This document shows positions 1-64,000 of a stretch of 64,000 nt of DNA, in pieces. The stretch covers positions 186,001-250,000 of the forward strand of contig NZ_JASAOF010000005.1 of assembly GCF_029952525.1 (NCBI RefSeq), read 5' to 3'. This stretch comes from Saccharopolyspora ipomoeae. GTDB lineage: Bacteria; Actinomycetota; Actinomycetes; Mycobacteriales; Pseudonocardiaceae. The number at the start of each line of letters is the position of its first letter. The first letter of the stretch is position 1. The position numbers and the translations under genes were made by a program. A model generated the notes under the pieces. The model made no database searches. It was not told the DNA's origin and saw only the letters and a list, made by a program, of their open reading frames with translations.

Positions 1-441
1 AACACCGTCATCCAGGCGTCGATCCCGCCGCTGCCGAACCTGCGCACCACGATGCTCGTCGGCTACGGCGTGAGCTCCGGGCGCGGCCGGTTCGTCTACG
101 ACTCCGCGGAGGACGACGCGGTGCTGGACTGGCCGTCGCAGGCGGATTCGACGCTGGCCGAGCGCGTCGACCAGCGCGTGGCCGAGGTCGCGGGCAACGG
201 TTCGGTGCGGCTGGACACGACGTCGCTGGTGCCCAACACCTGGCACCCGCTGGGCGGTGCGTCGATGAACGTGGTGTGCGACCTGGCCGGGCGGGTGAAG
301 GGCCAGCGGGGCCTCTACGTGCTCGACGGTGCGCTCATGCCCGGCAACACCGCGGCCTGCAACCCGTCGATGACCATCGCGGCGGTGGCCGAGCGCGCCA
401 CCGACGAGCTGCTCGCCCAGGACGCGGGCACCGTGTTCTGA
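1..441 (+). CDS. GMC-family FAD oxidoreductase, C-terminal part (cholesterol oxidase-like)
   Basis: The window opens inside this gene; the reading frame runs from base 1 without a start. The visible 146 residues are the C-terminal end of a glucose-methanol-choline flavoprotein. The WHPLGGA segment carries the catalytic histidine region and the LDGALMPGNT..NPSMTIAA segment is the FAD-binding end. The wording of both is closest to the cholesterol oxidase/sterol oxidase branch rather than choline dehydrogenase. The substrate cannot be decided without the missing N-terminus. It converges on gcoB, with a strong hairpin between them. Confidence 0.8.
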   Translation, partial: NTVIQASIPPLPNLRTTMLVGYGVSSGRGRFVYDSAEDDAVLDWPSQADSTLAERVDQRVAEVAGNGSVRLDTTSLVPNTWHPLGGASMNVVCDLAGRVKGQRGLYVLDGALMPGNTAACNPSMTIAAVAERATDELLAQDAGTVF

Positions 442-447
442 TGATTC

Positions 448-498
448 CCGCCCCGCGCCACTCCTGGTGGCCGCGCCACTCCCGGTGGCGCGGGGCGG
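448..498. terminator. Bidirectional hairpin terminator
   Basis: Perfect 14-bp inverted repeat: arm CCGCCCCGCGCCAC at 448-461 and its complement at 485-498, with a 23-base loop. It fills the gap between the GMC gene and the convergent gcoB, so it can serve both strands. There is no U-tract, as is usual in high-GC actinobacteria. Confidence 0.65.
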
Positions 499-501
499 TT
501 C

Positions 502-1533
502 TCACCGGTGCGAGGCGTCGAGGAACTCCTCGCGGAAGATCTTGCGCGGAGCCATCCTCCGGCGCTTGAGCGCCTTGACCCCCGCCTCGATCATCCCCGG
601 CGGCCCGCACAGGTAGGCGCTGAGACCGCGGCAGGACTGGAAGTCGGCGAGCACCACGTCGGTCACCAGACCCGTGGCGCCGTCCCAGTCCTCTTCGGAC
701 AGGCACGGCCGGTACCCGAAGTGCGGGTGCTCGCGGGCCAGCTCCTCGAAGAACTCCACGTCGTAGAGGTCCTGCCTGCTGCGACCTCCGTGGTAGAGGT
801 GCAGTTCCGGCGCGAGGTCGTGGTCCAGGGCGTGCCGCACGATGGACTTCAGCGGCGCCAGACCCGTTCCCCCGGCGATGAGGATCGCCGGTTCGTCCTG
901 CGCCACCGGCATCCCGAAGTCCCCGAGCGGGCCCTTGAGCTCGATGCGCTCCCCCACCGCCAGTCCGGCGAACACCCAGCCGTCGGTGGCGATCCCGCCC
1001 GGCGTGCGCCGGACGTGGAACTCCAGCCGCGAGGTCTCCGACGGCGGGTTCGCCATCGAGTACTGCCGCGCCACACCGGTTCCCGGCACGACGATCTCGG
1101 CGTACTGGCCGGGGTTGAACGACATCGGCTCGTCGAGCTCCACGACCAGCCGCCGGATGTCGCGGGCGATGTCGTCGAGCACCACCACGGTCCCGGAGTG
1201 ATCGCGCAGCGGGTGCCGCGGGATGCCGTCGTCGGGATCGACCTGCTCGACCGGTTCCAGCACCAGCGCCGAGCGCGGCGTGGCCTGGCAGCCCAGGGCG
1301 ATCCCGGCCTCGCGCTCCTCGGGCGTGAGGGTGTACTCGGAGGAGTCGCGGTGGTCGACCTCGCCGGAGAGCACCTTCATCTTGCAGCTGCCGCAGGTCC
1401 CCTGCGTGCAGGAGTGCGGCAACCAGATGTCGTCGCGCAGGCAGGACTCCAGGATCGATTGCCCCGCAGCGCATCTCGTCGAGCGGTCCAGCGGGTCGAT
1501 GCGGACCTCGTGGGTCGTCTCCGTCGCGGTCAT
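502..1533 (-). CDS. gcoB: Three-domain P450 reductase, guaiacol O-demethylase reductase
   Basis: A 343-residue electron-transfer protein passing NADH electrons to the adjacent P450. Domain order is plant-type [2Fe-2S] ferredoxin (Cys42, Cys47, Cys50, then Cys82), FAD domain (RQYS at 156-159, GPLGDF near 201-206) and NAD domain (AGGTGLAP at 220-227, CGPPGM near 309-314). Having ferredoxin at the N-terminus of a single-chain reductase is the arrangement of GcoB from Amycolatopsis, and the C-terminal KRRRM.PR.I.RE.F run also matches it from memory. The ATG overlaps the gcoA stop (TGATG), implying translational coupling. Other members of the phenol hydroxylase reductase family look similar; the P450 partner decides the call. 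Confidence 0.88.
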   Translation of the reverse strand: MTATETTHEVRIDPLDRSTRCAAGQSILESCLRDDIWLPHSCTQGTCGSCKMKVLSGEVDHRDSSEYTLTPEEREAGIALGCQATPRSALVLEPVEQVDPDDGIPRHPLRDHSGTVVVLDDIARDIRRLVVELDEPMSFNPGQYAEIVVPGTGVARQYSMANPPSETSRLEFHVRRTPGGIATDGWVFAGLAVGERIELKGPLGDFGMPVAQDEPAILIAGGTGLAPLKSIVRHALDHDLAPELHLYHGGRSRQDLYDVEFFEELAREHPHFGYRPCLSEEDWDGATGLVTDVVLADFQSCRGLSAYLCGPPGMIEAGVKALKRRRMAPRKIFREEFLDASHR

Positions 1534-2753
1534 CACACCTCCCAGACGGCGCGCAGCTCGATCGGGCCGCGGAAGCCCCAGCCCCAGAAGTCGACCTCGT
1601 GGTCGGCGTCGGGCTCCAGGTTCGGGATGGCCTCGAACAGCTCCTCCAGCGCGATCCGCACGACCTCGGTCGCGAAGTACGTTCCCGCGCAGGCGTGCTT
1701 GCCCGCGCCGAAGGCCAGGTTCGGCACCGGCGTGCGGTCCAGGTCGAACGCCGCCGGGGACGAGTAGTCGTTCTCGTCGTGGTTGGCCGAGCCGTAGGAC
1801 ATCATCACCACCGACCCGGCGGGCAGCTCGATGCCGTCGATGACCATGTCCCGGTGGTTGCGCCGCGCCACCGCCGACCAGATCGGCGAGGTCCAGCGCA
1901 CGCCCTCGGTGATGGCCCGGCGCACCAGCGACGGGTCGTCGACGACCCGTTCCAGCTGGTCCGGCCGCGTGAACAGGCCCGCGATGGTGGAGGCCATCGC
2001 GTGCCCGGGCTCCTGCATCGCACCGAGCAGGAACACGAACACGTTGGGGTAGATCACCTCGCGGTCGCGGACCTGGCCGGGCGGCATGCCGTCGTGCAGC
2101 CAGTGCGACAGGGCGCTGTCGTCGGGTTCGACGGTCCACTTGTCCAGCAGCGGGTCGATCACCGCGCGGATCTCGGCCTTGGCCTCGTCACCGGGCGTGA
2201 AACCCTCGGGGTTGGCCCAGTCGCCGTTCTCGTCGACACCGGCGTTGGTGAACGAGACGCTCAGCTTGCGGAACCACTCGCGCAGCTTGTCCGAGCTCAC
2301 CGACTGCAGCCCCATCAGGTCACCGAGGCTGCGCACGCTGACCGGCTCGCAGAACTGCGACACCAGGTCGGCCTGGCCGTCGTCCTCGATGGCCTCCAGG
2401 TAGCGCCGCGCGATCGGGCGCGCCAGGGCGTCGACGTAGCGGTCGACCTCGCTGGGCTGCAGGCCCGGGTCGACCATCGCGCGCAGGTCGTCGTGCTCGG
2501 CACCGTTGGCGTCCAGCACCGCGGGGTCGCCGAAGGTGCGGCGCCCCGCGGGGGCGATGACGCCCTCGAAGTCGCTGTCGTCGGTGCCCGCGATCCGCTT
2601 GCACATCTCCTTCGTGGAGGCCACCCAGCAGCCCAGCGCCGGGACGTAGGCCAGCGGGGCCTCGGCGCGCAGCCGCCCGTAGAACGGGTACGGATCGCGC
2701 TCCAGCTCCTCCATCGTCACGTCCGCGATCCAGTTCGGGGTCGTCATCGTCAT
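1533..2753 (-). CDS. gcoA: Cytochrome P450, aryl-ether (guaiacol) O-demethylase, CYP255-like
   Basis: A 406-residue P450. The heme loop is [10 protein letters not shown] with the thiolate Cys355, and the ExxR motif is Glu283-Arg286. The I-helix reads GAMQEPGH, lacking the usual acid-alcohol pair; this is characteristic of CYP255 enzymes such as GcoA. Long stretches ([34 protein letters not shown]) match Amycolatopsis GcoA as I recall it, including the active-site Phe168. The family demethylates guaiacol to catechol plus formaldehyde; the exact substrate range is inferred. The ATG at 2753 has a GGAGGA ribosome site. An alternative in-frame start lies at 2852 but has no ribosome site. Divergent from an AraC regulator. 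Confidence 0.9.
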
Positions 2754-2997
2754 CGCAGGTCCTCCATCGCTCGTCGCTGAGCCGTCGTCTTCCGGGAACT
2801 CACGCAGCCGATCCGGGATCGCCGTCCGGGCGGTGTGCAGGAAAAACATCACGGATCACGGGGAGCGGTCGAGCCGCTGGGCGCGATGCCGGGACGGATT
2901 GCGCGGCGAAATCGCCGTTCACCCGCCGGAGCGCTTAACCCGCGCGCCTCCGCCCGGTTTAATCCCCCCAGAGCCGGCTCAACGACGAGGAGGCGAG

Positions 2998-3954
2998 ATG
3001 GCGACCAGCACGTCGGCGGAGTCCGTCCGCCGGGCGGCGACGCGCGACTGGGGCGAGGCGATCCGCGCCGTCACCGGCGCGTACTTCCCGCACGAGCTGC
3101 GCCCGCTCACGCCCACCGACCGGCTCGACCTGGCCATGCACACCGTGGACCTGGGGCCGGTGACGGTCGGGCGGATCGGCTGGGGCGTGGACGTGGCCAT
3201 CGACTGCGCCTATCCCGACGCCTACGAGGTCAACATGCCGCTGGGCGGGTGCCTGGAGTCGCGGCACGGCCGCGACCAGGTCGTCTCCGGCGAGGGCTGC
3301 GGCACGATCTTCCCGCCGAACCGCCTCACGCCGATCACCCGCTGGTCGGCGGAGTGCACCGTGGTCGGGGTGAAGTTCGACCGCGCCGGACTGGAGCGGG
3401 AGGCCGACCGGGTGCTGGCGGCTCCGCTGCCCGGCGGCCTGGAGCTGCCCGCGCAGATCGACCGGAGCAGCGCCGCCACCCGGGGCTGGCTGCACTTCGT
3501 CCGCACGCTCACCGCGGACCTGGCCGAGACCCAGGCGATGTTGTGCGACGACGTCCTCAAGCGGCAGCTGTCGAGCACGATCATGACGGGATTCCTGCTG
3601 GCCGTGCACCCGGATCGGCGCAGCGTTGCGCCCGCGCGCCCGCGCATCGTCAACCGCGTCCTGGACCGGCTGCGCGACGACCCGGCGCACGCCTGGACCG
3701 CCGCCGAGATGGCCGAGATCGCCGGGGTCAGCGTCCGCCGGTTGCAGGAGGGCTTCCAGGAGTACGTCGGCGCGACGCCCTCGACGTGCCTCCGCGACAT
3801 CCGCCTCACCCGCGCTCACGAGGACCTCCTCGCGTCGAACGCGTCCACGGTCGCCGAGGTCGCCGCCCGCTGGAACTTCACCAACACCGGCCGCTTCGCC
3901 GCCGCCTACCGCGCCAAGTACGGCTGCTCGCCCTCCGCAACGCTGCAGAGTTAG
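2998..3954 (+). CDS. AraC-family regulator, probable gcoAB activator
   Basis: 318 residues. The N-terminal part (about 20-200) resembles the AraC_binding_2 ligand domain, and the C-terminal 100 residues hold two helix-turn-helix motifs (WTAAEMAEIAGVSVRRLQEGFQEYVG and a second near the end, followed by ...FAAAYRAKYG.SP). The start at 2998 is chosen for the GAGGAGG ribosome site 6 bases upstream. An AraC regulator of this subtype sits divergent from gcoAB in related actinomycetes, so control of gcoAB by an aromatic inducer is the likely role. The 244-bp gap shared with gcoA must hold both promoters. Confidence 0.85.
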   Translation: MATSTSAESVRRAATRDWGEAIRAVTGAYFPHELRPLTPTDRLDLAMHTVDLGPVTVGRIGWGVDVAIDCAYPDAYEVNMPLGGCLESRHGRDQVVSGEGCGTIFPPNRLTPITRWSAECTVVGVKFDRAGLEREADRVLAAPLPGGLELPAQIDRSSAATRGWLHFVRTLTADLAETQAMLCDDVLKRQLSSTIMTGFLLAVHPDRRSVAPARPRIVNRVLDRLRDDPAHAWTAAEMAEIAGVSVRRLQEGFQEYVGATPSTCLRDIRLTRAHEDLLASNASTVAEVAARWNFTNTGRFAAAYRAKYGCSPSATLQS

Positions 3955-3970
3955 GCGTCACGCGCGTTGA

Positions 3971-3980
3971 CTGTCGACAG
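3971..3980. promoter_or_regulatory. Putative GntR autoregulatory operator
   Basis: Palindrome CTGTCGACAG just upstream of the GTG start of the GntR gene. Its TGTCGACA core is one base from the half-sites of the operator at 4917-4937 in front of the transporter gene (TGTCAACA / TGTTGACA), and both are embedded in TTGACTGT context. That suggests one regulator binds both sites. Confidence 0.55.
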
Positions 3981-3998
3981 ACCACTATCATCGCTTCC

Positions 3999-4655
3999 GT
4001 GACCGAGGAAGCTTTGCGCAGTCTGGATCGGATGACCTTGCGGGAGCGGGCGCTGGTGGCGCTGCGCGAGGCGATCCTGACCGGGCGGTACGGACCGGGC
4101 GATCACCTGGGCGAGGTGGAGATCGCCTCGCAGCTGTCGATCAGCCGCGGCACGGTCCGCGAGGCGCTGCGCCACCTCCAGCAGGAAGGCCTGGTCACGC
4201 CCGGTGTGCGCGGGATGCTGCGGGTGCGCAGCCTGTCCGCCGCCGAGATCGACGAGCTGTTCCGGGTGCGCTGCGCGCTGGAGGGCCAGGCGGTCGCCGA
4301 GATCGTCGAGTCCGACGGGCTGCCGCAGATCGTCACCGAGCTCAACGCCTCGCTGGACAAGCTCGAAGCGGCGACCGGCGACCTCGCCGAGCAGCTGGAG
4401 GCCGACCTGGCCTTCCACGCGCAGCTGTGCGCGCTGTCGGGCAACTCGATCCTGCTCGACACCTGGCGCCACCTGGAGGGGCCGATCCGGGTCGTGGTGA
4501 TGAGCGCGTCCACCGAGAATCGCCGCTTCCCCATGTCGGCGGGCCACCACCGGCCGATAGTCGAGGCCATCGAGCGCGGCGACGCGGAGACGGCCGTGCG
4601 GGTGCTGCGCGAGCACATGAAGAGCGCGGTCGAACGGCTCAACAGCAAGGTCTAG
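3999..4655 (+). CDS. GntR-family (FadR/FCD) transcriptional regulator
   Basis: 218 residues. N-terminal winged helix (about 15-75: ALREAILTGRYGPGDHLGEVEIASQLSISRGTVREALRHLQQEGLV) and an all-helical FCD effector domain (about 85-210) with the usual metal-binding Asp and His positions (DLAFHAQL and the later HHRPIVEAIERGD). The GTG at 3999 is the likely start because it places the winged helix at the normal distance; there is no strong ribosome site. It probably represses the downstream transporter-transketolase-SDR operon, since matching palindromes precede both units. The effector is likely a small carboxylate or sugar acid, by family. Confidence 0.85.
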   Translation: MTEEALRSLDRMTLRERALVALREAILTGRYGPGDHLGEVEIASQLSISRGTVREALRHLQQEGLVTPGVRGMLRVRSLSAAEIDELFRVRCALEGQAVAEIVESDGLPQIVTELNASLDKLEAATGDLAEQLEADLAFHAQLCALSGNSILLDTWRHLEGPIRVVVMSASTENRRFPMSAGHHRPIVEAIERGDAETAVRVLREHMKSAVERLNSKV

Positions 4656-4885
4656 AGACAGTTTAAGAATTGCTTTGCTTAGCGGTGCGGGTAGCAGAAC
4701 CTGATCGGCTCCGTGGACTCCGTGCGCCGCTCCTTGAGTATGCCAATACGAGGCGTCCCGGCGTACTCGCCACGAAGCCGATCAGAACCTGCGGCGGTGC
4801 AGGTGTCTTAGGCGGTGGAAGAGAATGCGGCTCCGCCGCATCGCTCAACAGCGCCTAGCCCTCCCGCGGGTCTGAGAACCCGTCC

Positions 4886-4913
4886 TTGACACCTCCCCGA
4901 CCGGACTTATGAT
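4886..4913 (+). promoter_or_regulatory. Near-consensus promoter of the transporter/transketolase operon
   Basis: TTGACA at 4886-4891 and TATGAT at 4908-4913, separated by 16 bases. This is an unusually good housekeeping-type promoter for a high-GC genome. The operator at 4917-4937 begins four bases after the -10 element, which is the layout expected for repression by roadblock or occlusion. Confidence 0.65.
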
Positions 4914-4916
4914 GAC

Positions 4917-4937
4917 TGTCAACATTGACTGTTGACA
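4917..4937. promoter_or_regulatory. GntR-type operator
   Basis: Perfect inverted repeat TGTCAACA-TTGAC-TGTTGACA directly downstream of the -10 box. The half-sites resemble the palindrome in front of the divergently spaced gntR gene, so this is the probable target of the FCD-type regulator at 3999-4655. Confidence 0.6.
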
Positions 4938-4972
4938 CTCAACACTCAGCCACCCGGTCAAGGAGGATCGCG

Positions 4973-6310
4973 ATGGCAAGCTCCACCGCTCGGGCGTCGA
5001 TCGACGGCAGCCCGGACAAGTTCAGGGTCGCCGTCGGCTGCGGCGTCGGCGCGACCATCGAGACCTACGACTTCATCGGCTTCGGCACCGCCGCGGCCCT
5101 CTACTTCGGCGACGCGTTCTTCCCCGACTCCGACCCGCTGTCGGCGTCGCTGATGTCGTTCGCGACCCTCGGCGTCGGCTTCGCCGCGCGCCCGCTCGGC
5201 GGCATCATCGCCGGTCACCTGGGCGACCGGATCGGCCGCAAGCCGGTGCTGGTGTCCTCGCTCCTGCTGATGGGCATCGCCACGGTGCTCATCGGCTGCC
5301 TGCCCACCTACCAGCAGGTCGGCGTGTGGGCACCGGTGCTGCTGGTGGCCGTGCGCATCGTGCAGGGCCTGGCCTTCGGGGCCGAGTGGGGCGGCGCGAT
5401 CCTTATGACCTTCGAGCACGCGCCCTGGCGCCGACGAGGTCTCTACACCGGGATCACCCAGGCCGGATTCCCCGTCGGACTGCTGCTGGCCAACCTGGCG
5501 TTCCTGTCCAGCGCCGGGCTCGACGGGACCCTGACCTGGCGGATCCCGTTCCTGCTCTCGGCGGTGCTGATCGTGGTCGGCATCCTGATCCGGCTCAAGA
5601 TCGACGAGTCGCCGGAGTTCGAAGAGCTCAAGGACTCCGGCGAGGTCGCCCGCAACCCGATCATGCAGGTGCTGCGCGACGACTGGCGCAACGTGCTGCG
5701 CACGTTCTGCCTGCGCGTGGTCGAGACCGCCGGCTACGCGGTGTCGGTGACGTTCATGCTCACCTACCTCAAGCTCGGCAGCGCGCCCACCGAGGGATCG
5801 CTGAGCCTGCTCGCGCTGACCACGGCCGCCGGGATCGGCATCGCCGCCACCACGCTGTGGGGCCACTTCTCGGACGTCTTCGGCAGGCGCCCGGTCTACC
5901 TGCTGGGCTGCGTCATCGCGGTGGCCTGGGGCGTGCCGATGTTCCTGCTGACCAACACCGGTTCCGCGGTGCTGATCGTGGTGGCCTTCGTGATCAGCTA
6001 CGCGATCTGCCAGAACTCGCTGGCCGGGGTGCAGGGCGCCTGGTTCTCGGAGCTGTTCGAGACCAAGACCCGCACGGCCGGTGCGTCGCTGGCCTACCAG
6101 ATCTCCGCCGTCGTCTCGGGTTTCACGCCGATGATCGCCACCGCCCTCTACGGCCAGTTCGGCTGGACCGGACCGGCGCTGCTGTTCAGCGGGTACGGCG
6201 TGCTGGGCCTGGTCGCCGCGGTGCTCACCCGCGAGACGTGGGGTCCGAAGCAGAAGGCGGAGGTCGACGCCCTGGAGCGCGCCGCCACGAAGGAGGAAGC
6301 AGTTGTCTGA
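4973..6310 (+). CDS. MFS transporter, metabolite:H+ symporter (MHS) family
   Basis: 445 residues with about twelve membrane segments. The MHS signature is visible: an early acidic residue in TYDFIGFGTAAALYF, GDRIGRKPVL between helices 2 and 3, and RIVQGLAFGAEWGGAILMTFEHAP in helix 4. Characterised relatives carry shikimate, proline-betaine, alpha-ketoglutarate and similar carboxylates. The start at 4973 has AGGAGG 6 bases upstream. It is the first gene of an operon with a split transketolase and an SDR, so it probably imports their carboxylate or sugar-acid substrate. Its end overlaps the next start by 8 bases. Confidence 0.88.
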   Translation: MASSTARASIDGSPDKFRVAVGCGVGATIETYDFIGFGTAAALYFGDAFFPDSDPLSASLMSFATLGVGFAARPLGGIIAGHLGDRIGRKPVLVSSLLLMGIATVLIGCLPTYQQVGVWAPVLLVAVRIVQGLAFGAEWGGAILMTFEHAPWRRRGLYTGITQAGFPVGLLLANLAFLSSAGLDGTLTWRIPFLLSAVLIVVGILIRLKIDESPEFEELKDSGEVARNPIMQVLRDDWRNVLRTFCLRVVETAGYAVSVTFMLTYLKLGSAPTEGSLSLLALTTAAGIGIAATTLWGHFSDVFGRRPVYLLGCVIAVAWGVPMFLLTNTGSAVLIVVAFVISYAICQNSLAGVQGAWFSELFETKTRTAGASLAYQISAVVSGFTPMIATALYGQFGWTGPALLFSGYGVLGLVAAVLTRETWGPKQKAEVDALERAATKEEAVV

Positions 6311-7130
6311 TCGAACGCGGCGGATCGCGGAGTCCGCGCGCCGCATCCGCAAGAACGCCCTGGACATGGGCGAGCTGCAGGGGCAGGGCTACATCGCTCA
6401 GGCGCTCGGCGTCGCCGACCTGCTGGCCGTGATGTACGCCGACCAGCTGCGGCTCCGCCCGCAGGACCCGGAATGGGAGGAGCGCGACCGGTTCCTGCTG
6501 TCCATCGGCCACTACGCGATCGCGCTGTACGCGGCGCTGGCCGAGGCCGGCGTGATCGACGTCGACGAGCTGCAGACCTACGCCACCGACGACTCGCGGC
6601 TGCCGATGTCGGGCATGGCCAGCTACACGCCGGGCATGGAGATCTCCGGCGGCTCGCTCGGGCACGGCCTGGGCGTGGCCGTGGGCATGTCGATCGGGTT
6701 GCGGCACAAGGGGAATCCGGCGCGGGTCTACAACCTGCTCTCGGACGGCGAGCTGGACGAGGGCTCCACCTGGGAGGCCGCGCTGGCCGCCTCGCACCAC
6801 GGCCTCGACAACCTCATCGCGCTGGTGGACGTCAACGCGCTGCAGGCCGACGGGCCGACGGTCGACGTGCTGCGCACCGAGCCGATCCAGGCCAAGTGGG
6901 AGGCGTTCGGCTGGAACGCGGTGCGTGTCAACGGGAACGACGTCGACGCGCTGGTGACCGCGCTCGACGGGCTGCGGGAGCACCGGGGTTCGCCGTCGGT
7001 GCTGATCTGCGACACGCAGGTCGGACGCGGCGTCCCGTTCCTGGAAGCCCGGGAGAAGGCGCACTTCATGCGGGTCGAACCGCACGAGTGGCAACTGGCA
7101 CGCGACCACCTGCAGGAGGCCGGGGCATGA
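6303..7130 (+). CDS. Transketolase-like enzyme, N-terminal (thiamine diphosphate) subunit
   Basis: 275 residues, about the size of split transketolase N-subunits. The ThDP/Mg motif is DGELDEGSTWEAALAAS...DVNALQADG, and the phosphate/substrate histidines lie in SIGHYA and GGSLGHGLG. The TTG start at 6303 has an AAGGAGGAAG ribosome site and overlaps the transporter stop. With the next gene it should form a heterotetrameric ketol transferase. Split transketolases are common in dedicated catabolic operons (for example apulose-4-phosphate or sulfosugar routes), so the ketose here is probably not the pentose-phosphate intermediate. The substrate is unknown. Confidence 0.88.
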   Translation: MSDRTRRIAESARRIRKNALDMGELQGQGYIAQALGVADLLAVMYADQLRLRPQDPEWEERDRFLLSIGHYAIALYAALAEAGVIDVDELQTYATDDSRLPMSGMASYTPGMEISGGSLGHGLGVAVGMSIGLRHKGNPARVYNLLSDGELDEGSTWEAALAASHHGLDNLIALVDVNALQADGPTVDVLRTEPIQAKWEAFGWNAVRVNGNDVDALVTALDGLREHRGSPSVLICDTQVGRGVPFLEAREKAHFMRVEPHEWQLARDHLQEAGA

Positions 7131-8116
7131 CGACCGCGACCAAGAAGGCCACCACGTCGGCGATGATCGCCTCGTTCGCCGACGAGGGCCAGAAGACCAC
7201 CAAGGCCCCGTTCGGCCACGCGCTCGCCGAGCTCGGCGAGGAGCGCCAGGACGTCGTCGGGCTCTCGGCCGACCTGGCCAAGTACACCGACATGCACGTC
7301 TTCCGGGAAGCCTTCCCGGACCGGTTCTTCCAGATGGGCATGGCCGAGCAGGCGCTGCTGGCCGCTGCGGCGGGGATGGCCGAGGTGGGGCTGACGCCGT
7401 TCGCCTCGACCTACTCGGTGTTCGCCACGCGACGGGCCTACGACTTCCTGTGCCTGGACATCGCCGAACCGGGCCTGAACGTCAACGTCATCGGCGGGCT
7501 GCCGGGCCTGACCACCGGCTACGGCCCGAGCCACCAGGCCACCGAGGACATCGCGATCCTGCGCGGCATCCCGGGCCTGACGATCGTGGACCCGTGCGAC
7601 TCGGTGGACATCGAGCAGGCGGTGCCGCAGCTGGCCGACTCCCCCGGGCCGACCTACCTGCGGCTGCTGCGCGGCGCGGTGCCCACGGTCCTCGACGAGT
7701 ACGACTACCGGTTCCAGCTGGGCAAGGCCGCCGAGCTGCGCACCGGCCGGGACGTGCTGATGATCTCCAGCGGGCTGATGACGATGCGCGCCCTGTCGGC
7801 GGCCGCCGAGCTGGCCGAGGACGGCGTGGACGTGGCGGTGCTGCACGCCCCGACCATCAAACCCTTCGACACGCAGGCGGTCCTGTCCGCCGTCGGCAGG
7901 GGACGGCTGGTGGTGACGCTGGAGAACCACACGGTCGTCGGCGGCCTGGCCGAGTCGGTGGCGTCCTGCCTGGCCTTCAACGGCGTCGGCGAGCGGATCG
8001 TGCCGATCGGGCTGCCGGACGAGTTCCTGGCCGCCGGCGCGCTGCCGACGCTGCACGACCGCTACGGCCTGTCGGTACCGCAGATCAAGAAGCGCGTCCT
8101 CGCCGAACTCGGCTGA
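7127..8116 (+). CDS. Transketolase-like enzyme, C-terminal (pyrimidine-binding) subunit
   Basis: 329 residues with the transketolase pyrimidine domain first (DLAKYTDMHVFREAFPDRFFQMGMAEQ, containing the conserved Glu that activates ThDP) and the C-terminal transketolase domain after about residue 200 (AVLHAPTIKPFD, VVTLENHTVVGGL). The ATG overlaps the N-subunit stop (ATGA), so the two chains are co-translated. This split resembles both transketolase and DXP synthase; the N-subunit motifs favour transketolase. Confidence 0.88.
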   Translation: MTTATKKATTSAMIASFADEGQKTTKAPFGHALAELGEERQDVVGLSADLAKYTDMHVFREAFPDRFFQMGMAEQALLAAAAGMAEVGLTPFASTYSVFATRRAYDFLCLDIAEPGLNVNVIGGLPGLTTGYGPSHQATEDIAILRGIPGLTIVDPCDSVDIEQAVPQLADSPGPTYLRLLRGAVPTVLDEYDYRFQLGKAAELRTGRDVLMISSGLMTMRALSAAAELAEDGVDVAVLHAPTIKPFDTQAVLSAVGRGRLVVTLENHTVVGGLAESVASCLAFNGVGERIVPIGLPDEFLAAGALPTLHDRYGLSVPQIKKRVLAELG

Positions 8117-8134
8117 TCTCACCTGGGAGAGAAG

Positions 8135-8887
8135 ATGAATCGCACAGCCATCATCACGGGCGCGGGGTCGCCTCGCGGCATCGGGCAGGGCATCGCGCAC
8201 GCGCTGGCCGCGCAGGGCTGGAACATCGCCGTCCTCGACATCGACGAGGTCAGCGCCAAGGCGGTCGCCGACGCCGTCGCCGAGGCGCACGGGGTGTCGG
8301 CGGTCGGCGCGGTCTGCGACGTCACCGACAAGGCCGCCGTGGACGCGGCGGTGTCCACCGTGGAGTCGTCGCTGCCGGAGATCGGGGCGCTGGTCAACAA
8401 CGCGGGCATCACCTCACCGGTGCCGTTCGTGGAGGTCTCCGACGAGGAGTGGGACCGGGTCTTCGAGGTCAACGTCCGGGGCAGCTACCTGATGACCAAG
8501 CGGGTCGTCGACGGCATGGTCTCGCGCGGTTTCGGCCGCATCGTGAACCTCTCGTCGGTCTCGGCGGAGCGCGGCGGCGGCGTGTTCGGCGGTGTCGCCT
8601 ACTCGGCGGCCAAGGCCGGTCTGCTCGGGTTCTCCCGCGCCCTGGCCCGCGAGCTGGGCCCGTCCGGCGTCACCGTGAACTCGGTGGCCCCGGGCCTGAT
8701 CGACACCGACATCACGGCGGGCAAGCTCGACCCGGAGCGCAAGGCCGCCATGATCGCCGACATCCCGACCCGCCGCGCAGGTCAGGTCTCCGACGTCGCC
8801 GACGTCATCGCCTTCCTGTGCCGCCCGGAGTCGAGCTACCTCACCGGTGTCACCTACGACATCAACGGCGGCTCGCACATCCACTGA
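8135..8887 (+). CDS. Short-chain dehydrogenase/reductase (SDR)
   Basis: 250 residues, classical SDR. Cofactor motif TGAGSPRGIGQGIA, Asp in DIDE at the end of strand 2 (favours NAD over NADP), NNAG, catalytic Ser near SSVSAE and the YSAAK pair (Tyr-x-x-x-Lys). GGGAGAG precedes the ATG. As the last gene of the operon it probably oxidises or reduces a sugar or polyol feeding the transketolase. The specific substrate is not readable. Confidence 0.85.
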   Translation: MNRTAIITGAGSPRGIGQGIAHALAAQGWNIAVLDIDEVSAKAVADAVAEAHGVSAVGAVCDVTDKAAVDAAVSTVESSLPEIGALVNNAGITSPVPFVEVSDEEWDRVFEVNVRGSYLMTKRVVDGMVSRGFGRIVNLSSVSAERGGGVFGGVAYSAAKAGLLGFSRALARELGPSGVTVNSVAPGLIDTDITAGKLDPERKAAMIADIPTRRAGQVSDVADVIAFLCRPESSYLTGVTYDINGGSHIH

Positions 8888-8892
8888 CCCGT

Positions 8893-8926
8893 GCGGTGGG
8901 TCCGCGCGAGGGCGCGGACCCACCGC
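8893..8926 (+). terminator. Strong hairpin terminator after the SDR gene
   Basis: Perfect 15-bp stem: GCGGTGGGTCCGCGC at 8893-8907 pairs with its complement at 8912-8926 around the tetraloop GAGG. It starts six bases after the SDR stop codon and closes the transporter-transketolase-SDR operon. Confidence 0.7.
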
Positions 8927-8941
8927 TGGGACACTTCCCCG

Positions 8942-9319
8942 GTGCGCAAGACACTCCCGATCATCGCCTCGGCGGTGGCTCTGCCGGCCGCGATCCTGAT
9001 CCTGGGCCCCTCGATCACGGTGCGCACCGAAGTCCTGCACCACGAGTCCTCCGGAGAAGCGGGCGTCACCTACGAGCACTCGGGCGCCCGGTGGTCCAGC
9101 GACCTCTACCTGGTGGAGCTCCGCACCATCACGGGCACGAGCTACGAACTCCGGCTCGGCCCGAACGCCGCCGAGCACTACTACCCGGTCGAGCTCTCCT
9201 TCGGCGCCGAACCTCCCGCCATCCGCGACGTGACCTGGCTCCCCGACTCCGTCGCGCTCACCTTCACCAGCGGAGAAGCGCTCCGCGTCCCGGCGAGCAA
9301 CTTCCGAAGCGTCCGGTGA
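8942..9319 (+). CDS. Small membrane-anchored or exported hypothetical protein
   Basis: 125 residues from a GTG at 8942 (VRKTLPIIASAV...). The first 25 residues form a basic start plus a hydrophobic segment ending ILGPSIT, fitting an uncleaved anchor or signal peptide. The rest is soluble with alternating beta-type residues and no motif I recognise. The start is uncertain because the terminator hairpin of the SDR gene lies just upstream and the ribosome site is weak; an in-frame ATG at 8891 would run through the hairpin. Unknown function. Confidence 0.55.
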   Translation: MRKTLPIIASAVALPAAILILGPSITVRTEVLHHESSGEAGVTYEHSGARWSSDLYLVELRTITGTSYELRLGPNAAEHYYPVELSFGAEPPAIRDVTWLPDSVALTFTSGEALRVPASNFRSVR

Positions 9320-9328
9320 CGCCGGACT

Positions 9329-9808
9329 TCACCCGTTCCCGGCCTGCGGCCAGCCGATGATGCCGAACGGGCGGGCCTCGCGGTAGGCGTGCAGGCCTGC
9401 TGCCGGGTAGGCGATGATGTCGGTCGGCAGGTCGTCGACCCGGAACCACGCCAGCTCGTAGCACTTGTCTGGTTCGCGGTTCTCCGGTTCGCCTTGCCAA
9501 GCGAGAACTTCGAAGAAGACGCCGAGCCTGGGTTCGACGCCCGGTGCGGTCGCGTGCAGGGTGTGGACGTGTCGCAGACCGGCGACGTCGATGCGGACGC
9601 CGACCTCCTCCCACGCCTCGCGGATCGCGGCCTCCACCAACGACTCCCCCGCGTCGAGCTTGCCCGACGGCAGGTGCCACATGCCGTCGCCGCAGCTCCC
9701 CCGCCTGCGGCTGAGCAGCACGGACCCGTCGCGCACCAGAATCACGTGCGCATCAACGATCGTCCGATGGACCACGACCCGATCACCCCACACCTCGCAC
9801 CCACGCAA
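9329..9808 (-). CDS. NUDIX hydrolase
   Basis: 159 residues with one complete Nudix box: G-KLDAG-E-SLVEAAI-RE-AW-EE-VG-V, preceded by the DGMWHLPSG strand. The short length and this spacing fit small 8-oxo-dGTP/ADP-ribose-type pyrophosphatases, but specificity cannot be told from the box alone. The first dozen residues may not be translated, since other in-frame starts exist at the VHRTIVDAHVIL strand. It stands alone and converges on the small exported protein gene. Confidence 0.8.
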   Translation of the reverse strand: MRGCEVWGDRVVVHRTIVDAHVILVRDGSVLLSRRRGSCGDGMWHLPSGKLDAGESLVEAAIREAWEEVGVRIDVAGLRHVHTLHATAPGVEPRLGVFFEVLAWQGEPENREPDKCYELAWFRVDDLPTDIIAYPAAGLHAYREARPFGIIGWPQAGNG

Positions 9809-9977
9809 TGCCGATCTCAGGGGAGATCAGAACACGGAACTCGGCTCAGGTCGTGGAACCCGGGCTATGTCATCGGGTGCGATGTTGGTCGCCTCCGCTA
9901 CGGTGCCGGCGTGGAGTAGGAATCGATCTCGCGCGTGACCCGTCGGCCGAGCACTGCGTCGCGCCGGGACCGCGCGC

Positions 9978-10509
9978 ATGACGACCGAAGCTGAAAGCAC
10001 TCGGCTCGTGGTGCTGCCGGGGCCGTCCGGGGCCGGGAAGTCCTCGGTCGCGCGGGAACTGCGGCGACGGGTGGGCCGCGGGGTGGGCTCTGGTGGAGCA
10101 GGACTACATGCGGCGGATCGTGCTGCGGGAGCACGATCCGCCTCGGGCCGCGAACATCGAGTTGCTCTCGCGCACCGCGAGGTTCGCCCTGGACCGCGGC
10201 TTCCACGTCATCCTCAAGGGCATCATGTCCGCTCGCCGGTACGGCGAGATGCTCAGCGGCCTCCACCTCGACCACGCCGGTCGGAGCTTCTTCTACTACC
10301 TCGACGTCAGCTGGACCGAGACGGTGCGGCGGCATTCCACGCGACCGCAGTTCAAGGAGTTCGGAGTGGAGGACATGCGCGGCTGGTTCGGTGATGCCGG
10401 ACCGTTGGACGCGGTCCCCGAAACGCGCATAGCGGAGAGCTCAACGCTGGAGGAGACCGTCGCGCGCATCCGCGCGGAGGCGTTTGCGTGCCAGTCCGGC
10501 GCTCGCTGA
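9978..10509 (+). pseudogene. P-loop kinase, interrupted by a one-base frameshift
   Basis: The first part (from ATG 9978) carries the Walker A motif GPSGAGKSS then ELRRRVGRG. The frame must shift at the four-G run at 10080-10083 to continue as GWALVEQDYMRRIVLRE..., which runs to a stop at 10507-10509. With three Gs the two halves read as one continuous protein of about 176 residues of an uncharacterised AAA/zeta-toxin-like small kinase family, including the YYLDV strand and the R-H-x-T-R-P basic motif. The break is either a genuine inactivating mutation or a homopolymer sequencing error. Confidence 0.75.
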
Positions 10510-10538
10510 CACCCCTCCTGCTTCAACCCTCAAGACAG

Positions 10539-10557
10539 TTAGGTAAGCCTACGCTAT
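10539..10557. promoter_or_regulatory. Iron box (DtxR/IdeR-type operator)
   Basis: TTAGGTAAGCCTACGCTAT matches the 19-base actinobacterial iron box consensus at about 15 positions, including the full left half TTAGGT and the central AGCCTA. It ends ten bases before the methyltransferase start and overlaps where its -10 element must be, the geometry of an iron-dependent repressor site. Confidence 0.65.
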
Positions 10558-10566
10558 TCTCTGGTC

Positions 10567-11400
10567 ATGTCTGGTTCACCGTCCACCACACCATCGAGCC
10601 CGCGACTGGGTGAGGGCCTTTCGCTCCGGAGGATGCCCGCGCACTGGATGCTCGGGCGACTCGGCAAACGGGTCATGCGCCCGGGCGGGTTCGGCCCTTC
10701 CCAGCGGATGATCGACAAACTCGGGATCGGTCCAGAGGACGACGTGGTGGAGATGTGGCCTGGGCTGGGACGCACCACCGCGCTCGCCCTCGCCGGGAAC
10801 CCGCGCTCCTACGTGGGCATCGAACGCGGAGAAGCGGAAGCAGCCCGCGCCCGGGCGGCCTTGACCACTGCGCAGCAGGAATGCCGAGTCGCGCCCGTGC
10901 ACAGCACGGGACTCGCCGACCGCAGCGCCTCGGTGCTCTACGGCGAAGCGCTGCTCACCCTGGAACCCGCCAGCCGCAAGGTCCAGATCGTCGCCGAGGC
11001 CGCCCGCCTGCTGCGTTCGCACGGCCGCTACGGCATCCACGAACTGCTCCTCACCCCCGACGGGCTCACCGAAGCCGCCAAGTCCGAGATCCAGGCCACC
11101 CTGTCCAAGGTCCTGCGCGTCGGCGCGCGCCCGCTCACCCGCACCGAGTGGCACCAACTCCTAGACGAGGGCGGATTCACCCCGCACGCCGAGGAAACCT
11201 GCCCACTGCTGCTGCTCGACCCCAGGACCGTGGTCGCCGACGAAGGTGTCAGCGGCACCGCAGGAATCCTGGCCCGCTCATTAGCCCATCCCCACGTGCT
11301 CCCCCGGCTCGCCAGGATCTGGCGAACCTTCCACCGCTACCGCGATCACCTCGGCGCGATCACCCTCGTCGCCCAACGATCAACAGCGAACTCGCGTTAG
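10567..11400 (+). CDS. Class I SAM-dependent methyltransferase, likely iron-regulated
   Basis: 277 residues. A Rossmann methyltransferase core is visible: VVEMWPGLGRTTALALAG is motif I (E/D-x-G-x-G variant) and YVGIERGE ends strand 2 with an acidic residue. The later LYGEALLTLEP and LLRSHGRYGIHELLL strands match motifs IV-V. No substrate signature is visible. There is no strong ribosome site and the ATG is only ten bases from the iron box, so the transcript may be nearly leaderless. The box predicts expression under iron limitation, but no siderophore genes adjoin it. Confidence 0.75.
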   Translation: MSGSPSTTPSSPRLGEGLSLRRMPAHWMLGRLGKRVMRPGGFGPSQRMIDKLGIGPEDDVVEMWPGLGRTTALALAGNPRSYVGIERGEAEAARARAALTTAQQECRVAPVHSTGLADRSASVLYGEALLTLEPASRKVQIVAEAARLLRSHGRYGIHELLLTPDGLTEAAKSEIQATLSKVLRVGARPLTRTEWHQLLDEGGFTPHAEETCPLLLLDPRTVVADEGVSGTAGILARSLAHPHVLPRLARIWRTFHRYRDHLGAITLVAQRSTANSR

Positions 11401-11523
11401 GCGCAGGGCTCCCAGGCAACGCGCGGACCAGCAACGCACCCGACGACACCGACTCCTCACACCCTGTCAAACCCGACGTCTCGACGGCCGCCGCAAGCCT
11501 GGTACTGGAATCCCGCCCGCTCA

Positions 11524-12468
11524 TCAGCCGTTGGGGATCGGAGTTCCGGTGAGTTCTTCGGAGACCTGCCACAAGCGGCGGGCTTCGTCGGTGCTGCGAA
11601 GGCTCGGGTAGAGCGCCTGCGCTCCGGGCGGGCCGCCCATGCGCCCCGGCCAGCTGGGACCGTAGAACCCACCGCGCTCGGCTGCGGGAGAGGTGGCGGC
11701 GTGGAGGGCGGAAAGCTGTGCGGTGCGGACCGTCCCGACCAGGATGCCGCGGGCGGACAGGGCGCGAATCAGGCGCACGCCCAGTGTGTCCCGGGAGCGT
11801 CCGACCTCGGGACGTGCGGCGAGCAGACTCGTCGGAGCCACCCCGGGATGGGAGAGGTTGCTCGTGATGCCCCAGCCGTGGGCTCGGCTGCACCGGTCGA
11901 GTTCGAGGCCGAAGAGCCCGAACGCGATCTTGGACTGGCGGTAGGCCTTCATGCCGTCGTAGCCGCGCTCCCAGTTCAGGTCGTCCCAGTTGATCGCTCC
12001 CCGCCTGGCCGCGACGCTGACCTGCGAGGTCACCTGCGCCCGGCCGGCGCGCAGCAGCGGCAGCAGGTGGGCCACCAGGGCGAAGTGGCCGAGGTGGTTG
12101 GTGCCGAACTGCAGCTCGAACCCGTCGGACGTCGTCTGCCGATCGGGCGGGGTCATGACCCCGGCGTTGTTGATGAGCAGGTGGATCGGCCGTCCCTCGG
12201 CTCGCAGCGTCTCACCGAGCGCTGCGACGGAGGAGAGCGAGGACAGGTCGAGCTCGCGGAGCGAGACCTCAGCGCGAGGTGCCGACCGACGGATCGTGGT
12301 GATCGCCGCCGCGCCCTTGCCCGGGTTGCGAACGGGCAGGAGCACCTCGGCCCCGGCCGCGGCGAGCCTCGTGGCGATGCCGAGGCCGATCCCGTCGCTC
12401 GCGCCGGTGACGACGGCGCGCTTGCCGGACAGGTCGGGGACGGTGATGTCGATGGGCGTGCGCGGCAT
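11524..12468 (-). CDS. SDR oxidoreductase (retinol dehydrogenase/WW-oxidoreductase-like)
   Basis: 314 residues, the longer SDR type. TGASDGIG cofactor motif, VRNPGK after strand 2 (Arg favours NADP), NNAGVM, and a catalytic region YRQSK. Ribosome site AGGAGTGG precedes the ATG at 12468. It is divergent from an MmyB-type regulator; SDR plus this regulator class is a recurrent actinobacterial pair, where the regulator usually represses its neighbour. Substrate unknown. Confidence 0.82.
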
Positions 12469-12661
12469 GTTCCCACTCCTGGAAGTCCGTGTTGTCGCCT
12501 CCACCGTCGTGGAAGACACCGGCGCCGTGCAGGGATTCTCGATCCGCTGATCAGCAAGTCCACTGATCGGAGCCTCGACCACCGCCGCGGCCCGGGCAAC
12601 TCGGCAAGGGCGGATCGACGATCCGTGGCTGCCGGGGTGCGCGAGCGGTAGAAACGTGCGC

Positions 12662-13504
12662 ATGACCATCGATCGGGCAGGGCTGGCGGAGTTCCTCCGG
12701 CGCCGCCGCGAGTCCCTGCAACCCGAGGACGTCGGTCTGCCTCGCGGACAACGCCGCCGGACTCGCGGGCTGCGGCGGGAGGAGGTGGCCGCGCTGTGCC
12801 ACATGTCGACCGACTACTACGCGCGCCTCGAACGGGAACGCGGGCCTCGGACGTCCGAGCAGATGATCGCCTCCATCGCGCAAGGACTCCACCTCTCCCT
12901 CGACGAGCGCGACCACCTGTTCCGGCTCGCCGGGCACGTCCCGCCCGCTCGGGGCGTGGACAGCGAGCACATCAGCCCCGGTCTGCTGCGCGTCCTCGAC
13001 CGGCTGGACGACACGCCCGCGGAGATCGTCACCGAGCTCGGCGAGACGCTCCGGCAGACGCGGTTGGGCGTCGCGCTCACCGGTGATCTCACCGGATTCA
13101 GCGGCCCGGCGCGCAGCATCGGGTACCGGTGGTTCACCGACCCCGGGACGCGGTGTCGCTACGCCCCGGAGGAGCACGAGTTCCTCACGCGCGTGTTCGT
13201 CTCCGGGCTGCGCGCGGTGGCCACGCTGCGGGGGCCGGGTTCCCGCGCCGCGCACTACGCCGAACTGCTGCTGGCCGAGAGCGAGGAGTTCCGGCAGGTG
13301 TGGGAGGAGCACGAGATCGGCATCCGCCCCAGGGAGGTCAAGCACTTCATCCACCCCGAGGTCGGCGCGTTGGAGCTGACCTGCCAGACGCTGCTCGACC
13401 CGGACCAGTCGCACTCCCTGCTCGTCTACACCGCCGTTCCCGGCAGCGAGAGCCACGAGAAATTGCGGTTGCTGTCCGTCCTGGGCTCGGAAGCCCTGCG
13501 CTGA
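12662..13504 (+). CDS. XRE-family regulator with MmyB-like ligand-binding domain
   Basis: 280 residues. N-terminal helix-turn-helix: the [29 protein letters not shown] segment is the signature of this subfamily. From about residue 110 comes the PAS-like MmyB domain ([21 protein letters not shown]..., [39 protein letters not shown]). Known members bind fatty-acid-like or antibiotic ligands. The ATG at 12662 or a GTG two codons earlier could be the start. It faces away from the SDR gene and probably controls it. Confidence 0.85.
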
Positions 13505-13579
13505 GCGGCGCTGATCAGCTACCGGAAAGTCCGCTCCGGACGGAACCGCGGGATGCCCAAGCCCGTCACGGCACGGCCC

Positions 13580-14458
13580 TCACCAGCGGAACCGCACGAC
13601 CCCCGCGGTCAGTCGCTGCACCCGTTCGGCGTCGCGGATGCCGTCGATCTCCACGATGCGACCGCCCACCACGGTGAAGGCCATGATCGACACCGGGCGG
13701 CCGGACCGGGCGGTGACCACGCCGGGCAGGCCGTTGACGAGCACCGGGTGGATTTCGGCGCCGCGACTCGCCCCGGACTGCCGGGCGATGTGCTCAGCGC
13801 CTCGATACACCGCAGGCCGCCGCCGGCCGCCGTAATCGGCGCGGAAGACGACGTCGGGGTCGAGCAGCCGCACCAGCTCGGCGAAGTCGCCGCCTGCAGC
13901 CGCGGCGAAGAACGCGTCCACCACCGCGCGCTGCCTGGCGTCGTCCTCGTCGGGGGCGGGTGGAGCCGCACCTCGGACGCGTCGCCGCGCACGACTCGCG
14001 AGCTGCCTGGCCGCCGCAGGGGTGCGGTCCACCAGCGGCGCGACCTCGTCGAAGGGCACCTCGAACATGTCGTGCAGCACGAAGGCCAACCGCTCGGCCG
14101 GGCTGAGCGACTCCAGCACCACCAGCAGCGCGAGGCTGACCGAGTCGGCGAGCAGCGCCTTCTGCTCCGGATCATCGCCGTCGGCCGAGACCACGGGGTC
14201 GGGCAGCGGGGTGTCGCCGAGCTCTTCACGGCGACGCCGACGTGAGCGCAGCAGGTGCAGCGCTTCGCGCGCGACGACCGTGGTCAACCAGCCACCGAGA
14301 TTGCCGATGTCGCCGGGCTCCGCGCGGCTCAGCGGCAGCCAGGCGTTCTGCACCGCGTCCTCCGCGTCGCTCACCGACCCGAGCATCCGGTAGGCCACCG
14401 CGCGAAGTCGCGGCCGGTGCTGCTCGAACCGCTGAGCGAGCTGGTCGTCTCCCGCCAC
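13580..14458 (-). CDS. ECF sigma factor, ECF41/SigJ type with SnoaL-like C-terminal domain
   Basis: 292 residues from a GTG start with a GGAGGG ribosome site. Sigma region 2 (FEQHRPRLRAVAYRMLGSVSDAEDAVQNAWL) and region 4 (LSPAERLAFVLHDMFEVPFDEVAPLVDRTPAAARQLASRARRRV) are followed by about 110 residues of SnoaL/NTF2 fold. That fused domain replaces an anti-sigma factor and controls activity in ECF41 proteins. The usual DGGG motif of this domain appears as DYGGRRR. The divergent gene is a VOC-fold protein; ECF41 sigmas typically drive a neighbouring oxidoreductase or carboxymuconolactone decarboxylase gene. Confidence 0.88.
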   Translation of the reverse strand: MAGDDQLAQRFEQHRPRLRAVAYRMLGSVSDAEDAVQNAWLPLSRAEPGDIGNLGGWLTTVVAREALHLLRSRRRRREELGDTPLPDPVVSADGDDPEQKALLADSVSLALLVVLESLSPAERLAFVLHDMFEVPFDEVAPLVDRTPAAARQLASRARRRVRGAAPPAPDEDDARQRAVVDAFFAAAAGGDFAELVRLLDPDVVFRADYGGRRRPAVYRGAEHIARQSGASRGAEIHPVLVNGLPGVVTARSGRPVSIMAFTVVGGRIVEIDGIRDAERVQRLTAGVVRFRW

Positions 14459-14538
14459 CTGTCACACCGTCCCTCCGGCCGGGCTCATCAGGGTGAGCCC
14501 ACCGGTCCACAGGATGTGACGACGAGGGAGGAACGGCC

Positions 14539-14925
14539 ATGTCCGACAACGCCAGTGATTTCGTCAGCGTCAGGTACATGGTCGATGACGTCGACGAGGC
14601 CATCGACTTCTACACCGGCCATCTCGGCTTCACCGTCCGGAACGACTTCGCGCCGGCGTTCGCCGACGTCACCCGGGGAAACCTCCGGCTGCTGCTGAGC
14701 GGTCCGGCAAGTTCAGCCGGGCGGCCGATGCCGGACGGCGCGGTCCCCGGGCCAGGCGGGTGGAACCGGATCCACCTCATCGTCGATGATCTCGCTGCCG
14801 AGGTGGATCGGCTGCGCGCGGAAGGCGTCGATTTCCGCAACGAGATCGTCCGCGGTCCAGGCGGCCGGCAGGTCCTGCTGCGAGATCCGTCGGGCAACGT
14901 GCTGGAGCTGTTCCAGACCCGCTGA
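14539..14925 (+). CDS. VOC-superfamily (glyoxalase/dioxygenase fold) protein
   Basis: 128 residues, a single VOC domain of paired beta-alpha-beta-beta-beta units. The first unit is VRYMVDDVDEAIDFYTGHLGFTV and the second WNRIHLIVDDLAAEVDRLRAEGVDFRNEI, ending GGRQVLLRDPSGNVLELFQ with the metal-site Glu. GGAGGAA precedes the ATG. It could be a small-molecule-modifying enzyme or a binding protein. Its position divergent from the ECF41 sigma gene makes it that sigma factor's likely target. Confidence 0.82.
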   Translation: MSDNASDFVSVRYMVDDVDEAIDFYTGHLGFTVRNDFAPAFADVTRGNLRLLLSGPASSAGRPMPDGAVPGPGGWNRIHLIVDDLAAEVDRLRAEGVDFRNEIVRGPGGRQVLLRDPSGNVLELFQTR

Positions 14926-14983
14926 GGCGCAGGGCAGAAGTCGGCGGTGTTCTCCCCGCCGTGTTCAACATATAGCGCACCCC

Positions 14984-15003
14984 GGGGCTTGCGGCAAGGC
15001 CCC
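14984..15003. promoter_or_regulatory. Rifamycin-associated element (RAE)
   Basis: GGGGCTTGCGGCAAGGCCCC, an inverted repeat that matches the rifamycin-associated element described upstream of rifamycin-inactivating and helR genes in actinobacteria (from memory of the published consensus). It lies 20 bases before the -35 box of the rifampin monooxygenase gene. Confidence 0.85.
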
Positions 15004-15022
15004 GGGGGTGGTGCAAACTCCC

Positions 15023-16494
<1,472 letters not shown>

Positions 16495-16565
16495 CTCATT
16501 TCTCGCTCCGACACGCCCATGTTGGTGTTGGACGTCGCCTCAGACCCCACATGTAGAGTGTCGCT
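16495..16565 (+). promoter_or_regulatory. Promoter region before the nrdA riboswitch
   Basis: Short gap after rox. A plausible promoter is TTGGAC at 16528-16533 with TGTAGA at 16552-16557 (18-base spacer), placing the start of transcription at or just before the riboswitch. The boxes are far from consensus, so the call is tentative. Confidence 0.35.
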
Positions 16566-16796
16566 CGCTGGTGGTTCACCGGGCCCGCGCGGGTCCGGTG
16601 TGGCAACAGGGAACCCGGTGCGAATCCGGGACTGCCCCGCAGCGGTGAACGGGAACGACCGCCGTCATCACGCACTGAGCCCCTCGGGTTCGGGAAGCGA
16701 CGGTTAGTAGGACCGGTCTCGTGGTGGGGAAGTTTTCATGAAAACTTCCCCGCCCCGAACGAGACCGGACGCCCGTGAGTCCGAAGACCTGCCATC
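16566..16796 (+). ncRNA. Cobalamin riboswitch controlling nrdAB
   Basis: Class I adenosylcobalamin aptamer. The landmarks are in order: GGTTCACCGGG start, the AACCCGGTGCGAATCCGGGA stem, CTGCCCCGCAGCGGTGAA, and the B12 box GAGTCCGAAGACCTGCCAT at 16777-16795. It sits about 140 bases before the nrdA start. When cobalamin is plentiful it should shut off the B12-independent class I reductase, as shown for nrdABS in Streptomyces. The variable peripheral stem is enlarged by the dispersed palindrome. The downstream platform shares an 18-base GAGCTCGCGAGGAGAGAG with the metE leader, containing the ribosome site. Confidence 0.9.
16713..16768. repeat. Dispersed palindrome inside the nrdA riboswitch
   Basis: A 26-bp perfect palindrome at 16726-16751, centred on CATG, with the family core AAGTTTTCATGAAAACTT. 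It is capped onto a second stem (CCGGTCTCGT at 16713-16722 pairing with 16759-16768), so RNA would fold as one long hairpin in the riboswitch's facultative peripheral arm. Conserved aptamer positions are untouched. Confidence 0.85.
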
Positions 16797-16938
16797 GGCG
16801 CGCGCACGACCGTGCGCGCCGTCCGGGACCTCGCGGGAGGGTCCACGCGGACATGCGACGAGCGCTGCCGTCGCGTCCTCGCGTGCTGTCGCCGCCGGTT
16901 CCGGGCACGACTTCCGAGCTCGCGAGGAGAGAGTCCCG

Positions 16939-19314
16939 GTGACCGACACCGCACTGTCCGAACCCATTCCGCTCACCCGGGCGTCCACCGTGGTCGAGCA
17001 GGCCTGCGCGGGGCTCGTCGACGTGGACCCGTCGGCGGTGCTCACCGAGGTCGAGCGCAACATCTACCCCGGGATCGGCGAGGCCGAGCTGAGCGAAGCG
17101 CTCATCATGTCCGCGCGCACGCTCGTGGAGTCCGAGCCGAACTACTCCCGGGTCACCGCGCGGCTGCTGCTGGACAAGCTGCGCGGCGAAGCGCTCAGCC
17201 ACCTGGCCGGAACGCCGCGGCAGGCCGACCAGGACCAGATGCGCGACGACTACGCCGCCTACTTCGCCGACTACGTGCGGCACGGCATCGACCTGGGCCG
17301 GCTGGACCCGGAGCTGGCGCGCTTCGACCTGCCGCGCCTGGGCGCGGCGCTGGAGGCCGAGCGCGACCTGGCCTTCGACTTCCTGGGGCTGCAGACCCTC
17401 TACGACCGGTACTTCCTGCACGACGGCGGCACCCGCTTCGAGCTGCCGCAGGCGTTCTTCATGCGGGTCGCGATGGGCCTGGCGCTGCGCGAGGACGACC
17501 GCGACGCGCGGGCCGTCGAGTTCTACCGGTTGCTGTCGTCGTTCGACTTCATGGCCTCCACGCCCACGCTGTTCAACTCCGGGACCACCCGGCCGCAGCT
17601 GTCCTCGTGCTTCCTGACCACTGTGGACGACGACCTGCAGTCGATCTTCAGCTCGTACCGGAACAACGCGCTGCTGGCCAAGTACTCCGGTGGCCTGGGC
17701 AACGACTGGACGCCGGTGCGCGGCATCGGCGCGCACATCCACGGCACCAACGGCGAGTCGCAGGGCGTGGTGCCGTTCCTCAAGATCGCCAACGACACGG
17801 CGGTGGCGGTCAACCAGGGCGGCAAGCGCAAGGGCGCGGTGTGCGCCTACCTGGAGACCTGGCACATCGACGTCGAGGAGTTCCTCGACCTGCGCAAGAA
17901 CACCGGTGACGACCGGCGGCGCACCCACGACATGAACACCGCGAACTGGGTGCCCGACGAGTTCCTGCACCGCGTCGAGGCCGACGAGTCCTGGACCCTG
18001 TTCTCCCCGGACGAGACCCCTGACCTGCACGACCTCTACGGCGAGGAGTTCGCCGAGCGCTACCGCGCCTACGAGGCCGCGGCCGATCGCGGCGAGATCC
18101 GGGTGTTCCGGCGGGTGCGCGCGGTGGAGCTGTGGCGGCGGATGCTGACCATGCTGTTCGAGACCGGGCACCCGTGGATCACCTTCAAGGACCCGTGCAA
18201 CCTGCGCTCGCCGCAGCGGCACACCGGCGTGGTGCACTCGTCGAACCTGTGCACCGAGATCACCCTGAACACCGCCGCCGACGAGGTCGCGGTGTGCAAC
18301 CTGGGGTCGGTGAACCTCGCCCGGCACGTCACCGCCGAGGGGCTCGACCGCGACCGGCTGGCCGCGACCGTGCGCACGGCGGTGCGGATGCTGGACAACG
18401 TGATCGACATCAACTTCTACACGATCCCGGAGGCGGAGCGGTCCAACTCCCGGCACCGGCCGGTCGGGCTCGGGCTGATGGGCTTCTCCGACGCGCTGCT
18501 CGCCCAGCGGATCCCGATGTCCTCGCCGGAGGCGGTGGAGTTCGCCGACCGCAGCATGGAGGAGATCAGCTACCACGCGATCGCGGCCTCCAGCGCTCTC
18601 GCCGAGGAGCGGGGGCGCTACGAGACCTTCGACGGATCGCTGTGGAGCCGGGGCGTGCTGCCGATCGACTCGCAGGAGTTCCTGCGCCCCTCGCGCGAAC
18701 TGGACGGTTCGTCCGCTCTGGACTGGGACGCGCTGCGGGAACGCGTGCGCGACAACGGGATGCGCAACTCCAACGTGATGGCGATCGCGCCGACCGCGAC
18801 CATCGCCAACATCTGCGGAGTCGGGCAGTCGATCGAACCGCTGTACCGCAACCTCTACGTCAAGTCGAACATGTCCGGTGACTTCACCGTTGTCAACCCG
18901 CACCTGGTGGCCGACCTCAAGCGCGCCGGGCTGTGGGACGAGGCGATGGTGGCGGACCTGAAGTTCTTCGACGGCTCGCTGGGACCGATCGACCGGATCC
19001 CCGACGAGCTGAAGTCCCTCTACGCCACGGCCTTCGAGATCGAGCCGCGGTGGCTGGTCGAGGCCGCGGCGCGGCGGCAGAAGTGGATCGACCAGGCCCA
19101 GTCGCTGAACCTGTACCTGGCCACGCCCAGCGGCCGCAAGCTCGACGAGCTCTACCGGCTGGCCTGGCGCAAGGGCCTCAAGACCACCTACTACCTGCGC
19201 TCCTCCAGCGCCACCCACGTGGAGAAGTCCACGCTGCGCGGAACCGACGGCAAGCTCAACGCCGTCCCGGCCGCCTGCTCGGTGGAGGACCCGGAATGCG
19301 AGGCATGCCAGTGA
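16939..19314 (+). CDS. nrdA: Ribonucleoside-diphosphate reductase alpha subunit, class I
   Basis: 791 residues from a GTG with a GAGGAGAGAG ribosome site. An ATP-cone allosteric domain occupies roughly the first 100 residues. Catalytic elements follow: SSCFLTT (first redox cysteine), SSNLCTEI (thiyl-radical cysteine with the Asn and Glu partners), CNLGSVNL (second redox cysteine), the radical-relay tyrosine pair in [11 protein letters not shown], and a C-terminal CEACQ shuttle pair. It reduces NDPs to dNDPs with NrdB. It is B12-independent and lies under a cobalamin riboswitch, so a B12-dependent NrdJ probably exists elsewhere. Its stop overlaps the nrdB start. Confidence 0.95.
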
Positions 19315-20399
19315 CTTCCCAGATGAGCACCACGACCGGCCCGAGCACCACGACCGGATTGGGCGCCATCGACCGCGACGGCGGACGCGTCGACGTCACC
19401 GACAAGGCGATGATCAACTCCCGGGCGGACGTCAACCAGCTGCTGCCGCTGAAGTACGGCTGGGCGTGGGACAAGTACCTGTCGGGGTGCAACAACCACT
19501 GGATGCCCACCGAGGTGTCGATGCAGGCCGACATCGCGCTGTGGAAGTCCCGCGACGGGCTCACCGACGACGAGCGCACCATGCTCAAGCGCAACCTCGG
19601 GTTCTTCGCGACTGCGGAATCGCTGGTGGCCAACAACATCGTGCTCGCGGTGTACCGCCACCTGACCAACCCGGAGTGCCGGCAGTACCTGCTGCGGCAG
19701 GCCTTCGAGGAGGCCGTGCACACCCACACGTTCCAGTACATCTGCGAGAGCCTGGGGCTGGACGAGGGCGAGCTGTTCAACGCCTACCGGGAGGTCCCGT
19801 CGATCGCCGACAAGGACGCGTGGGCGCTGCGCTACACCCAGAACCTGGAGAACCCGGACTTCGCGACCGGGACGCCGGAAGCCGACCAGGCGTTCCTGCG
19901 GGACCTCATCGCGTTCTACGTGATCTTCGAGGGCATGTGGTTCTACACCGGGTTCGCGCAGATCCTGTCGCTGGGCAGGCGGAACAAGATGGTCGGGATC
20001 GCCGAGCAGTACCAGTACATCCTGCGCGACGAGTCGATCCACCTGAACTTCGGGATCGACTGCATCAACCAGATCAAGCTGGAGAACCCGCACCTGTGGA
20101 CCCCGGAGTTCCAGCAGGAGGCCCGCACGATGCTGCGCGAGGCGTGCGAGCTGGAGAACGCCTACGGCCGGGACACCATGCCGCGCGGGATGCTCGGGCT
20201 CAACGCCGAGCTGTGCGAGCAGTACATGCACTTCATCACCAACCGCCGCTGCGCCCAGCTCGGCCTGGAACCGGTCTTCCCCGAGACGGACAACCCCTTC
20301 CCCTGGATGTCGGAAACGATGGACCTCAAGAAGGAGAAGAACTTCTTCGAAACCCGGGTCACCGAGTACCAGTCGGGCGCGGCGCTGAGCTGGGACTGA
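19311..20399 (+). CDS. nrdB: Ribonucleoside-diphosphate reductase beta subunit, class Ic-like
   Basis: 362 residues from the GTG that overlaps the nrdA stop (GTGA); an ATG two codons earlier is an alternative. Metal ligands read as Glu103, Glu134, His137, Glu207, Glu241 and His244. Two positions depart from E. coli NrdB: the first ligand is Glu (ATAES) where E. coli has Asp84, and the radical tyrosine position is Phe141 (EAVHTHTF, against ETIHSRSY). Both features define the Chlamydia-type class Ic subunit, which stores its oxidant on a Mn/Fe centre rather than a tyrosyl radical. Whole blocks ([34 protein letters not shown]) match the chlamydial protein. Confidence 0.93.
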
Positions 20400-20423
20400 C
20401 CGCCGCGGCGGGACCGTTGGTCA

Positions 20424-20503
20424 CCAGGTGACGGTTTTAGCCATAATTGACCGGGCATAACGGACATTGATCATGGGTGATTACGGCTAAAACCGTCCAC
20501 TTG
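20424..20503. repeat. Structured repeat element, copy A
   Basis: A conserved core (AATTGACCGG ... AACGGAC ... TTGATCATGG ... TGATT) enclosed by a perfect 13-bp stem, GACGGTTTTAGCC at 20430-20442 with its complement at 20485-20497. The stem extends outward through CAGGT/ACTTG with one bulge and one wobble. Copy B at 35175-35254 has the same core but different arm sequences that still pair. It lies between the convergent nrdB and metE. Confidence 0.75.
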
Positions 20504-20538
20504 CAACGACCGTTGTCACCGTGAGCCGCCGCCGGGGC

Positions 20539-20572
20539 CCGGGGGCGAGCCTTTGATCAGGCTCGCCCCCGG
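20539..20572. terminator. Hairpin terminator of metE
   Basis: Perfect 14-bp stem, CCGGGGGCGAGCCT at 20539-20552 with its complement at 20559-20572 around TTGATC. It is immediately past the metE stop and can also catch nrdAB transcripts. Confidence 0.7.
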
Positions 20573-20584
20573 TTTCCGGGGTGG

Positions 20585-22855
20585 TCAGGCTCGGAGGCGG
20601 TGGGCCGCCTCCGCCATGTTGCGGAGGGCACGTTCGACCTCGGCGTAGTCGCGCGTCTTGAGACCGCAGTCGGGGTTGACCCACAGGCGTTCGGCCGGAA
20701 CGGCCTGCACAGCGGTCTTGAGCAGCTCGGCCATCTCCTCGACACCGGGAACGCGGGGCGAGTGGATGTCGTAGACGCCCGGGCCCACGCCCCGGTCGAA
20801 GCCGACCTCGTTGAGGTCGGCGAGGACCTCCATGCGGGAGCGGGCCGCCTCGATGCTGGTGACGTCGGCGTCGAGGGCCACGATCGCGTCGATGACGTCG
20901 CCGAACTCCGAGTAGCACAGGTGGGTGTGGATCTGCGTCGCCTCCGCCACCCCGGACGTCGCGAGCCGGAACGACTCCACCGCCCAGTCCAGGTAGGCCG
21001 AGCGCTGGTCGGCGCGCAGCGGGAGGAGTTCGCGCAGCGCGGGTTCGTCGACCTGCACCACGCGGATCCCGGCGGCCTCCAGGTCGCGGACCTCGTCGCG
21101 GACGGCCAGCGCGACCTGGCGCGCGGTGTCGGCCTGCGGCTGGTCGTCGCGCACGAACGACCACGCCAGGATCGTCACCGGGCCGGTGAGCATGCCCTTG
21201 ACGGGCTTGTCGGTGAGCCGCTGCGCGTGCTCGGCCCACTCCACGGTCATCGGTTCCGGCCGCCACACGTCGCCGAACAGGATCGGCGGCCGGACGCAGC
21301 GGGAACCGTAGGACTGCACCCAGCCGTGATCGGTGGTGGCGAAGCCTTCGAGCTGCTCCGCGAAGTACTGGACCATGTCGTTGCGCTCGGGTTCGCCGTG
21401 CACGAGCACGTCGAGCCCGAGGTCCTCCTGCAGCGCGATGACCCGCTCGACCTCGTCGCGCATCCGCTGCCGGTAGGTGGCCTGGTCGATGCGCCCTGCC
21501 CGCAGCGCCGCGCGGGCCTTGCGGACGTCGGTGGTCTGCGGGAAGGAGCCGATCGTGGTGGTCGGCAGCGGCGGCAGCCGCAACGACTTCTCCTGCGCGG
21601 CTTGCCGTTCCGGGTAGTCCGCGCGCCGCGAGTCGCCCGGCCGGAGCGAGTCGAGCCTGGCGCGGACGCGATTGTTGCGGACCCGCTCGGCCGCGGCCCG
21701 GTCGGCGATGGCGGCGCGCGCGTCGGCGAGCTCGGCGTCGACGACGTCCCGCCCCTCCCGCAGGGCGAGGCCGAGGGTGACGACCTCGCGGACCTTCTGC
21801 GCTGCGAACGACAACCACGGTTTGACCTGCGGATCCAGGCTTGGTTCGGCGTCGACGTCGTAGGGCACGTGCAGCAGCGGGCACGAGGTGCCCAGGGCGA
21901 GCTCGTCGGCCGAACCGAGCAGCGTGGCCGCGGTGGTCAGGCACCGGTCGAGATCGGCGCGCCAGACGTTGCGGCCGTCGACCACGCCCGCGACCAGGAC
22001 CTTGTCCCGCAGCCCGGTGGTGGCCACGACGTTGTCCTGAGTGGACGGATCGGTGACGAGGTCGACCGCGATGCCCTCGACGGGCGTCGAGGCGAGCACC
22101 CCGAGCGCGTCTCCGGGATCGCCGAAGTAGCAGGCGGACAGGATCGCGGGCCGTTCGGTCAGGTCGCCGAGCCGCCGGTAGGTGTTGCGCAGCGCGTCGA
22201 GCTCCCCCGGCGTCCGGTCGGCGGCCAGGGCGGGCTCGTCGAGCTGCACCCACTCCGCCCCCGCGCGGTGCAGCTCACCGAGCAGGCCCTCGTAGGCGTC
22301 GGTGAGCTCGGCGAGCTTGTCGAGCGGGTCGAAACCCTCCACCGCGGGCTTGCTGAGCAGCAGGAACGTCAACGGCCCCACCAGGACCGGCCGGGTCTCG
22401 ACGCCCAGCTTCCGGGCCTCCCGGAACTGCTCGACGACGGTGGTGTCGGTGAGCGCGAAGCGCGTGTCCGGGCCGATCTCGGGCACCAGGTAGTGGTAGT
22501 TGGTGTCGAACCACTTCGTCATCTCCAGCGGCGGCACCGCCTCGGTGCCGCGCGCCATCGCGAAGTAGGTGTCCAGCGCACCGAGTCCCAGCTCGACGTA
22601 GCGGGGTGGGACGGCGCCGAAGGTGACGGCGGTGTCCAGGACCTGGTCGTAGTAGGAGAACGTGGTGCCCGGCACCGAGTCGAGGCCGGCCTGGGCCAGC
22701 TCCCGCCAGGTGTTCTCCCGCAGCGTGCGCGCGACCTCGCGCAGTTCCGCCTCGTCGCTGCGCCCGGCCCAGTAGGACTCCAGGGCGCGCTTGAGCTCCC
22801 GGTTCGGGCCGATCCGGGGATATCCGAGGACGGTGGATCCGATCTTGCTGGTCAA
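20585..22855 (-). CDS. metE: Cobalamin-independent methionine synthase
   Basis: 756 residues, full length for MetE. The N-terminal half begins [27 protein letters not shown]. The C-terminal catalytic half has [10 protein letters not shown], the [14 protein letters not shown] loop and the zinc ligands in [10 protein letters not shown] and [10 protein letters not shown]. It methylates homocysteine from polyglutamyl 5-methyltetrahydrofolate. The TTG start at 22855 is chosen because GAGGAGAGAG lies just upstream, the same leader motif as nrdA, and because MetE proteins begin at this point. Repressed by cobalamin through its riboswitch; a B12-dependent MetH is the implied alternative. Confidence 0.95.
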
Positions 22856-22997
22856 CGCTCTCTCCTCGCGAGCTCGACTTCGACGGTCGAGGTCCTCGCG
22901 ACAGGCGCGCCGACCCGCGGGCGCACCTCGCCCACCGGTCGTCCGCCAGGTCCTCCCGCGAGACCTCGGACCAGCGCGCGCCGGCGGCGCGCGCACC
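22856..22997 (-). promoter_or_regulatory. Expression platform between riboswitch and metE
   Basis: 142 bases linking the B12 box to the TTG start. Shared with the nrdA leader: CTGCCATCGG then a GCGCGC-rich hairpin, CTCGCGGGAGG, and GAGCTCGCGAGGAGAGAG ending in the ribosome site. CTCGCGAG is self-complementary and can pair with the upstream copies, which would hide the ribosome site. That suggests translational control, an inference from sequence only. Confidence 0.5.
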
Positions 22998-23235
22998 GAT
23001 GGCAGGTATTCGGACTCGCGGGCAACCGTCGGCGTGTCGGGGGGAAGTTTTCATGAAAACTTCCCCCACCCACCGAACGGACCTACTGGCCGTCGCTTCC
23101 CAGGCCGCGAGGCCCAGTGCTCATGACGGCGGTCGTTCCCGCTCACCGCTGCGGGGCAGTCCCGGATTCGCACCGGGTTCCCTCTTGCCTCGCCCGAACC
23201 GCGCTCAGCGCAACCGCCCGGACGAACCACCAGCG
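22998..23235 (-). ncRNA. Cobalamin riboswitch controlling metE
   Basis: Reading on the minus strand: start CGCTGGTGGTTCGTCCGG, then the AACCCGGTGCGAATCCGGGA stem, CTGCCCCGCAGCGGTGAG, and the B12 box GAGTCCGAATACCTGCCAT (complement of 22999-23017). It is a paralogue of the nrdA riboswitch in the same order and spacing, and it also carries the dispersed palindrome in its peripheral arm. Cobalamin binding should turn metE off. Confidence 0.9.
23040..23067. repeat. Dispersed palindrome inside the metE riboswitch
   Basis: 28-bp perfect palindrome, five Gs then AAGTTTTCA and the mirror image, centred on CATG. It lies in the variable arm between the B12 box and the conserved core, the same place as in the nrdA riboswitch. 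Confidence 0.85.
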
Positions 23236-23355
23236 CCCCCAGCCTATCCGGACGCGACCCGCTGACAACCCCGTTCCCGAGCCCCGGGCCCCCGACACGC
23301 GAGCTGAGCACCGGTTCGCCGCGCGAGGAGATCCCGATCACGCCCCGGTGGCGGA
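23236..23355. other. Promoter-side gap between metE riboswitch and VOC gene
   Basis: 120 bp that must hold the metE promoter (minus strand) and the end of the VOC transcript. I see no clear -35/-10 pair or hairpin in it. Confidence 0.3.
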
Positions 23356-24126
23356 TCAGCCCCCGAACTTCGGCGCTCCCACCGAGAACGGGGTGCCGAA
23401 CGGGTCCCGGATCTCGGCCATGCGGCCGTAGACCATGTCGTAGGGCGCGGCCGCGGTACCTCCCGCGGCCGAGGCCCGCTGGGCGGTCGCGTCGGCGTCG
23501 TCGACCATGAACAGCGTGCCCCAGGCCGAGGACGTGGCCGCGGGGTCGCCGACGATGCCACCGATCTCGTGGCCGTCCGGGCGGCGCAGGAACGTGAAGT
23601 CGTCATCACCCAGGTAGCCGTCGGAGTCCAGCCCGAAGTCGAACACGGAGGCGTAGAACGCCCGTGCGGCACCGGGGTCGGGGGTGACGAGATCGTTGCG
23701 CAGCAACGCGTTCGGCTCGTTGACCAGGCGCGTTCCGACGTGGTTCTGGCCGTGCCAGAGCCCGAACTGGGCGCCGACCGGGTCCTTGACGAGCGCCATC
23801 CGGCCCTTGTCCATCACGTCCATCGGTGGCACCACCACCTGCCCGCCGGCCGCCTCGGCCTTGGACACGGTCGTGGCGACGTCATCGGTGGCGAAGTAGA
23901 CGTTCCACCAGAACTCCGTCGCCGACTCGTCGTGGGTCGGCATGATCGCGGCGACCTCGCGGCCCTCGACCAGGCACATCGTGTAGCGGCCCATCTCCTC
24001 CGGGCCGACGTCGAACTCCCATCCGAACACCGCCCCGTAGAACTCCATCGCGCGATCGAGGTCCGGGATCCCCAGGTCGATCCACGCCGGGGTGCCGTTG
24101 GGCTGCGTCGAATCCAGCTTCGTCAT
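23356..24126 (-). CDS. Two-domain VOC-superfamily protein
   Basis: 256 residues with two VOC domains of about 125 residues each (GTPAWIDLGIPDLDRAMEFYGAVFGWEFD... and NALLRNDLVTPDPGAARAFYASVFDFGLD...). Both end in a KDPVGAQFGLW or RDPFGTPFSVG strand. This is the actinobacterial glyoxalase/bleomycin-resistance-like group containing the mycobacterial 27-30 kDa antigen. The catalytic metal residues are only partly kept, so function is unknown; binding of an aromatic or hydroxylated ligand is possible. A GGAGG site precedes the ATG. Same strand as the two XRE regulators upstream, 68 bases away. Confidence 0.8.
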   Translation of the reverse strand: MTKLDSTQPNGTPAWIDLGIPDLDRAMEFYGAVFGWEFDVGPEEMGRYTMCLVEGREVAAIMPTHDESATEFWWNVYFATDDVATTVSKAEAAGGQVVVPPMDVMDKGRMALVKDPVGAQFGLWHGQNHVGTRLVNEPNALLRNDLVTPDPGAARAFYASVFDFGLDSDGYLGDDDFTFLRRPDGHEIGGIVGDPAATSSAWGTLFMVDDADATAQRASAAGGTAAAPYDMVYGRMAEIRDPFGTPFSVGAPKFGG

Positions 24127-24194
24127 GGCTCCTCCAAGCGGGGTGCGGACGCCACGACGGTAACCACGACCTCCGACGAATCGCCCAGCGAAGC

Positions 24195-25190
24195 TCAGCT
24201 CTTGATCGGCGACCAGGACCGGATCCAGGTGTCGGGATTGCTCAGGTCCGGGGTCGCGGTGGCGTTGCGGACCACCGGAACGCGCATGAGCATCCCGAAG
24301 TTGTCGCTGTCGCCGAACCGCGAACGCAGGATCTCGTGGTTGCGGGCGCGCAGCTGCGGATCGGTCAGGCAGCGCACCGCGCCGAACCCGCCCCGGGTGA
24401 ACACGCCGCTGCACAGGGTCAGGGTGCGGCGCACGTCGTAGGGGTTGGGGAAGCGGGCGAGCAGGCCGACGTCCTCGATCAGCCGGCCGTCGTGCAGCGT
24501 CGGCCGGTACCGCCGCCCCTCGTCGGCGACCTCGAATACCTCGCCGTGCCCGACGTCGTCGACCTCGACCTGCTTGACCGGCAACCCAAACCGCACCTGG
24601 CGCCGCATCGGGTTCATCGTGGGGCTGCCCAGCAGCACCAGGTGCGCCCGCAGGTCCTTCGGGTCGATCCGGCGGGCGATGTCGAACCGCACGTCGGCCT
24701 CGGGGTTGAGCGCGCGCAGGTGGCCGTAGAGCTCGATGAGCGCGTCGCCGTCGGCGTAGGAGGACATGCCGATGTAGTTGCGCCGCTCCGGATCGGCCAG
24801 CGGTGAGAGGTTCCGGGAGGGCACCCGGCCGGTGAGGATGCGCACCGGTCCGCCGCCGGGGAACCGCCAGAAGTCCGGGACCTCGGGCGCGGGCGCGACC
24901 GGGTCCGCGCGCAGCCGGTCGAGCTCCTCCTTGATCTCCGCGCGGACCCGACGCTCCTCGTCGCCGAGGGACGCCGCGGGTGGGACCTTCCCGCTGCGGG
25001 AAGGGGTTCCGACCGCGAAGAAGGTCGCGTAGTCGCCCAGCCGGGCCGGGGGCGGCACCTTCACCCCGCTCTCCCACTGCGAGACGCTGGAGACCGCGAC
25101 GCCCAGGGCGCGCGCGAGCTCGCCCTGCTTGAGACCGTGCTCGCGGCGCAGCGCCCGCAGCCGCGCGCCGAGCCCGGACCGCTCCGCCAT
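24195..25190 (-). CDS. XRE-family regulator with uncharacterised C-terminal domain (paralogue 1)
   Basis: 331 residues. Helix-turn-helix at about 5-60 (LRALRREHGLKQGELARALGVAVSSVSQWESGVKVPP). After a basic-acidic linker comes a roughly 220-residue domain beginning FWRFPGGGPVRILTGRVP and containing RAHLVLLGSPTMNP, EDVGLLARFPNPYDVRRTLTLCSGVFTRGGFGAVRCLTD and GMLMRVPVV. I have seen this domain type in actinobacterial XRE proteins but know no function for it. The layout of strands and Gly-rich turns suggests a Rossmann-like ligand sensor. It is 11 bases downstream of its paralogue. Confidence 0.75.
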   Translation of the reverse strand: MAERSGLGARLRALRREHGLKQGELARALGVAVSSVSQWESGVKVPPPARLGDYATFFAVGTPSRSGKVPPAASLGDEERRVRAEIKEELDRLRADPVAPAPEVPDFWRFPGGGPVRILTGRVPSRNLSPLADPERRNYIGMSSYADGDALIELYGHLRALNPEADVRFDIARRIDPKDLRAHLVLLGSPTMNPMRRQVRFGLPVKQVEVDDVGHGEVFEVADEGRRYRPTLHDGRLIEDVGLLARFPNPYDVRRTLTLCSGVFTRGGFGAVRCLTDPQLRARNHEILRSRFGDSDNFGMLMRVPVVRNATATPDLSNPDTWIRSWSPIKS

Positions 25191-25201
25191 CCGCTCCCCC
25201 T

Positions 25202-26206
25202 TCAGGTGTTCGGTCGCCACTCGTAGAGCCGGTTCGCCGGGTTCTGCAGGTCCGGGGTCCCGGTGACGTGGCGCATCACCGGAACCCGCATCAGCAGTCC
25301 GAACCGGTTGAGGTCGGCGACGTTGTCGGTGAGGTGGGCCAGGTTCCGGTCGCGCAGCTCCGGATCGGTCAGGCAGCGCACCGCGCCGAACCCGCCCCGG
25401 GTGAACACCCCGCTGCAGAACGTCAGGGTGCGGCGGAGGTTGTTCGGGTTCGGGATCCTGGCGAGCAGCCCGACGTCCTCGACGAGCTGGTCACCCCGGA
25501 AGCTCGGCCGGAGCCTGCGCTCGCCGTCGATCTCGAACACCGAGCCGTCGACGACGTCGTCGTCGGGGACCTGCCGGACCGGCCAGTCGGCGGTCAGCCA
25601 CTCCACCCACGGGTTGGTCGCCCCGCTGCCGAGGAACACCAGGTGCGCGCGCAGGTCGTCGTCACCGAGGTGTTCGAGCCGGATCTCGGCCTGGGAGCGC
25701 GGATTGGCCGCGCGCACGTGCCCGAACAGCTCGACGGCGGCGTCGAGGTCGGCGCAGCGGGCCAGGGACAGGAAGTTCGGCTCGCTCGGGGTGCCCAGCG
25801 GGGACCAGTGCTTCTCGGTGAGACCGCCGGTGACGATGCGGACGGGGCCGCCGTCGGGGAAGTACCAGAAGCCCTGGCGCGCTTCGGCATCATCGGGTTC
25901 CTCGTCCGCCGCCCGCATCCGGTCGAGCTCCTGCTTGAGCCGCAGGCGCTCCTCGCGCTGCTCGCCGGTCAGCGCGTTCTCCGGCGGCACGCCGTCGGTC
26001 ACCGCCCCGGCGGCGAAGTACGTGGCGTAGTCGGCCAATCGGGTCAGCGGCGGCGTTTTCGCCCCGCTCTCCCAGGAGGAGATGCTGGAGACCGCGACGC
26101 CGAGGGCTCTCCCGAGCCGGAGTTGCGTCATGCCGCGGGATTCGCGGAGCTCGCGGAGCCGCACGCCGAGCTCTCCGGTTCCGCTCTGGCTCCCGGGACG
26201 AGCCAT
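25202..26206 (-). CDS. XRE-family regulator with uncharacterised C-terminal domain (paralogue 2)
   Basis: 334 residues, same architecture as the next gene: helix-turn-helix (LRELRESRGMTQLRLGRALGVAVSSISSWESGAKTPP), linker, then FWYFPDGGPVRIVTGGLT..., RAHLVFLGSGATNP, EDVGLLARIPNPNNLRRTLTFCSGVFTRGGFGAVRCLTDPELRDRN and GLLMRVPVM. The two copies are alike throughout, so they arose by tandem duplication. The start at 26206 has GGAGA seven bases upstream. First gene of a VOC-containing minus-strand run. Ligand and targets unknown. Confidence 0.75.
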   Translation of the reverse strand: MARPGSQSGTGELGVRLRELRESRGMTQLRLGRALGVAVSSISSWESGAKTPPLTRLADYATYFAAGAVTDGVPPENALTGEQREERLRLKQELDRMRAADEEPDDAEARQGFWYFPDGGPVRIVTGGLTEKHWSPLGTPSEPNFLSLARCADLDAAVELFGHVRAANPRSQAEIRLEHLGDDDLRAHLVFLGSGATNPWVEWLTADWPVRQVPDDDVVDGSVFEIDGERRLRPSFRGDQLVEDVGLLARIPNPNNLRRTLTFCSGVFTRGGFGAVRCLTDPELRDRNLAHLTDNVADLNRFGLLMRVPVMRHVTGTPDLQNPANRLYEWRPNT

Positions 26207-26574
26207 CAGGACGTCTCCTTCACCCTTGTCGGGGAAATTCACCCAATTTCACTGAAGCTGCGAAGACCTGCAGATACTGGCACTCCGCACGACGAGCGGC
26301 AAGGCCTGCGAAAGCGGAGGCGTTGACGCTCTGTGGAGGTAATCGCATACTGATCGTGGCGCGTTTCACCCGGCGGCGGGAAACTTCAACGGAGAAGTGA
26401 AATTTCACCGCCGGGAGGTGCCAGAAGCACTCGGCCACGGGCCGGAGCGCGCGGCCGGCGGATCGCCGGCCGGACATGCGAACGCCCCCGGAAATCGTTT
26501 GGCCACGACCGGGGGCGCTGCGCGGATCCACGATCACCCTCACTACGGGCACGACCCGTGAAGGGAGCTCGCGT
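26207..26574. promoter_or_regulatory. Divergent regulatory region, XRE pair / small membrane protein
   Basis: 368 bp without a supported gene. It contains a plus-strand promoter-like pair TTGACG (26323-26328) and CATACT (26346-26351), 17 bases apart. Next is a nested inverted repeat (CCCGGCGG 26369-26376 with CCGCCGGG 26408-26415, enclosing ACTTC/GAAGT). A 9-bp hairpin follows, CGCCCCCGG 26483-26491 with 26509-26517, that could attenuate transcription toward the small membrane protein. Confidence 0.5.
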
Positions 26575-26832
26575 ATGTTCACCATACTCCCAGCGGTGCT
26601 GTCGGCAAACGACCCACCCGTCGTCACTCCCGACTCGATTTCCACCGCGCTGCAAGGAATGTTCCTCGGCGTGCTGGTCGCGTTGTTCGCGGCCGCGGTC
26701 GTGCTGGGCCGGGCGCTGTCCGGCGTGGCAGGCATCGCGCGCTCGGTGCTCGGCCCGCCCGCGGCCGTGGTCACCGTCCTGTCGGTCCTCGCTCTCGTGC
26801 TCCTCGCCGGGAACGCCGGGGCCAGTCCCTGA
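26575..26832 (+). CDS. Small membrane protein, unknown
   Basis: 85 residues from an ATG with AAGGGAG nine bases upstream. Two hydrophobic segments are separated by a short basic-polar loop: about 25-45 (GMFLGVLVALFAAAVVLG) and 58-80 (GPPAAVVTVLSVLALVLLAG). The first 20 residues contain NDPPVVTPDS and are probably outside or in the cytoplasm. No family recognised. A hairpin in its leader suggests regulated expression. Confidence 0.55.
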   Translation: MFTILPAVLSANDPPVVTPDSISTALQGMFLGVLVALFAAAVVLGRALSGVAGIARSVLGPPAAVVTVLSVLALVLLAGNAGASP

Positions 26833-27020
26833 TCACCATCCGGTCGACACCAGGCGGACCTCGGCAGCTCCGGGTCCGCCCCCGGTGCGGCCGGGCGCGT
26901 CAATCCCCCGACCTGCGCATTCACCCGAGCCACAGCACCTGATAACGGATCGGAACTCGTCCGTCCCGATTTGTCCGTTCCTCATTGCGCAGGGCAGGGC
27001 GCTCGATTACGTTCCCGCCC

Positions 27021-28844
<1,824 letters not shown>

Positions 28845-28935
28845 TCCGCATCGCCGCGAGGGGCCGCACCGGTGGGGCCAGAACTCCCGATGTGGCCCTT
28901 TCGCAGGTCGGAAAAAGCTCGCACCATCTACAGGT

Positions 28936-29160
28936 GTGTCGAGGCTCGAACGCCTGTGGAAGGGAGCCGTGCGCACCTGGCAGGTGTGCCGGGAGGCCGA
29001 GGAGCGCAGGCAGCTGCAGTTCCGCCCGTGGGAGGAGGAGATCCTCCACTGGTCGCGGCAGGAGGACGGCTGGGTCCTGCACGGGAAGTACCCGCCACCC
29101 GACACCCGCTGGCGCTACGGCTCGACGAAGTGGGGCTGGTGCCCCCGCCGCGACGGATGA
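28936..29160 (+). CDS. Small hypothetical protein
   Basis: 74 residues from a GTG (VSRLERLWKGAVRTWQVCREAEERR...). It is basic, rich in Trp (seven) and ends WCPRRDG. It has no membrane segment and no known domain. The Trp-rich C-terminal half (HWSRQEDGWVLHGKYPPPDTRWRYGSTKWGWCPR) has the look of a small actinobacterial protein rather than chance reading frame. Function unknown. Confidence 0.5.
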   Translation: MSRLERLWKGAVRTWQVCREAEERRQLQFRPWEEEILHWSRQEDGWVLHGKYPPPDTRWRYGSTKWGWCPRRDG

Positions 29161-29237
29161 TTCGGACGAACCGACGCGCTGCGCGGAGTTTCACTACTCC
29201 GTGTGAGTGTCGTCGGTTGTGCCTACCCGCGAGTAGC

Positions 29238-29270
29238 CATAATGTACAGGAATGAACAGGACTGGACAGG
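29238..29270 (+). promoter_or_regulatory. Leaderless promoter with ACAGG repeats
   Basis: CATAAT at 29238-29243 lies eight bases before the ATG at 29252, so transcription should begin at or next to the start codon. Three ACAGG units (TACAGG, AACAGG, GACAGG) are spaced ten bases apart and overlap the start codon. That is one helical turn apart, a plausible autoregulatory site for the GntR protein. Confidence 0.5.
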
Positions 29271-29968
29271 TTCCCTTCGGGAAACGTGACCGGTTGATCG
29301 CCGAGCTCACCGAGCAGATCCGCTCGGGCAGGCTCGCGCGCGGCGAGCAGTTGCCGGGCGAGAACCAGATCGCGGAGACCTACCAGGTCAGCCGCGGCAC
29401 CGTGCGCAGCGCTCTGTCCGAGCTGCAGCGGCAGGAGCTCATCGCGACCCGCAGCGGTGTCGGCTCGTTCGTCACCTTCGACGGCGTCACCCTCGACCAG
29501 ACCGTCGGCTGGGCCACCGCCCTGGCCGACTCCGGCTTCGACATCGAGACCGAACTGCTGTCCATCGAGCGCACCACCGACGCCGAGCTCACCGAGCGCT
29601 TCGGGATCGCGGAGTTCGTCGCGATCCGCCGGCTGCGCCGCGACCGCACCGCCGGACCGGTGTCGGTGGAGACCTCGCTGATCCCCGCCACCGGCGAGCT
29701 CCGCGACCTGCCCGAGAAGGGCCTGCTCGACGGCTCGATCACCGCCACGCTGCTCTCGGCCGGGCTGCGGGCGGGCGCGGGCGATCAGCTCATCGGCACC
29801 AAGGCGCTCACGGCCGAGATGGCGGCGCTGCTCGAACGGACCGCCGGCGAGCTGTTCCTGCAAGCGGTGCGCACCAGCGTCACCGCCGACGGCGAGCTCG
29901 TCGAACAGGTCACCAGCCTGCTCGACCCGAACCGGTTCCAGTTCCACCTGACGTTTGGCCGCCCATGA
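29252..29968 (+). CDS. GntR-family (HutC/UTRA) regulator, YegW-like
   Basis: 238 residues. N-terminal winged helix (about 12-75: LIAELTEQIRSGRLARGEQLPGENQIAETYQVSRGTVRSALSELQRQELIATRSGVGSFV) and a C-terminal UTRA ligand domain. The ATG is nearly at the transcription start. It overlaps the ADP-ribosylglycohydrolase gene by four bases (ATGA) and leads a four-gene operon, so it should control that operon in response to a nucleoside- or sugar-like ligand. Confidence 0.85.
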   Translation: MNRTGQVPFGKRDRLIAELTEQIRSGRLARGEQLPGENQIAETYQVSRGTVRSALSELQRQELIATRSGVGSFVTFDGVTLDQTVGWATALADSGFDIETELLSIERTTDAELTERFGIAEFVAIRRLRRDRTAGPVSVETSLIPATGELRDLPEKGLLDGSITATLLSAGLRAGAGDQLIGTKALTAEMAALLERTAGELFLQAVRTSVTADGELVEQVTSLLDPNRFQFHLTFGRP

Positions 29969-30963
29969 GCACACGCGACCGCGCGCTAGGCGCGTTCTAC
30001 GGATTGGCGATCGGCGACGCCCTGGGCATGCCGACGCAATCGATGTCCCGCGAGGACATCGTCACCCACTACGGCTTCATCCGGTCGCTGCGCGACGCGG
30101 TCGCCGAGCAGCCGATCTCGCCGAACCTGCCCGCGGGCACCATCACCGACGACACCGAGCAGGCGGTGCTGGTCGCCGACCTGCTCGTCGGCGGGGCCGG
30201 GACGATCGACCCGATGGTGTTCGCCAAGGCGCTGCTGGACTGGGAGGCCGGGATGGTCGCGCGCGGCCTGGCCGACCTGCTCGGGCCCTCGACCAAGCGC
30301 GCCCTGAAGCTGCTGGAATCCGGCGCCGACCCCGAGGAGGCCGGGCGCGGCGGCACCACCAACGGCGCGGCCATGCGCATCACCCCGGTCGCCATCGCCA
30401 CCGCTCCCGAGCTCGACGGCCTGGTCGAAGCGGTCGTGGCGGCCAGCAAGCTCACGCACAACACCAACATCGGCATCGCGGGGGCCGCCGCGGTGGCCGC
30501 CGCGATCTCGGCCGGCATCGACGGCGCGCCCCTGTCCGACGCGCTCGACCAGGCCGAGCACGCCGCCGCGCTCGGCGCGCGCAAGGGGTGGTGGTGCGCG
30601 GGCGGCGACATCGCCTGCCGGATCCGCTGGGCCCGTCGCTGGGTTCGGGGCATGGACCGCACCACGCTGTCCTACGCTGTCTCCAAGGTCATCGGAACCT
30701 CCGTCGCCGTCCAGGAGTCGATGGTCGCGGCGTTCGCCCTCGCCGAGGCGCTGGGCGACTCGCCGATGGAGGCTCTGACCACGGCCGCCGGCCTCGGCGG
30801 CGACACCGACACGATCGCCGCAGTCCTCGGCGCGATCCTCGGTGCGCAGCACGGGGTTTCCGGTTTCCCGGCGGATCTGCCGGCCGCGGTGCGCGAGGTC
30901 AACGGACTCGACCTGGAACCCGTCGTGGACGGCCTGCTCGAACTGAGGAAGTCCGGCAGCTAG
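29965..30963 (+). CDS. ADP-ribosylglycohydrolase (DraG/ARH) family protein, YegU-like
   Basis: 332 residues. The binuclear Mg-site motifs of the ARH fold are present: GLAIGDALGMPT, ITDDTEQ, and the C-terminal GGDTDTIAAVLGAILGAQHG. Known members cleave ADP-ribose from proteins, DNA or small ADP-ribosides. Placement between a GntR regulator and a permease/kinase pair suggests hydrolysis of a small ribosyl compound for catabolism rather than reversal of protein modification. Confidence 0.85.
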   Translation: MSTRDRALGAFYGLAIGDALGMPTQSMSREDIVTHYGFIRSLRDAVAEQPISPNLPAGTITDDTEQAVLVADLLVGGAGTIDPMVFAKALLDWEAGMVARGLADLLGPSTKRALKLLESGADPEEAGRGGTTNGAAMRITPVAIATAPELDGLVEAVVAASKLTHNTNIGIAGAAAVAAAISAGIDGAPLSDALDQAEHAAALGARKGWWCAGGDIACRIRWARRWVRGMDRTTLSYAVSKVIGTSVAVQESMVAAFALAEALGDSPMEALTTAAGLGGDTDTIAAVLGAILGAQHGVSGFPADLPAAVREVNGLDLEPVVDGLLELRKSGS

Positions 30964-30974
30964 AAGGAGAGCGC

Positions 30975-32402
30975 ATGGTCCGCGAGGCCGCGGAGGCCAC
31001 CCAGGCTGAAGGCGCACTGGAAACGCGTGGCATCGAACCGGTTCCGGAGCACGAGCGGACCGGGCACCCGATGCAGCTGTTCTGGGTGTGGTTCGCCGCC
31101 AACATCTCGATCCTGGGCTTGCCCCTGGGCGCCACCCTGGTGGCCGAGGGCCTGGCGTTCTGGCAGGCCGCGATCGTCGCGGTGATCGGCTCGGTGGGCT
31201 CGTTCGCGATCGTCGGCGTGGTCTCCATCGCCGGACGTCGGGGCGGCGCACCGGGTTTGACGCTCTCCCGCGCCGTGTTCGGGGTGCACGGCAACGCGGG
31301 TCCCACCGTGGTGTCGCTGATCTCGCGGCTGGGCTGGGAAACCGTCAACACCACCACGGCCGCGTTCGCCCTGCTGTCGCTGTGCACGATCCTGTTCGGC
31401 ACGGCCGGGGACGCCAAAACCGTTCCGGTGCTGACGATCCTGTGCATCGCGGTCTTCGAGGTGCTGACGATGGTCGTCTCCGGGCTGGGCCACAAGGTGC
31501 TGGTGGCCGTGCAGCGCTGGGCGACCTGGATCTTCGGCGCGCTCAACATCGTCGTGGCGATCAGCCTGGTGGCCACGATCGACTGGCACGCGGTCGGATC
31601 AGCCTCCCCCGCCCCGGTCGGCGTGATGATCGCGGGCATCGGCACGATCGCCGCCGGGACCGGCATCGGCTGGGCCAACGCCTCGGCCGACATGTCGCGC
31701 TACCAGTCCCCCGCCGTCAAGGCCGGGTCGCTGGTCGCCTCGGCCGCCGTGGGCGCGGGGATCCCGCTGATCCTGCTGATCTCGCTGGGAAGTCTGCTGT
31801 CGGCGGGTGATCCGGCGCTGGCCGAGGCCGGGGACCCGGTCGCGGCGATCCGCGCGATGCTGCCGGCCTGGATGGCGGTGCCGTACCTGATCGCCGCGGT
31901 CGGCGGGCTGCTGCTGTCCAACCACCTGTCGGTGTACTCGGCGGGTCTGACGACGCTGACGATGGGGATCAACATCAAGCGGGTCTACGCGGTCGGCGTG
32001 GACGTGGTGGTGACGTTCCTCGGCTCGATCTACTTCATGCTGGTCGCGGACAGCTTCTACGACCCGTTCGTCACCTTCATCAGCCTGCTCGCGATCCCGA
32101 TCACCGCGTGGCTGGGCGTGTTCCTCACCGACATGCTGCACCGCCGCAGCTACGACCCGGCCGGGTTGATGGACATGCGCAGCACCAGTTCCTACTGGTA
32201 CCGGGGCGGTGTCGAGCCGCGCGCCTTCGGCGCCTGGGCGCTGGCGATCGTGGTCGGCTACCTGTTCAGCAGCAACGACTTCTTCACCGGCGTGTTCGCC
32301 GAGACCTGGCTGGGCGAGAACGGACTCGGCTGGGTGCTCACCTTCGCCGTCTCGGCCGGGGTGTACGCGCTGCTCGGCGGCAGCCGGAAGGCCGCCGCGT
32401 GA
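30975..32402 (+). CDS. NCS1-family nucleobase/nucleoside-type permease
   Basis: 475 residues with about twelve membrane segments and a hydrophilic N-terminus of 35 residues. NCS1 (cytosine/purine permease) features are present: FWVWFAANISILGLPLGATL in helix 1, PGLTLSRAVFGVHGN, SRLGWETVNTTTAAFAL in helix 3 and GWANASADMSRY near helix 6. AAGGAGA precedes the ATG. It replaces the nucleoside MFS carrier of E. coli yegT, which supports uptake of a nucleoside-like substrate by this operon. Confidence 0.85.
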   Translation: MVREAAEATQAEGALETRGIEPVPEHERTGHPMQLFWVWFAANISILGLPLGATLVAEGLAFWQAAIVAVIGSVGSFAIVGVVSIAGRRGGAPGLTLSRAVFGVHGNAGPTVVSLISRLGWETVNTTTAAFALLSLCTILFGTAGDAKTVPVLTILCIAVFEVLTMVVSGLGHKVLVAVQRWATWIFGALNIVVAISLVATIDWHAVGSASPAPVGVMIAGIGTIAAGTGIGWANASADMSRYQSPAVKAGSLVASAAVGAGIPLILLISLGSLLSAGDPALAEAGDPVAAIRAMLPAWMAVPYLIAAVGGLLLSNHLSVYSAGLTTLTMGINIKRVYAVGVDVVVTFLGSIYFMLVADSFYDPFVTFISLLAIPITAWLGVFLTDMLHRRSYDPAGLMDMRSTSSYWYRGGVEPRAFGAWALAIVVGYLFSSNDFFTGVFAETWLGENGLGWVLTFAVSAGVYALLGGSRKAAA

Positions 32403-33364
32403 CCGGTCGTCTGGTGCACACCGGGCAGGTCGTGCTCGACCTGGTGATGCGGGTGCCGTCGCTGCCGCCGACCGGCGGTGACGTGCTCGCCGAGAGCACG
32501 GAGCTGCTGCCGGGCGGCGGGTTCAACGTGATGTCGGCGGCCGCGCGCTCGGGCGCCCGCGTGGTGTACGCGGGCGCGCACGGCACCGGCCGCTTCGCCG
32601 ACCAGGCGCGAGAAGCGTTGCGCGCCGAGGGGATCGAGGCCGCGCAGCCGCAGCAGACCGACTCCGACAACGGCATCTGCGTGGCGCTGGTGGAACCCGG
32701 GGGCGAGCGCACGTTCGTCACCGGCGTCGGCGCCGAGGGCAGGCTGCTGCCGGAGCAGCTGGCGCAGGTCCGCACCGAGCCCGACGACGTGGTCTACGTC
32801 AGCGGCTACAGCCTGCTGCACGCCTCCAACCGGGAGGCGCTGCTCGACTGGCTGCCCGGCGTGGGGTCCCGCGTGATGCTGGACCCGTGCCCGCTGGTCG
32901 CCGACATCCCGGCCGAGGTGCTCGACGCGGTGCTGCCGCGCGTCGACGTCCTCAGCTGCAACGCCGCCGAGGCCCGCGCGCTCACCGGTTCCCCGGACGC
33001 GGAGACCGCCGCGCACGACCTGGGGTCTCGGCTCGGGTCGTCGGCGGTCGTGGTGCGGGACGGGGCGAACGGCTGCGTGCTCGCCGTCCAGGGCGAAATC
33101 CGCCGTGTTCCGGGCTTTTCCGCTGACCCCGTCGACACCAACGGCGCGGGCGACACCCACTGCGGCGTCCTGGCCGCCGCCCTGCTGGAGGGCGCCGACC
33201 TGCCCGAGGCAGCGCTGCGCGCCAACGCCGCCGCCGCCCTGTCGGTCCAGCGGCGCGGCCCGGCGACCGCTCCGCTGCGCGCGGAGCTGGCGGAGTTCCT
33301 GGCCCGCCGGACGAGTCCGACGCCCACCCCGCAGACCCGATCTCAGTGGAAATCGGGTTCCTGA
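32399..33364 (+). CDS. PfkB-family carbohydrate/nucleoside kinase, YegV-like
   Basis: 321 residues. Ribokinase fold: GGGFNVMSAAARSGA (substrate region), the di-Gly, and DTNGAGDTHCGVLAAAL with the anion hole GAGD and catalytic Asp. The GTG start overlaps the permease stop (GTGA). It probably phosphorylates the sugar or ribosyl group released by the glycohydrolase. Specificity within the family is not readable. Confidence 0.85.
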   Translation: MTGRLVHTGQVVLDLVMRVPSLPPTGGDVLAESTELLPGGGFNVMSAAARSGARVVYAGAHGTGRFADQAREALRAEGIEAAQPQQTDSDNGICVALVEPGGERTFVTGVGAEGRLLPEQLAQVRTEPDDVVYVSGYSLLHASNREALLDWLPGVGSRVMLDPCPLVADIPAEVLDAVLPRVDVLSCNAAEARALTGSPDAETAAHDLGSRLGSSAVVVRDGANGCVLAVQGEIRRVPGFSADPVDTNGAGDTHCGVLAAALLEGADLPEAALRANAAAALSVQRRGPATAPLRAELAEFLARRTSPTPTPQTRSQWKSGS

Positions 33365-33426
33365 CTTCCATTGAAATCCGGTCCAACCCGGCCGCGGGTG
33401 AGAAGGTGCTGGAGGGAGGTGGGGTC

Positions 33427-33927
33427 GTGATCCGGTTGGCGCGGGAGGCGGATCTGCCGGTGCTGCGGGAGGTCGAGCGGGCGGCGGGTGAGCCGTTCGC
33501 CGAGCTCGGCATGGATCTCGTGGCCACCGACGAGCCGCCGTCGGTGGCGGTGCTGCGGGAGTTCCAGGAGGCGGGGCGGGCGTGGGTGCACGTCGTCGAG
33601 GACGTTCCGGTGGCGTACCTGATCGCCGAGGTCGTGGACGGCTGCGCGCACGTCGAGCAGGTCAGCGTGCGTCCCGACCACGGCGGGCGGCGGATCGGGT
33701 CCGGGCTCATCGACAACCTCGCCGCGTGGGCGCGCGACCGGCGACTGCCCGCCCTGACGCTGACGACGTTCACCGACGTCCCCTGGAACGGGCCCTACTA
33801 CCTGCGGTGCGGTTTCCGGTACCTCGCCGACGACGAGCTCACCCCGGGGCTGCGCGACATCCGCGCCGCCGAGGCGGTAGCGGGACTGGACGCGTGGCCC
33901 AGGGCGTGCATGCGGCGGGATCTCTGA
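33427..33927 (+). CDS. GNAT-family N-acetyltransferase
   Basis: 166 residues. Motif A is VEQVSVRPDHGGRRIGSGLIDNLAAWARD, with the acetyl-CoA loop R-R-I-G-S-G. The following strand is LTLTTFTDVPWNGPYYLRCGFRYL, common to a broad actinobacterial GNAT group. The GTG at 33427 follows GGAGGGAGG; an upstream ATG at 33346 overlaps the kinase gene and is less likely. Substrate unknown. Confidence 0.8.
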   Translation: MIRLAREADLPVLREVERAAGEPFAELGMDLVATDEPPSVAVLREFQEAGRAWVHVVEDVPVAYLIAEVVDGCAHVEQVSVRPDHGGRRIGSGLIDNLAAWARDRRLPALTLTTFTDVPWNGPYYLRCGFRYLADDELTPGLRDIRAAEAVAGLDAWPRACMRRDL

Positions 33928-33970
33928 ATCGGCTTGTGGCCGCGCGTCCGGGCCTGAAGACTCCGGCGCT

Positions 33971-34951
33971 ATGTCGAAATCCATGCGTTTTGCCCTGTTC
34001 TCGGTGCTGGTCGCCGTGGTGACGGCACTGGGCCTGGTCGCGCCCGCGGGTGCGGCGCGCGAGATCGACCCGCGTCCGAGCACCGAGGAGCTCGCCCGCC
34101 GGCTCTTCGACCTGCAGCTGCGCAGCGGCGGTGAGGTGCGGGTGGCGCCGATCGGCGCCAGCAACCAGGGACGGCCGGTGTGGAGCGCCCGGGTCGGGCA
34201 CGGCCCGCAGCGCCTGCTGTTCGTCACCCAGCAGCACGGCGACGAGCCGCTGGGAACGCCTGCGGCCGTGGAGTTCCTGCGCGAGGTCGGTGTCGGCAAC
34301 GACCCGCACCAGCGCTGGTGGCGCGATCAGGTGACCGTCGACGTGGTGGTGCGCGCCAACCCCGACGGCCACGAGCACGACTGGCGCTACAACTACGACC
34401 CGGACGCCGATCCGGAGTTCGGCGAGGCGGGCAAGGGCTACGACATCAACCGCTACCACGACCCGGCGGTGGCACCGCAGGACAACCCGGCGACCGAGGC
34501 GGGCCTGATCCAGCGCCACTACGCCGAGTTCCGGCCGCACATCGCGGTCGACTACCACATGCAGGGCCGCTACGTCGGCGGCGACGGCCGCGAGATCACC
34601 GCGTCGCTGATGTGGCCGACGACCCCGGGCGTGGCCGCCGAACCCCTGAACCTGGCCAAGCAGGTCTCGGTCGTCGCGCGGACGGCGATGGACGCGGGCG
34701 GCGCCAACGTCTCCCAGTACCCGGGCGGCGACTACCAGGGCATCGCCCGCAACGCCTACGGCCTGCTGGGCAGCGGCAGCGTCCTCATCGAGCTCAGCGA
34801 CATGGGCCCCGACCACGAGCAGTTCCAGATCGCCTCGGCCCTGGCCTCGATGCACGCCATCAGCAACGCCACCGCGGACGGCTCCCTCCGCAACACCGAC
34901 CCCGCCGAAGCCGACACGATCCCACCCCGAGGAGAACCCCTCACCTCGTAA
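33971..34951 (+). CDS. Secreted M14-family zinc carboxypeptidase
   Basis: 326 residues with a Sec signal peptide (MSKSMRFALFSVLVAVVTALGLVAPAGA, cleavage near 28). Zinc ligands His89 and Glu92 (QQHGDE) and His195 (DYHMQG). The NPDG.....D.NR block characteristic of M14 peptidases is at about 129-160, and the general-base Glu lies in SVLIELSDMG. It should remove C-terminal residues from peptides or peptidoglycan fragments outside the cell. The region after its stop holds a cluster of palindromes. Confidence 0.85.
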   Translation: MSKSMRFALFSVLVAVVTALGLVAPAGAAREIDPRPSTEELARRLFDLQLRSGGEVRVAPIGASNQGRPVWSARVGHGPQRLLFVTQQHGDEPLGTPAAVEFLREVGVGNDPHQRWWRDQVTVDVVVRANPDGHEHDWRYNYDPDADPEFGEAGKGYDINRYHDPAVAPQDNPATEAGLIQRHYAEFRPHIAVDYHMQGRYVGGDGREITASLMWPTTPGVAAEPLNLAKQVSVVARTAMDAGGANVSQYPGGDYQGIARNAYGLLGSGSVLIELSDMGPDHEQFQIASALASMHAISNATADGSLRNTDPAEADTIPPRGEPLTS

Positions 34952-34960
34952 GCGGTCGCG

Positions 34961-35129
34961 AAGTTTTCATGAAAACCGTCCTCACCCCAAAACCCATGAA
35001 GTTCTCACGAAAACCGCCATCGTTCGACGTGAGGGAGACACCCACGAACTCCCCCACCTCAGAGGGAGGGAAGTTTTCATGAAAACTGTCACCTCTCAGG
35101 GAACGGGAAGTTTTCATGAAAACTTCCCG
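34961..35129. repeat. Cluster of four dispersed palindromes
   Basis: Copies: GTTTTCATGAAAAC at 34963-34976; a degenerate GAAGTTCTCACGAAAAC around 34999-35015; AGTTTTCATGAAAACT at 35072-35087; and a 26-bp perfect palindrome at 35104-35129 (CGGG then AAGTTTTCA, mirrored). The gradient from perfect to degraded copies suggests repeated insertion or duplication followed by decay. Confidence 0.8.
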
Positions 35130-35174
35130 AACACCAAATCCCCGGGATGTGGGTGGCGTGGGGTGGTGAACTCG

Positions 35175-35254
35175 CCAGGGGGCAGTTTTTCCTCGAATTG
35201 ACCGGACAAAACGGACTTTGATCATGGATGATTCGAGGAAAAACCGTCCCCTGG
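35175..35254. repeat. Structured repeat element, copy B
   Basis: Same core as copy A at 20424-20503 (AATTGACCGG.CA.AACGGAC.TTGATCATGG.TGATT, about four differences). The inner stem is GTTTTTCCTCGAAT at 35185-35198 with its complement at 35231-35244, and an outer stem is CCAGGGG at 35175-35181 with 35248-35254. The arm sequence differs from copy A but pairing is kept. It lies between convergent genes. Confidence 0.75.
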
Positions 35255-35272
35255 TGACGGACGCATCCGACG

Positions 35273-36229
35273 TCACCGGGAGAGGAGGCGGCGGAGCCAG
35301 TTGGTTCGGGCTTCGGCGGACTCCTGGCTGAGACGGGCACCCGGGAACATCCGGAAGCCGTGGAAGCCGCCGGGCCACACGTGCAGCTCGGCGATGCCGC
35401 CCGCCTGCCAGATGCGGGTGGCGTAGGCGACGTCCTCGTCGCGGAAGGTCTCCGCCGAGCCGACGTCGATGAACGTCGGCGGCAGCCCGGACAGGTCCTC
35501 GGCGCGCGCGGGCGCGGCGTAGGGCGAGACGTCGTCCCCGCCCCGGGACTCGCCGAGCAGCGCGGTCCAGCCGACCTCGTTGTTCTGCTGATCCCAGATG
35601 CCGCGCCCGCGCATCTGACGCGCCGAGGGCGTGTCGTTGCGGTCGTCGAGCATCGGGCACTGCAGCAGCTGCCCGAGCAGCGCCGGTCCGCCGAAGTCGC
35701 GGCACATCAGCGCGACCGCCGCCGCGAGCCCGCCACCGGCGCTGCCGCCGGTGATCACGATGCGCTCGGGGTCGAACCCGTCCTGCTCGGCGACCCAGCG
35801 CAGACCCGCGTAGCAGTCCTCCACCGGAGCCGGGTGCGGGTTCTCCGGCGCCAGCCGGTAGTCCACCGAGACGATGGCGCAGCCCAGCTCCCGGCCCCAC
35901 TCGGTGGCCATCACGTCGAGCGCCTGCCGGTGGCTACCGCTGATCATGCCACCGCCGTGGATGGAGTAGATGACCGGCAGCGGGCCGGTGAGCTCGGCAG
36001 GCCGCACGATCACCAGCGGCACCTCGGGCGCGCCCTGCGGTCCCGGCGCGGCGCGGTGCTCGACGGTGAACCCGTCGGCCTCCAGGGCCTCGTCCGGGGT
36101 GATGTGGCTCGTCAGCTCGCGCATCGCCGGGACGTCTTCGAGCGTGAAGCCCTGCCCGGTGTTGGGCATGGCGTTCAGGAAGACCTCCAGCTCCGGGTCG
36201 AAGGGAACCGGCGGCAGAACCTCGCTCAT
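35273..36229 (-). CDS. Alpha/beta hydrolase, hormone-sensitive-lipase-type esterase
   Basis: 318 residues. Oxyanion HGGGMISG, nucleophile Ser in TGGSAGGGLAA, acid Asp in FIDVGSAETFRDED, and His in WPGGFHGF. This is the HSL/family IV esterase layout, cytosolic, acting on short acyl esters. GGAAGG precedes the ATG at 36229. It stands alone; the natural substrate is not indicated. Confidence 0.85.
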   Translation of the reverse strand: MSEVLPPVPFDPELEVFLNAMPNTGQGFTLEDVPAMRELTSHITPDEALEADGFTVEHRAAPGPQGAPEVPLVIVRPAELTGPLPVIYSIHGGGMISGSHRQALDVMATEWGRELGCAIVSVDYRLAPENPHPAPVEDCYAGLRWVAEQDGFDPERIVITGGSAGGGLAAAVALMCRDFGGPALLGQLLQCPMLDDRNDTPSARQMRGRGIWDQQNNEVGWTALLGESRGGDDVSPYAAPARAEDLSGLPPTFIDVGSAETFRDEDVAYATRIWQAGGIAELHVWPGGFHGFRMFPGARLSQESAEARTNWLRRLLSR

Positions 36230-36323
36230 CGCACCTTCCTCGCAGCTCTCGGCGCGGTCACTACCACCGCGCTCCCCCGGACGATCCAACCACCGCCCGC
36301 AACCGAATTCAGCGCTCCCGTCC

Positions 36324-37781
36324 TCAGCGAGCCGCCCGCGCGGTGACCAGAACCGCCTCGACGGGCTGCTCCTCGCGGGGCAGGAACGCGGCGATGCTCA
36401 GCGCCGCCACGGCGGCCAGGCTGCCGATGCCCATGATCACCTGGAAGCCGGTCTGCGACGGCACGGTGGCCGGGCCGAAGTCGATGGTCAGCTGCGCCAG
36501 CACCGCTCCGGCCACGGCGCTGGACACCGAGGTCCCGATGGAGCGCATCAGCGTGTTGAGGCTGTTGGCGGCGGCGGTCTCCGACACCGGGACCGCCGCC
36601 ATGATCAGCGCGGGCATCGCGCCGTAGGCCAGGCCGATGCCCGCGCCGATCACGCTGGAGACCAGGATCAGCTGCCACACCTCCGCCATGAGCACCACGC
36701 CGAGCCCGTACCCGGCGGCCACGACCACGGCACCGACCATCAGCGTCACCTTCGGGCCGCGCAGCCGGGAGATGCGCGCCGACACCGGCGACATCGCCAT
36801 CATGACCAGGCCGGACGGCGCCATCACGATGCCGACGGCGAGCATGGTCTGCCCCAGCCCGTACCCGGTCCCGGTGGGCAGCTGCAAGACCTGCGGGAAC
36901 ACCAGCGACTGGGCGAACATGGCGAACCCGAACACCGCCGAGGCGATGTTGGTCAGCAGCACCTGGCGACGGGCGAGGGTGCGCAGGTCCACCAGCGGCT
37001 CGGCGATGCGCAGCTCCCACCAGCCCCACGCGCCGAACACCACGACCGCCGCAGCGGCGAGCCCGAGGGTGATCGCGCTGTTCCAACCCCAGTTCGCGCC
37101 CTTGGAGACCACCAGCAGCAGGCAGATCAGCCCGGCGGACAGGCCCAGCGCGCCGATCGGGTCGAAGCGCCCACCGGCGCGCACCGGCGACTCGGGCACG
37201 AGGCGCAGCACGAGGACGCCGGCCAGCGCGCCGAGCACCGCCGAGGTCCAGAACAGCACGTGCCAGTCGGTGCGCTCGGCGAGGAAGGCGGCGGCGGGAA
37301 GTCCGAGCGCACCGCCGACGCCGAGGGAGGCGCTCATCAGCGAGGTCGCCGAGCCGAGCCGGTCGGCGGGCAGCTCGTCGCGCATGATGCTGATGCCGAG
37401 CGCGATCACGCCCGAGGACAGGCCCTGCATGATCCGGCCGACGACGATCATCGGCAGCGAGGCGCTGAGCCCGCACACGACCGAGCCGAGGACGAGCATC
37501 GCGAGGCTGAGCAGCAGCATCCGCCGCTTGCCGTACATGTCGCCGAGGCGTCCGACGACCGGTGTGGCCACCGCACCGGCCAGCAGCGTGGCGGTGACCG
37601 CCCAGGCGGTGTCGGCGGCGGAGGCGTGCAGCAGGCCGGGCAGCATCGGCACCAGCGGGATCACGGTGGTCTGGGTCATGGCGACCGAGATCCCGGCGAA
37701 GGCCAGGACGAGGACTACCAGTTGGGGCCGTGGTCCCCCGTGTGTGGCGGGTTCTGGCGCACCGCCGGGAGTCGCTCGCAC
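36324..37781 (-). CDS. MFS drug/solute exporter, DHA2 (EmrB/QacA)-like
   Basis: 485 residues, about fourteen membrane segments. Helix 2-3 loop GRLGDMYGKRRMLL and the helix 4-5 RIMQGLSSGVIALGISIMRDELP region are typical of drug:H+ antiporters of the DHA2 class. GTG start at 37781. It is divergent from a P450/ferredoxin pair with a palindromic operator between, so the transporter may export a compound oxidised by that P450. Confidence 0.82.
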   Translation of the reverse strand: MRATPGGAPEPATHGGPRPQLVVLVLAFAGISVAMTQTTVIPLVPMLPGLLHASAADTAWAVTATLLAGAVATPVVGRLGDMYGKRRMLLLSLAMLVLGSVVCGLSASLPMIVVGRIMQGLSSGVIALGISIMRDELPADRLGSATSLMSASLGVGGALGLPAAAFLAERTDWHVLFWTSAVLGALAGVLVLRLVPESPVRAGGRFDPIGALGLSAGLICLLLVVSKGANWGWNSAITLGLAAAAVVVFGAWGWWELRIAEPLVDLRTLARRQVLLTNIASAVFGFAMFAQSLVFPQVLQLPTGTGYGLGQTMLAVGIVMAPSGLVMMAMSPVSARISRLRGPKVTLMVGAVVVAAGYGLGVVLMAEVWQLILVSSVIGAGIGLAYGAMPALIMAAVPVSETAAANSLNTLMRSIGTSVSSAVAGAVLAQLTIDFGPATVPSQTGFQVIMGIGSLAAVAALSIAAFLPREEQPVEAVLVTARAAR

Positions 37782-37826
37782 TCGGGGAACCTCTCATCCA
37801 TGTCCGGAGATGTCCCGGATACCCTA

Positions 37827-37846
37827 ATTCAGTCAGTTGACTTAAT
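37827..37846. promoter_or_regulatory. Palindromic operator between MFS exporter and P450
   Basis: ATTCAGTCA-GT-TGACTTAAT: 9-base arms pairing at eight positions, overlapping a TTGACT -35-like box. No regulator gene adjoins, so the cognate protein is unknown. The low-GC palindrome stands out from its surroundings and lies in the divergent promoter gap. Confidence 0.5.
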
Positions 37847-37902
37847 CCAGTCGGCGGAGCTACTTTCGCAGTGGTACGACCAAAGTCACAAGGAAGGTCG
37901 GC

Positions 37903-39126
37903 ATGACCAACACGCTGTCCTCGGCCGACGCGGCGGAGATCCCCGACTACCCGATGACGCGCGCCTCGGGCTGTCCGTTCGACCCGCCACCGCGCCTGAA
38001 AGCCCTCCAGGAGGAGACGCCGATCCACCGGGTCCGGCTGGCCGACGGCACGACGCCCTGGCTGGTGACCCGCTACGCCGACCAGCGCGCCGTGCTCGCC
38101 GACCCGCGCATCAGCTCGGACTCGGACAACCCCGGCTACCCGCGCGGCGTTCCCGCGCAGCCCGGCGGCTCGAAGATCAGCTTCATCCTGATGGACGACC
38201 CCGAGCACGCGCGCCAGCGCCGGATGGTGACCGCGCCGTTCACCGTCAAGCGCGTCGAGGCGATGCGCCCGGCCGTGCAGAAGATCGTCGACGACCGGAT
38301 CGATGAGATGCTGGCCGGCCCGAAGCCGGTCGACCTCGTCCAGGCCTTCGCGCTGCCGGTGCCGTCGCTGGTGATCTGCGAGCTGCTCGGCGTGCCCTAC
38401 GCCGACCACGACTTCTTCCAGGACAACAGCAAGACCATCATCAACCGGGACTCCACCCCGGAGCAGCGCGCCGGGGCGCTGGCCAACCTCACCCGCTACC
38501 TCGACGATCTCGTCGGCCGCAAGCTCGAAACCCCCGCCGACGACCTGCTCTCCGGGCTCTGCGAACGGGTCGAGGCCGGTGAGCTGGAGCGCGCCGACGT
38601 CGCGCAGATGGGCGTGCTGCTGCTCATCGCCGGGCACGAGACCACGGCGAACATGATCGCCCTGGGCACGCTGGCGCTGCTGGAGAACCCCGACCAGCTC
38701 GCGCTGCTGCGCGAGACCGACGACCCGAAGGTCGTGGCGGGCGCGGTCGAGGAGATGCTGCGCTACCTGCACATCACCCACAACGGGCGGCGCCGGGTCG
38801 CGCTGGAGGACATCGAGGTCGGCGGGCAGGTGATCCGCGCCGGTGAAGGGGTGATCCTGCCCAACGGCATCGGCAACCGCGACCCGGAGGTCTTCGACGA
38901 CCCCGACGCGCTGGACCTCACCCGCGACGCCCGCAAGCACGTCGCCTTCGGCTTCGGCGTGCACCAGTGCCTCGGGCAGCCGCTGGCTCGGATGGAGTTG
39001 CAGGTCGTCTACAGCACGCTGTACAAGCGGATCCCGACGCTGCGCGCGGCCGCCGAGCTCGACGAGATCCCGTTCAAGCACAACGGTTCCGTCTACGGCG
39101 TCTACGAACTGCCCGTCACCTGGTAA
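37903..39126 (+). CDS. Cytochrome P450 (CYP105-like)
   Basis: 407 residues. I-helix LLIAGHETTANM with the acid-alcohol pair, E-x-x-R in EEMLRY, and heme loop FGFGVHQCLGQPLAR. FMDDPEH-type region FILMDDPEHARQRRMVTAPFTVKRVE is typical of actinobacterial soluble P450s. GGAAGG precedes the ATG. The adjoining [3Fe-4S] ferredoxin is its likely redox partner. Substrate unknown; such pairs usually act in xenobiotic or secondary metabolism. Confidence 0.9.
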   Translation: MTNTLSSADAAEIPDYPMTRASGCPFDPPPRLKALQEETPIHRVRLADGTTPWLVTRYADQRAVLADPRISSDSDNPGYPRGVPAQPGGSKISFILMDDPEHARQRRMVTAPFTVKRVEAMRPAVQKIVDDRIDEMLAGPKPVDLVQAFALPVPSLVICELLGVPYADHDFFQDNSKTIINRDSTPEQRAGALANLTRYLDDLVGRKLETPADDLLSGLCERVEAGELERADVAQMGVLLLIAGHETTANMIALGTLALLENPDQLALLRETDDPKVVAGAVEEMLRYLHITHNGRRRVALEDIEVGGQVIRAGEGVILPNGIGNRDPEVFDDPDALDLTRDARKHVAFGFGVHQCLGQPLARMELQVVYSTLYKRIPTLRAAAELDEIPFKHNGSVYGVYELPVTW

Positions 39127-39162
39127 TCCCGAACACCACCACCACGAAACGGACGAATTCCC

Positions 39163-39357
39163 ATGAAGGTCACCATCGACCAGGACAAGTGCGTCGCCTC
39201 CGGCCAGTGCGTCATGGCCGCCGAGGACGTCTTCGACCAACGAGACGAAGACGGCGTCGCGGTCCTCCTCACGGACTCCCCCGACCCCGCCGTCGCCGAC
39301 GACATCCACCACGCCGCCGCGGTCTGCCCCGCCCTCGCCATCACCGTCGAAGACTGA
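39163..39357 (+). CDS. [3Fe-4S] ferredoxin, P450 partner
   Basis: 64 residues. Cysteines at 10, 16 and 55 (CVASGQC ... CP), with Ala/Ser-Gly where a fourth ligand would sit, so a three-iron cluster is expected. Highly acidic surface, as in other P450-linked ferredoxins. It follows the P450 by 36 bases on the same strand. Confidence 0.92.
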   Translation: MKVTIDQDKCVASGQCVMAAEDVFDQRDEDGVAVLLTDSPDPAVADDIHHAAAVCPALAITVED

Positions 39358-39358
39358 C

Positions 39359-39436
39359 CCTGTGTCGAAAACCCCGGTTTTCACGCGACGAATGCTGCGG
39401 TTTTCGCGCGACGAAAACCGGGGTTTTCGACACAGG
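39359..39436. repeat. Long perfect inverted repeat (24-bp arms)
   Basis: Arms at 39359-39382 and 39413-39436 are perfect complements (CCTGTGTCGAAAACCCCGGT then TTTC). The 30-base loop repeats the right end of the arm: GGTTTTC-A/G-CGCGACGAA occurs twice. It begins right after the ferredoxin stop and lies before a convergent gene, so it may terminate both transcripts. The stem is much longer than a terminator needs. Confidence 0.75.
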
Positions 39437-39459
39437 TGTCAAGAACTGCGATTTTCGCG

Positions 39460-39485
39460 GGGTCGAGAACCGCGGTTCTCGACCC
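39460..39485. repeat. 26-bp perfect palindrome
   Basis: GGGTCGAGAACCG and its mirror image with no loop, 23 bases after the long inverted repeat. Its GAGAACC/GGTTCTC arms echo the GAAAACC/GGTTTTC arms of the neighbouring repeat, so the two probably belong to one family of elements. No gene is present from 39358 to 39575. Confidence 0.7.
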
Positions 39486-39575
39486 GATGAATGCTTCCTC
39501 GACGCGGTGGTTCTCGGAGGGCCGGTCTGCTCCGCTGCCTGTTCTGCGGGGGTTTTCGGTGGGTCGTGCGCGGCG

Positions 39576-40013
39576 CTAGCTCGTCGAGCCGGGCATGGCC
39601 ATCGTGTAGCAGACCGCCGTCCCCTCCAGCACCGTCGTGCCGTCGTCGCGGGTGACGGTCGTGGTGAGCTCGGTGATGGGCTTGTCGTCGCGGACCGCGT
39701 CGACCCGCACCCACCCGGTCAGCGTGTCGCCGGGCCTCGCCGGGGCGGTGAAGTTCCAGTTGACGTTGAGGAACACGGTGCCCGGACCGGGCAGCTTCTC
39801 GGCGACCACGGCGTTGAGCACCGCGCTGGTGATCCCGCCCTGCACGACGATCTCGCCGAACTGCGAGGACTCGGCCGCCTCGGCGTCGTAGTGCAGCGGA
39901 TTGCGGTCGCCGCTGATCTGGGTGAACAACCGGATGTCGGTCGGGCCGATGGTGCGGGACATCTCGGCGGTGTCGCCGACCTGGGGTTGGCCGTTCGGCC
40001 ACGCGTCGCTCAT
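39576..40013 (-). CDS. MaoC-like hotdog-fold (R)-specific enoyl-CoA hydratase
   Basis: 145 residues. Hydratase-2 motif RLFTQISGDRNPLHYDAEAAESSQFGEIVVQGGITSAV, with the catalytic Asp and His of D-x-x-x-x-H, then GDTLTGWVRV and the C-terminal strand pair. The ATG overlaps the MFS stop (ATGA). It probably hydrates an enoyl-CoA or related thioester, but no thioester-forming gene adjoins. Confidence 0.82.
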   Translation of the reverse strand: MSDAWPNGQPQVGDTAEMSRTIGPTDIRLFTQISGDRNPLHYDAEAAESSQFGEIVVQGGITSAVLNAVVAEKLPGPGTVFLNVNWNFTAPARPGDTLTGWVRVDAVRDDKPITELTTTVTRDDGTTVLEGTAVCYTMAMPGSTS

Positions 40014-41245
40014 CACGTCTCCCTCGTGCTGCCGGGCTCCCCGTCGGTGTTACCAGCACGGGCGGCGCGATTCCACTCACCGCGCCCGAGCCTCCGCATC
40101 GCGATCGCCCCGATGAACGGCCCCGGTGCCAGCAGCAGGAACGCGACCCGCCAGCCCGCGGCCGCGGCCAGCAGCGGGACCAGCTGGATGCTCACCACCG
40201 TGAGCCCGAAACCGATCGCGGTCTGCGCCGTCAGCGCCGTGCCCACGAACCTCGGGTCGGCGGCCTCGCTCAACGACGTGGAGAACACACCGGAATCGGC
40301 GATCACCGCCGCGCCCCACACCACGCAGAACACCACGAGCACCACCGGACCGGCGTCGAAGGCCAGCGGCGAGAAGGCGCAGCAGGCACCGCTGATCACC
40401 AGCGCGGTCACCGCCGCCGGGGACCGCCCGTAGCGGTCGGCGCCCCACCCGCCGAGCAGGCAGCCGATCGCGCCCGCGACGCCGATCGTGACGAACACGG
40501 TGATCCCGGTCGAGGCCGGCAGGCTCCGGCCCGCCTCGCTGGCCAGCAGGAACGTCGGGATCCACGTCCACAGCGCGTAGAGCTCCCACATGTGCCCGAA
40601 GTAGCCGAGATTGGCCAGCCGCGGCCCGCGCTCGGCGAACATCCGCAGCGCGTAGCGCGGGTTGTGCACCGCCGCCGAGGCCGCCAGGTGCGGTCCCGGC
40701 CGCACCACCGTCACCGCCACCAGCGCCCCGAGCAGCCCGGTGCCGGCGGCGGCGACGAGCACCGCCCGCCACGGCAGCTGCCCGAGCCCGCCGATGAGGT
40801 GCGGCAGCGCGGAACCGAGGGTGAGCGCCGCGATGAGCAGCCCCATCGCCAATCCCCTCCCCCGGCTGGGCGCCCAGGACGCCATGAGCTTCATGCCGAC
40901 CGGGTACACCCCGGCCAGGCACATGCCGGTGAGGAACCGCAGCGGGATCGCCGCCGCCATGCCGTCGACGAGGCCCGCGAGCAGCAGCGTCCACCCGGCG
41001 GCCAGGGCCGCGCTGGCGGCCAGCAGCAGGTTCGGGCGGATCCGGTCGGCGAGGTTGAGCAGCGACGACGCGAGGGCTCCGGCGACGAAGCCGAGCTGCA
41101 CCGCCCCGGTCAGCCACACCGCCGCCGCGGAGCTGATCCCCCACTCCTCGCGGAGCGTGGGCACCACCGCCGAGACCGAGAACCACACCGCCAACCCGAA
41201 GACCTGGACCGCGGCGATGGCGCCGCGCTGCACACCCGAACGCAT
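40013..41245 (-). CDS. MFS transporter (CynX/NarK-like)
   Basis: 410 residues with twelve predicted membrane segments. Helix 2-3 region is SSLLNLADRIRPNLLL, helix 4 is RFLTGMCLAGVYPVGMKLMASWAP, and the second half has GGWGADRYGRSP. The closest wording is that of single-substrate anion or cyanate/nitrate-type porters, but the assignment is loose. Translationally coupled to the MaoC gene. Confidence 0.75.
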   Translation of the reverse strand: MRSGVQRGAIAAVQVFGLAVWFSVSAVVPTLREEWGISSAAAVWLTGAVQLGFVAGALASSLLNLADRIRPNLLLAASAALAAGWTLLLAGLVDGMAAAIPLRFLTGMCLAGVYPVGMKLMASWAPSRGRGLAMGLLIAALTLGSALPHLIGGLGQLPWRAVLVAAAGTGLLGALVAVTVVRPGPHLAASAAVHNPRYALRMFAERGPRLANLGYFGHMWELYALWTWIPTFLLASEAGRSLPASTGITVFVTIGVAGAIGCLLGGWGADRYGRSPAAVTALVISGACCAFSPLAFDAGPVVLVVFCVVWGAAVIADSGVFSTSLSEAADPRFVGTALTAQTAIGFGLTVVSIQLVPLLAAAAGWRVAFLLLAPGPFIGAIAMRRLGRGEWNRAARAGNTDGEPGSTRET

Positions 41246-41308
41246 GACCCGCAGTCTGCCTCACCGTCACCGGTTGACCCGCCGGGTGCGGGGTGCTTGT
41301 GTCGGAGC

Positions 41309-42112
41309 GTGCTGGACAGGGAACGGATCGTCGGAGCGCTCGGCGCCGAGTGGAACGCGCTGGACGCGCTGCTCACCGGGCTCGACGACGCGCAGTGGGA
41401 GAAGGACACGGCACTGCCGGGCTGGCGGGTGCGCGACATCGCCGCGCACCTCATCGGCACCGAGCTGCTGCTCAGCGGGGAGCCGACGCCGGATTCCGGC
41501 AACGACGTGGCGTCCTACGCGCACGTGCGCAACGACATCGGCGCCCGCAACGAGCAGTACGTGGAGCACTTCCGGCAGCAGCCGCACGAAGCGGTGCTGG
41601 GGAAGTTCCGCGAGGTCACCGCTTCCCGGCTGGCGTCGCTGCGGGCGATGTCCGACGAGGAGTTCCACGCCCCGGCGCTGACCCCGGCCGGGCAGGACAC
41701 CTACGCGCGGTTCATGCGGATCCGGGTGTTCGACTGCTGGATGCACGAGCAGGACCTCCGCGACGCCGTCGGCCTGCCCGGCGGGGAGACCGGCACGCCC
41801 GTCGAGCTGTCGATCGACGAGATCACCACGGCGCTGGGTTTCGTGGTCGGCAAGCGAGGTGCCGCGCCGGACGGGTCCAGCGTCACCTTCGACCTCGGTT
41901 CCCGCGTCCTGCACGTCGCGGTGGACGGGCGGGCGAAGGTCGTCGACTCGCTGCCGGGCGCGCCGACGGTGCGCATCACCATGCCCCTCGGGGTGTTCAC
42001 CCGCCTCTGCGGCGGCCGGGTCGATCCCGAGAACGTCTTGGAATCAGTGTCTTTCGACGGTGACGAGGTGCTGGGCGAACGGATCGCCCGGCACCTCGCC
42101 TTCACCATCTAG
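41309..42112 (+). CDS. Maleylpyruvate isomerase-family mycothiol-dependent enzyme
   Basis: 267 residues. The DinB-like N-terminal four-helix domain has LDDAQWEKDTALPGWRVRDIAAHLIGTE, and the metal-binding His residues continue in FDCWMHEQDLRDAVG. A C-terminal domain from about residue 190 follows. This family uses mycothiol as a thiol cofactor for isomerisation or detoxification. The GTG start at 41309 is weak but nothing better is in frame. Divergent from the MFS gene, so no operon partner gives a substrate. Confidence 0.78.
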   Translation: MLDRERIVGALGAEWNALDALLTGLDDAQWEKDTALPGWRVRDIAAHLIGTELLLSGEPTPDSGNDVASYAHVRNDIGARNEQYVEHFRQQPHEAVLGKFREVTASRLASLRAMSDEEFHAPALTPAGQDTYARFMRIRVFDCWMHEQDLRDAVGLPGGETGTPVELSIDEITTALGFVVGKRGAAPDGSSVTFDLGSRVLHVAVDGRAKVVDSLPGAPTVRITMPLGVFTRLCGGRVDPENVLESVSFDGDEVLGERIARHLAFTI

Positions 42113-42122
42113 GAGTTCGTTC

Positions 42123-42440
42123 TCAGTCGAGGTGGAAGACCTCTTCGATCGGCCGCATGGCCTCGTCCGGGGCGACGGTCGAGTCGAAGAGGTCGCCCAT
42201 CCACTCCTGCCAGCGGGCGTTGACGTCGTGCTCGGCCATCGCGGCGCGGCAGGCGTCGAAGTCCTCGCACTCCAGGTAGCCGATGAGGGTGCCGTCCGGG
42301 CGCAGGAACAACGAGTAGTTGCGCCATCCCGTGTCCCGCAGGGCCTGCTGCATCTCCGGCCACACCGCGCGGTGCCGTTCCCGGTACTCGGCGACGCGGT
42401 CGGGTTTGACGTGCAGCACGAAGCAGATCCGCTGCGTCAC
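42123..42440 (-). CDS. rhaM: L-rhamnose mutarotase
   Basis: 105 residues from a GTG that overlaps the transporter stop (GTGA). RhaM pattern: RICFVLHVKPDRVAEYRERHRAVWPEMQQALRDTGWRNYSLFLRPDGTLIGYLECEDF and NARWQEWM, including the substrate His and Tyr. It interconverts alpha- and beta-L-rhamnopyranose so that the imported sugar fits the isomerase. Co-translated with the transporter. Confidence 0.92.
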   Translation of the reverse strand: MTQRICFVLHVKPDRVAEYRERHRAVWPEMQQALRDTGWRNYSLFLRPDGTLIGYLECEDFDACRAAMAEHDVNARWQEWMGDLFDSTVAPDEAMRPIEEVFHLD

Positions 42441-43723
42441 TTCGCCCACCCCTGCTCCTGCTCGATCTCCTCCAGCGTCAGGCCCTCGGTCTTCGGGCCC
42501 CAGATGACGCCGATGACACCGCTGATCACGATGAACGCGGTCAGGATGTAGGCCAGGGTCTGGAACCCGGTGGCGGTGATGATCGGGACGAAGAAGCTCC
42601 AGAAGCCGAGCCCGATGCGCACCACCGCGAACATCAGGCCCTGCGCGGTGCTGCGGAGCTTGGTCGGGAACAGCTCGCCGGACCAGATCTGGAAGAAGTG
42701 CTGGGCGCCGAAACCACCGCCGATGCCGATGGCCACGATGTAGCCGAGCGCGGTGCCGAAGTTCAGCGGCAGCACCGCGAGCAGCAGCATGCCGCCCGCC
42801 TGGATCACGGTCGACAGCGCCAGCATCAGCCGCCGGTTGACCCGGTCGTTGAGCGGCATGAACACCAGCACGGTGAACACCGCGACCAGCAGGAAGTACA
42901 GGCACTGCAGACCGACGCTGGCCGCGTCGCTCTGGTTGCCCAGCGCGGTGAGCAGGTAGGGCGTGTAGAAGCCGTTGGTGCCGGCGAAGAGGTTCCAGAT
43001 GCCGTACATGCCGATGAGCATCAGCGAGAGCTTGAGCCCCTTGCCGGTCAGCAGCGGCCGAAGCGCGGCGCTCCACCTCACCGGTTGCGAATCGGTGTTC
43101 TCCTGCTCCCAGCGGGCGGATTCGCCGATGCCATGCCGCATCCACCAGGTGATCAGCGCGGCGAGGAACAGGCTCGCGAACAGCAGCCGCATGCCGAGCA
43201 TGCCCAGCGGCTGCAGCAGCAGTCCCAGCGCCAGGGTGACGATCGGTCCGAGCGACCACAGGACCTGCGAGAGCCCGCCGAGCTTGCCGCGCTTGCGGGC
43301 CGGCGAGAACTCGGTGATCAGGCTCCAGGACGCGGGGATGTCGGCGCCGACGGCCAGGCCGACCAGGATGTAGCCGACGAACAGCATCCAGGTGTCGACG
43401 GCGAAGATCAGCCACAGCGTGCCGAACATGTACAGCAGCAGGTCGTAGGCGTAGATCTTCTTGCGCCCGTAGCGGTCGCAGATGTAGCCGCCGACCAGGG
43501 CGCCGACACCGGCGGAGATGGCGTTGGAGCTCAGGGCGCCGAGCAGGCCGACGGTGCTGTCACCGAGCCCGAAGGCGGTGACCCACACGCTCAGCGCCAC
43601 GGAGCCGGCGACGATCGATCCGGCGTCGATGTAGCTGGCCATCGCGGCTACGAACGACCATTTCCAGTGCTGTGAGGGGGAGGCGTTCTCGCTCTGCTGA
43701 ACCCCTGCAGCGGATGAAGTCAT
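42437..43723 (-). CDS. MFS sugar transporter, probable L-rhamnose importer
   Basis: 428 residues, twelve membrane segments. Helix 2-3 motif GGYICDRYGRKKIY, helix 4-5 VGLAVGADIPASWSLITEFSPARKRGKLGG, and the second-half GELFPTKLRSTAQGL (P-x-x-x-R-S signature of the sugar porter family). A LacI-type operator lies just upstream of its start. Its linkage to rhaM and the rhaIDB genes is the basis for the substrate call. Confidence 0.88.
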   Translation of the reverse strand: MTSSAAGVQQSENASPSQHWKWSFVAAMASYIDAGSIVAGSVALSVWVTAFGLGDSTVGLLGALSSNAISAGVGALVGGYICDRYGRKKIYAYDLLLYMFGTLWLIFAVDTWMLFVGYILVGLAVGADIPASWSLITEFSPARKRGKLGGLSQVLWSLGPIVTLALGLLLQPLGMLGMRLLFASLFLAALITWWMRHGIGESARWEQENTDSQPVRWSAALRPLLTGKGLKLSLMLIGMYGIWNLFAGTNGFYTPYLLTALGNQSDAASVGLQCLYFLLVAVFTVLVFMPLNDRVNRRLMLALSTVIQAGGMLLLAVLPLNFGTALGYIVAIGIGGGFGAQHFFQIWSGELFPTKLRSTAQGLMFAVVRIGLGFWSFFVPIITATGFQTLAYILTAFIVISGVIGVIWGPKTEGLTLEEIEQEQGWAK

Positions 43724-43785
43724 CGTTGTCCTTCATGCAGCTCGTCGAGTCGTCGACGTCGGCCGCTCCCGAGCCGCTGACGCCG

Positions 43786-43799
43786 TTGAAACGTTTTAT
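43786..43799. promoter_or_regulatory. LacI-type operator of the transporter-rhaM unit
   Basis: TTGAAACGTTTTAT in the 5' region of the transporter gene. Its AAACGTTT core is the classical LacI/CcpA-family palindrome. The same site occurs in opposite orientation at 44900-44915 upstream of rhaI. Confidence 0.7.
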
Positions 43800-43850
43800 G
43801 TGGCGAGCACACTAGAGAGGCCCTCCACCCCCGTCAAGGGGCTGGTTGGC

Positions 43851-44843
43851 TCAGCGGAGCGGCAGCGAGGAGCGCCGGACGACGAGTTCCGGCTGGTAGA
43901 CGACGTGCTCGTGGGAGTGGTCGGTCTCGCCGGATTCGCGCAGCAGCAGGTCGGCGGCGGTGCGGCCGAGGCGGCGGGCAGGGCGGCGCACCGAGGTCAG
44001 CGGGACGGCCGCGGCCGAGGCGAACTCGATGTCGTCGTAGCCGACCAGCGCGATGTCGTCGGGCACCCGCAGCCCGGCGGCGAACAGGGCCTGCAGCACG
44101 CCCAGCGCCAGCAGGTCGTTGGCGCAGAACACCGCGCTGGGCCGGTCCGGCATCCCGAGCAGCCGCGATCCGGCGTCGCGGCCGCCCGCGACGTCCATCG
44201 TCGGCACCTCCAGCACGGCGAGCTCGGCCGCCCGGGCCCCGCCGAGGCGGCGATCCCGGCACTGCGGCAGGTGGAGCGGCCCGGTCACGCAGGCGATGCG
44301 GTCGTGCCCGGCTCCGACGAGGTGACCGACCGCGAGCTCGCCGCCGAGGACGTCGTCCACCGACACCGAGCAGGCCGCGCCGTCGGCGCTGCCGTCGACG
44401 ACGACGTGCGGAATCCCCTGCCGCGCCAGTACTTCCACGCTCCCCGCGGCGGCGGGGGCGATGAGCACGCCGCGCACCCGCTGCTCGGCGAACAGCGACA
44501 GGTACAGCGACTCGACCTCGGCGTCCTGGCCGCTGCTGCACTGCATCACGCCGAGCCCGCGCGCGGTGGCGATCTCCTCGGCGCCGTGGGCGACCTCGGC
44601 GAAGAACGGGTTGGTCATGTCCAGCGCGAGCATCGCGATCATCCGGCTGCTGCCGGCCCGCAGGTGCCGGGCGGATTCGCTGCGGACGTAGCCGAGCGCG
44701 TCGATGGCGGCCTGCACGCGATCGCGGGTGCTCGCGGCGACGCGGTCGGGGCGGTTGACGACGTTGGAGACGGTGCCGATGGAGACCCCGGCGCGCTCGG
44801 CGACCTCCTTGATGCTGACGCGGCCGTGCTCCTTGGTGGTCAC
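43851..44843 (-). CDS. LacI-family repressor of L-rhamnose genes
   Basis: 330 residues. Helix-turn-helix with hinge at 9-60 (VSIKEVAERAGVSIGTVSNVVNRPDRVAASTRDRVQAAIDALGYVRSESARHLRAG), then a periplasmic-binding-protein-like domain (ACSVSVDDVLGGELAVGHLVGAGHDRIACVTGP..., PSAVFCANDLLALGVLQAL). GTG start. It sits between the two divergent arms of the rhamnose locus, both carrying the same operator. The ligand is inferred to be rhamnose or a catabolite. Confidence 0.88.
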   Translation of the reverse strand: MTTKEHGRVSIKEVAERAGVSIGTVSNVVNRPDRVAASTRDRVQAAIDALGYVRSESARHLRAGSSRMIAMLALDMTNPFFAEVAHGAEEIATARGLGVMQCSSGQDAEVESLYLSLFAEQRVRGVLIAPAAAGSVEVLARQGIPHVVVDGSADGAACSVSVDDVLGGELAVGHLVGAGHDRIACVTGPLHLPQCRDRRLGGARAAELAVLEVPTMDVAGGRDAGSRLLGMPDRPSAVFCANDLLALGVLQALFAAGLRVPDDIALVGYDDIEFASAAAVPLTSVRRPARRLGRTAADLLLRESGETDHSHEHVVYQPELVVRRSSLPLR

Positions 44844-44899
44844 CCGTTGTCCCCGACTTGTTGACTCGTGCTCCGTCCGCAGCTTACGCTACAGCGGCG

Positions 44900-44915
44900 T
44901 TTAAAACGTTTCAAT
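44900..44915. promoter_or_regulatory. LacI-type operator of rhaI and the regulator
   Basis: TTTAAAACGTTTCAAT, the reverse of the transporter operator at 43786. It lies in the 132-bp gap between lacI and rhaI, so it can control both the regulator and the isomerase promoter. Confidence 0.7.
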
Positions 44916-44975
44916 CACACTCGCCGCCGACGTTGCGGCGACCTCACCGCCCCGCGATGCGCACTGGAGCCGACG

Positions 44976-46142
44976 ATGCCCGACCGGAAGACCATCACTG
45001 CGGCGCTGAAGAACCAGCGGATCGAAACCCCCTCCTGGGCCTACGGGAACTCCGGGACGCGGTTCAAGACCTTCCTGCAGGAGGGGATTCCGCGCGACCC
45101 GTTCGAGAAGCTCGACGACGCCGCCCAGGTGCACGCCTTCACCGGCGTGGCGCCCAGCGTCGCGCTGCACATCCCCTGGGACCGCGTCGACGACTACTCC
45201 GCCCTGGGCGAGCACGCGGCCTCGCTCGGGCTGAAGCTGGGCGCGATCAACCCGAACACGTTCCAGGAGGACGAGTACCGGCTCGGCAGCATCTGCAACC
45301 CCGACCCGGCGGTGCGCGAGAAGGCGCAGCGACACCTGCTGGAGTGCGTCGACATCATGGACGTCACCGGGTCCGACGCGCTGAGCCTGTGGTTCGCCGA
45401 CGGCCTCAACTACCCCGGCCAGGACTCCCTCGCCGAGCGCCAGCAGCGGCTCTCCGAAGCGCTGCGCGTCGCCTACGACCGGCTCGGCCCGGACCAGCGG
45501 ATGCTGCTGGAGTACAAGTTCTTCGAGCCCGCCTTCTACGCCACCGACGTCCCGGACTGGGGCACCTCCTACGCGCACTGCATGGACCTGGGCGAGCGCG
45601 CGCAGGTGCTGGTCGACACCGGGCATCACGCGCCGGGCACCAACATCGAGTTCATCGTGGCGTTCCTGCTCGGGCGCGGACGGCTCGGCGGATTCCACTT
45701 CAACAGCCGCTTCTACGCCGACGACGACCTGATGGTCGGCGCCGCCGACCCGTTCCAGCTGTTCCGGATCATGCACGAGATCGTGCGCGCCGGAGCGCTG
45801 GAGGACTCGGCGAACGTGGCGTTCATGCTCGACCAGTGCCACAACCTGGAGCCGAAGATCCCGGCCCTGATCCGCTCGGTGCTCAACGTCCAGGAGGCGA
45901 CCGCCAAGGCCCTGCTGGTCGACGGCGACGCCCTGGCCGAGGCGCAGCGCAACGGCGACGTCCTGGGGGCCAACGCGGTCCTGATGGACGCCTACAACAC
46001 CGACGTCCGCCCGCTGCTGGCCGAGGTCCGCGAGGACATGGGCATCGACCCCGACCCGATCGCGGCCTACCACCGCTCCGGCTACGCCGAGAAGATCATC
46101 GCCTCCCGCAAGGACGGCACCCCCGCGGGCTGGGGCGCCTGA
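44976..46142 (+). CDS. rhaI: L-rhamnose isomerase
   Basis: 388 residues, the non-E. coli (RhaI/Pseudomonas) type. Xylose-isomerase-like barrel, with metal residues spread as in that family: LEYKFFEPAFYATDVPDWG, DTGHHAPGTNIEFIVA, GGFHFNSRFYADDDL and MLDQCHNLEPKI. It converts L-rhamnose to L-rhamnulose. GGAG precedes the ATG. It is followed by 216 bp containing palindrome copies, so rhaD may have its own expression control. Confidence 0.92.
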   Translation: MPDRKTITAALKNQRIETPSWAYGNSGTRFKTFLQEGIPRDPFEKLDDAAQVHAFTGVAPSVALHIPWDRVDDYSALGEHAASLGLKLGAINPNTFQEDEYRLGSICNPDPAVREKAQRHLLECVDIMDVTGSDALSLWFADGLNYPGQDSLAERQQRLSEALRVAYDRLGPDQRMLLEYKFFEPAFYATDVPDWGTSYAHCMDLGERAQVLVDTGHHAPGTNIEFIVAFLLGRGRLGGFHFNSRFYADDDLMVGAADPFQLFRIMHEIVRAGALEDSANVAFMLDQCHNLEPKIPALIRSVLNVQEATAKALLVDGDALAEAQRNGDVLGANAVLMDAYNTDVRPLLAEVREDMGIDPDPIAAYHRSGYAEKIIASRKDGTPAGWGA

Positions 46143-46164
46143 CCGACACCCTCCCTCGGAGGGA

Positions 46165-46340
46165 AACGACAGTTCTCATGAAAACTTCCCGTCCCCGGGG
46201 AAATGACAGTTTTCATGAAAACTTCCCTCCCCCTGAGAACGAGAGTGTTCGTGTACACCTCCCTCACCTCGAAAGACGGTGGTCTTCGTGAGATTTTCCC
46301 GATTTCTGGGGTGAGGAAGGTTTTCATGAAAACTTCCCGA
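46165..46340. repeat. Array of dispersed palindromes between rhaI and rhaD
   Basis: Five adjacent copies in varied states: AGTTCTCATGAAAACT at 46171-46186, AGTTTTCATGAAAACT at 46208-46223, two eroded ones (around 46243-46262 and 46281-46300), and GTTTTCATGAAAAC at 46320-46333 flanked by GGAAG/CTTCC. The last ends 26 bases before the rhaD start. They could form one transcript hairpin each and separate rhaI from rhaDB expression. Confidence 0.8.
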
Positions 46341-46358
46341 CGCACCGAGAGGTTCACG

Positions 46359-48401
46359 ATGAGCTCGACGCATCCCGAAGTGGCTGCGCTGCTTGCCCGT
46401 TCGCACGAGCTGGGCGCCGATCCCCGCAACACCAACTACGCCGGCGGCAACGCGTCCGCCAAGGGCACCGACACCGATCCCGTGACCGGCGGGGACGTTC
46501 CGCTGATGTGGGTCAAGGGTTCCGGCGGTGACCTGGGGACGCTGACCGAGGCCGGGCTGGCGGTGCTGCGGCTGGACCGGCTGCGCGCGCTGGTCGACGT
46601 CTACCCCGGCGTGGACCGCGAGGACGAGATGGTCGGCGCGTTCGACTACTGCTCGCACGGCAAGGGCGGCGCGGCGCCGTCCATCGACACCGCCATGCAC
46701 GGGCTGGTCGCCGCCGCCCACATCGACCACCTGCACCCCGACGCCGGGATCGCGCTGGCCACCGCCGCCGACGGCGAAGCGCTGACCGCCGAGTGCTTCG
46801 GCGACCAGGTCGCGTGGGTGCCGTGGCGTCGGCCCGGTTTCCAGCTGGGCCTGGACATCGCCGCCATCAAGGAGGCGAACCCGCAGGCCATCGGCGTGAT
46901 CCTGGGCGGGCACGGCATCACCGCGTGGGGCGCGACCAGCGAGGAATGCCGGCGCAACTCGCTGCACATCATCCGCACCGCGGAGAAGTTCCTCGCCGAG
47001 CGCGGCAAGCCCGAGCCGTTCGGGCCGGTCGTCGCCGGGTTCGAGCCGCTGCCGGAGGACCAGCGCAGGCTCCGGGCCGCCGAGCTCGCCCCGGTCATCC
47101 GCGGCCTGGCCTCCACCGACCGGCCGCAGATCGGGCACTTCGACGACGCGCCGGAAGTCCTGGAGTTCCTGGCGCGCGAGAAGCACCCCCAGCTGGCCGC
47201 CCTGGGCACCTCGTGCCCGGACCACTTCCTGCGCACCAAGGTCCGCCCGCTGGTGCTCGACCTCAAGCCCGACGCCGGGCTCGACGAGGTCGTCGCCCGC
47301 CTGAAGGAGCTGCACGAGCGCTACCGCGAGGACTACCGCGCCTACTACGACCGATTCGCCGACGCCGACTCCCCCGCTCTGCGCGGCGCGGACCCGGCGA
47401 TCGTGCTGGTCCCGGGCATCGGCATGTTCTCCTTCGGCAAGGACAAGCAGACCGCGCGGGTGGCCGCGGAGTTCTACCGCAACGCGATCAACGTGATGCG
47501 CGGTGCCGAGGCCGTCTCCGCCTACGAGCCGATCGACGAGTCCGAGAAGTTCCGCATCGAGTACTGGGCGCTGGAGGAGGCCAAGCTCGCGCGGATGCCG
47601 AAGCCCAAGCCGCTGGCGACCCGCGTCGCGCTGGTCACCGGAGCCGGTTCGGGCATCGGGAAGGCCACCGCGCAACGGCTTTCGGCCGAGGGCGCGTGCG
47701 TGGTGCTGGCCGATCTCGACCTCGACAACGCCCAGGCGGTGGCCGACGAGCTCGGCGGCCCGGACAAGGCCGTGGCGGTGCGCGTCGACGTCACCGACGA
47801 GGAGCAGATCGCCGAGGCGTTCCGCGCCGCATCGCTGGCGTTCGGCGGCGTGGACCTGGTCGTCAACAACGCCGGGCTGTCGATCTCGAAGCCGCTGCTG
47901 GAGACCACGGTCGCCGACTGGGACCTGCAGCACGACGTGATGGCGCGCGGCTCGTTCCTGGCGTCGCGGGAGGCCGCGCGGGTGATGATCGCCCAGGGCA
48001 TGGGCGGTGACGTCGTCTACATCGCCAGCAAGAACTCGGTGTTCGCGGGCCCGAACAACGTCGCCTACGGGGCGACGAAGGCCGACCAGGCGCACCAGGT
48101 GCGGTTGCTCGCGGCCGAGCTGGGCGAGCACGGCATCCGCGTCAACGGCGTCAACCCCGACGGGGTGGTGCGCGGTTCCGGCATCTTCGCCGGCGGCTGG
48201 GGCGCGCAGCGCGCGAAGGTCTACGGCGTGGCGGAGGACGAGCTCGGCGAGTTCTACGCCCAGCGCACGCTCCTCAAGCGCGAGGTGCTGCCCGAGCACG
48301 TGGCGGCGGCGGTGTTCGCGCTGGTGGGCGGCGATCTCACGCACACCACGGGTCTGCACGTGCCGGTCGACGCGGGTGTGGCCGCGGCGTTCCTGCGCTG
48401 A
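46359..48401 (+). CDS. rhaD: L-rhamnulose-1-phosphate aldolase / L-lactaldehyde dehydrogenase fusion
   Basis: 680 residues. The N-terminal class II aldolase domain (about 1-400) has TNYAGGNASAKGTD, zinc ligands HIDHLHPD and HGITAWG. The C-terminal SDR domain (about 420-680) has LVTGAGSGIGKATA, Asp in LADLDLDN, VVNNAGLS, and YGATK. The aldolase yields dihydroxyacetone phosphate and L-lactaldehyde, which the SDR half oxidises. GAGAGG precedes the ATG at 46359; the frame is open farther upstream through the palindromes, so N-terminal variants are possible. Confidence 0.92.
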   Translation: MSSTHPEVAALLARSHELGADPRNTNYAGGNASAKGTDTDPVTGGDVPLMWVKGSGGDLGTLTEAGLAVLRLDRLRALVDVYPGVDREDEMVGAFDYCSHGKGGAAPSIDTAMHGLVAAAHIDHLHPDAGIALATAADGEALTAECFGDQVAWVPWRRPGFQLGLDIAAIKEANPQAIGVILGGHGITAWGATSEECRRNSLHIIRTAEKFLAERGKPEPFGPVVAGFEPLPEDQRRLRAAELAPVIRGLASTDRPQIGHFDDAPEVLEFLAREKHPQLAALGTSCPDHFLRTKVRPLVLDLKPDAGLDEVVARLKELHERYREDYRAYYDRFADADSPALRGADPAIVLVPGIGMFSFGKDKQTARVAAEFYRNAINVMRGAEAVSAYEPIDESEKFRIEYWALEEAKLARMPKPKPLATRVALVTGAGSGIGKATAQRLSAEGACVVLADLDLDNAQAVADELGGPDKAVAVRVDVTDEEQIAEAFRAASLAFGGVDLVVNNAGLSISKPLLETTVADWDLQHDVMARGSFLASREAARVMIAQGMGGDVVYIASKNSVFAGPNNVAYGATKADQAHQVRLLAAELGEHGIRVNGVNPDGVVRGSGIFAGGWGAQRAKVYGVAEDELGEFYAQRTLLKREVLPEHVAAAVFALVGGDLTHTTGLHVPVDAGVAAAFLR

Positions 48402-48411
48402 GGGAGGGCGG

Positions 48412-49854
48412 ATGACGACGGAGTCGCCGACGTTCGCGGCGGTGGACCTGGGTGCCTCCAGCGGGCGGGTCGCCCTCGGACGGCTCGCCGCCGGGCGGCT
48501 GGAGACCCGCGAGGTGCACCGGTTCGCCAACGGCCCGGTCCCGCTGCCCGACGGGCTGCACTGGGACGCGGTCGGGCTGTTCCGGGAGGTGCTGGCCGGG
48601 CTGCGCCGGGCCGGTGAGCCGGTGTCGGTCGGGGTGGATTCCTGGGCGGTGGACTACGGGTTGATCGACGCCGCGGGGTCCCTGCTGGGCGAACCGTTCC
48701 ACTACCGGGATTCGCGCACCGACACCGTCGCGGAGTCCTTCTCGGACTCGTTCGGCGCTCCGGAGTTGTTCTCCCGCAACGGTTTGCAGTTCCTGCCGTT
48801 CAACACGGTCTTCCAGCTGGCCGCGTCGGAGGGCGCGGCGCTGGAAGCGGCGGAGACGCTGCTGCTGATCCCGGACCTGATCGGGTACTGGCTGACCGGG
48901 CAGGTGGGTGCGGAGCTGACCAACGCCTCCACCACCGGCCTGCTCGACGCCCGCAGCCACGAGTGGTCGCCGGAGCTGGCGCGTGCGGCGGGCATCGACC
49001 CGTCGCTGCTGCCCGCGCTGCGCAGGCCGGGTGACGTCGTGGGCGAGCTGCTGCCGCGGGTGGCCGCGGAGACCGGTCTGCCCGGCACGTCGGTGGTGGC
49101 GGTGGGGTCGCACGACACGGCCTCGGCGGTGGTCGGGGTGCCCGCGCGGACCCCGAACTTCGCCTACGTGTGCACCGGGACGTGGTCGCTGACGGGTCTG
49201 GAGCTGCCCGCTCCGGTGCTCACCGAACAGGCGCGTCGGGCGAACTTCACGAACGAGCTCGGCGTCGACGGCACGGTCCGCTTCCTGCGCAACATCATGG
49301 GCCTGTGGCTGCTCCAGGAGAGCCTCCGCACCTGGGGCTTGGCCTCGGACGATCTCCCGGGCCTGCTCGCCGAGGCGGCCGCCGCGGAACCGCTGCGGGC
49401 GGTCGTCGACGCCGAGGACACCCGGTTCCTGGCCCCCGGCGACATGCCGGCCCGCATCGCCCAGGCGTGTCGCGACACCGATCAGCCGGTGCCCGACACG
49501 CGAGGCGCGGTGGTCCGCTGCGTCCTGGAGAGCCTCGCCCTGGCCCACCGCCGAGCCATCCGCGAGGCGGCCGAGCTCTCGTGCCGAGACGTCGACGTCG
49601 TCCACCTCGTCGGAGGCGGAGCCCGCAACGAGCTGCTGTGCCAGCTCACCGCCGACGCCCTGGGCACCCCGGTCGTCGCGGGCCCGGTCGAAGCCACCGC
49701 CACCGGAAACCTCCTCGTCCAAGCCAGAACCGCCGGCCAGGTCGCCGATCTCGCCGAGCTCCGCGAGATCACCGCCCGCTCCCACGCCCTGACCCGCTAC
49801 GACCCCCGGAACCCGTCGGTCGCCTGGGACCAGGCCGAACGCCGGCTCAGGTGA
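48412..49854 (+). CDS. rhaB: Rhamnulokinase
   Basis: 480 residues, FGGY family. ATP and sugar motifs: AAVDLGASSGRVALG at the N-terminus, VGVDSWAVDYGLID, GSHDTASAVVGVP and VHLVGGGARNELLCQLTADALGTPVVAGPVEATATGN near the end. It phosphorylates L-rhamnulose for RhaD. GGAGGG ribosome site; ten bases separate it from rhaD, so the two are co-transcribed. It completes the catabolic set. Confidence 0.92.
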   Translation: MTTESPTFAAVDLGASSGRVALGRLAAGRLETREVHRFANGPVPLPDGLHWDAVGLFREVLAGLRRAGEPVSVGVDSWAVDYGLIDAAGSLLGEPFHYRDSRTDTVAESFSDSFGAPELFSRNGLQFLPFNTVFQLAASEGAALEAAETLLLIPDLIGYWLTGQVGAELTNASTTGLLDARSHEWSPELARAAGIDPSLLPALRRPGDVVGELLPRVAAETGLPGTSVVAVGSHDTASAVVGVPARTPNFAYVCTGTWSLTGLELPAPVLTEQARRANFTNELGVDGTVRFLRNIMGLWLLQESLRTWGLASDDLPGLLAEAAAAEPLRAVVDAEDTRFLAPGDMPARIAQACRDTDQPVPDTRGAVVRCVLESLALAHRRAIREAAELSCRDVDVVHLVGGGARNELLCQLTADALGTPVVAGPVEATATGNLLVQARTAGQVADLAELREITARSHALTRYDPRNPSVAWDQAERRLR

Positions 49855-50235
49855 CGAGCTCCCCAACGAGGGCGATCTTCGAGCTCCCCCGTGGCGGTTC
49901 CGGGCAGGGTGGCGCGCAACGCGATCCGGCGAGGAGGTTCTTGCGACCGGGCCGGGGTGCGGCGGACACGCCGACGACGACGCAGCCGGTGACACCTCCG
50001 GGTAGGCCGTGCCGTTGTGCAGGTAGCAGTGCCGGAACCCGGATTACGGCCGTTTTCGAGCACCGGAATACGGCCGTAATCCCGTGCCACCGGGGGTCCG
50101 GCCGGTCCGGCCGTTCCGGCGCTTCCTCCGGTGGGCGGGTCGGGTGGTGGGGGACTTTCGGCCGGTCCCGGAGGTCCGGGTGGGCGCGAAACTCGTCTTG
50201 TCCGAGTGCCGCGCGAACGCCAGGAGGCAGGGACC
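49855..50235. other. Gene-free stretch with an inverted repeat
   Basis: 381 bp after rhaB with no supported coding sequence. It contains a 13-bp perfect inverted repeat (see next entry) and, near the end, the ribosome site of the small gene at 50236. The rest is GC-rich and shows no promoter I can defend. Confidence 0.5.
50041..50082. repeat. 13-bp inverted repeat with self-complementary arms
   Basis: GGATTACGGCCGT at 50041-50053 pairs with 50070-50082 across a 16-base loop. Each arm contains ACGGCCGT, itself a palindrome, so the sequence can fold in several ways. It lies 187 bases past rhaB, too far to be a simple terminator of that gene. Confidence 0.55.
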
Positions 50236-50532
50236 ATGCGCATGCTCATCAGGATCAGGCCCGACCTGCGGACCGCCAACAGCGCGATCGCGGACGGTTC
50301 GATGCAGAAGGCGTTGCAACGGGCTCACGAGCAGCTCAAGCCCGAGGCCTCCTACTTCCTGCCGCAGGACGGCAAGCGGACTGCGCTGTTCATCTGCGAT
50401 CTGCAGGACGAGTCGCAGCTCGTGGGGATGCTCGACCAGTTCTTCACCCACCTCGAGGCGCAGGTGGACGTCTACCCGGTGATGACCTTCGACGACCTCC
50501 GCGCGGGGTTCGCCCAGCTCGACGATCGGTGA
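50236..50532 (+). CDS. Small conserved hypothetical protein (DUF3303-like)
   Basis: 98 residues: MRMLIRIRPDLRTANSAIADGSMQKALQRAHEQLKPEASYFLPQDGKRTALFICDLQDESQL... The alternating strands and the FICDL segment suggest a ferredoxin-like alpha-beta fold of the DUF3303/PII-like small domain type. No catalytic residue stands out. CAGGAGGCAG precedes the ATG. Function unknown. Confidence 0.7.
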   Translation: MRMLIRIRPDLRTANSAIADGSMQKALQRAHEQLKPEASYFLPQDGKRTALFICDLQDESQLVGMLDQFFTHLEAQVDVYPVMTFDDLRAGFAQLDDR

Positions 50533-50673
50533 CCGCGACCGTCCCGCGCCCCGCCGCACCGACGGGGCGCGGCGACGTGCGTAGCGGTCCGGAAAAACCC
50601 AGGTAAACCGGCCGGTGATGGCCGTCCCGGTGTGGCAGGGTCGGGGTTTCGGAGTCGACCTGGAGGGCGCGAG

Positions 50674-51117
50674 ATGGTGAGCAAGCAGGAGGCGGCTGCG
50701 GCGGTGCGGGCGGCCAAGGGGGCGCTCGGCATCAGCTGGGCGCAGCTGGCCGAGGCCGTCGGGCGGCCCGTCGCGTGGACCACGAGCGCGCTGCTCGGCC
50801 AGCAGCCCATGAGCGAGGCCGAGGCCGACGCGGCGGCGAACCTGCTGGACCTGGACGCGGAGGTGACCGCGGCGCTGCGCCTCCAACCCACCCGGGGTGC
50901 GCTCGACGACGTCGTGCCCACCGATCCGACGATCTACCGGTTCTACGAGATCGTGCAGGTCTACGGCCCGACGCTCAAGGAGCTCGTCCACGAGGAGTTC
51001 GGCGACGGCATCATGAGCGCCATCAACTTCCGCTTCGACGTCCAGCGGGTCCCCGACCCGGCAGGCGACCGGGTGGTGGTCACCCTCGACGGGAAGTTCC
51101 TGCCCTACCAGTGGTGA
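50674..51117 (+). CDS. cynS: Cyanate hydratase (cyanase)
   Basis: 147 residues, the length of CynS. The N-terminal helix-turn-helix-like bundle (about 1-75) is followed by the catalytic domain with Arg89, Glu92 and Ser115 in YRFYEIVQVYGP and GIMSAINF. These correspond to E. coli Arg96, Glu99 and Ser122 with a constant offset of seven. It converts cyanate and bicarbonate to ammonia and carbon dioxide. No transporter or carbonic anhydrase gene adjoins, so it acts as a lone detoxification gene. GGAGGG precedes the ATG. Confidence 0.95.
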   Translation: MVSKQEAAAAVRAAKGALGISWAQLAEAVGRPVAWTTSALLGQQPMSEAEADAAANLLDLDAEVTAALRLQPTRGALDDVVPTDPTIYRFYEIVQVYGPTLKELVHEEFGDGIMSAINFRFDVQRVPDPAGDRVVVTLDGKFLPYQW

Positions 51118-51322
51118 GCCCGTCTTCGACGTCGCGGGAGAGCGCGGTGCGCTCCGGTGCCCGAGAGGTCGCGGCCCAACACCGCTGGCGCGCGGCGAAG
51201 TTCGCGCAGGTCCACTTCGGTTGGCGCAAGAGTCCGTTCTGAGTCCGCCCGGCGTTCGCCAGTACGTCACCTGCGCTCCATAGCGTCGGATCTTCCCGAA
51301 ACCGACGCGAAAGAGGTGGACC

Positions 51323-52876
51323 GTGCACTCCCACCGCCCCAACCGACGCCAGGTCCTGCTGGCCGGATCCGCCGCTCTCGGCGCCGCCGCCCTGGGCACC
51401 TCCGGCCTGGCGAACGCCGCCGGTGCCGGCGCGAGCCGGATCCGCGAGCCGTTCCAGCTGGGCATCGCCTCCGGCGATCCGCTGCCGGACGGCGTGGTGC
51501 TGTGGACCCGATTAGCCCCCGAGCCGCTGTCCGAGGACGGGTTCGGCGGCATGCCCGACCAGATCGTCCCGGTGCAGTGGCAGGTGGCCGCCGACGAGCG
51601 GTTCAGCAAGATCGTCGCCGAGGGCACCGAGCAGGCCGAGCGCGCCTCCGCGCACTCGGTGCACGCCGAGGTCTCGGGCCTGCAGCCGGGCGCCGAGTAC
51701 TTCTACCGGTTCCGCGCCGGTGACGAGCTCAGCGCGGTCGGCCGCACCAAGACCGCCCCGGCGCCGGGCGCGAGCCTGGAGAAGTTCTCGTTCGCCTTCG
51801 CCAGCTGCCAGAACTACCCCGCCGGGCTCTACACCGCCTACCAGCACATGGCCGAGGAGGACCTGGACCTGGTTGCGTTCCTCGGCGACTACATCTACGA
51901 GAGCGGCGGCACCAGTGCGATCGGGCGCGCTCACGTGCCCGCGCACGAGATCATGAACCTGGCCGATTACCGCACCCGGCTCGGCCAGTACAAGACCGAC
52001 GAGCACCTGCAGGCCGCGCACGCCGCGTTCCCGTGGGCCGTGGTCTTCGACGACCACGAGGTGGAGAACAACTGGGCGGGCGACATCTCGCAGCCCGACA
52101 CCGAACCCGACCAGGACCCGGCGGTGTTCCGGGAGCGCCGCGCCCAGGCGTTCCAGGCCTACTACGAGCACATGCCGCTGCGCCGGGCCCAGCGCCCGGA
52201 CGGCCCGGACATCCGCATCCACCGCCGCCTGACCTTCGGCGACCTGGTGGACGTGCACCTGCTCGACACCCGCCAGTACCGGGACGACCAGGAGGTCCCG
52301 CCGGAGCAGGTCGACGACCCGGAACGCACCATCCTCGGCACCGAGCAGCGGAAGTGGTTGCTGGACAACCTCTCCGGCTCGACCGCTCGCTGGAACGTGC
52401 TGGCGCAGCAGGTGTTCTTCAGCCAGCGCGACTTCACCGAGGGCGACGAGGACTCCTTCAGCGACGACGCCTGGGACAACTACCCGGCCGAGCGCAACCG
52501 GATCCGGGACCAGCTGGCGAACGTCTCGAACCCCGTGGTCATCACCGGCGACGTGCACGCCAACTACGCGGCCGACATCAAGGCCGACTTCGAGGACCCG
52601 GGCTCGGCGACGGTCGGCGTGGAGCTGGTGGGCACCTCGATCTCCTCCGGTGGCAACGGTTCCGACCAGAACGCCGGTGACGCGGTGCAGCTGAAGGAGA
52701 ACCCGCACATCAAGTTCATCAACCGGCAGCGCGGCTACGTCCGCAACACCCTCACCCGCGACGCCTGGACCGCCGACTTCCGCGTCGTCGACCAGGTCAC
52801 CACCCCCGGCGCTGACATCTCCGACCGCGCCACCTTCACCATCCGCAACGGCGAGCCCGGTCTGATCGAGGGCTGA
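51323..52876 (+). CDS. phoD: Alkaline phosphatase D, Tat-secreted
   Basis: 517 residues from a GTG with AGAGGTGG. Twin-arginine signal (NRRQVLLAGSAALGAAALGTSGLANA). Metal-site motifs in order: FASCQNYPAG, FLGDYIYE, FDDHEVENNW, VLAQQVFFSQ and ITGDVHANY. It is a Ca/Fe phosphodiesterase-monoesterase exported folded to scavenge phosphate. I see no PHO box in the short gap upstream. Confidence 0.92.
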   Translation: MHSHRPNRRQVLLAGSAALGAAALGTSGLANAAGAGASRIREPFQLGIASGDPLPDGVVLWTRLAPEPLSEDGFGGMPDQIVPVQWQVAADERFSKIVAEGTEQAERASAHSVHAEVSGLQPGAEYFYRFRAGDELSAVGRTKTAPAPGASLEKFSFAFASCQNYPAGLYTAYQHMAEEDLDLVAFLGDYIYESGGTSAIGRAHVPAHEIMNLADYRTRLGQYKTDEHLQAAHAAFPWAVVFDDHEVENNWAGDISQPDTEPDQDPAVFRERRAQAFQAYYEHMPLRRAQRPDGPDIRIHRRLTFGDLVDVHLLDTRQYRDDQEVPPEQVDDPERTILGTEQRKWLLDNLSGSTARWNVLAQQVFFSQRDFTEGDEDSFSDDAWDNYPAERNRIRDQLANVSNPVVITGDVHANYAADIKADFEDPGSATVGVELVGTSISSGGNGSDQNAGDAVQLKENPHIKFINRQRGYVRNTLTRDAWTADFRVVDQVTTPGADISDRATFTIRNGEPGLIEG

Positions 52877-52883
52877 GCCCGGC

Positions 52884-52912
52884 GAAGGCGCCCCGGCACC
52901 CGGGGCGCCTTC
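52884..52912 (+). terminator. Hairpin terminator after phoD
   Basis: Perfect 13-bp stem GAAGGCGCCCCGG (52884-52896) and its complement (52900-52912) with the triloop CAC, eight bases past the phoD stop codon. Confidence 0.75.
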
Positions 52913-53073
52913 CGTCCCTCCACAGTGGATCAGGGAGGTGGCCGGTCCGAACGGTCGGCCAACAGGCGGTGAAGACCCGCTACCTGCGGACATCGTCGCG
53001 CTTCCGCGGGGCGGGGGCGGCGGGCCGTTGGGTACTGTGGTGCGGATTCAACGACGAGCTCGTAGGACGTGAG

Positions 53074-53562
53074 ATGACGAACGCGCGGCGGAAGCTGATC
53101 CTCATCCGGCACGCGAAGTCGGCGCACCCGGAGGGCGTGGAGGACTTCGATCGCCCGCTGGGCGAGCGGGGCCGGCGCGACGCCCCGGCGGTGGGTCGCT
53201 GGCTGCGGGAGAACGCCTACGCCATCGAGGCGGTGCGCTGCTCCCCCGCCCTGCGAACCCGGCAGACCTGGGAGCTGGTCGGCGCCCACATCCCGGCCGA
53301 ACCGCAGGTCAGCTACGACGATCGTCTCTACGGCGGCACCGCGCACCAGCTGCTGAGCATCGTCCGCGAGATGCCGGTGACCGCGATGACGACCGTGATC
53401 GTCGGCCACAACCCCGGCCTGGAGGACCTGGTTCACCTGCTGACCGGCGAGTCGGTCGAGCTCAAGACCTCGGCGGTGGCGCTGCTCAGCAGCGAGCGCG
53501 GCTGGGCCGACGCCGACGAGTCCTGGACCTGCGCGTCCACGTTCGCCAAGCCCCGCGGCTGA
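53074..53562 (+). CDS. SixA-like histidine phosphatase
   Basis: 162 residues. Phosphohistidine motif LIRHAKS (the RHG position is RHA, as in SixA) and the second His in VIVGHNPGLEDL. DFDRPLGERGRRDA is typical of SixA-type proteins. Probably a phosphatase for a small substrate or a histidine-phosphorylated protein. The ATG at 53074 is chosen for its distance from the first strand; the ribosome site is weak. Confidence 0.85.
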   Translation: MTNARRKLILIRHAKSAHPEGVEDFDRPLGERGRRDAPAVGRWLRENAYAIEAVRCSPALRTRQTWELVGAHIPAEPQVSYDDRLYGGTAHQLLSIVREMPVTAMTTVIVGHNPGLEDLVHLLTGESVELKTSAVALLSSERGWADADESWTCASTFAKPRG

Positions 53563-53687
53563 ACCCGTGTGAGCACCACCACCGCACCGATCCAGAACCC
53601 CGGGTGACCACGCGTTCGACCTCGGCCCGGACCAGCGCGCGAGGCAGGCGTCCGGACCTCCGGGAATCGGCGTTCTAGACTCCGCGC

Positions 53688-54491
53688 ATGGTCGACATGC
53701 CTGGTGAACCGTTCTTCCGCCCCGACGGGGACCTGCTGGTCCCGGCCCAGCACGCGAGCAGCCCGTGGTCGGACCAGATGATGCACGGCCGGTTGTTCGG
53801 CGGCCTGCTGGCGCGAGCCCTGGAGGTCGAGCACGGCGCGGAGGAGTTCCGGTTCGCGCGCCTGACCATCGACCTGTTCCGCAGCGCCACGCTCGACCCG
53901 GTCCGGGTCGAGACGCAGCGCGTCCGCGACGGCCGCCGCATCCGCGTCGCCGACGCCACCGTCTACCAGGGAGAGAAGGCCGTCGCCCGGGCCAGTTCGG
54001 TCCAGCTTCGCGCGGGCGAGCAGCCGGAGGGCGAGGTCCCCACCACGCAGCCGTGGTCGATGCCCGAGGTCACCGAGCTCGGCACGCCCCAATCCCCGCC
54101 CGGCAAGTGGGAGGCGCCGTTCGACATCTGGATGGTCGACGATTCCGGCGCCCTGACCGACTGGTCGCAGGCGGGCGCTCGCCGCGCGTGGCTGCGCGAC
54201 ACCCACGACCTGGTCAAGGGCGAGTCGATGAGCCCGTTCGTCCGCACGGCCACCGCCGCGGACTTCGCCAGCCCGCTGGCCAACATGCCCGAGGGCGGCG
54301 ACCTCGGCTTCATCAACGCCGACTACACCCTGACGCTGAGCCGCATGCCCGTCGCCCCGGAGATCGGCATGGAGGCCACCGGCCACCTCAGCGACACGGG
54401 CATCGCCACGGCCTCCACGACCTTCCACGACGTCCAGGGCCCCTTCGGCTACTGCAACGTCACCGCAGTCGCCACCGCACCGATGTCCTGA
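53688..54491 (+). CDS. Acyl-CoA thioesterase, double-hotdog (TesB-like)
   Basis: 267 residues. Two hotdog domains: GRLFGGLLARALEVEHGAEEFRFARLTIDLFRSATLDPVRVETQRVRDGRRIRVADATV and SPLANMPEGGDLGFINADYTLTLSRMPVAPEIGMEATGHLSDTGIATASTTFHDVQGPFG. The first resembles the FGG..AA..A helix region of TesB-type enzymes. It should hydrolyse acyl-CoA or a related thioester. ATG at 53688. Confidence 0.8.
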   Translation: MVDMPGEPFFRPDGDLLVPAQHASSPWSDQMMHGRLFGGLLARALEVEHGAEEFRFARLTIDLFRSATLDPVRVETQRVRDGRRIRVADATVYQGEKAVARASSVQLRAGEQPEGEVPTTQPWSMPEVTELGTPQSPPGKWEAPFDIWMVDDSGALTDWSQAGARRAWLRDTHDLVKGESMSPFVRTATAADFASPLANMPEGGDLGFINADYTLTLSRMPVAPEIGMEATGHLSDTGIATASTTFHDVQGPFGYCNVTAVATAPMS

Positions 54492-54504
54492 TTCGTGGGT
54501 GGGG

Positions 54505-54524
54505 GAAGTTTTCATGAAAACTTC
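54505..54524. repeat. Dispersed palindrome copy after the thioesterase gene
   Basis: 20-bp palindrome GAAGTTTTCATGAAAACTTC, preceded by four further Gs that lack C partners on the other side. It lies 13 bases past the thioesterase stop on the plus strand, where it could act as a terminator. Confidence 0.8.
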
Positions 54525-54605
54525 GAAGGTCCGCGAGGCTGTGAGCGAGTTCTGCCTTACCGGGGCGCGTCCTGATTGCGCAGCTTGGCAGCCCGCCCGC
54601 TGGTA

Positions 54606-54625
54606 CTGACCGGATCGTGAGTCGT
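54606..54625 (+). repeat. 20-bp direct repeat, left copy
   Basis: CTGACCGGATCGTGAGTCGT, identical to 55263-55282. The two copies bracket the isochorismatase gene; the right copy includes the start codon of the GlxA-type regulator (GTGAGTCGT). Confidence 0.75.
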
Positions 54626-54669
54626 CCTGACGTGATCGTGCCTTCTGGTTCGGTGGAGACCGGCCCAGG

Positions 54670-55266
54670 ATGGGCGGCGTGAACAGAGCGCTTCTCGTTG
54701 TTGATGTCCAGGAGTCCTTCCGTCAGCACCCGCTGTGGCGGGCCATCTCGAATCCCGGTATCGCCGAGTCGGTTTCGCGGCTCGTCGAGCACGCTCGGGC
54801 CGAGGGCGATCTCGTCGTGTGGTTGCTGCACGGCGAACCGGGCACGGGCGGGGTCTTCGACCCGGTGCACGGGCACGTGCGGCTGATGGGCGGGCTCGTC
54901 CCCGACGACGCCGAACCGACCGTCATCAAGACCTCGCACAACGCCTTCACCAGCACGAACCTGGATCAGACCCTCACCCGCCGGGGAGTCCGCGAGCTCA
55001 CCGTGTGCGGCATCCGGACCGAGCAGTGCTGCGAGACGACGACCCGCGTCGCCTCCGACCTCGGCTACGACGTCTCGTTCGTCACCGACGCGACGGCGAC
55101 GAACCCGGTGGGCCACCGGGACGCTCCCGCCGACCGGAGCGTCGAAGAGCTGCTGGCCGATCCGCGCACGCTGCACCCCGCGGAGATCATCGCGCGCACG
55201 GAGTACGCGCTGGCCGGGCGGTTCGCCTCGATCCGCACGATCACCGAGATGACCGGCGTAGGCTGA
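54670..55266 (+). CDS. Isochorismatase-family cysteine hydrolase
   Basis: 198 residues. Catalytic triad Asp12 (VDVQESF), Lys87 (IKTSHNAF) and Cys120 (GIRTEQC), the layout of the nicotinamidase/isochorismatase fold. It probably hydrolyses an amide or ureide. A GTG at 54679 is an alternative start. It ends seven bases before a GlxA-type regulator, a pairing often seen for amide-metabolising isochorismatases. The gene is bracketed by a 20-bp direct repeat. Confidence 0.85.
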   Translation: MGGVNRALLVVDVQESFRQHPLWRAISNPGIAESVSRLVEHARAEGDLVVWLLHGEPGTGGVFDPVHGHVRLMGGLVPDDAEPTVIKTSHNAFTSTNLDQTLTRRGVRELTVCGIRTEQCCETTTRVASDLGYDVSFVTDATATNPVGHRDAPADRSVEELLADPRTLHPAEIIARTEYALAGRFASIRTITEMTGVG

Positions 55267-55282
55267 CCGGATCGTGAGTCGT
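55263..55282 (+). repeat. 20-bp direct repeat, right copy
   Basis: Second copy of CTGACCGGATCGTGAGTCGT. It spans the stop region of the isochorismatase gene and the first three codons of the regulator gene. Confidence 0.75.
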
Positions 55283-56182
55283 GTCGTCTTCCTGCTGCTG
55301 CCCGGGCTGCACCTGCTGGACCTGGCCGGTCCGGCGCAGGTGTTCTCGACCGCTGCCGAATTCGGGCACGACTACGAGCTCCACTACGTCTGCCAGCACG
55401 ACGGGGTGGTCAGCGCGCAGGGACTTCCGCTGCGCGCTGACACCACCTGGCCCGAGCTGACGGCCGACGACCTGGTGCTGGTCCCGGGTTCTCGCGTCCC
55501 CGAGCCTCCCCGGTGGCCGCGCCTGCACGCCGCCACCGCGCACAAGCTGCGGGAGCACCACGCCGACGGTGGCGCGGTCGCGAGCGTGTGCTCGGGTGCC
55601 GACGTCCTCGGGCAGGCGCGACTCCTCGACGGCCGGCGCTGCACCACCCACCACGATCTGCAGGACGAGCTCGCGCGCCGCTACCCGGCCTCGACGGTCG
55701 TGCGCGACGTGCTGTTCGTCTCCGACGACCGGGTCGTGACCTCGGCCGGCATCGCGAGCGGCATCGACCTGGCCCTGAACCTGCTGGCCGATGCGCACGG
55801 CCCCGGCGAGGCCGCGCGGGTGGCCCGGGCGATGGTCGTCTACGCCCGCCGCAACGGCGACGACCAGCAGGCCAGCGCGATGCTGCGGCACCGGTCGCAC
55901 CTCGACGACGCCGTGCACCGGGCGCAGGACATCATCGACGCCCGCTTCACCGAGCCGCTGCCGCTGAGCGAGCTCGCCGCCGCCATCGGGGTCAGCGAGC
56001 GAACCCTCACCCGCTCGTTCACCCACGCCACGGGTCTGACCCCCCTGCGCTACCAGCAGATCCTCCGCCTGGAGCGGGCCGATCACCTGCTGGGTCGGGG
56101 CACCACCGCCGAATCCGCCGCGCGCGCCGTCGGATTCGCCGACGCGCGCATGCTGCGGCGGATCCGCGCGCGCGAGGCGTGA
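55274..56182 (+). CDS. GlxA-family AraC regulator (DJ-1/PfpI-like plus HTH)
   Basis: 302 residues from a GTG. N-terminal class I glutamine amidotransferase-like domain (VFLLLPGLHLLDLAGPAQVF...; AVASVCSGADVLGQARLL holds the Cys nucleophile position), and a C-terminal AraC helix-turn-helix pair (EPLPLSELAAAIGVSERTLTRSFTHATGLTPLRYQQILRLERADHLL). Known relatives regulate carnitine, arginine or urate-type metabolism. It likely controls the isochorismatase gene. Confidence 0.85.
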   Translation: MSRVVFLLLPGLHLLDLAGPAQVFSTAAEFGHDYELHYVCQHDGVVSAQGLPLRADTTWPELTADDLVLVPGSRVPEPPRWPRLHAATAHKLREHHADGGAVASVCSGADVLGQARLLDGRRCTTHHDLQDELARRYPASTVVRDVLFVSDDRVVTSAGIASGIDLALNLLADAHGPGEAARVARAMVVYARRNGDDQQASAMLRHRSHLDDAVHRAQDIIDARFTEPLPLSELAAAIGVSERTLTRSFTHATGLTPLRYQQILRLERADHLLGRGTTAESAARAVGFADARMLRRIRAREA

Positions 56183-56190
56183 TCGGGCTC

Positions 56191-56219
56191 TTGACTCTGG
56201 ACATACACAAAACCATTAT
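56191..56219 (+). promoter_or_regulatory. Promoter for the acetoacetate decarboxylase-like/GMC pair
   Basis: TTGACT at 56191-56196 and CATTAT at 56214-56219 with a 17-base spacer, in a noticeably AT-richer stretch just after the GlxA stop. It lies 70 bases before the GTG of the next gene. Confidence 0.6.
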
Positions 56220-56288
56220 CTGTATGACTGTCGCCTCGGTGATGGTGATCCGGAGACGTACCCGCGCGTAGGGAGAGGGCTGGTCAGC

Positions 56289-57011
56289 GTGCACGAGAAG
56301 CCCCTCCCGGAGTCCGTGCACGTGGTGCGTGGTGAGCAGGTGCGGATGCCGGTCGAGGTGCGCGCGGCGACCGGCATCACCGCTCAGTTCCTGCTGCCCG
56401 CCGGACCCGCGCGCGAGACCCTGGCCGCCGCCGGGCTGGAACCGGTGACGCCGCTGCCGGGACGGATTCCCGCGACGTTGGGCTTCATGCACTACCTCGA
56501 CGGCGACCTGGGCGTCTACCACGAGTTCCTGGTGGCGCTGATGTGCAGGCAGCCGGGCGTGCGCGGTTCGACCGGGGTCTTCATCCACTGGCTGCCGGTC
56601 GACGAGCTGTTCACCTGCGAGGCCGGTCAGACCATCTGGGGCTTCCCCAAGGAGATCGCCGCCATCGACGTCACCACCCGCGACCGGCGCACCCGCTGCG
56701 AGGTGCGGCTGAACGACCGCGCGGTCGTCGCGATGGAGTTCGCGCGCGGCGTCCCGGCACCCTCGGCGATGGGCGCGATGACCCTCGACGCCTACACCCA
56801 CCGCGACGGCGCGCTGCGGCGAACCCCGTGGACGATGCGCGCCGGCGGCACCCGGATGCGCCCCGGCGGGGCGCGGATCGAGCTCGGCGACCACCCGATC
56901 AGCGACGATCTGCGGCGACTCGGACTTCCCCGAAAAGCCCTGTTCACCAACCACATCGGCGAGCTGACGATGCGGTTCGACGACGCAACACCCATTTCCA
57001 GCCGGTCGTGA
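56289..57011 (+). CDS. Acetoacetate decarboxylase-family protein
   Basis: 240 residues from a GTG. The TIWGFPKEIAAID segment carries the Schiff-base lysine of the family, and an acidic/hydrophobic pocket residue is in FGYLDG-type regions (GFMHYLDGDLGVYHEF). The family includes true acetoacetate decarboxylases and aldolase-dehydratases acting on beta-keto acids; this sequence does not settle which. It is 49 bases upstream of a GMC oxidoreductase with which it shares a promoter. Confidence 0.8.
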   Translation: MHEKPLPESVHVVRGEQVRMPVEVRAATGITAQFLLPAGPARETLAAAGLEPVTPLPGRIPATLGFMHYLDGDLGVYHEFLVALMCRQPGVRGSTGVFIHWLPVDELFTCEAGQTIWGFPKEIAAIDVTTRDRRTRCEVRLNDRAVVAMEFARGVPAPSAMGAMTLDAYTHRDGALRRTPWTMRAGGTRMRPGGARIELGDHPISDDLRRLGLPRKALFTNHIGELTMRFDDATPISSRS

Positions 57012-57060
57012 TCACGCGCACCGGAGCAGTCAACGGCGACCACTGGAGAAGTTGAGCACA

Positions 57061-58668
57061 ATGAGCGATGCCGATTACATCGTCGTGGGCGCGGGAAGCG
57101 CCGGATCCGTCGTGGCCAGCAGGCTGGCCGAGCGGGGAGCGAGCGTCCTCCTGCTGGAAGCCGGGCGCAAGGACGACCTCCCCACCGTCACCGTGCCCGG
57201 GATGATCTCGGTGCTGCACGTCGTGCCCCAGCTGAAGAAGCAGGTGACCTGGAAGCAGTACTCCACGCCGCAGAAGCACGCCCACGAGCGCGAGATCCCG
57301 ATGACCCGGGGCAAGGTCCTCGGCGGGTCGAGCTCGGTCAACGGCATGCTGTTCGTGCGCGGCAACAAGGCCAACTACGACTCGTGGGCCGCCGAGGGCT
57401 GCGAGGGCTGGAGCTACCAGGACGTCTTACCCGCCTTCAAGCGCCTGGAGAACTGGGAGGAGGGCGCCAGCGACGTCCGCGGCGAGGGCGGGCCGATCGA
57501 GGTCACGCGGCAGAAGAACATCACCCCCGCCGCGGAGCAGTTCATGGCCGCCGCGCAGGAAACCCTCGGCGTGCCGCGCATCGACGACTACAACGGCGAG
57601 TCGCAGGAAGGCGTCAGCATCTTCCAGCAGAGCGCGAGCAAGGGGCGCCGCTTCAGCTCCTCGCGCGGCTACCTGACCAACCGCGAGCTGCCGTCGCTGC
57701 GGGTGCGCACCCACGTGCACGTCGCGCGAGTGATCATCGAGAACGGCAAGGCCACCGGCGTGGAGGTCATCGACACCAAGAGCGGTCGGCGGGAGACGTT
57801 GCGCGCGGGCAACGGCGTGGTGGTCTCGGCGGGCGTGGTCGGCTCGCCGCAGATCCTCATGCTCTCCGGCGTCGGCCCGGCCGGTCACCTCAAGGAGATG
57901 GGGGTGGAGGTCGAGGCCGACCTGCCGGTGGGCCAGAACCTCCACGACCACCTGTTCGTGCCGATGACGTTCGTGACCAAGAAGGCCGTGCACCGCTCCA
58001 CCGCGACCTACATGGCGTCCGGCATGCTCAAGGAGGCGCTCGGCAAGCGCGGCGAATCGTGGCTGGGCAGAACGCTGTTCGAGACCGTCGGGTTCGTCAA
58101 GACCTCGCGGGCCCAGGGCGACGTGCCGGACATGCAGATCCACACGATCCCGTGGAGCTACCCGACGCCGAACCAGGACGAGGACAAGCTCTACCGGACC
58201 GACACGCGCCCGGCGATGACGATCTTCCCGACGCTGATCTACCCGCAGAGCCGCGGCGAGGTCCGGCTTGCCTCGACCGATCCCACGGCCTCGCCGGTCA
58301 TCGACCCGGGCTACCTCAGCGACCCGGCCGACACCGAGTTCCTCATCGAGGCGATGGGCATGATCCGGGAGATCATGGCGAACAAGACCATCGCCGCCGA
58401 CGTCACCGAGGAGCTCAGCCCCGGCCCGAAGTACTTCGACGAGACCGCGCTGCGCCGCGAGCTGCCGACCCGCATCCACTCCGTCTACCACCCGGTCGGC
58501 ACCTGCCGGATGGGCGTGGACGAGCGCGCCGTGGTCGACCCGCAGCTGCGGGTGCGCGGCGTCGACGGTCTCTGGGTCGCCGACGCCTCGATCATGCCCA
58601 GCATCACCGGCGGCAACACCAACGCCCCCTCGTACATGATCGGCGAGATGTGCGCGTCGCTGATCTGA
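57061..58668 (+). CDS. GMC-family FAD oxidoreductase (choline dehydrogenase-like)
   Basis: 535 residues. FAD motif DYIVVGAGSAGSVVASRLAE, the GMC signature TRGKVLGGSSSVNGMLFVRG, and catalytic HPVGTC and the Asn of GGNTNAPSYMIGE near the C-terminus. It oxidises an alcohol, donating electrons to a quinone or oxygen. The ATG at 57061 has GGAGAAG upstream; a TTG at 57052 is an alternative. Co-transcribed with the acetoacetate decarboxylase-like gene, so a hydroxy-to-keto acid then decarboxylation sequence is plausible. Confidence 0.88.
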   Translation: MSDADYIVVGAGSAGSVVASRLAERGASVLLLEAGRKDDLPTVTVPGMISVLHVVPQLKKQVTWKQYSTPQKHAHEREIPMTRGKVLGGSSSVNGMLFVRGNKANYDSWAAEGCEGWSYQDVLPAFKRLENWEEGASDVRGEGGPIEVTRQKNITPAAEQFMAAAQETLGVPRIDDYNGESQEGVSIFQQSASKGRRFSSSRGYLTNRELPSLRVRTHVHVARVIIENGKATGVEVIDTKSGRRETLRAGNGVVVSAGVVGSPQILMLSGVGPAGHLKEMGVEVEADLPVGQNLHDHLFVPMTFVTKKAVHRSTATYMASGMLKEALGKRGESWLGRTLFETVGFVKTSRAQGDVPDMQIHTIPWSYPTPNQDEDKLYRTDTRPAMTIFPTLIYPQSRGEVRLASTDPTASPVIDPGYLSDPADTEFLIEAMGMIREIMANKTIAADVTEELSPGPKYFDETALRRELPTRIHSVYHPVGTCRMGVDERAVVDPQLRVRGVDGLWVADASIMPSITGGNTNAPSYMIGEMCASLI

Positions 58669-58696
58669 CGCTTCGCGCTCTCACCTGATTTCCGTG

Positions 58697-58734
58697 GGGT
58701 TGGGGGAAGTTTTCATGAAAACTTCCCCCAACCC
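58697..58734. repeat. 38-bp perfect palindrome (longest copy of the family)
   Basis: GGGTTGGGGG then AAGTTTTCA and the exact mirror image, centred on CATG at 58714-58717. It is between the convergent GMC and MFS genes and would form a strong hairpin in either transcript. It is the longest perfect copy found here. Confidence 0.88.
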
Positions 58735-58753
58735 GCAGAAGCCGCGACGTGGG

Positions 58754-60061
58754 TCAACGGATCGGGGACGGGGCCGTGTCACGGGTCGGCGAGCGCCGCC
58801 ACGGCCCGCGGAAGAGCAGCAGCATCGGCAGGAACGCCAGCAGGCAGCCCAGCGAGACCACCAGCCAGGTGCTCCAGCCCGCCACCGCCACGACCTGCGG
58901 CATCAGCAGCACGACCAGGACGGCCACCGCGCGGGTGAGGAACGAGAACACGCCCCACGCGCCGCCCTGCAACCTCGGGTCGACGTCCTCGGTGTTCTCC
59001 GAGTAGTTGGCCATCCAGGGCGCGTAGGCCGCGCCCATCCCGGCCCCGACGAGCGCTCCGGTGATCAGCAGCTCGGCCAGCGAGATCGAGCCGCGTCCGA
59101 CCAGCACCACCAGGTAACCGGTCATCACGGCGGCGACCGCGGTTCCGCCTGCGGTGAAGGGCTTGCGCAGCTGCAACCGGTCGGACCAGCGCCCGGCGAG
59201 CACGACGGTGCCGATGTTGAGCACCCAGAACACCGCCATCACCGCCGAGGCATGCGACGGGCTCAGCGCGAAGCTGTCGACGAGCATCTTCTGCCCGAAC
59301 AGCGACAGCGTCAGGTACAGCACGAGCCACACCGAGATGCCGACGACGTGCGCCCACATCTCCTTGTGCGCGAACAGGGTTCGCATCCCGACGGGTTCGG
59401 CTGCTGCGGCCTCGCTCAGCGCGCGGTGCTCGGTCTGCTGCACGCGGGCCCGCAGCTGCGGCGAGAGGTCGGCGATGTTGAACGCGATGACCAGCGAGAT
59501 CAGCAGCGACGTCGCGCCCATGATGAGGAACTGCGACTGCCAGGCGTTGTCGAACAGCGGCAGGGTGAGCCCGGCGATCGCGGCGGCCATGAAGTTCGCG
59601 CCGACCGGCCCCCAGGTCCAGAACCCGAACGCCTGCGCGCGTCCCATGCGCGGCGAGAAGTCGCGCACCAGCGGCGCGGTCGCGGCCACCACCACGCCGT
59701 CCAGCGCCGAGAGCACCGCGCGGACCAGCAGGAACTGCCCCGTGGTGCGGACGGCGGCCATCGCGAAGCAGCACAGAGCGGTCAGCATCATCAGCGGGAC
59801 GAGCACCCGCACCCGCCCGAAGCGGTCGGTGAGCCGGCCGCCGATCATCGAGGCGACCGCACCCGCGCACAGCGCGACGGCCGAGACGGTGCCGTAGGTG
59901 ACCAGGCTGATGCCGAGGTCTTCCAGCAGCAGCGGGAGCACCGGGGCGATCTGGGCCTCGTAGGAGGCGATGAGGCTGGCCAGCACCGCCATGACCAGGA
60001 TGCGCCTGCGGCGCGATCCGGTCGGGTATTCCGTCAGTTCACGCACCCACGAGAGCCCCAT
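58754..60061 (-). CDS. MFS transporter
   Basis: 435 residues, twelve membrane segments. Loop 2-3 GGRLTDRFGRVRVL and the second-half GRWSDRLQLRKP. The opening VMAVLASLIASYEAQIAPVLPLLLEDLGISL is typical of aromatic-acid or sugar-acid-type MFS porters. Its neighbours are the GMC pair and UxaA, both sugar/hydroxy-acid enzymes, but it is not in an operon with them. GGAAGG precedes the ATG. Confidence 0.8.
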   Translation of the reverse strand: MGLSWVRELTEYPTGSRRRRILVMAVLASLIASYEAQIAPVLPLLLEDLGISLVTYGTVSAVALCAGAVASMIGGRLTDRFGRVRVLVPLMMLTALCCFAMAAVRTTGQFLLVRAVLSALDGVVVAATAPLVRDFSPRMGRAQAFGFWTWGPVGANFMAAAIAGLTLPLFDNAWQSQFLIMGATSLLISLVIAFNIADLSPQLRARVQQTEHRALSEAAAAEPVGMRTLFAHKEMWAHVVGISVWLVLYLTLSLFGQKMLVDSFALSPSHASAVMAVFWVLNIGTVVLAGRWSDRLQLRKPFTAGGTAVAAVMTGYLVVLVGRGSISLAELLITGALVGAGMGAAYAPWMANYSENTEDVDPRLQGGAWGVFSFLTRAVAVLVVLLMPQVVAVAGWSTWLVVSLGCLLAFLPMLLLFRGPWRRSPTRDTAPSPIR

Positions 60062-60285
60062 TGCTCCGCCTTCCGGGTCGAGACCGGTTTTGCGCGACTT
60101 GTTCGGTTGATTCCGTGCAGCCTCAGAACCCGGACCCGGAAAGTCAAGGTCCGCATCGTCCATTCCGCCCGATCGGCAGGGGTGCCGGGCCGCGTTCGAG
60201 CCCCGACACTGGGGGCGTCCGGGCCGCTCGCCGGGGCGGTGACATCGGGTGTTCGCACGTCTAGCATCCGATTCGCCACGACGAA

Positions 60286-60295
60286 GTGAATTCAC
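60286..60295. promoter_or_regulatory. Palindromic operator in front of the UxaA gene
   Basis: GTGAATTCAC, with AA..TT flanks extending partial symmetry, 24 bases before the TTG start. No regulator gene adjoins. It also lies upstream of the divergent MFS gene, so it could control both. Confidence 0.5.
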
Positions 60296-60319
60296 ATTTC
60301 TGAAGCGAGGGTGATCGGG

Positions 60320-61852
60320 TTGTCGTCGCCGACCTTGGACCAGCTGGGTTTCCGCCTGCACGCCGAGGACTCCGTCCTCATCGCGCGGCAGGACATCGAG
60401 CCCGGAACCTACTCCGGACTCGAGATCACGAACACCGTGCCGCGCGGGCACAAGGTCGCCACCGACGCCATCACCGAGGGCGCTCCGGTGCGCAAGTACG
60501 GCCAGATCATCGGCTTCGCCGCCCGCGACATCGCCGCGGGTGAGCACGTGCACACGCACAACGTCGACTACCACGAGTTCCAGCGCGAGCACGCCTTCGG
60601 CGCCGACGTCACCCCCACCGAGTTCGTTCCCGAGGACCAGCGGGCGACGTTCCAGGGCTTCGTTCGACCCGACGGCCGGGTCGGCACCCGCAACTACCTC
60701 GCCGTGCTGACCTCGGTGAACTGCTCGGCGACGGCGGCGAAGATGATCGCCCGCCGGGTCGAGGCCTCCGGCATCCTCGACGACTACCCCAACGTCGACG
60801 GCATCTGCCCGCTCACCCACACCCTCGGCTGCGGGCACAGCGGACGCGGCAACGAGGGCTTCGAGGTGCTGCGTCGCGCGCTGCAGGGCTACGCCGGGCA
60901 CCCCAACATCGCCGGGCTGCTGGTGCTGGGGCTGGGCTGCGAGGTCAACCAGGTCCGCGCCCTCACCGAGGACCTCAAGCTGCCCGACGGCACTCCGGTG
61001 CACGCGATGACGATCCAGGAGTTCGGCGGCACCAAGAAGACCGTCGCCGAGGGCGTCCGCCGCATCGAGGAGATGCTGCCGCTGGCCAACGCCCACGAGC
61101 GGCAGACCGTCCGCGCCGACAACCTGATCCTGGCGATGGAGTGCGGCGGGTCGGACGCCTACTCGGGGATCACGGCCAACCCGGCGCTGGGAGCGGCGGC
61201 GGACCTGCTCATCCGCCACGGCGGCACGGCGGTGTTCGGGGAGACCACCGAGATCTACGGCGCCGAGCACCTGCTGACCCGGCGCGCGGTCAGCCGCGAG
61301 GTCGGCGAGAAGCTGGTGGACCGGATCAGCTGGTGGGAGAAGCACGTCCAGGCCGACGGCAGCTCGATCAACAACAACCCCTCGCCCGGCAACAAGGCGG
61401 GCGGGCTCACCACGATCCTGGAGAAGTCGCTGGGCGCGGCGGCCAAGGGCGGCACCACCAACCTGGTCGACGTGCTGCAGTACGCCGAGCCGATCACCGA
61501 TCGCGGGCTGATGTTCATGGACACCCCGGGCTACGACCCGGTCAACGCCACGGGCCTGATCGCCGGTGGCGCGCAGCTGCTGTGCTTCACCACCGGCCGC
61601 GGGTCGGCGTTCGGCTGCAAGCCGGCGCCGAGCATCAAGCTCGCCACGAACACGCCGCTCTACGAGCGGATGACCGACGACATGGACATCAACTGCGGGG
61701 TCATCGCCGACGGCGAGATGACGGTGGCGCAGATGGGCGAGCAGATCTTCCAGCACATCCTGCGCGTGGCCTCCGGTGAGGAGACCAAGAGCGAGGAACT
61801 CGGCTACGGCGAAGAGGAATTCGTCCCGTGGCACCTGTCCACCGTGCTGTGA
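60320..61852 (+). CDS. UxaA-family sugar-acid dehydratase (altronate/galactarate type)
   Basis: About 510 residues. N-terminal SAF domain (DSVLIARQDIEPGTYSGLEITNTVPRGHKVATDAITEGAPVRKYGQIIG) and the UxaA catalytic core: PLTHTLGCGHSGRGNEGFEVL, LGLGCEVNQV, ECGGSDAYSGITANPALG and CFTTGRGSAFG. Members are Fe/Mn-dependent dehydratases giving 2-keto-3-deoxy sugar acids. The TTG at 60320 is preferred because AGGGTG lies eight bases upstream, whereas GTG 60311 has no room for a ribosome site. No UxaB or kinase is nearby, so the sugar acid is unknown. Confidence 0.85.
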   Translation: MSSPTLDQLGFRLHAEDSVLIARQDIEPGTYSGLEITNTVPRGHKVATDAITEGAPVRKYGQIIGFAARDIAAGEHVHTHNVDYHEFQREHAFGADVTPTEFVPEDQRATFQGFVRPDGRVGTRNYLAVLTSVNCSATAAKMIARRVEASGILDDYPNVDGICPLTHTLGCGHSGRGNEGFEVLRRALQGYAGHPNIAGLLVLGLGCEVNQVRALTEDLKLPDGTPVHAMTIQEFGGTKKTVAEGVRRIEEMLPLANAHERQTVRADNLILAMECGGSDAYSGITANPALGAAADLLIRHGGTAVFGETTEIYGAEHLLTRRAVSREVGEKLVDRISWWEKHVQADGSSINNNPSPGNKAGGLTTILEKSLGAAAKGGTTNLVDVLQYAEPITDRGLMFMDTPGYDPVNATGLIAGGAQLLCFTTGRGSAFGCKPAPSIKLATNTPLYERMTDDMDINCGVIADGEMTVAQMGEQIFQHILRVASGEETKSEELGYGEEEFVPWHLSTVL

Positions 61853-61860
61853 CGAGCGAA

Positions 61861-61898
61861 GAGCGGGCCCGCCGACCCCAGGTTCGGCGGACCCGCTC
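61861..61898. terminator. Hairpin terminator between UxaA and MFS genes
   Basis: GAGCGGGCCCGCCGA (61861-61875) pairs with TCGGCGGACCCGCTC (61884-61898), 15 bases with one mismatch and an 8-base loop. It starts eight bases after the UxaA stop and faces a convergent gene. Confidence 0.68.
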
Positions 61899-61914
61899 TC
61901 CCATTCCCCCTCAA

Positions 61915-63234
61915 TCAGGCCGCGACCGGCTGGCGGACCTCCAGGTCCCAGCGGTGGCGGTGCAGCAGCACCGGCACCTGCTCGCCGCGCTGCTCGGCGG
62001 CGAAGACCGCCGCGCGGGCCCGGCGCCACCAGACCCAGGTGCGCGAGGCGCCGAAGAGCACCATCGCCACCAGGGCCAGCATCGCCACCCGGTACTCCGA
62101 ACCACCCGGCATGGCCTCGAAGACGTCGAGCACCAGGCCCACCGCCAGCACGCCGAGCGCGGTGGCGGAGTGACCGCCCGCGTTGGCCACGCCGGTGGCG
62201 GTGCCGACCTGGCTCAACGCGTTGTAGTCGCGCACCAGGGCGAAGGCCACCGACGACACCGGACCGCCGAGCGCGAAGATCAGGAACGCCACCGCGATCA
62301 CCGCCAGCGGCGGGTGCCCCTGCGGCCAGGCCAGCAGCGCCACCCACGACAGCACGTTGAGGCTCAGGTAGCCCATGACCAGCCACATCCGGCACTCCGG
62401 GCGCTTGCCGATCAGCGCACCGACCACCGGGCCGCCCACGACCTGGCCGATGATCAGCAGGCTCAGCAGCACGCTCGCCGACGACGCCGCCACGCCCAGC
62501 CCCTCCACCAGGTACGGGAAGCCCCACAGCAGGGTCAGCGCACCGGAGACGAACATCGTGCAGAAGTGCGTCCAGAACGCCAGCCGCGTCCCGGGCACCG
62601 ACCACGCGGTGCGCACCTGCGCCAGCACCGCTCCCCCGCTCCGGGGCGCCGACGCCTTCGGGGTGGTGTCCCGCACGACCGAGACCGTCACCGCCGCGTA
62701 GGCGATCGTCAGCGCGCCGACCAGCAGGAACGTCGGTGTCCAGCCGATCGTGCTCAGCGCCGCGGCCAGCGGGAACGTGGCCGCGACCCCGCCCAGCGCC
62801 CCCAGCGCGCTGGAAATGGTGGCCACCAGCGCGTAGCGGCGGGCCGAGAAGTACGCCGCCACCAGCCGCAGGATGCTCACCCACATCAACGCATCGCCCA
62901 GGCCCAGCACGCCGCGCGCGACCAGCCCCATCGCGTACGTGTCGGCCAGCGCGAACATCGCCTGGCCCGTCCCCAGCAACAACACCGCCGCGGTGATCAC
63001 CCGGCGTGCGCCGAAGCGATCCACCAGCAGGCCGGTGGGAATCTGCATGCCGGCGTAGATGCCGACCTGCAGCACCGTGAACGCGCTGAGCGCGGCCGGT
63101 CCGACGTCGAACCGATCGAGCGCCTGCGTTCCGGCAACCCCCAGGCTGCCCCTGTGAAATACCGCGGCGAGGTAGGCGACCACCGCCGCGCTCCAGATCC
63201 ACCATGCCCGACTCTCCGGTCGGTCGGCAGCCAC
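61915..63234 (-). CDS. MFS transporter
   Basis: 439 residues, twelve membrane segments, from a GTG with a GGAGG ribosome site. LLVDRFGARRVI is the loop 2-3 motif; RGVLGLGDALMWVSILRLVAAYFSARR resembles the nitrate/hexuronate and sulfoacetate-type porters (anion:cation symporter-like). Substrate not assignable. It is convergent with UxaA. Confidence 0.8.
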   Translation of the reverse strand: MAADRPESRAWWIWSAAVVAYLAAVFHRGSLGVAGTQALDRFDVGPAALSAFTVLQVGIYAGMQIPTGLLVDRFGARRVITAAVLLLGTGQAMFALADTYAMGLVARGVLGLGDALMWVSILRLVAAYFSARRYALVATISSALGALGGVAATFPLAAALSTIGWTPTFLLVGALTIAYAAVTVSVVRDTTPKASAPRSGGAVLAQVRTAWSVPGTRLAFWTHFCTMFVSGALTLLWGFPYLVEGLGVAASSASVLLSLLIIGQVVGGPVVGALIGKRPECRMWLVMGYLSLNVLSWVALLAWPQGHPPLAVIAVAFLIFALGGPVSSVAFALVRDYNALSQVGTATGVANAGGHSATALGVLAVGLVLDVFEAMPGGSEYRVAMLALVAMVLFGASRTWVWWRRARAAVFAAEQRGEQVPVLLHRHRWDLEVRQPVAA

Positions 63235-63488
63235 GAATGCCCTCCCGTGTTCTCCATGTCAACAACGCTCTGCGAACGCTTACTCATCCGTTACGTCGCT
63301 TCGCGGAGCGTCGGGGTTAGCGATCCCGCGAGTGGACTGCACCACATGCTCCACTGTGGACGTTCGAGGAATCGAGTCTTGGCCGCTGCGCGACGCTCGC
63401 TTAGCCTCGACTCCGGCGCCCGCACCGCCGCGGGCGTCGACGCATCGAAAACACCCGCGTGCCAGGGCACCAGGTGGGATGGAGTGCG
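63235..63488. other. Divergent promoter gap before the acyl-CoA synthetase gene
   Basis: 254 bp that must hold both the MFS promoter (minus) and the promoter of the CoA-binding protein gene (plus). GGAG lies just before the ATG at 63489. I see no operator palindrome and no gene. Confidence 0.4.
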
Positions 63489-64000
63489 ATGGACGGCAAC
63501 ACGGCACCGGTCCCGGCGATCCACCGCATGCTGCACCCGAGGTCGATCGCGGTGCTGGGCGCGTCGAACAACCCCGTCAAGCTCTCCGGTCGCGCGATCG
63601 CGCTGATGAAGCGCTTCGGGTACGCGGGCAGGCTGCTGCCGGTCAACCCGGTGCGCGCGCAGGTGCAGGGGCTGCCCGCCTTCCCGGGGCTGGCCGACAT
63701 CGACGGCGAGATCGACCTGGCGATGATCATGCTGCCCGCCGATCAGGTCGTCGACGCCGTCCGCGAGTGCGCCGCGCGCGGCGTCCCGGCGGCGATCGTG
63801 GGCGCGGCCGGTTTCGCCGAGCTCGACGAGCGGGGCGCGGAGCTGCAACGGCAGCTCACCGAGGTCGTCGCCGAGACCGGCATCCGGTTGCTCGGGCCGA
63901 ACTGCCTGGGCATGTTCAGCCTCAAGGACCGGGCGATGCCCACCTTCACCTCGGCGATGGACGGCGACTTCCGGCTGCGCGAGGGATCGCTGGCGTTCGT
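63489..64000 (+). CDS. ADP-forming acetyl/acyl-CoA synthetase, N-terminal part (CoA-binding domain)
   Basis: 170 residues before the window ends; the frame is open to the last base. It begins MDGNTAPVPAIHRMLHPRSIAVLGASNNPVKLSGRAI, the CoA-binding Rossmann start of the alpha domain, and continues with INPVR-type GRLLPVNPVR and GIRLLGPNCLGMF. Full members are 700-900 residues and make acyl-CoA from acyl phosphate-like chemistry with ATP to ADP. Some actinobacterial homologues act as regulators or fuse an acetyltransferase, which cannot be judged here. Confidence 0.8.
   Translation, partial: MDGNTAPVPAIHRMLHPRSIAVLGASNNPVKLSGRAIALMKRFGYAGRLLPVNPVRAQVQGLPAFPGLADIDGEIDLAMIMLPADQVVDAVRECAARGVPAAIVGAAGFAELDERGAELQRQLTEVVAETGIRLLGPNCLGMFSLKDRAMPTFTSAMDGDFRLREGSLAF

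Follow-up and report, generated by a model that had tools for sequence, protein, structure and literature searches.

A dispersed palindrome, AAGTTTTCATGAAAACTT, occupies the optional arm of two cobalamin riboswitches in Saccharopolyspora ipomoeae, those ahead of the ribonucleotide reductase genes nrdAB and the cobalamin-independent methionine synthase gene metE. From comparison of sequences, we put the probability at roughly 70% that this palindrome belongs to a REP-like mobile hairpin that multiplied in a few Saccharopolyspora species and is tolerated in the arm. The window, meaning the whole stretch of DNA analyzed, comprises 64,000 nt (positions 186,001 to 250,000 of NZ_JASAOF010000005.1) of the 6.6-Mb genome GCF_029952525.1.

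Palindromes inside two cobalamin riboswitches

Running the cobalamin family model, as the earlier note had suggested, returned two RF00174 matches that cover model positions 1-189 of 189 and score far above the gathering threshold of 31.5. The first (16555-16810, plus strand, 93.5 bits) lies in the leader of nrdA (16939-19314, plus strand, PF02867/PF00317) and nrdB (19323-20399, plus strand, PF00268), which encode the large and small chains of ribonucleotide reductase. The second (22984-23246, minus strand, 80.4 bits) lies in the leader of metE (20585-22855, minus strand, PF01717/PF08267). Exact copies of the palindrome cap the facultative arm of each, at 16730-16747 in the 59-nt nrdA arm (16712-16770, plus strand) and at 23045-23062 in the 58-nt metE arm (23024-23081, minus strand). 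In both riboswitches the palindrome consists of insert letters between model position 151 and the final part of the model, which bears the B12 box, so no modelled aptamer base is displaced. The nrdA arm, with its stem ACCGGTCT/AGACCGG and the palindromic unit as its loop, folds as a single long hairpin with the palindrome at the tip (-41.7 kcal/mol for 64 nt, z -7.6). The earlier note had read a palindrome between core and B12 box in both aptamers, on its own stem in nrdA and with the conserved bases undisturbed, and on each of these points model and fold agree with it. The genome holds six cobalamin riboswitches, and the palindrome is absent from inside the aptamer in the other four.

A hairpin family dispersed behind genes

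Allowing up to 3 mismatches, the palindrome matches the window 10 times, against 0 matches in 100 dinucleotide shuffles. Across genomes, the word GTTTTCATGAAAAC has 271 sites in S. ipomoeae, where the reversed word has 0, 336 in S. flava, 53 in S. dendranthemae and 1 in a fourth congener, and it is absent from 18 of the 22 congener genomes searched. A 200-genome sample of the family contained three carriers, all of them Saccharopolyspora. The search of genome and relatives that had been proposed thus found a lineage-restricted palindrome, and riboswitches both with and without it. In the literature searched, which includes few subscription papers, we found neither the exact 14-mer nor any dispersed palindrome inside a cobalamin riboswitch. 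A phage origin was considered and dropped, as a scan of viral_contigs returned 0 exact copies of the 18-mer.

The unit extends beyond its constant core. Among 183 contexts, which pool several species and include array neighbors and orthologues, the first 16 positions outside the 14-mer include 11 at which 0 of 1000 shuffles reached the observed pairing; the 14-mer core is constant because contexts were chosen by exact 14-mer, and covariation was tested on the arms alone. This covariation identifies the unit as a hairpin. Of 33 S. dendranthemae contexts, 16 show perfect arms that extend 14 bp or more past the 14-mer; in 500 shuffles the mean was 1.2 and the maximum 5. The element can be described as approximately GGGGAAGTTTTCATGAAAACTTCCCC on a longer stem, G/T-rich against C/A-rich and partly locus-specific; as a perfect palindrome, its tip has no defined orientation.

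Most copies of the palindrome lie behind genes, with gaps between convergent genes the commonest place, and the two riboswitches are exceptions. By sequence matches and gene calls, the further copies in the window form one array with convergent genes on either side (34961-35125, copies at 34961, 35071 and 35108), a second array (46170-46335, copies at 46170, 46207 and 46318) whose orthologous gap in the congener G201 is 58 nt long and without the palindrome, a single copy with its 14-mer core 17 bp past a stop codon (54506-54523) and another between convergent genes (58707-58724). Genes were called with a custom codon-usage caller, unlike a standard annotator. With these calls, loci of S. flava and S. 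dendranthemae contain 87 clusters: 38 lie between convergent genes, 28 between tandem ones and 4 between divergent ones, 15 are at an edge and 2 within a called gene. These loci were chosen by exact 22-mer and some of them overlap the S. flava contig C15, so that the context sets are not independent. Tandem clusters lie closer to the upstream stop than to the downstream start in 25 of 28 cases in the loci, in 4 of 7 cases in S. ipomoeae and in 4 of 4 on contig C15, where 3 of 11 clusters fall between divergent genes. Distance to the gene end is weak evidence when taken alone: in the loci, 51 of the 70 placed clusters have a stop no more than 60 bp away (400 draws of random placement gave 39.9 on average and at most 51), as do 11 of 17 clusters in S. 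ipomoeae against 9.1 by random placement.

This bias toward gene ends is what would be expected of a factor-independent bidirectional terminator, for which a hairpin just behind genes is characteristic, and several of the occupied slots match the positions of ordinary terminator-like hairpins in relatives. Such a putative terminator would attenuate nrdAB and metE constitutively. In these leaders, however, RNA polymerase must pass the palindrome before it reaches the B12 box and the start codon, no U run follows the palindrome in either, and both nrdA and metE retain full-length family matches. We regard termination as an unlikely function.

The riboswitch arm in relatives

The nrdA and metE riboswitches carry the palindrome in both S. 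ipomoeae and S. flava, whose nucleotide identity is 92%, and it is missing from the other five riboswitches of S. flava and from all seven of S. dendranthemae. In the 14 palindrome-free arms that we read, from 11 congeners, the same position holds 16-49 nt of other sequence, with just 16-29 nt in 12 of them. This range, together with the lineage-restricted dispersal, bears out the suggestion that the element spreads and that the facultative arm tolerates it. The nrdA arm of G201 reads ACCGGTCT-TGCAGACG-AGACCGG, and S. ipomoeae retains ACCGGTCT and ACGAGACCGG on the flanks of the palindromic unit. To judge from this alignment, the stem of an ancestral hairpin survives in the nrdA arm and its loop has been replaced by the palindrome.

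Selection could instead have favored the palindrome in the two riboswitches, where it would stabilize the arm or bind a protein, leading to co-regulation of nrdAB and metE or to faster aptamer folding. The sole hint is its presence in both leaders, retained in two species at 92% identity; the arm is also more stable, at the -41.7 kcal/mol given above, than the 30-nt stretch of G201, at -15. Against this, the 14 arms from 11 congeners do without the palindrome, as do the other four riboswitches of S. ipomoeae and those of S. flava and S. dendranthemae already mentioned, and most other copies lie behind genes rather than in leaders. We consider selection improbable.

The earlier note had also proposed that one riboswitch copy seeded the other, and had held that unrelated peripheral stems of equal length in related genomes, with the palindrome absent from most of them, would point to recent duplication. 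The palindrome is indeed absent from most relatives read, but recent duplication of the whole riboswitch is not the cause, as the 5' parts of the nrdA and metE riboswitches are only 46-55% identical within each of five species, compared with 93-100% between nrdA orthologues. From the B12 box to the aptamer end, nrdA orthologues are 0.94-1.00 identical, metE orthologues 0.82-0.97 and the two riboswitches of one species 0.82-0.88; taken with the 5' parts, these values across five species indicate that both riboswitches are old. At their ribosome-binding sites, nrdA and metE have the string GAGCTCGCGAGGAGAGAG in common in S. ipomoeae and likewise in G201, and so this likeness predates the palindrome.

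Any seeding was thus at most local. In S. flava, the hairpin preceding the arm is more alike within the species (0.93) than between nrdA (0.80-0.88) or metE (0.82-0.90) orthologues, and in G201 the same is true of the arm itself (0.88 within the genome, 0.34-0.81 and 0.32-0.84 between nrdA and metE orthologues, respectively). These segments look as though they were exchanged between the riboswitches. The arms of S. ipomoeae are 0.72 identical within the genome and 0.76 (nrdA) and 0.72 (metE) identical to their S. flava orthologues; within-genome identity does not exceed orthologue identity, which leaves exchange without direct support in this species. The palindrome may nonetheless have come to both riboswitches through local exchange rather than whole-riboswitch duplication.

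We infer a scenario that includes mobility and how it works, gene conversion and a neutral effect on switching. In it, the palindrome would form the conserved tip of a short hairpin element, non-coding and building up outside genes, chiefly behind them. In the ancestor of S. ipomoeae and S. flava, a copy would have arrived in the loop of the optional arm between core and B12 box. Since a stem of its own closes the arm outside the modelled core, the insert would lengthen a dispensable helix and be tolerated. About 6.3 kb away and inverted, the second riboswitch may have gained the palindrome when gene conversion acted locally on the arm and the preceding hairpin or, alternatively, by a separate second insertion.

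Occupied hairpins and known mobile repeats

The geometry of the nrdA arm recurs at a gene-end site. At the S. dendranthemae locus L110, the palindrome lies in a terminator-like hairpin with the same loop geometry, and the orthologues in G201, G000, G063, G025 and G209 are plain hairpins; in another relative, G091, no such hairpin stands behind the gene. The palindrome in a loop on a kept stem is clear at nrdA and L110 and partial at L144. Most of the earlier hairpin has been replaced at metE, L084, L117 and the 79252/L136 slot, and four sites show no evident earlier hairpin in G201. For the site at G000 C1:24615, no congener searched gave a spanning match. We set aside a copy found only in S. 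flava (C15:193164), whose flanks were too dissimilar, and likewise extracted gaps that spanned neighboring genes. No target-site duplication, which together with terminal inverted repeats would mark a MITE, was noticed in the orthologous alignments, which were read by eye.

A bold extension, resting on two clean sites and one partial site, is that a gene-less palindromic mobile element recognizes the shape of a hairpin and inserts itself into the apical loop. We hold this to be possible but doubtful. Such RAYT-independent, structure-guided insertion of one hairpin into another would account for the gene-end bias as well as for the copies in the riboswitches, and terminators and riboswitch arms of unrelated sequence would come to share one cap, each on its own original stem. 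Some of the compared sites suggest that hairpin tips could be entry points for small mobile hairpins, which, if true, would join terminator evolution, riboswitch arm evolution and the spread of repeats. Dispersed bacterial palindromes are often regarded as gene-end filler. Here, one such family lies inside a regulatory RNA of known architecture with palindrome-free orthologues at hand, so its cost or benefit is measurable on natural alleles.

Short, mostly extragenic, hairpin-forming, present in hundreds of copies per genome, confined to few species and with a preferred cluster spacing, the element resembles REP, REPIN and BIME sequences. In PMC2817692 and PMC3116915, REPs are described as extragenic palindromes in many clustered copies; the palindrome has more than 100 copies in S. 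ipomoeae and S. flava (53 in S. dendranthemae), with 37 bp the commonest spacing of clustered copies in the first two. Mobilization as a REP or REPIN by a RAYT transposase is, however, improbable. A search of 22 genomes for the Y1 transposase family PF01797, the one family used, gave 0 matches in the main carriers G000, G063 and G197, and on this ground we rejected a RAYT/REP origin. Moreover, the REPs of PMC2817692 have a one-sided GT(A/G)G head, whereas the palindromic unit lacks it, being symmetric, with an AT-rich tip, a GC stem and flanks that pair on both sides. In the S. dendranthemae loci, a single pair lies less than 400 bp apart. The palindrome also differs from REPs in that it caps some terminator-like hairpins and two riboswitch arms.

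The insertion sequences IS1397, ISKpn1 and IS621 target REP palindromes. They offer a parallel in that a mobile element has a palindrome as its target; unlike them, the inserted item here is a gene-less hairpin of about 40 nt, and the two clean sites are hairpins of unrelated sequence. As in other RF00174 members with optional peripheral arms, core and B12 box fit the family and length varies at a model insert position, but the nrdA and metE arms, unlike typical ones, are filled by a genome-wide repeat family. DNA-uptake or protein-binding half-sites paired by chance are a scarcely credible source and were discarded: paired DNA uptake signals often form terminator hairpins according to PMC2267715. 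The palindrome, too, is a species-specific word paired as a hairpin at gene ends, yet the half-site GGAAGTTTTC hardly ever stands alone, with 3, 0 and 0 copies that are not part of an exact palindrome in the three regions tested (313, 240 and 298 kb).

A different palindrome family, frequently in pairs 38 bp apart, is present in the congener G201, and Saccharopolyspora may therefore offer a natural series of such families. Among 211 orthologous gaps between S. ipomoeae and G201, 8 hold the S. ipomoeae family (up to 1 mismatch), 8 hold the G201 family (up to 2 mismatches) and 2 hold both, so that the idea of a palindrome in all slots of all species was abandoned. The two shared gaps compare with about 0.3 expected by chance in a hand calculation, which is suggestive only. 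We also considered, as an origin of the palindrome, an 82-bp hairpin element with an arm like that of the palindrome.

The palindrome in the two riboswitch arms

The two exact copies of the 18-base palindrome in the window (16730-16747 and 23045-23062) both lie within full-length matches to the Cobalamin riboswitch family (Rfam RF00174), as inserted sequence between positions 151 and 152 of the model. The modelled core and B12 box are therefore untouched, and the proposal in an earlier note that no conserved aptamer base is disturbed holds, the palindrome being confined to the model insert. With up to three mismatches allowed, the window contains 10 matches, versus none in 100 shuffles. The palindrome-bearing riboswitches stand upstream of nrdAB (nrdA, 16939-19314, and nrdB, 19323-20399, both plus strand) and of metE (20585-22855, minus strand), which are convergent. 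Between nrdB and metE, at 20419-20501, is a diverged copy of another dispersed hairpin element, about 82 bp long with ACCAGGGGACRGTTTT at its ends; other copies include C43:221152-221264 of S. ipomoeae. This element occurs in two of 22 congeners (36 end matches in S. ipomoeae, 49 in S. flava), and its arm GGGGACAGTTTT is similar to one arm variant of the palindrome.

The optional side-arm between core and B12 box differs between the two leaders. The nrdA arm retains the stem known from the congener G201 (ACCGGTCT ... AGACCGG), with the palindromic unit, that is, the palindrome on a longer and partly locus-specific stem, in place of the loop; the stem of the metE arm is altered. Because the arm has a closing stem of its own beyond the core, a longer hairpin is probably tolerated there. 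An efficient terminator would silence nrdAB and metE, which makes strong termination by the palindromic unit unlikely in these leaders.

Cobalamin riboswitches are present in all 22 congeners. A motif search over the loci examined, covering a subset of the riboswitches in these genomes, yielded 18 distinct arms from 13 genomes. The earlier note had proposed searching the genome and its relatives for riboswitches with and without the palindrome, and both kinds occur: four arms carry it, those of both riboswitches of S. ipomoeae and both of S. flava, and 14, from 11 genomes, do not. Twelve of the palindrome-free arms measure 16-29 nt, the other two 46 and 49 nt (five of the 14 were folded, the remaining nine assessed by eye). 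Across the three main carriers, the palindrome is found in 4/20 Cobalamin riboswitches (S. ipomoeae 2/6, S. flava 2/7, S. dendranthemae 0/7).

Age of the copies and exchange between the riboswitches

S. ipomoeae and S. flava share 92% identity over 230 kb aligned; for G201 and the congener G091 the value is 87%. Among 246 orthologous gaps of S. ipomoeae and S. flava, the palindrome is in both at nine, in S. flava only at two and in S. ipomoeae only at none, so most copies in the gaps compared predate the split of these species. The metE gap is outside those listed as palindrome-bearing, yet the palindrome there is common to both.

On sequence evidence, both riboswitches are older than the palindrome copies. 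The suggestion in the earlier note that one riboswitch copy seeded the other is not supported for whole riboswitches, as their 5' parts are 46-55% alike within a genome versus 93-100% for nrdA orthologues between five species. Exchange on a smaller scale is another matter. Compared within S. flava, the hairpin before the arm has an identity of 0.93 and the arm itself 0.80; within G201 the two figures are 0.92 and 0.88. These values suggest local gene conversion between the nrdA and metE riboswitches. An arm-level signal is absent from the same comparison in S. ipomoeae (0.77 and 0.72), G091 (0.79 and 0.47) and G025 (0.87 and 0.32). In G201 the direction would be towards metE, because its nrdA hairpin before the arm is identical to those of G091 and G025.

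Hairpins at palindrome-free orthologous sites

At locus L110, the orthologues in G201, S. ipomoeae, S. flava, G025 and G209 have a small-loop GC hairpin directly behind the stop codon, and in S. dendranthemae the GC stem is retained with the palindromic unit occupying the loop; at this position G091 lacks a hairpin of this kind. We read 14 sites by hand, including L110, nrdA and metE, each with an alignable orthologue lacking this palindrome, a small set and not a statistical test. A relative has an ordinary hairpin at seven: the stem is retained around the palindromic unit at L110 and nrdA, the base of the stem is retained at L144, and the earlier hairpin is replaced at metE, L084, L117 and the S. 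flava 79252/L136 slot. At three others (L105, C43:176975 and C43:220963), G201 has its own palindrome pair instead. The remaining four are the arrays at C43:232143 and at C33 offsets 110734 and 185614 and a single degenerate copy at C43:131268; for these, G201 gives no sign of an earlier hairpin.

The G201 palindrome, AATTTCGCGCGAAATT, is itself dispersed, with 153 copies (C6 and C4; L163-L172, L272-L281), many of those listed being paired at a spacing of exactly 38 bp; G174 has 25 copies and four other genomes have 1-6. The L105 gap and its orthologues in S. ipomoeae (C33) and S. flava (C14) contain three hairpin families that differ by species: the palindrome in S. dendranthemae, a AATTTCGCGCGAAATT pair in G201 and CGAAAACC/GGTTTTCG hairpins in S. 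ipomoeae and S. flava.

The flanks of the palindrome also behave as hairpin arms. Over 183 distinct contexts, they pair across the centre beyond the 14-mer more often than after shuffling of the right arms between sites: of the first 16 positions, 11 show a level of pairing unmatched in 1000 shuffles, and some of these 11 use three or four pair types. As the contexts were picked by exact core, the test speaks for the arms and says nothing on core conservation. In S. dendranthemae, 16 of 33 contexts pair perfectly over 14 or more positions outside the core (shuffled mean 1.2, maximum 5), and folds of sites of this species that include 36 bases of flank on either side give -23.6 to -70.8 kcal/mol.

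Distribution, placement and relation to known repeats

In S. ipomoeae the core, GTTTTCATGAAAAC, is found at 271 places and the same word backwards at 0. Four of the 22 genus genomes have it (271, 336, 53 and 1 copies) and the other 18 have none; in an even 200-genome sample of the family it is in three, all Saccharopolyspora. A GTDB genome scan gave at least 77 stretches among the matches listed, all from S. flava and S. dendranthemae, and the 18-mer was not found in a viral collection.

The 8-kb loci taken from S. flava and S. dendranthemae contain 87 clusters, namely 38 convergent, 28 tandem, 4 divergent, 15 edge and 2 intragenic (within a called gene), and 25/28 tandem clusters are closer to the upstream stop than to the downstream start. 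Three S. ipomoeae regions hold 18 clusters (10 convergent, 7 tandem, 1 edge); four of the seven tandem clusters are closer to the stop, and the riboswitch copies are two of the remaining three. S. flava contig C15 holds 11 (4 convergent, 4 tandem, all closer to the stop, and 3 divergent). Convergent is the least common gap type, accounting for 97 of the 613 gaps that measure 30 bp or more in the four regions. Stop distance by itself is weaker evidence for gene-end placement: clusters within 60 bp of a stop number 11/17 versus 9.1 by random placement in S. ipomoeae, 6/11 versus 4.9 on C15 and 51/70 versus 39.9 (random maximum 51) in the S. flava and S. dendranthemae loci.

REPs are the nearest class, sharing with this family a mostly extragenic, palindromic, abundant and lineage-restricted character. 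RAYT-linked REPs are described as having a RAYT gene and, in PMC2817692, a GT(A/G)G head on one side. The palindrome family differs in having no RAYT match in the main carriers and no such head, and is therefore REP-like rather than RAYT-REP. A search of the main carriers for Y1 transposases had no hits and identified no mobiliser. The insertion sequence IS1397 enters the loop of a palindromic unit. Palindrome-targeting insertion sequences described in PMC1525189 include IS1397, ISKpn1 and IS621.

Larger structures also contain the palindrome. A composite unit of about 170-190 bp, with several palindromes at spacings of about 37 and 111 bp, lies at 34961-35125 and 46170-46335 and at both orthologous S. 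flava places; the latter unit is missing in G201 and present in S. dendranthemae too. A fold-back element some 525 bp long, self-reverse-complementary along its length, occurs at S. flava C15:205770-206294 and S. ipomoeae C43:116078-116582 and C22:196844-197366, with two palindrome copies inside each of those on C15 and C43. In the congener G161, an 80-kb stretch (C2:1000001-1080000) contains three copies of ATTTCAATTGAAAT, possibly a further species-specific palindrome.
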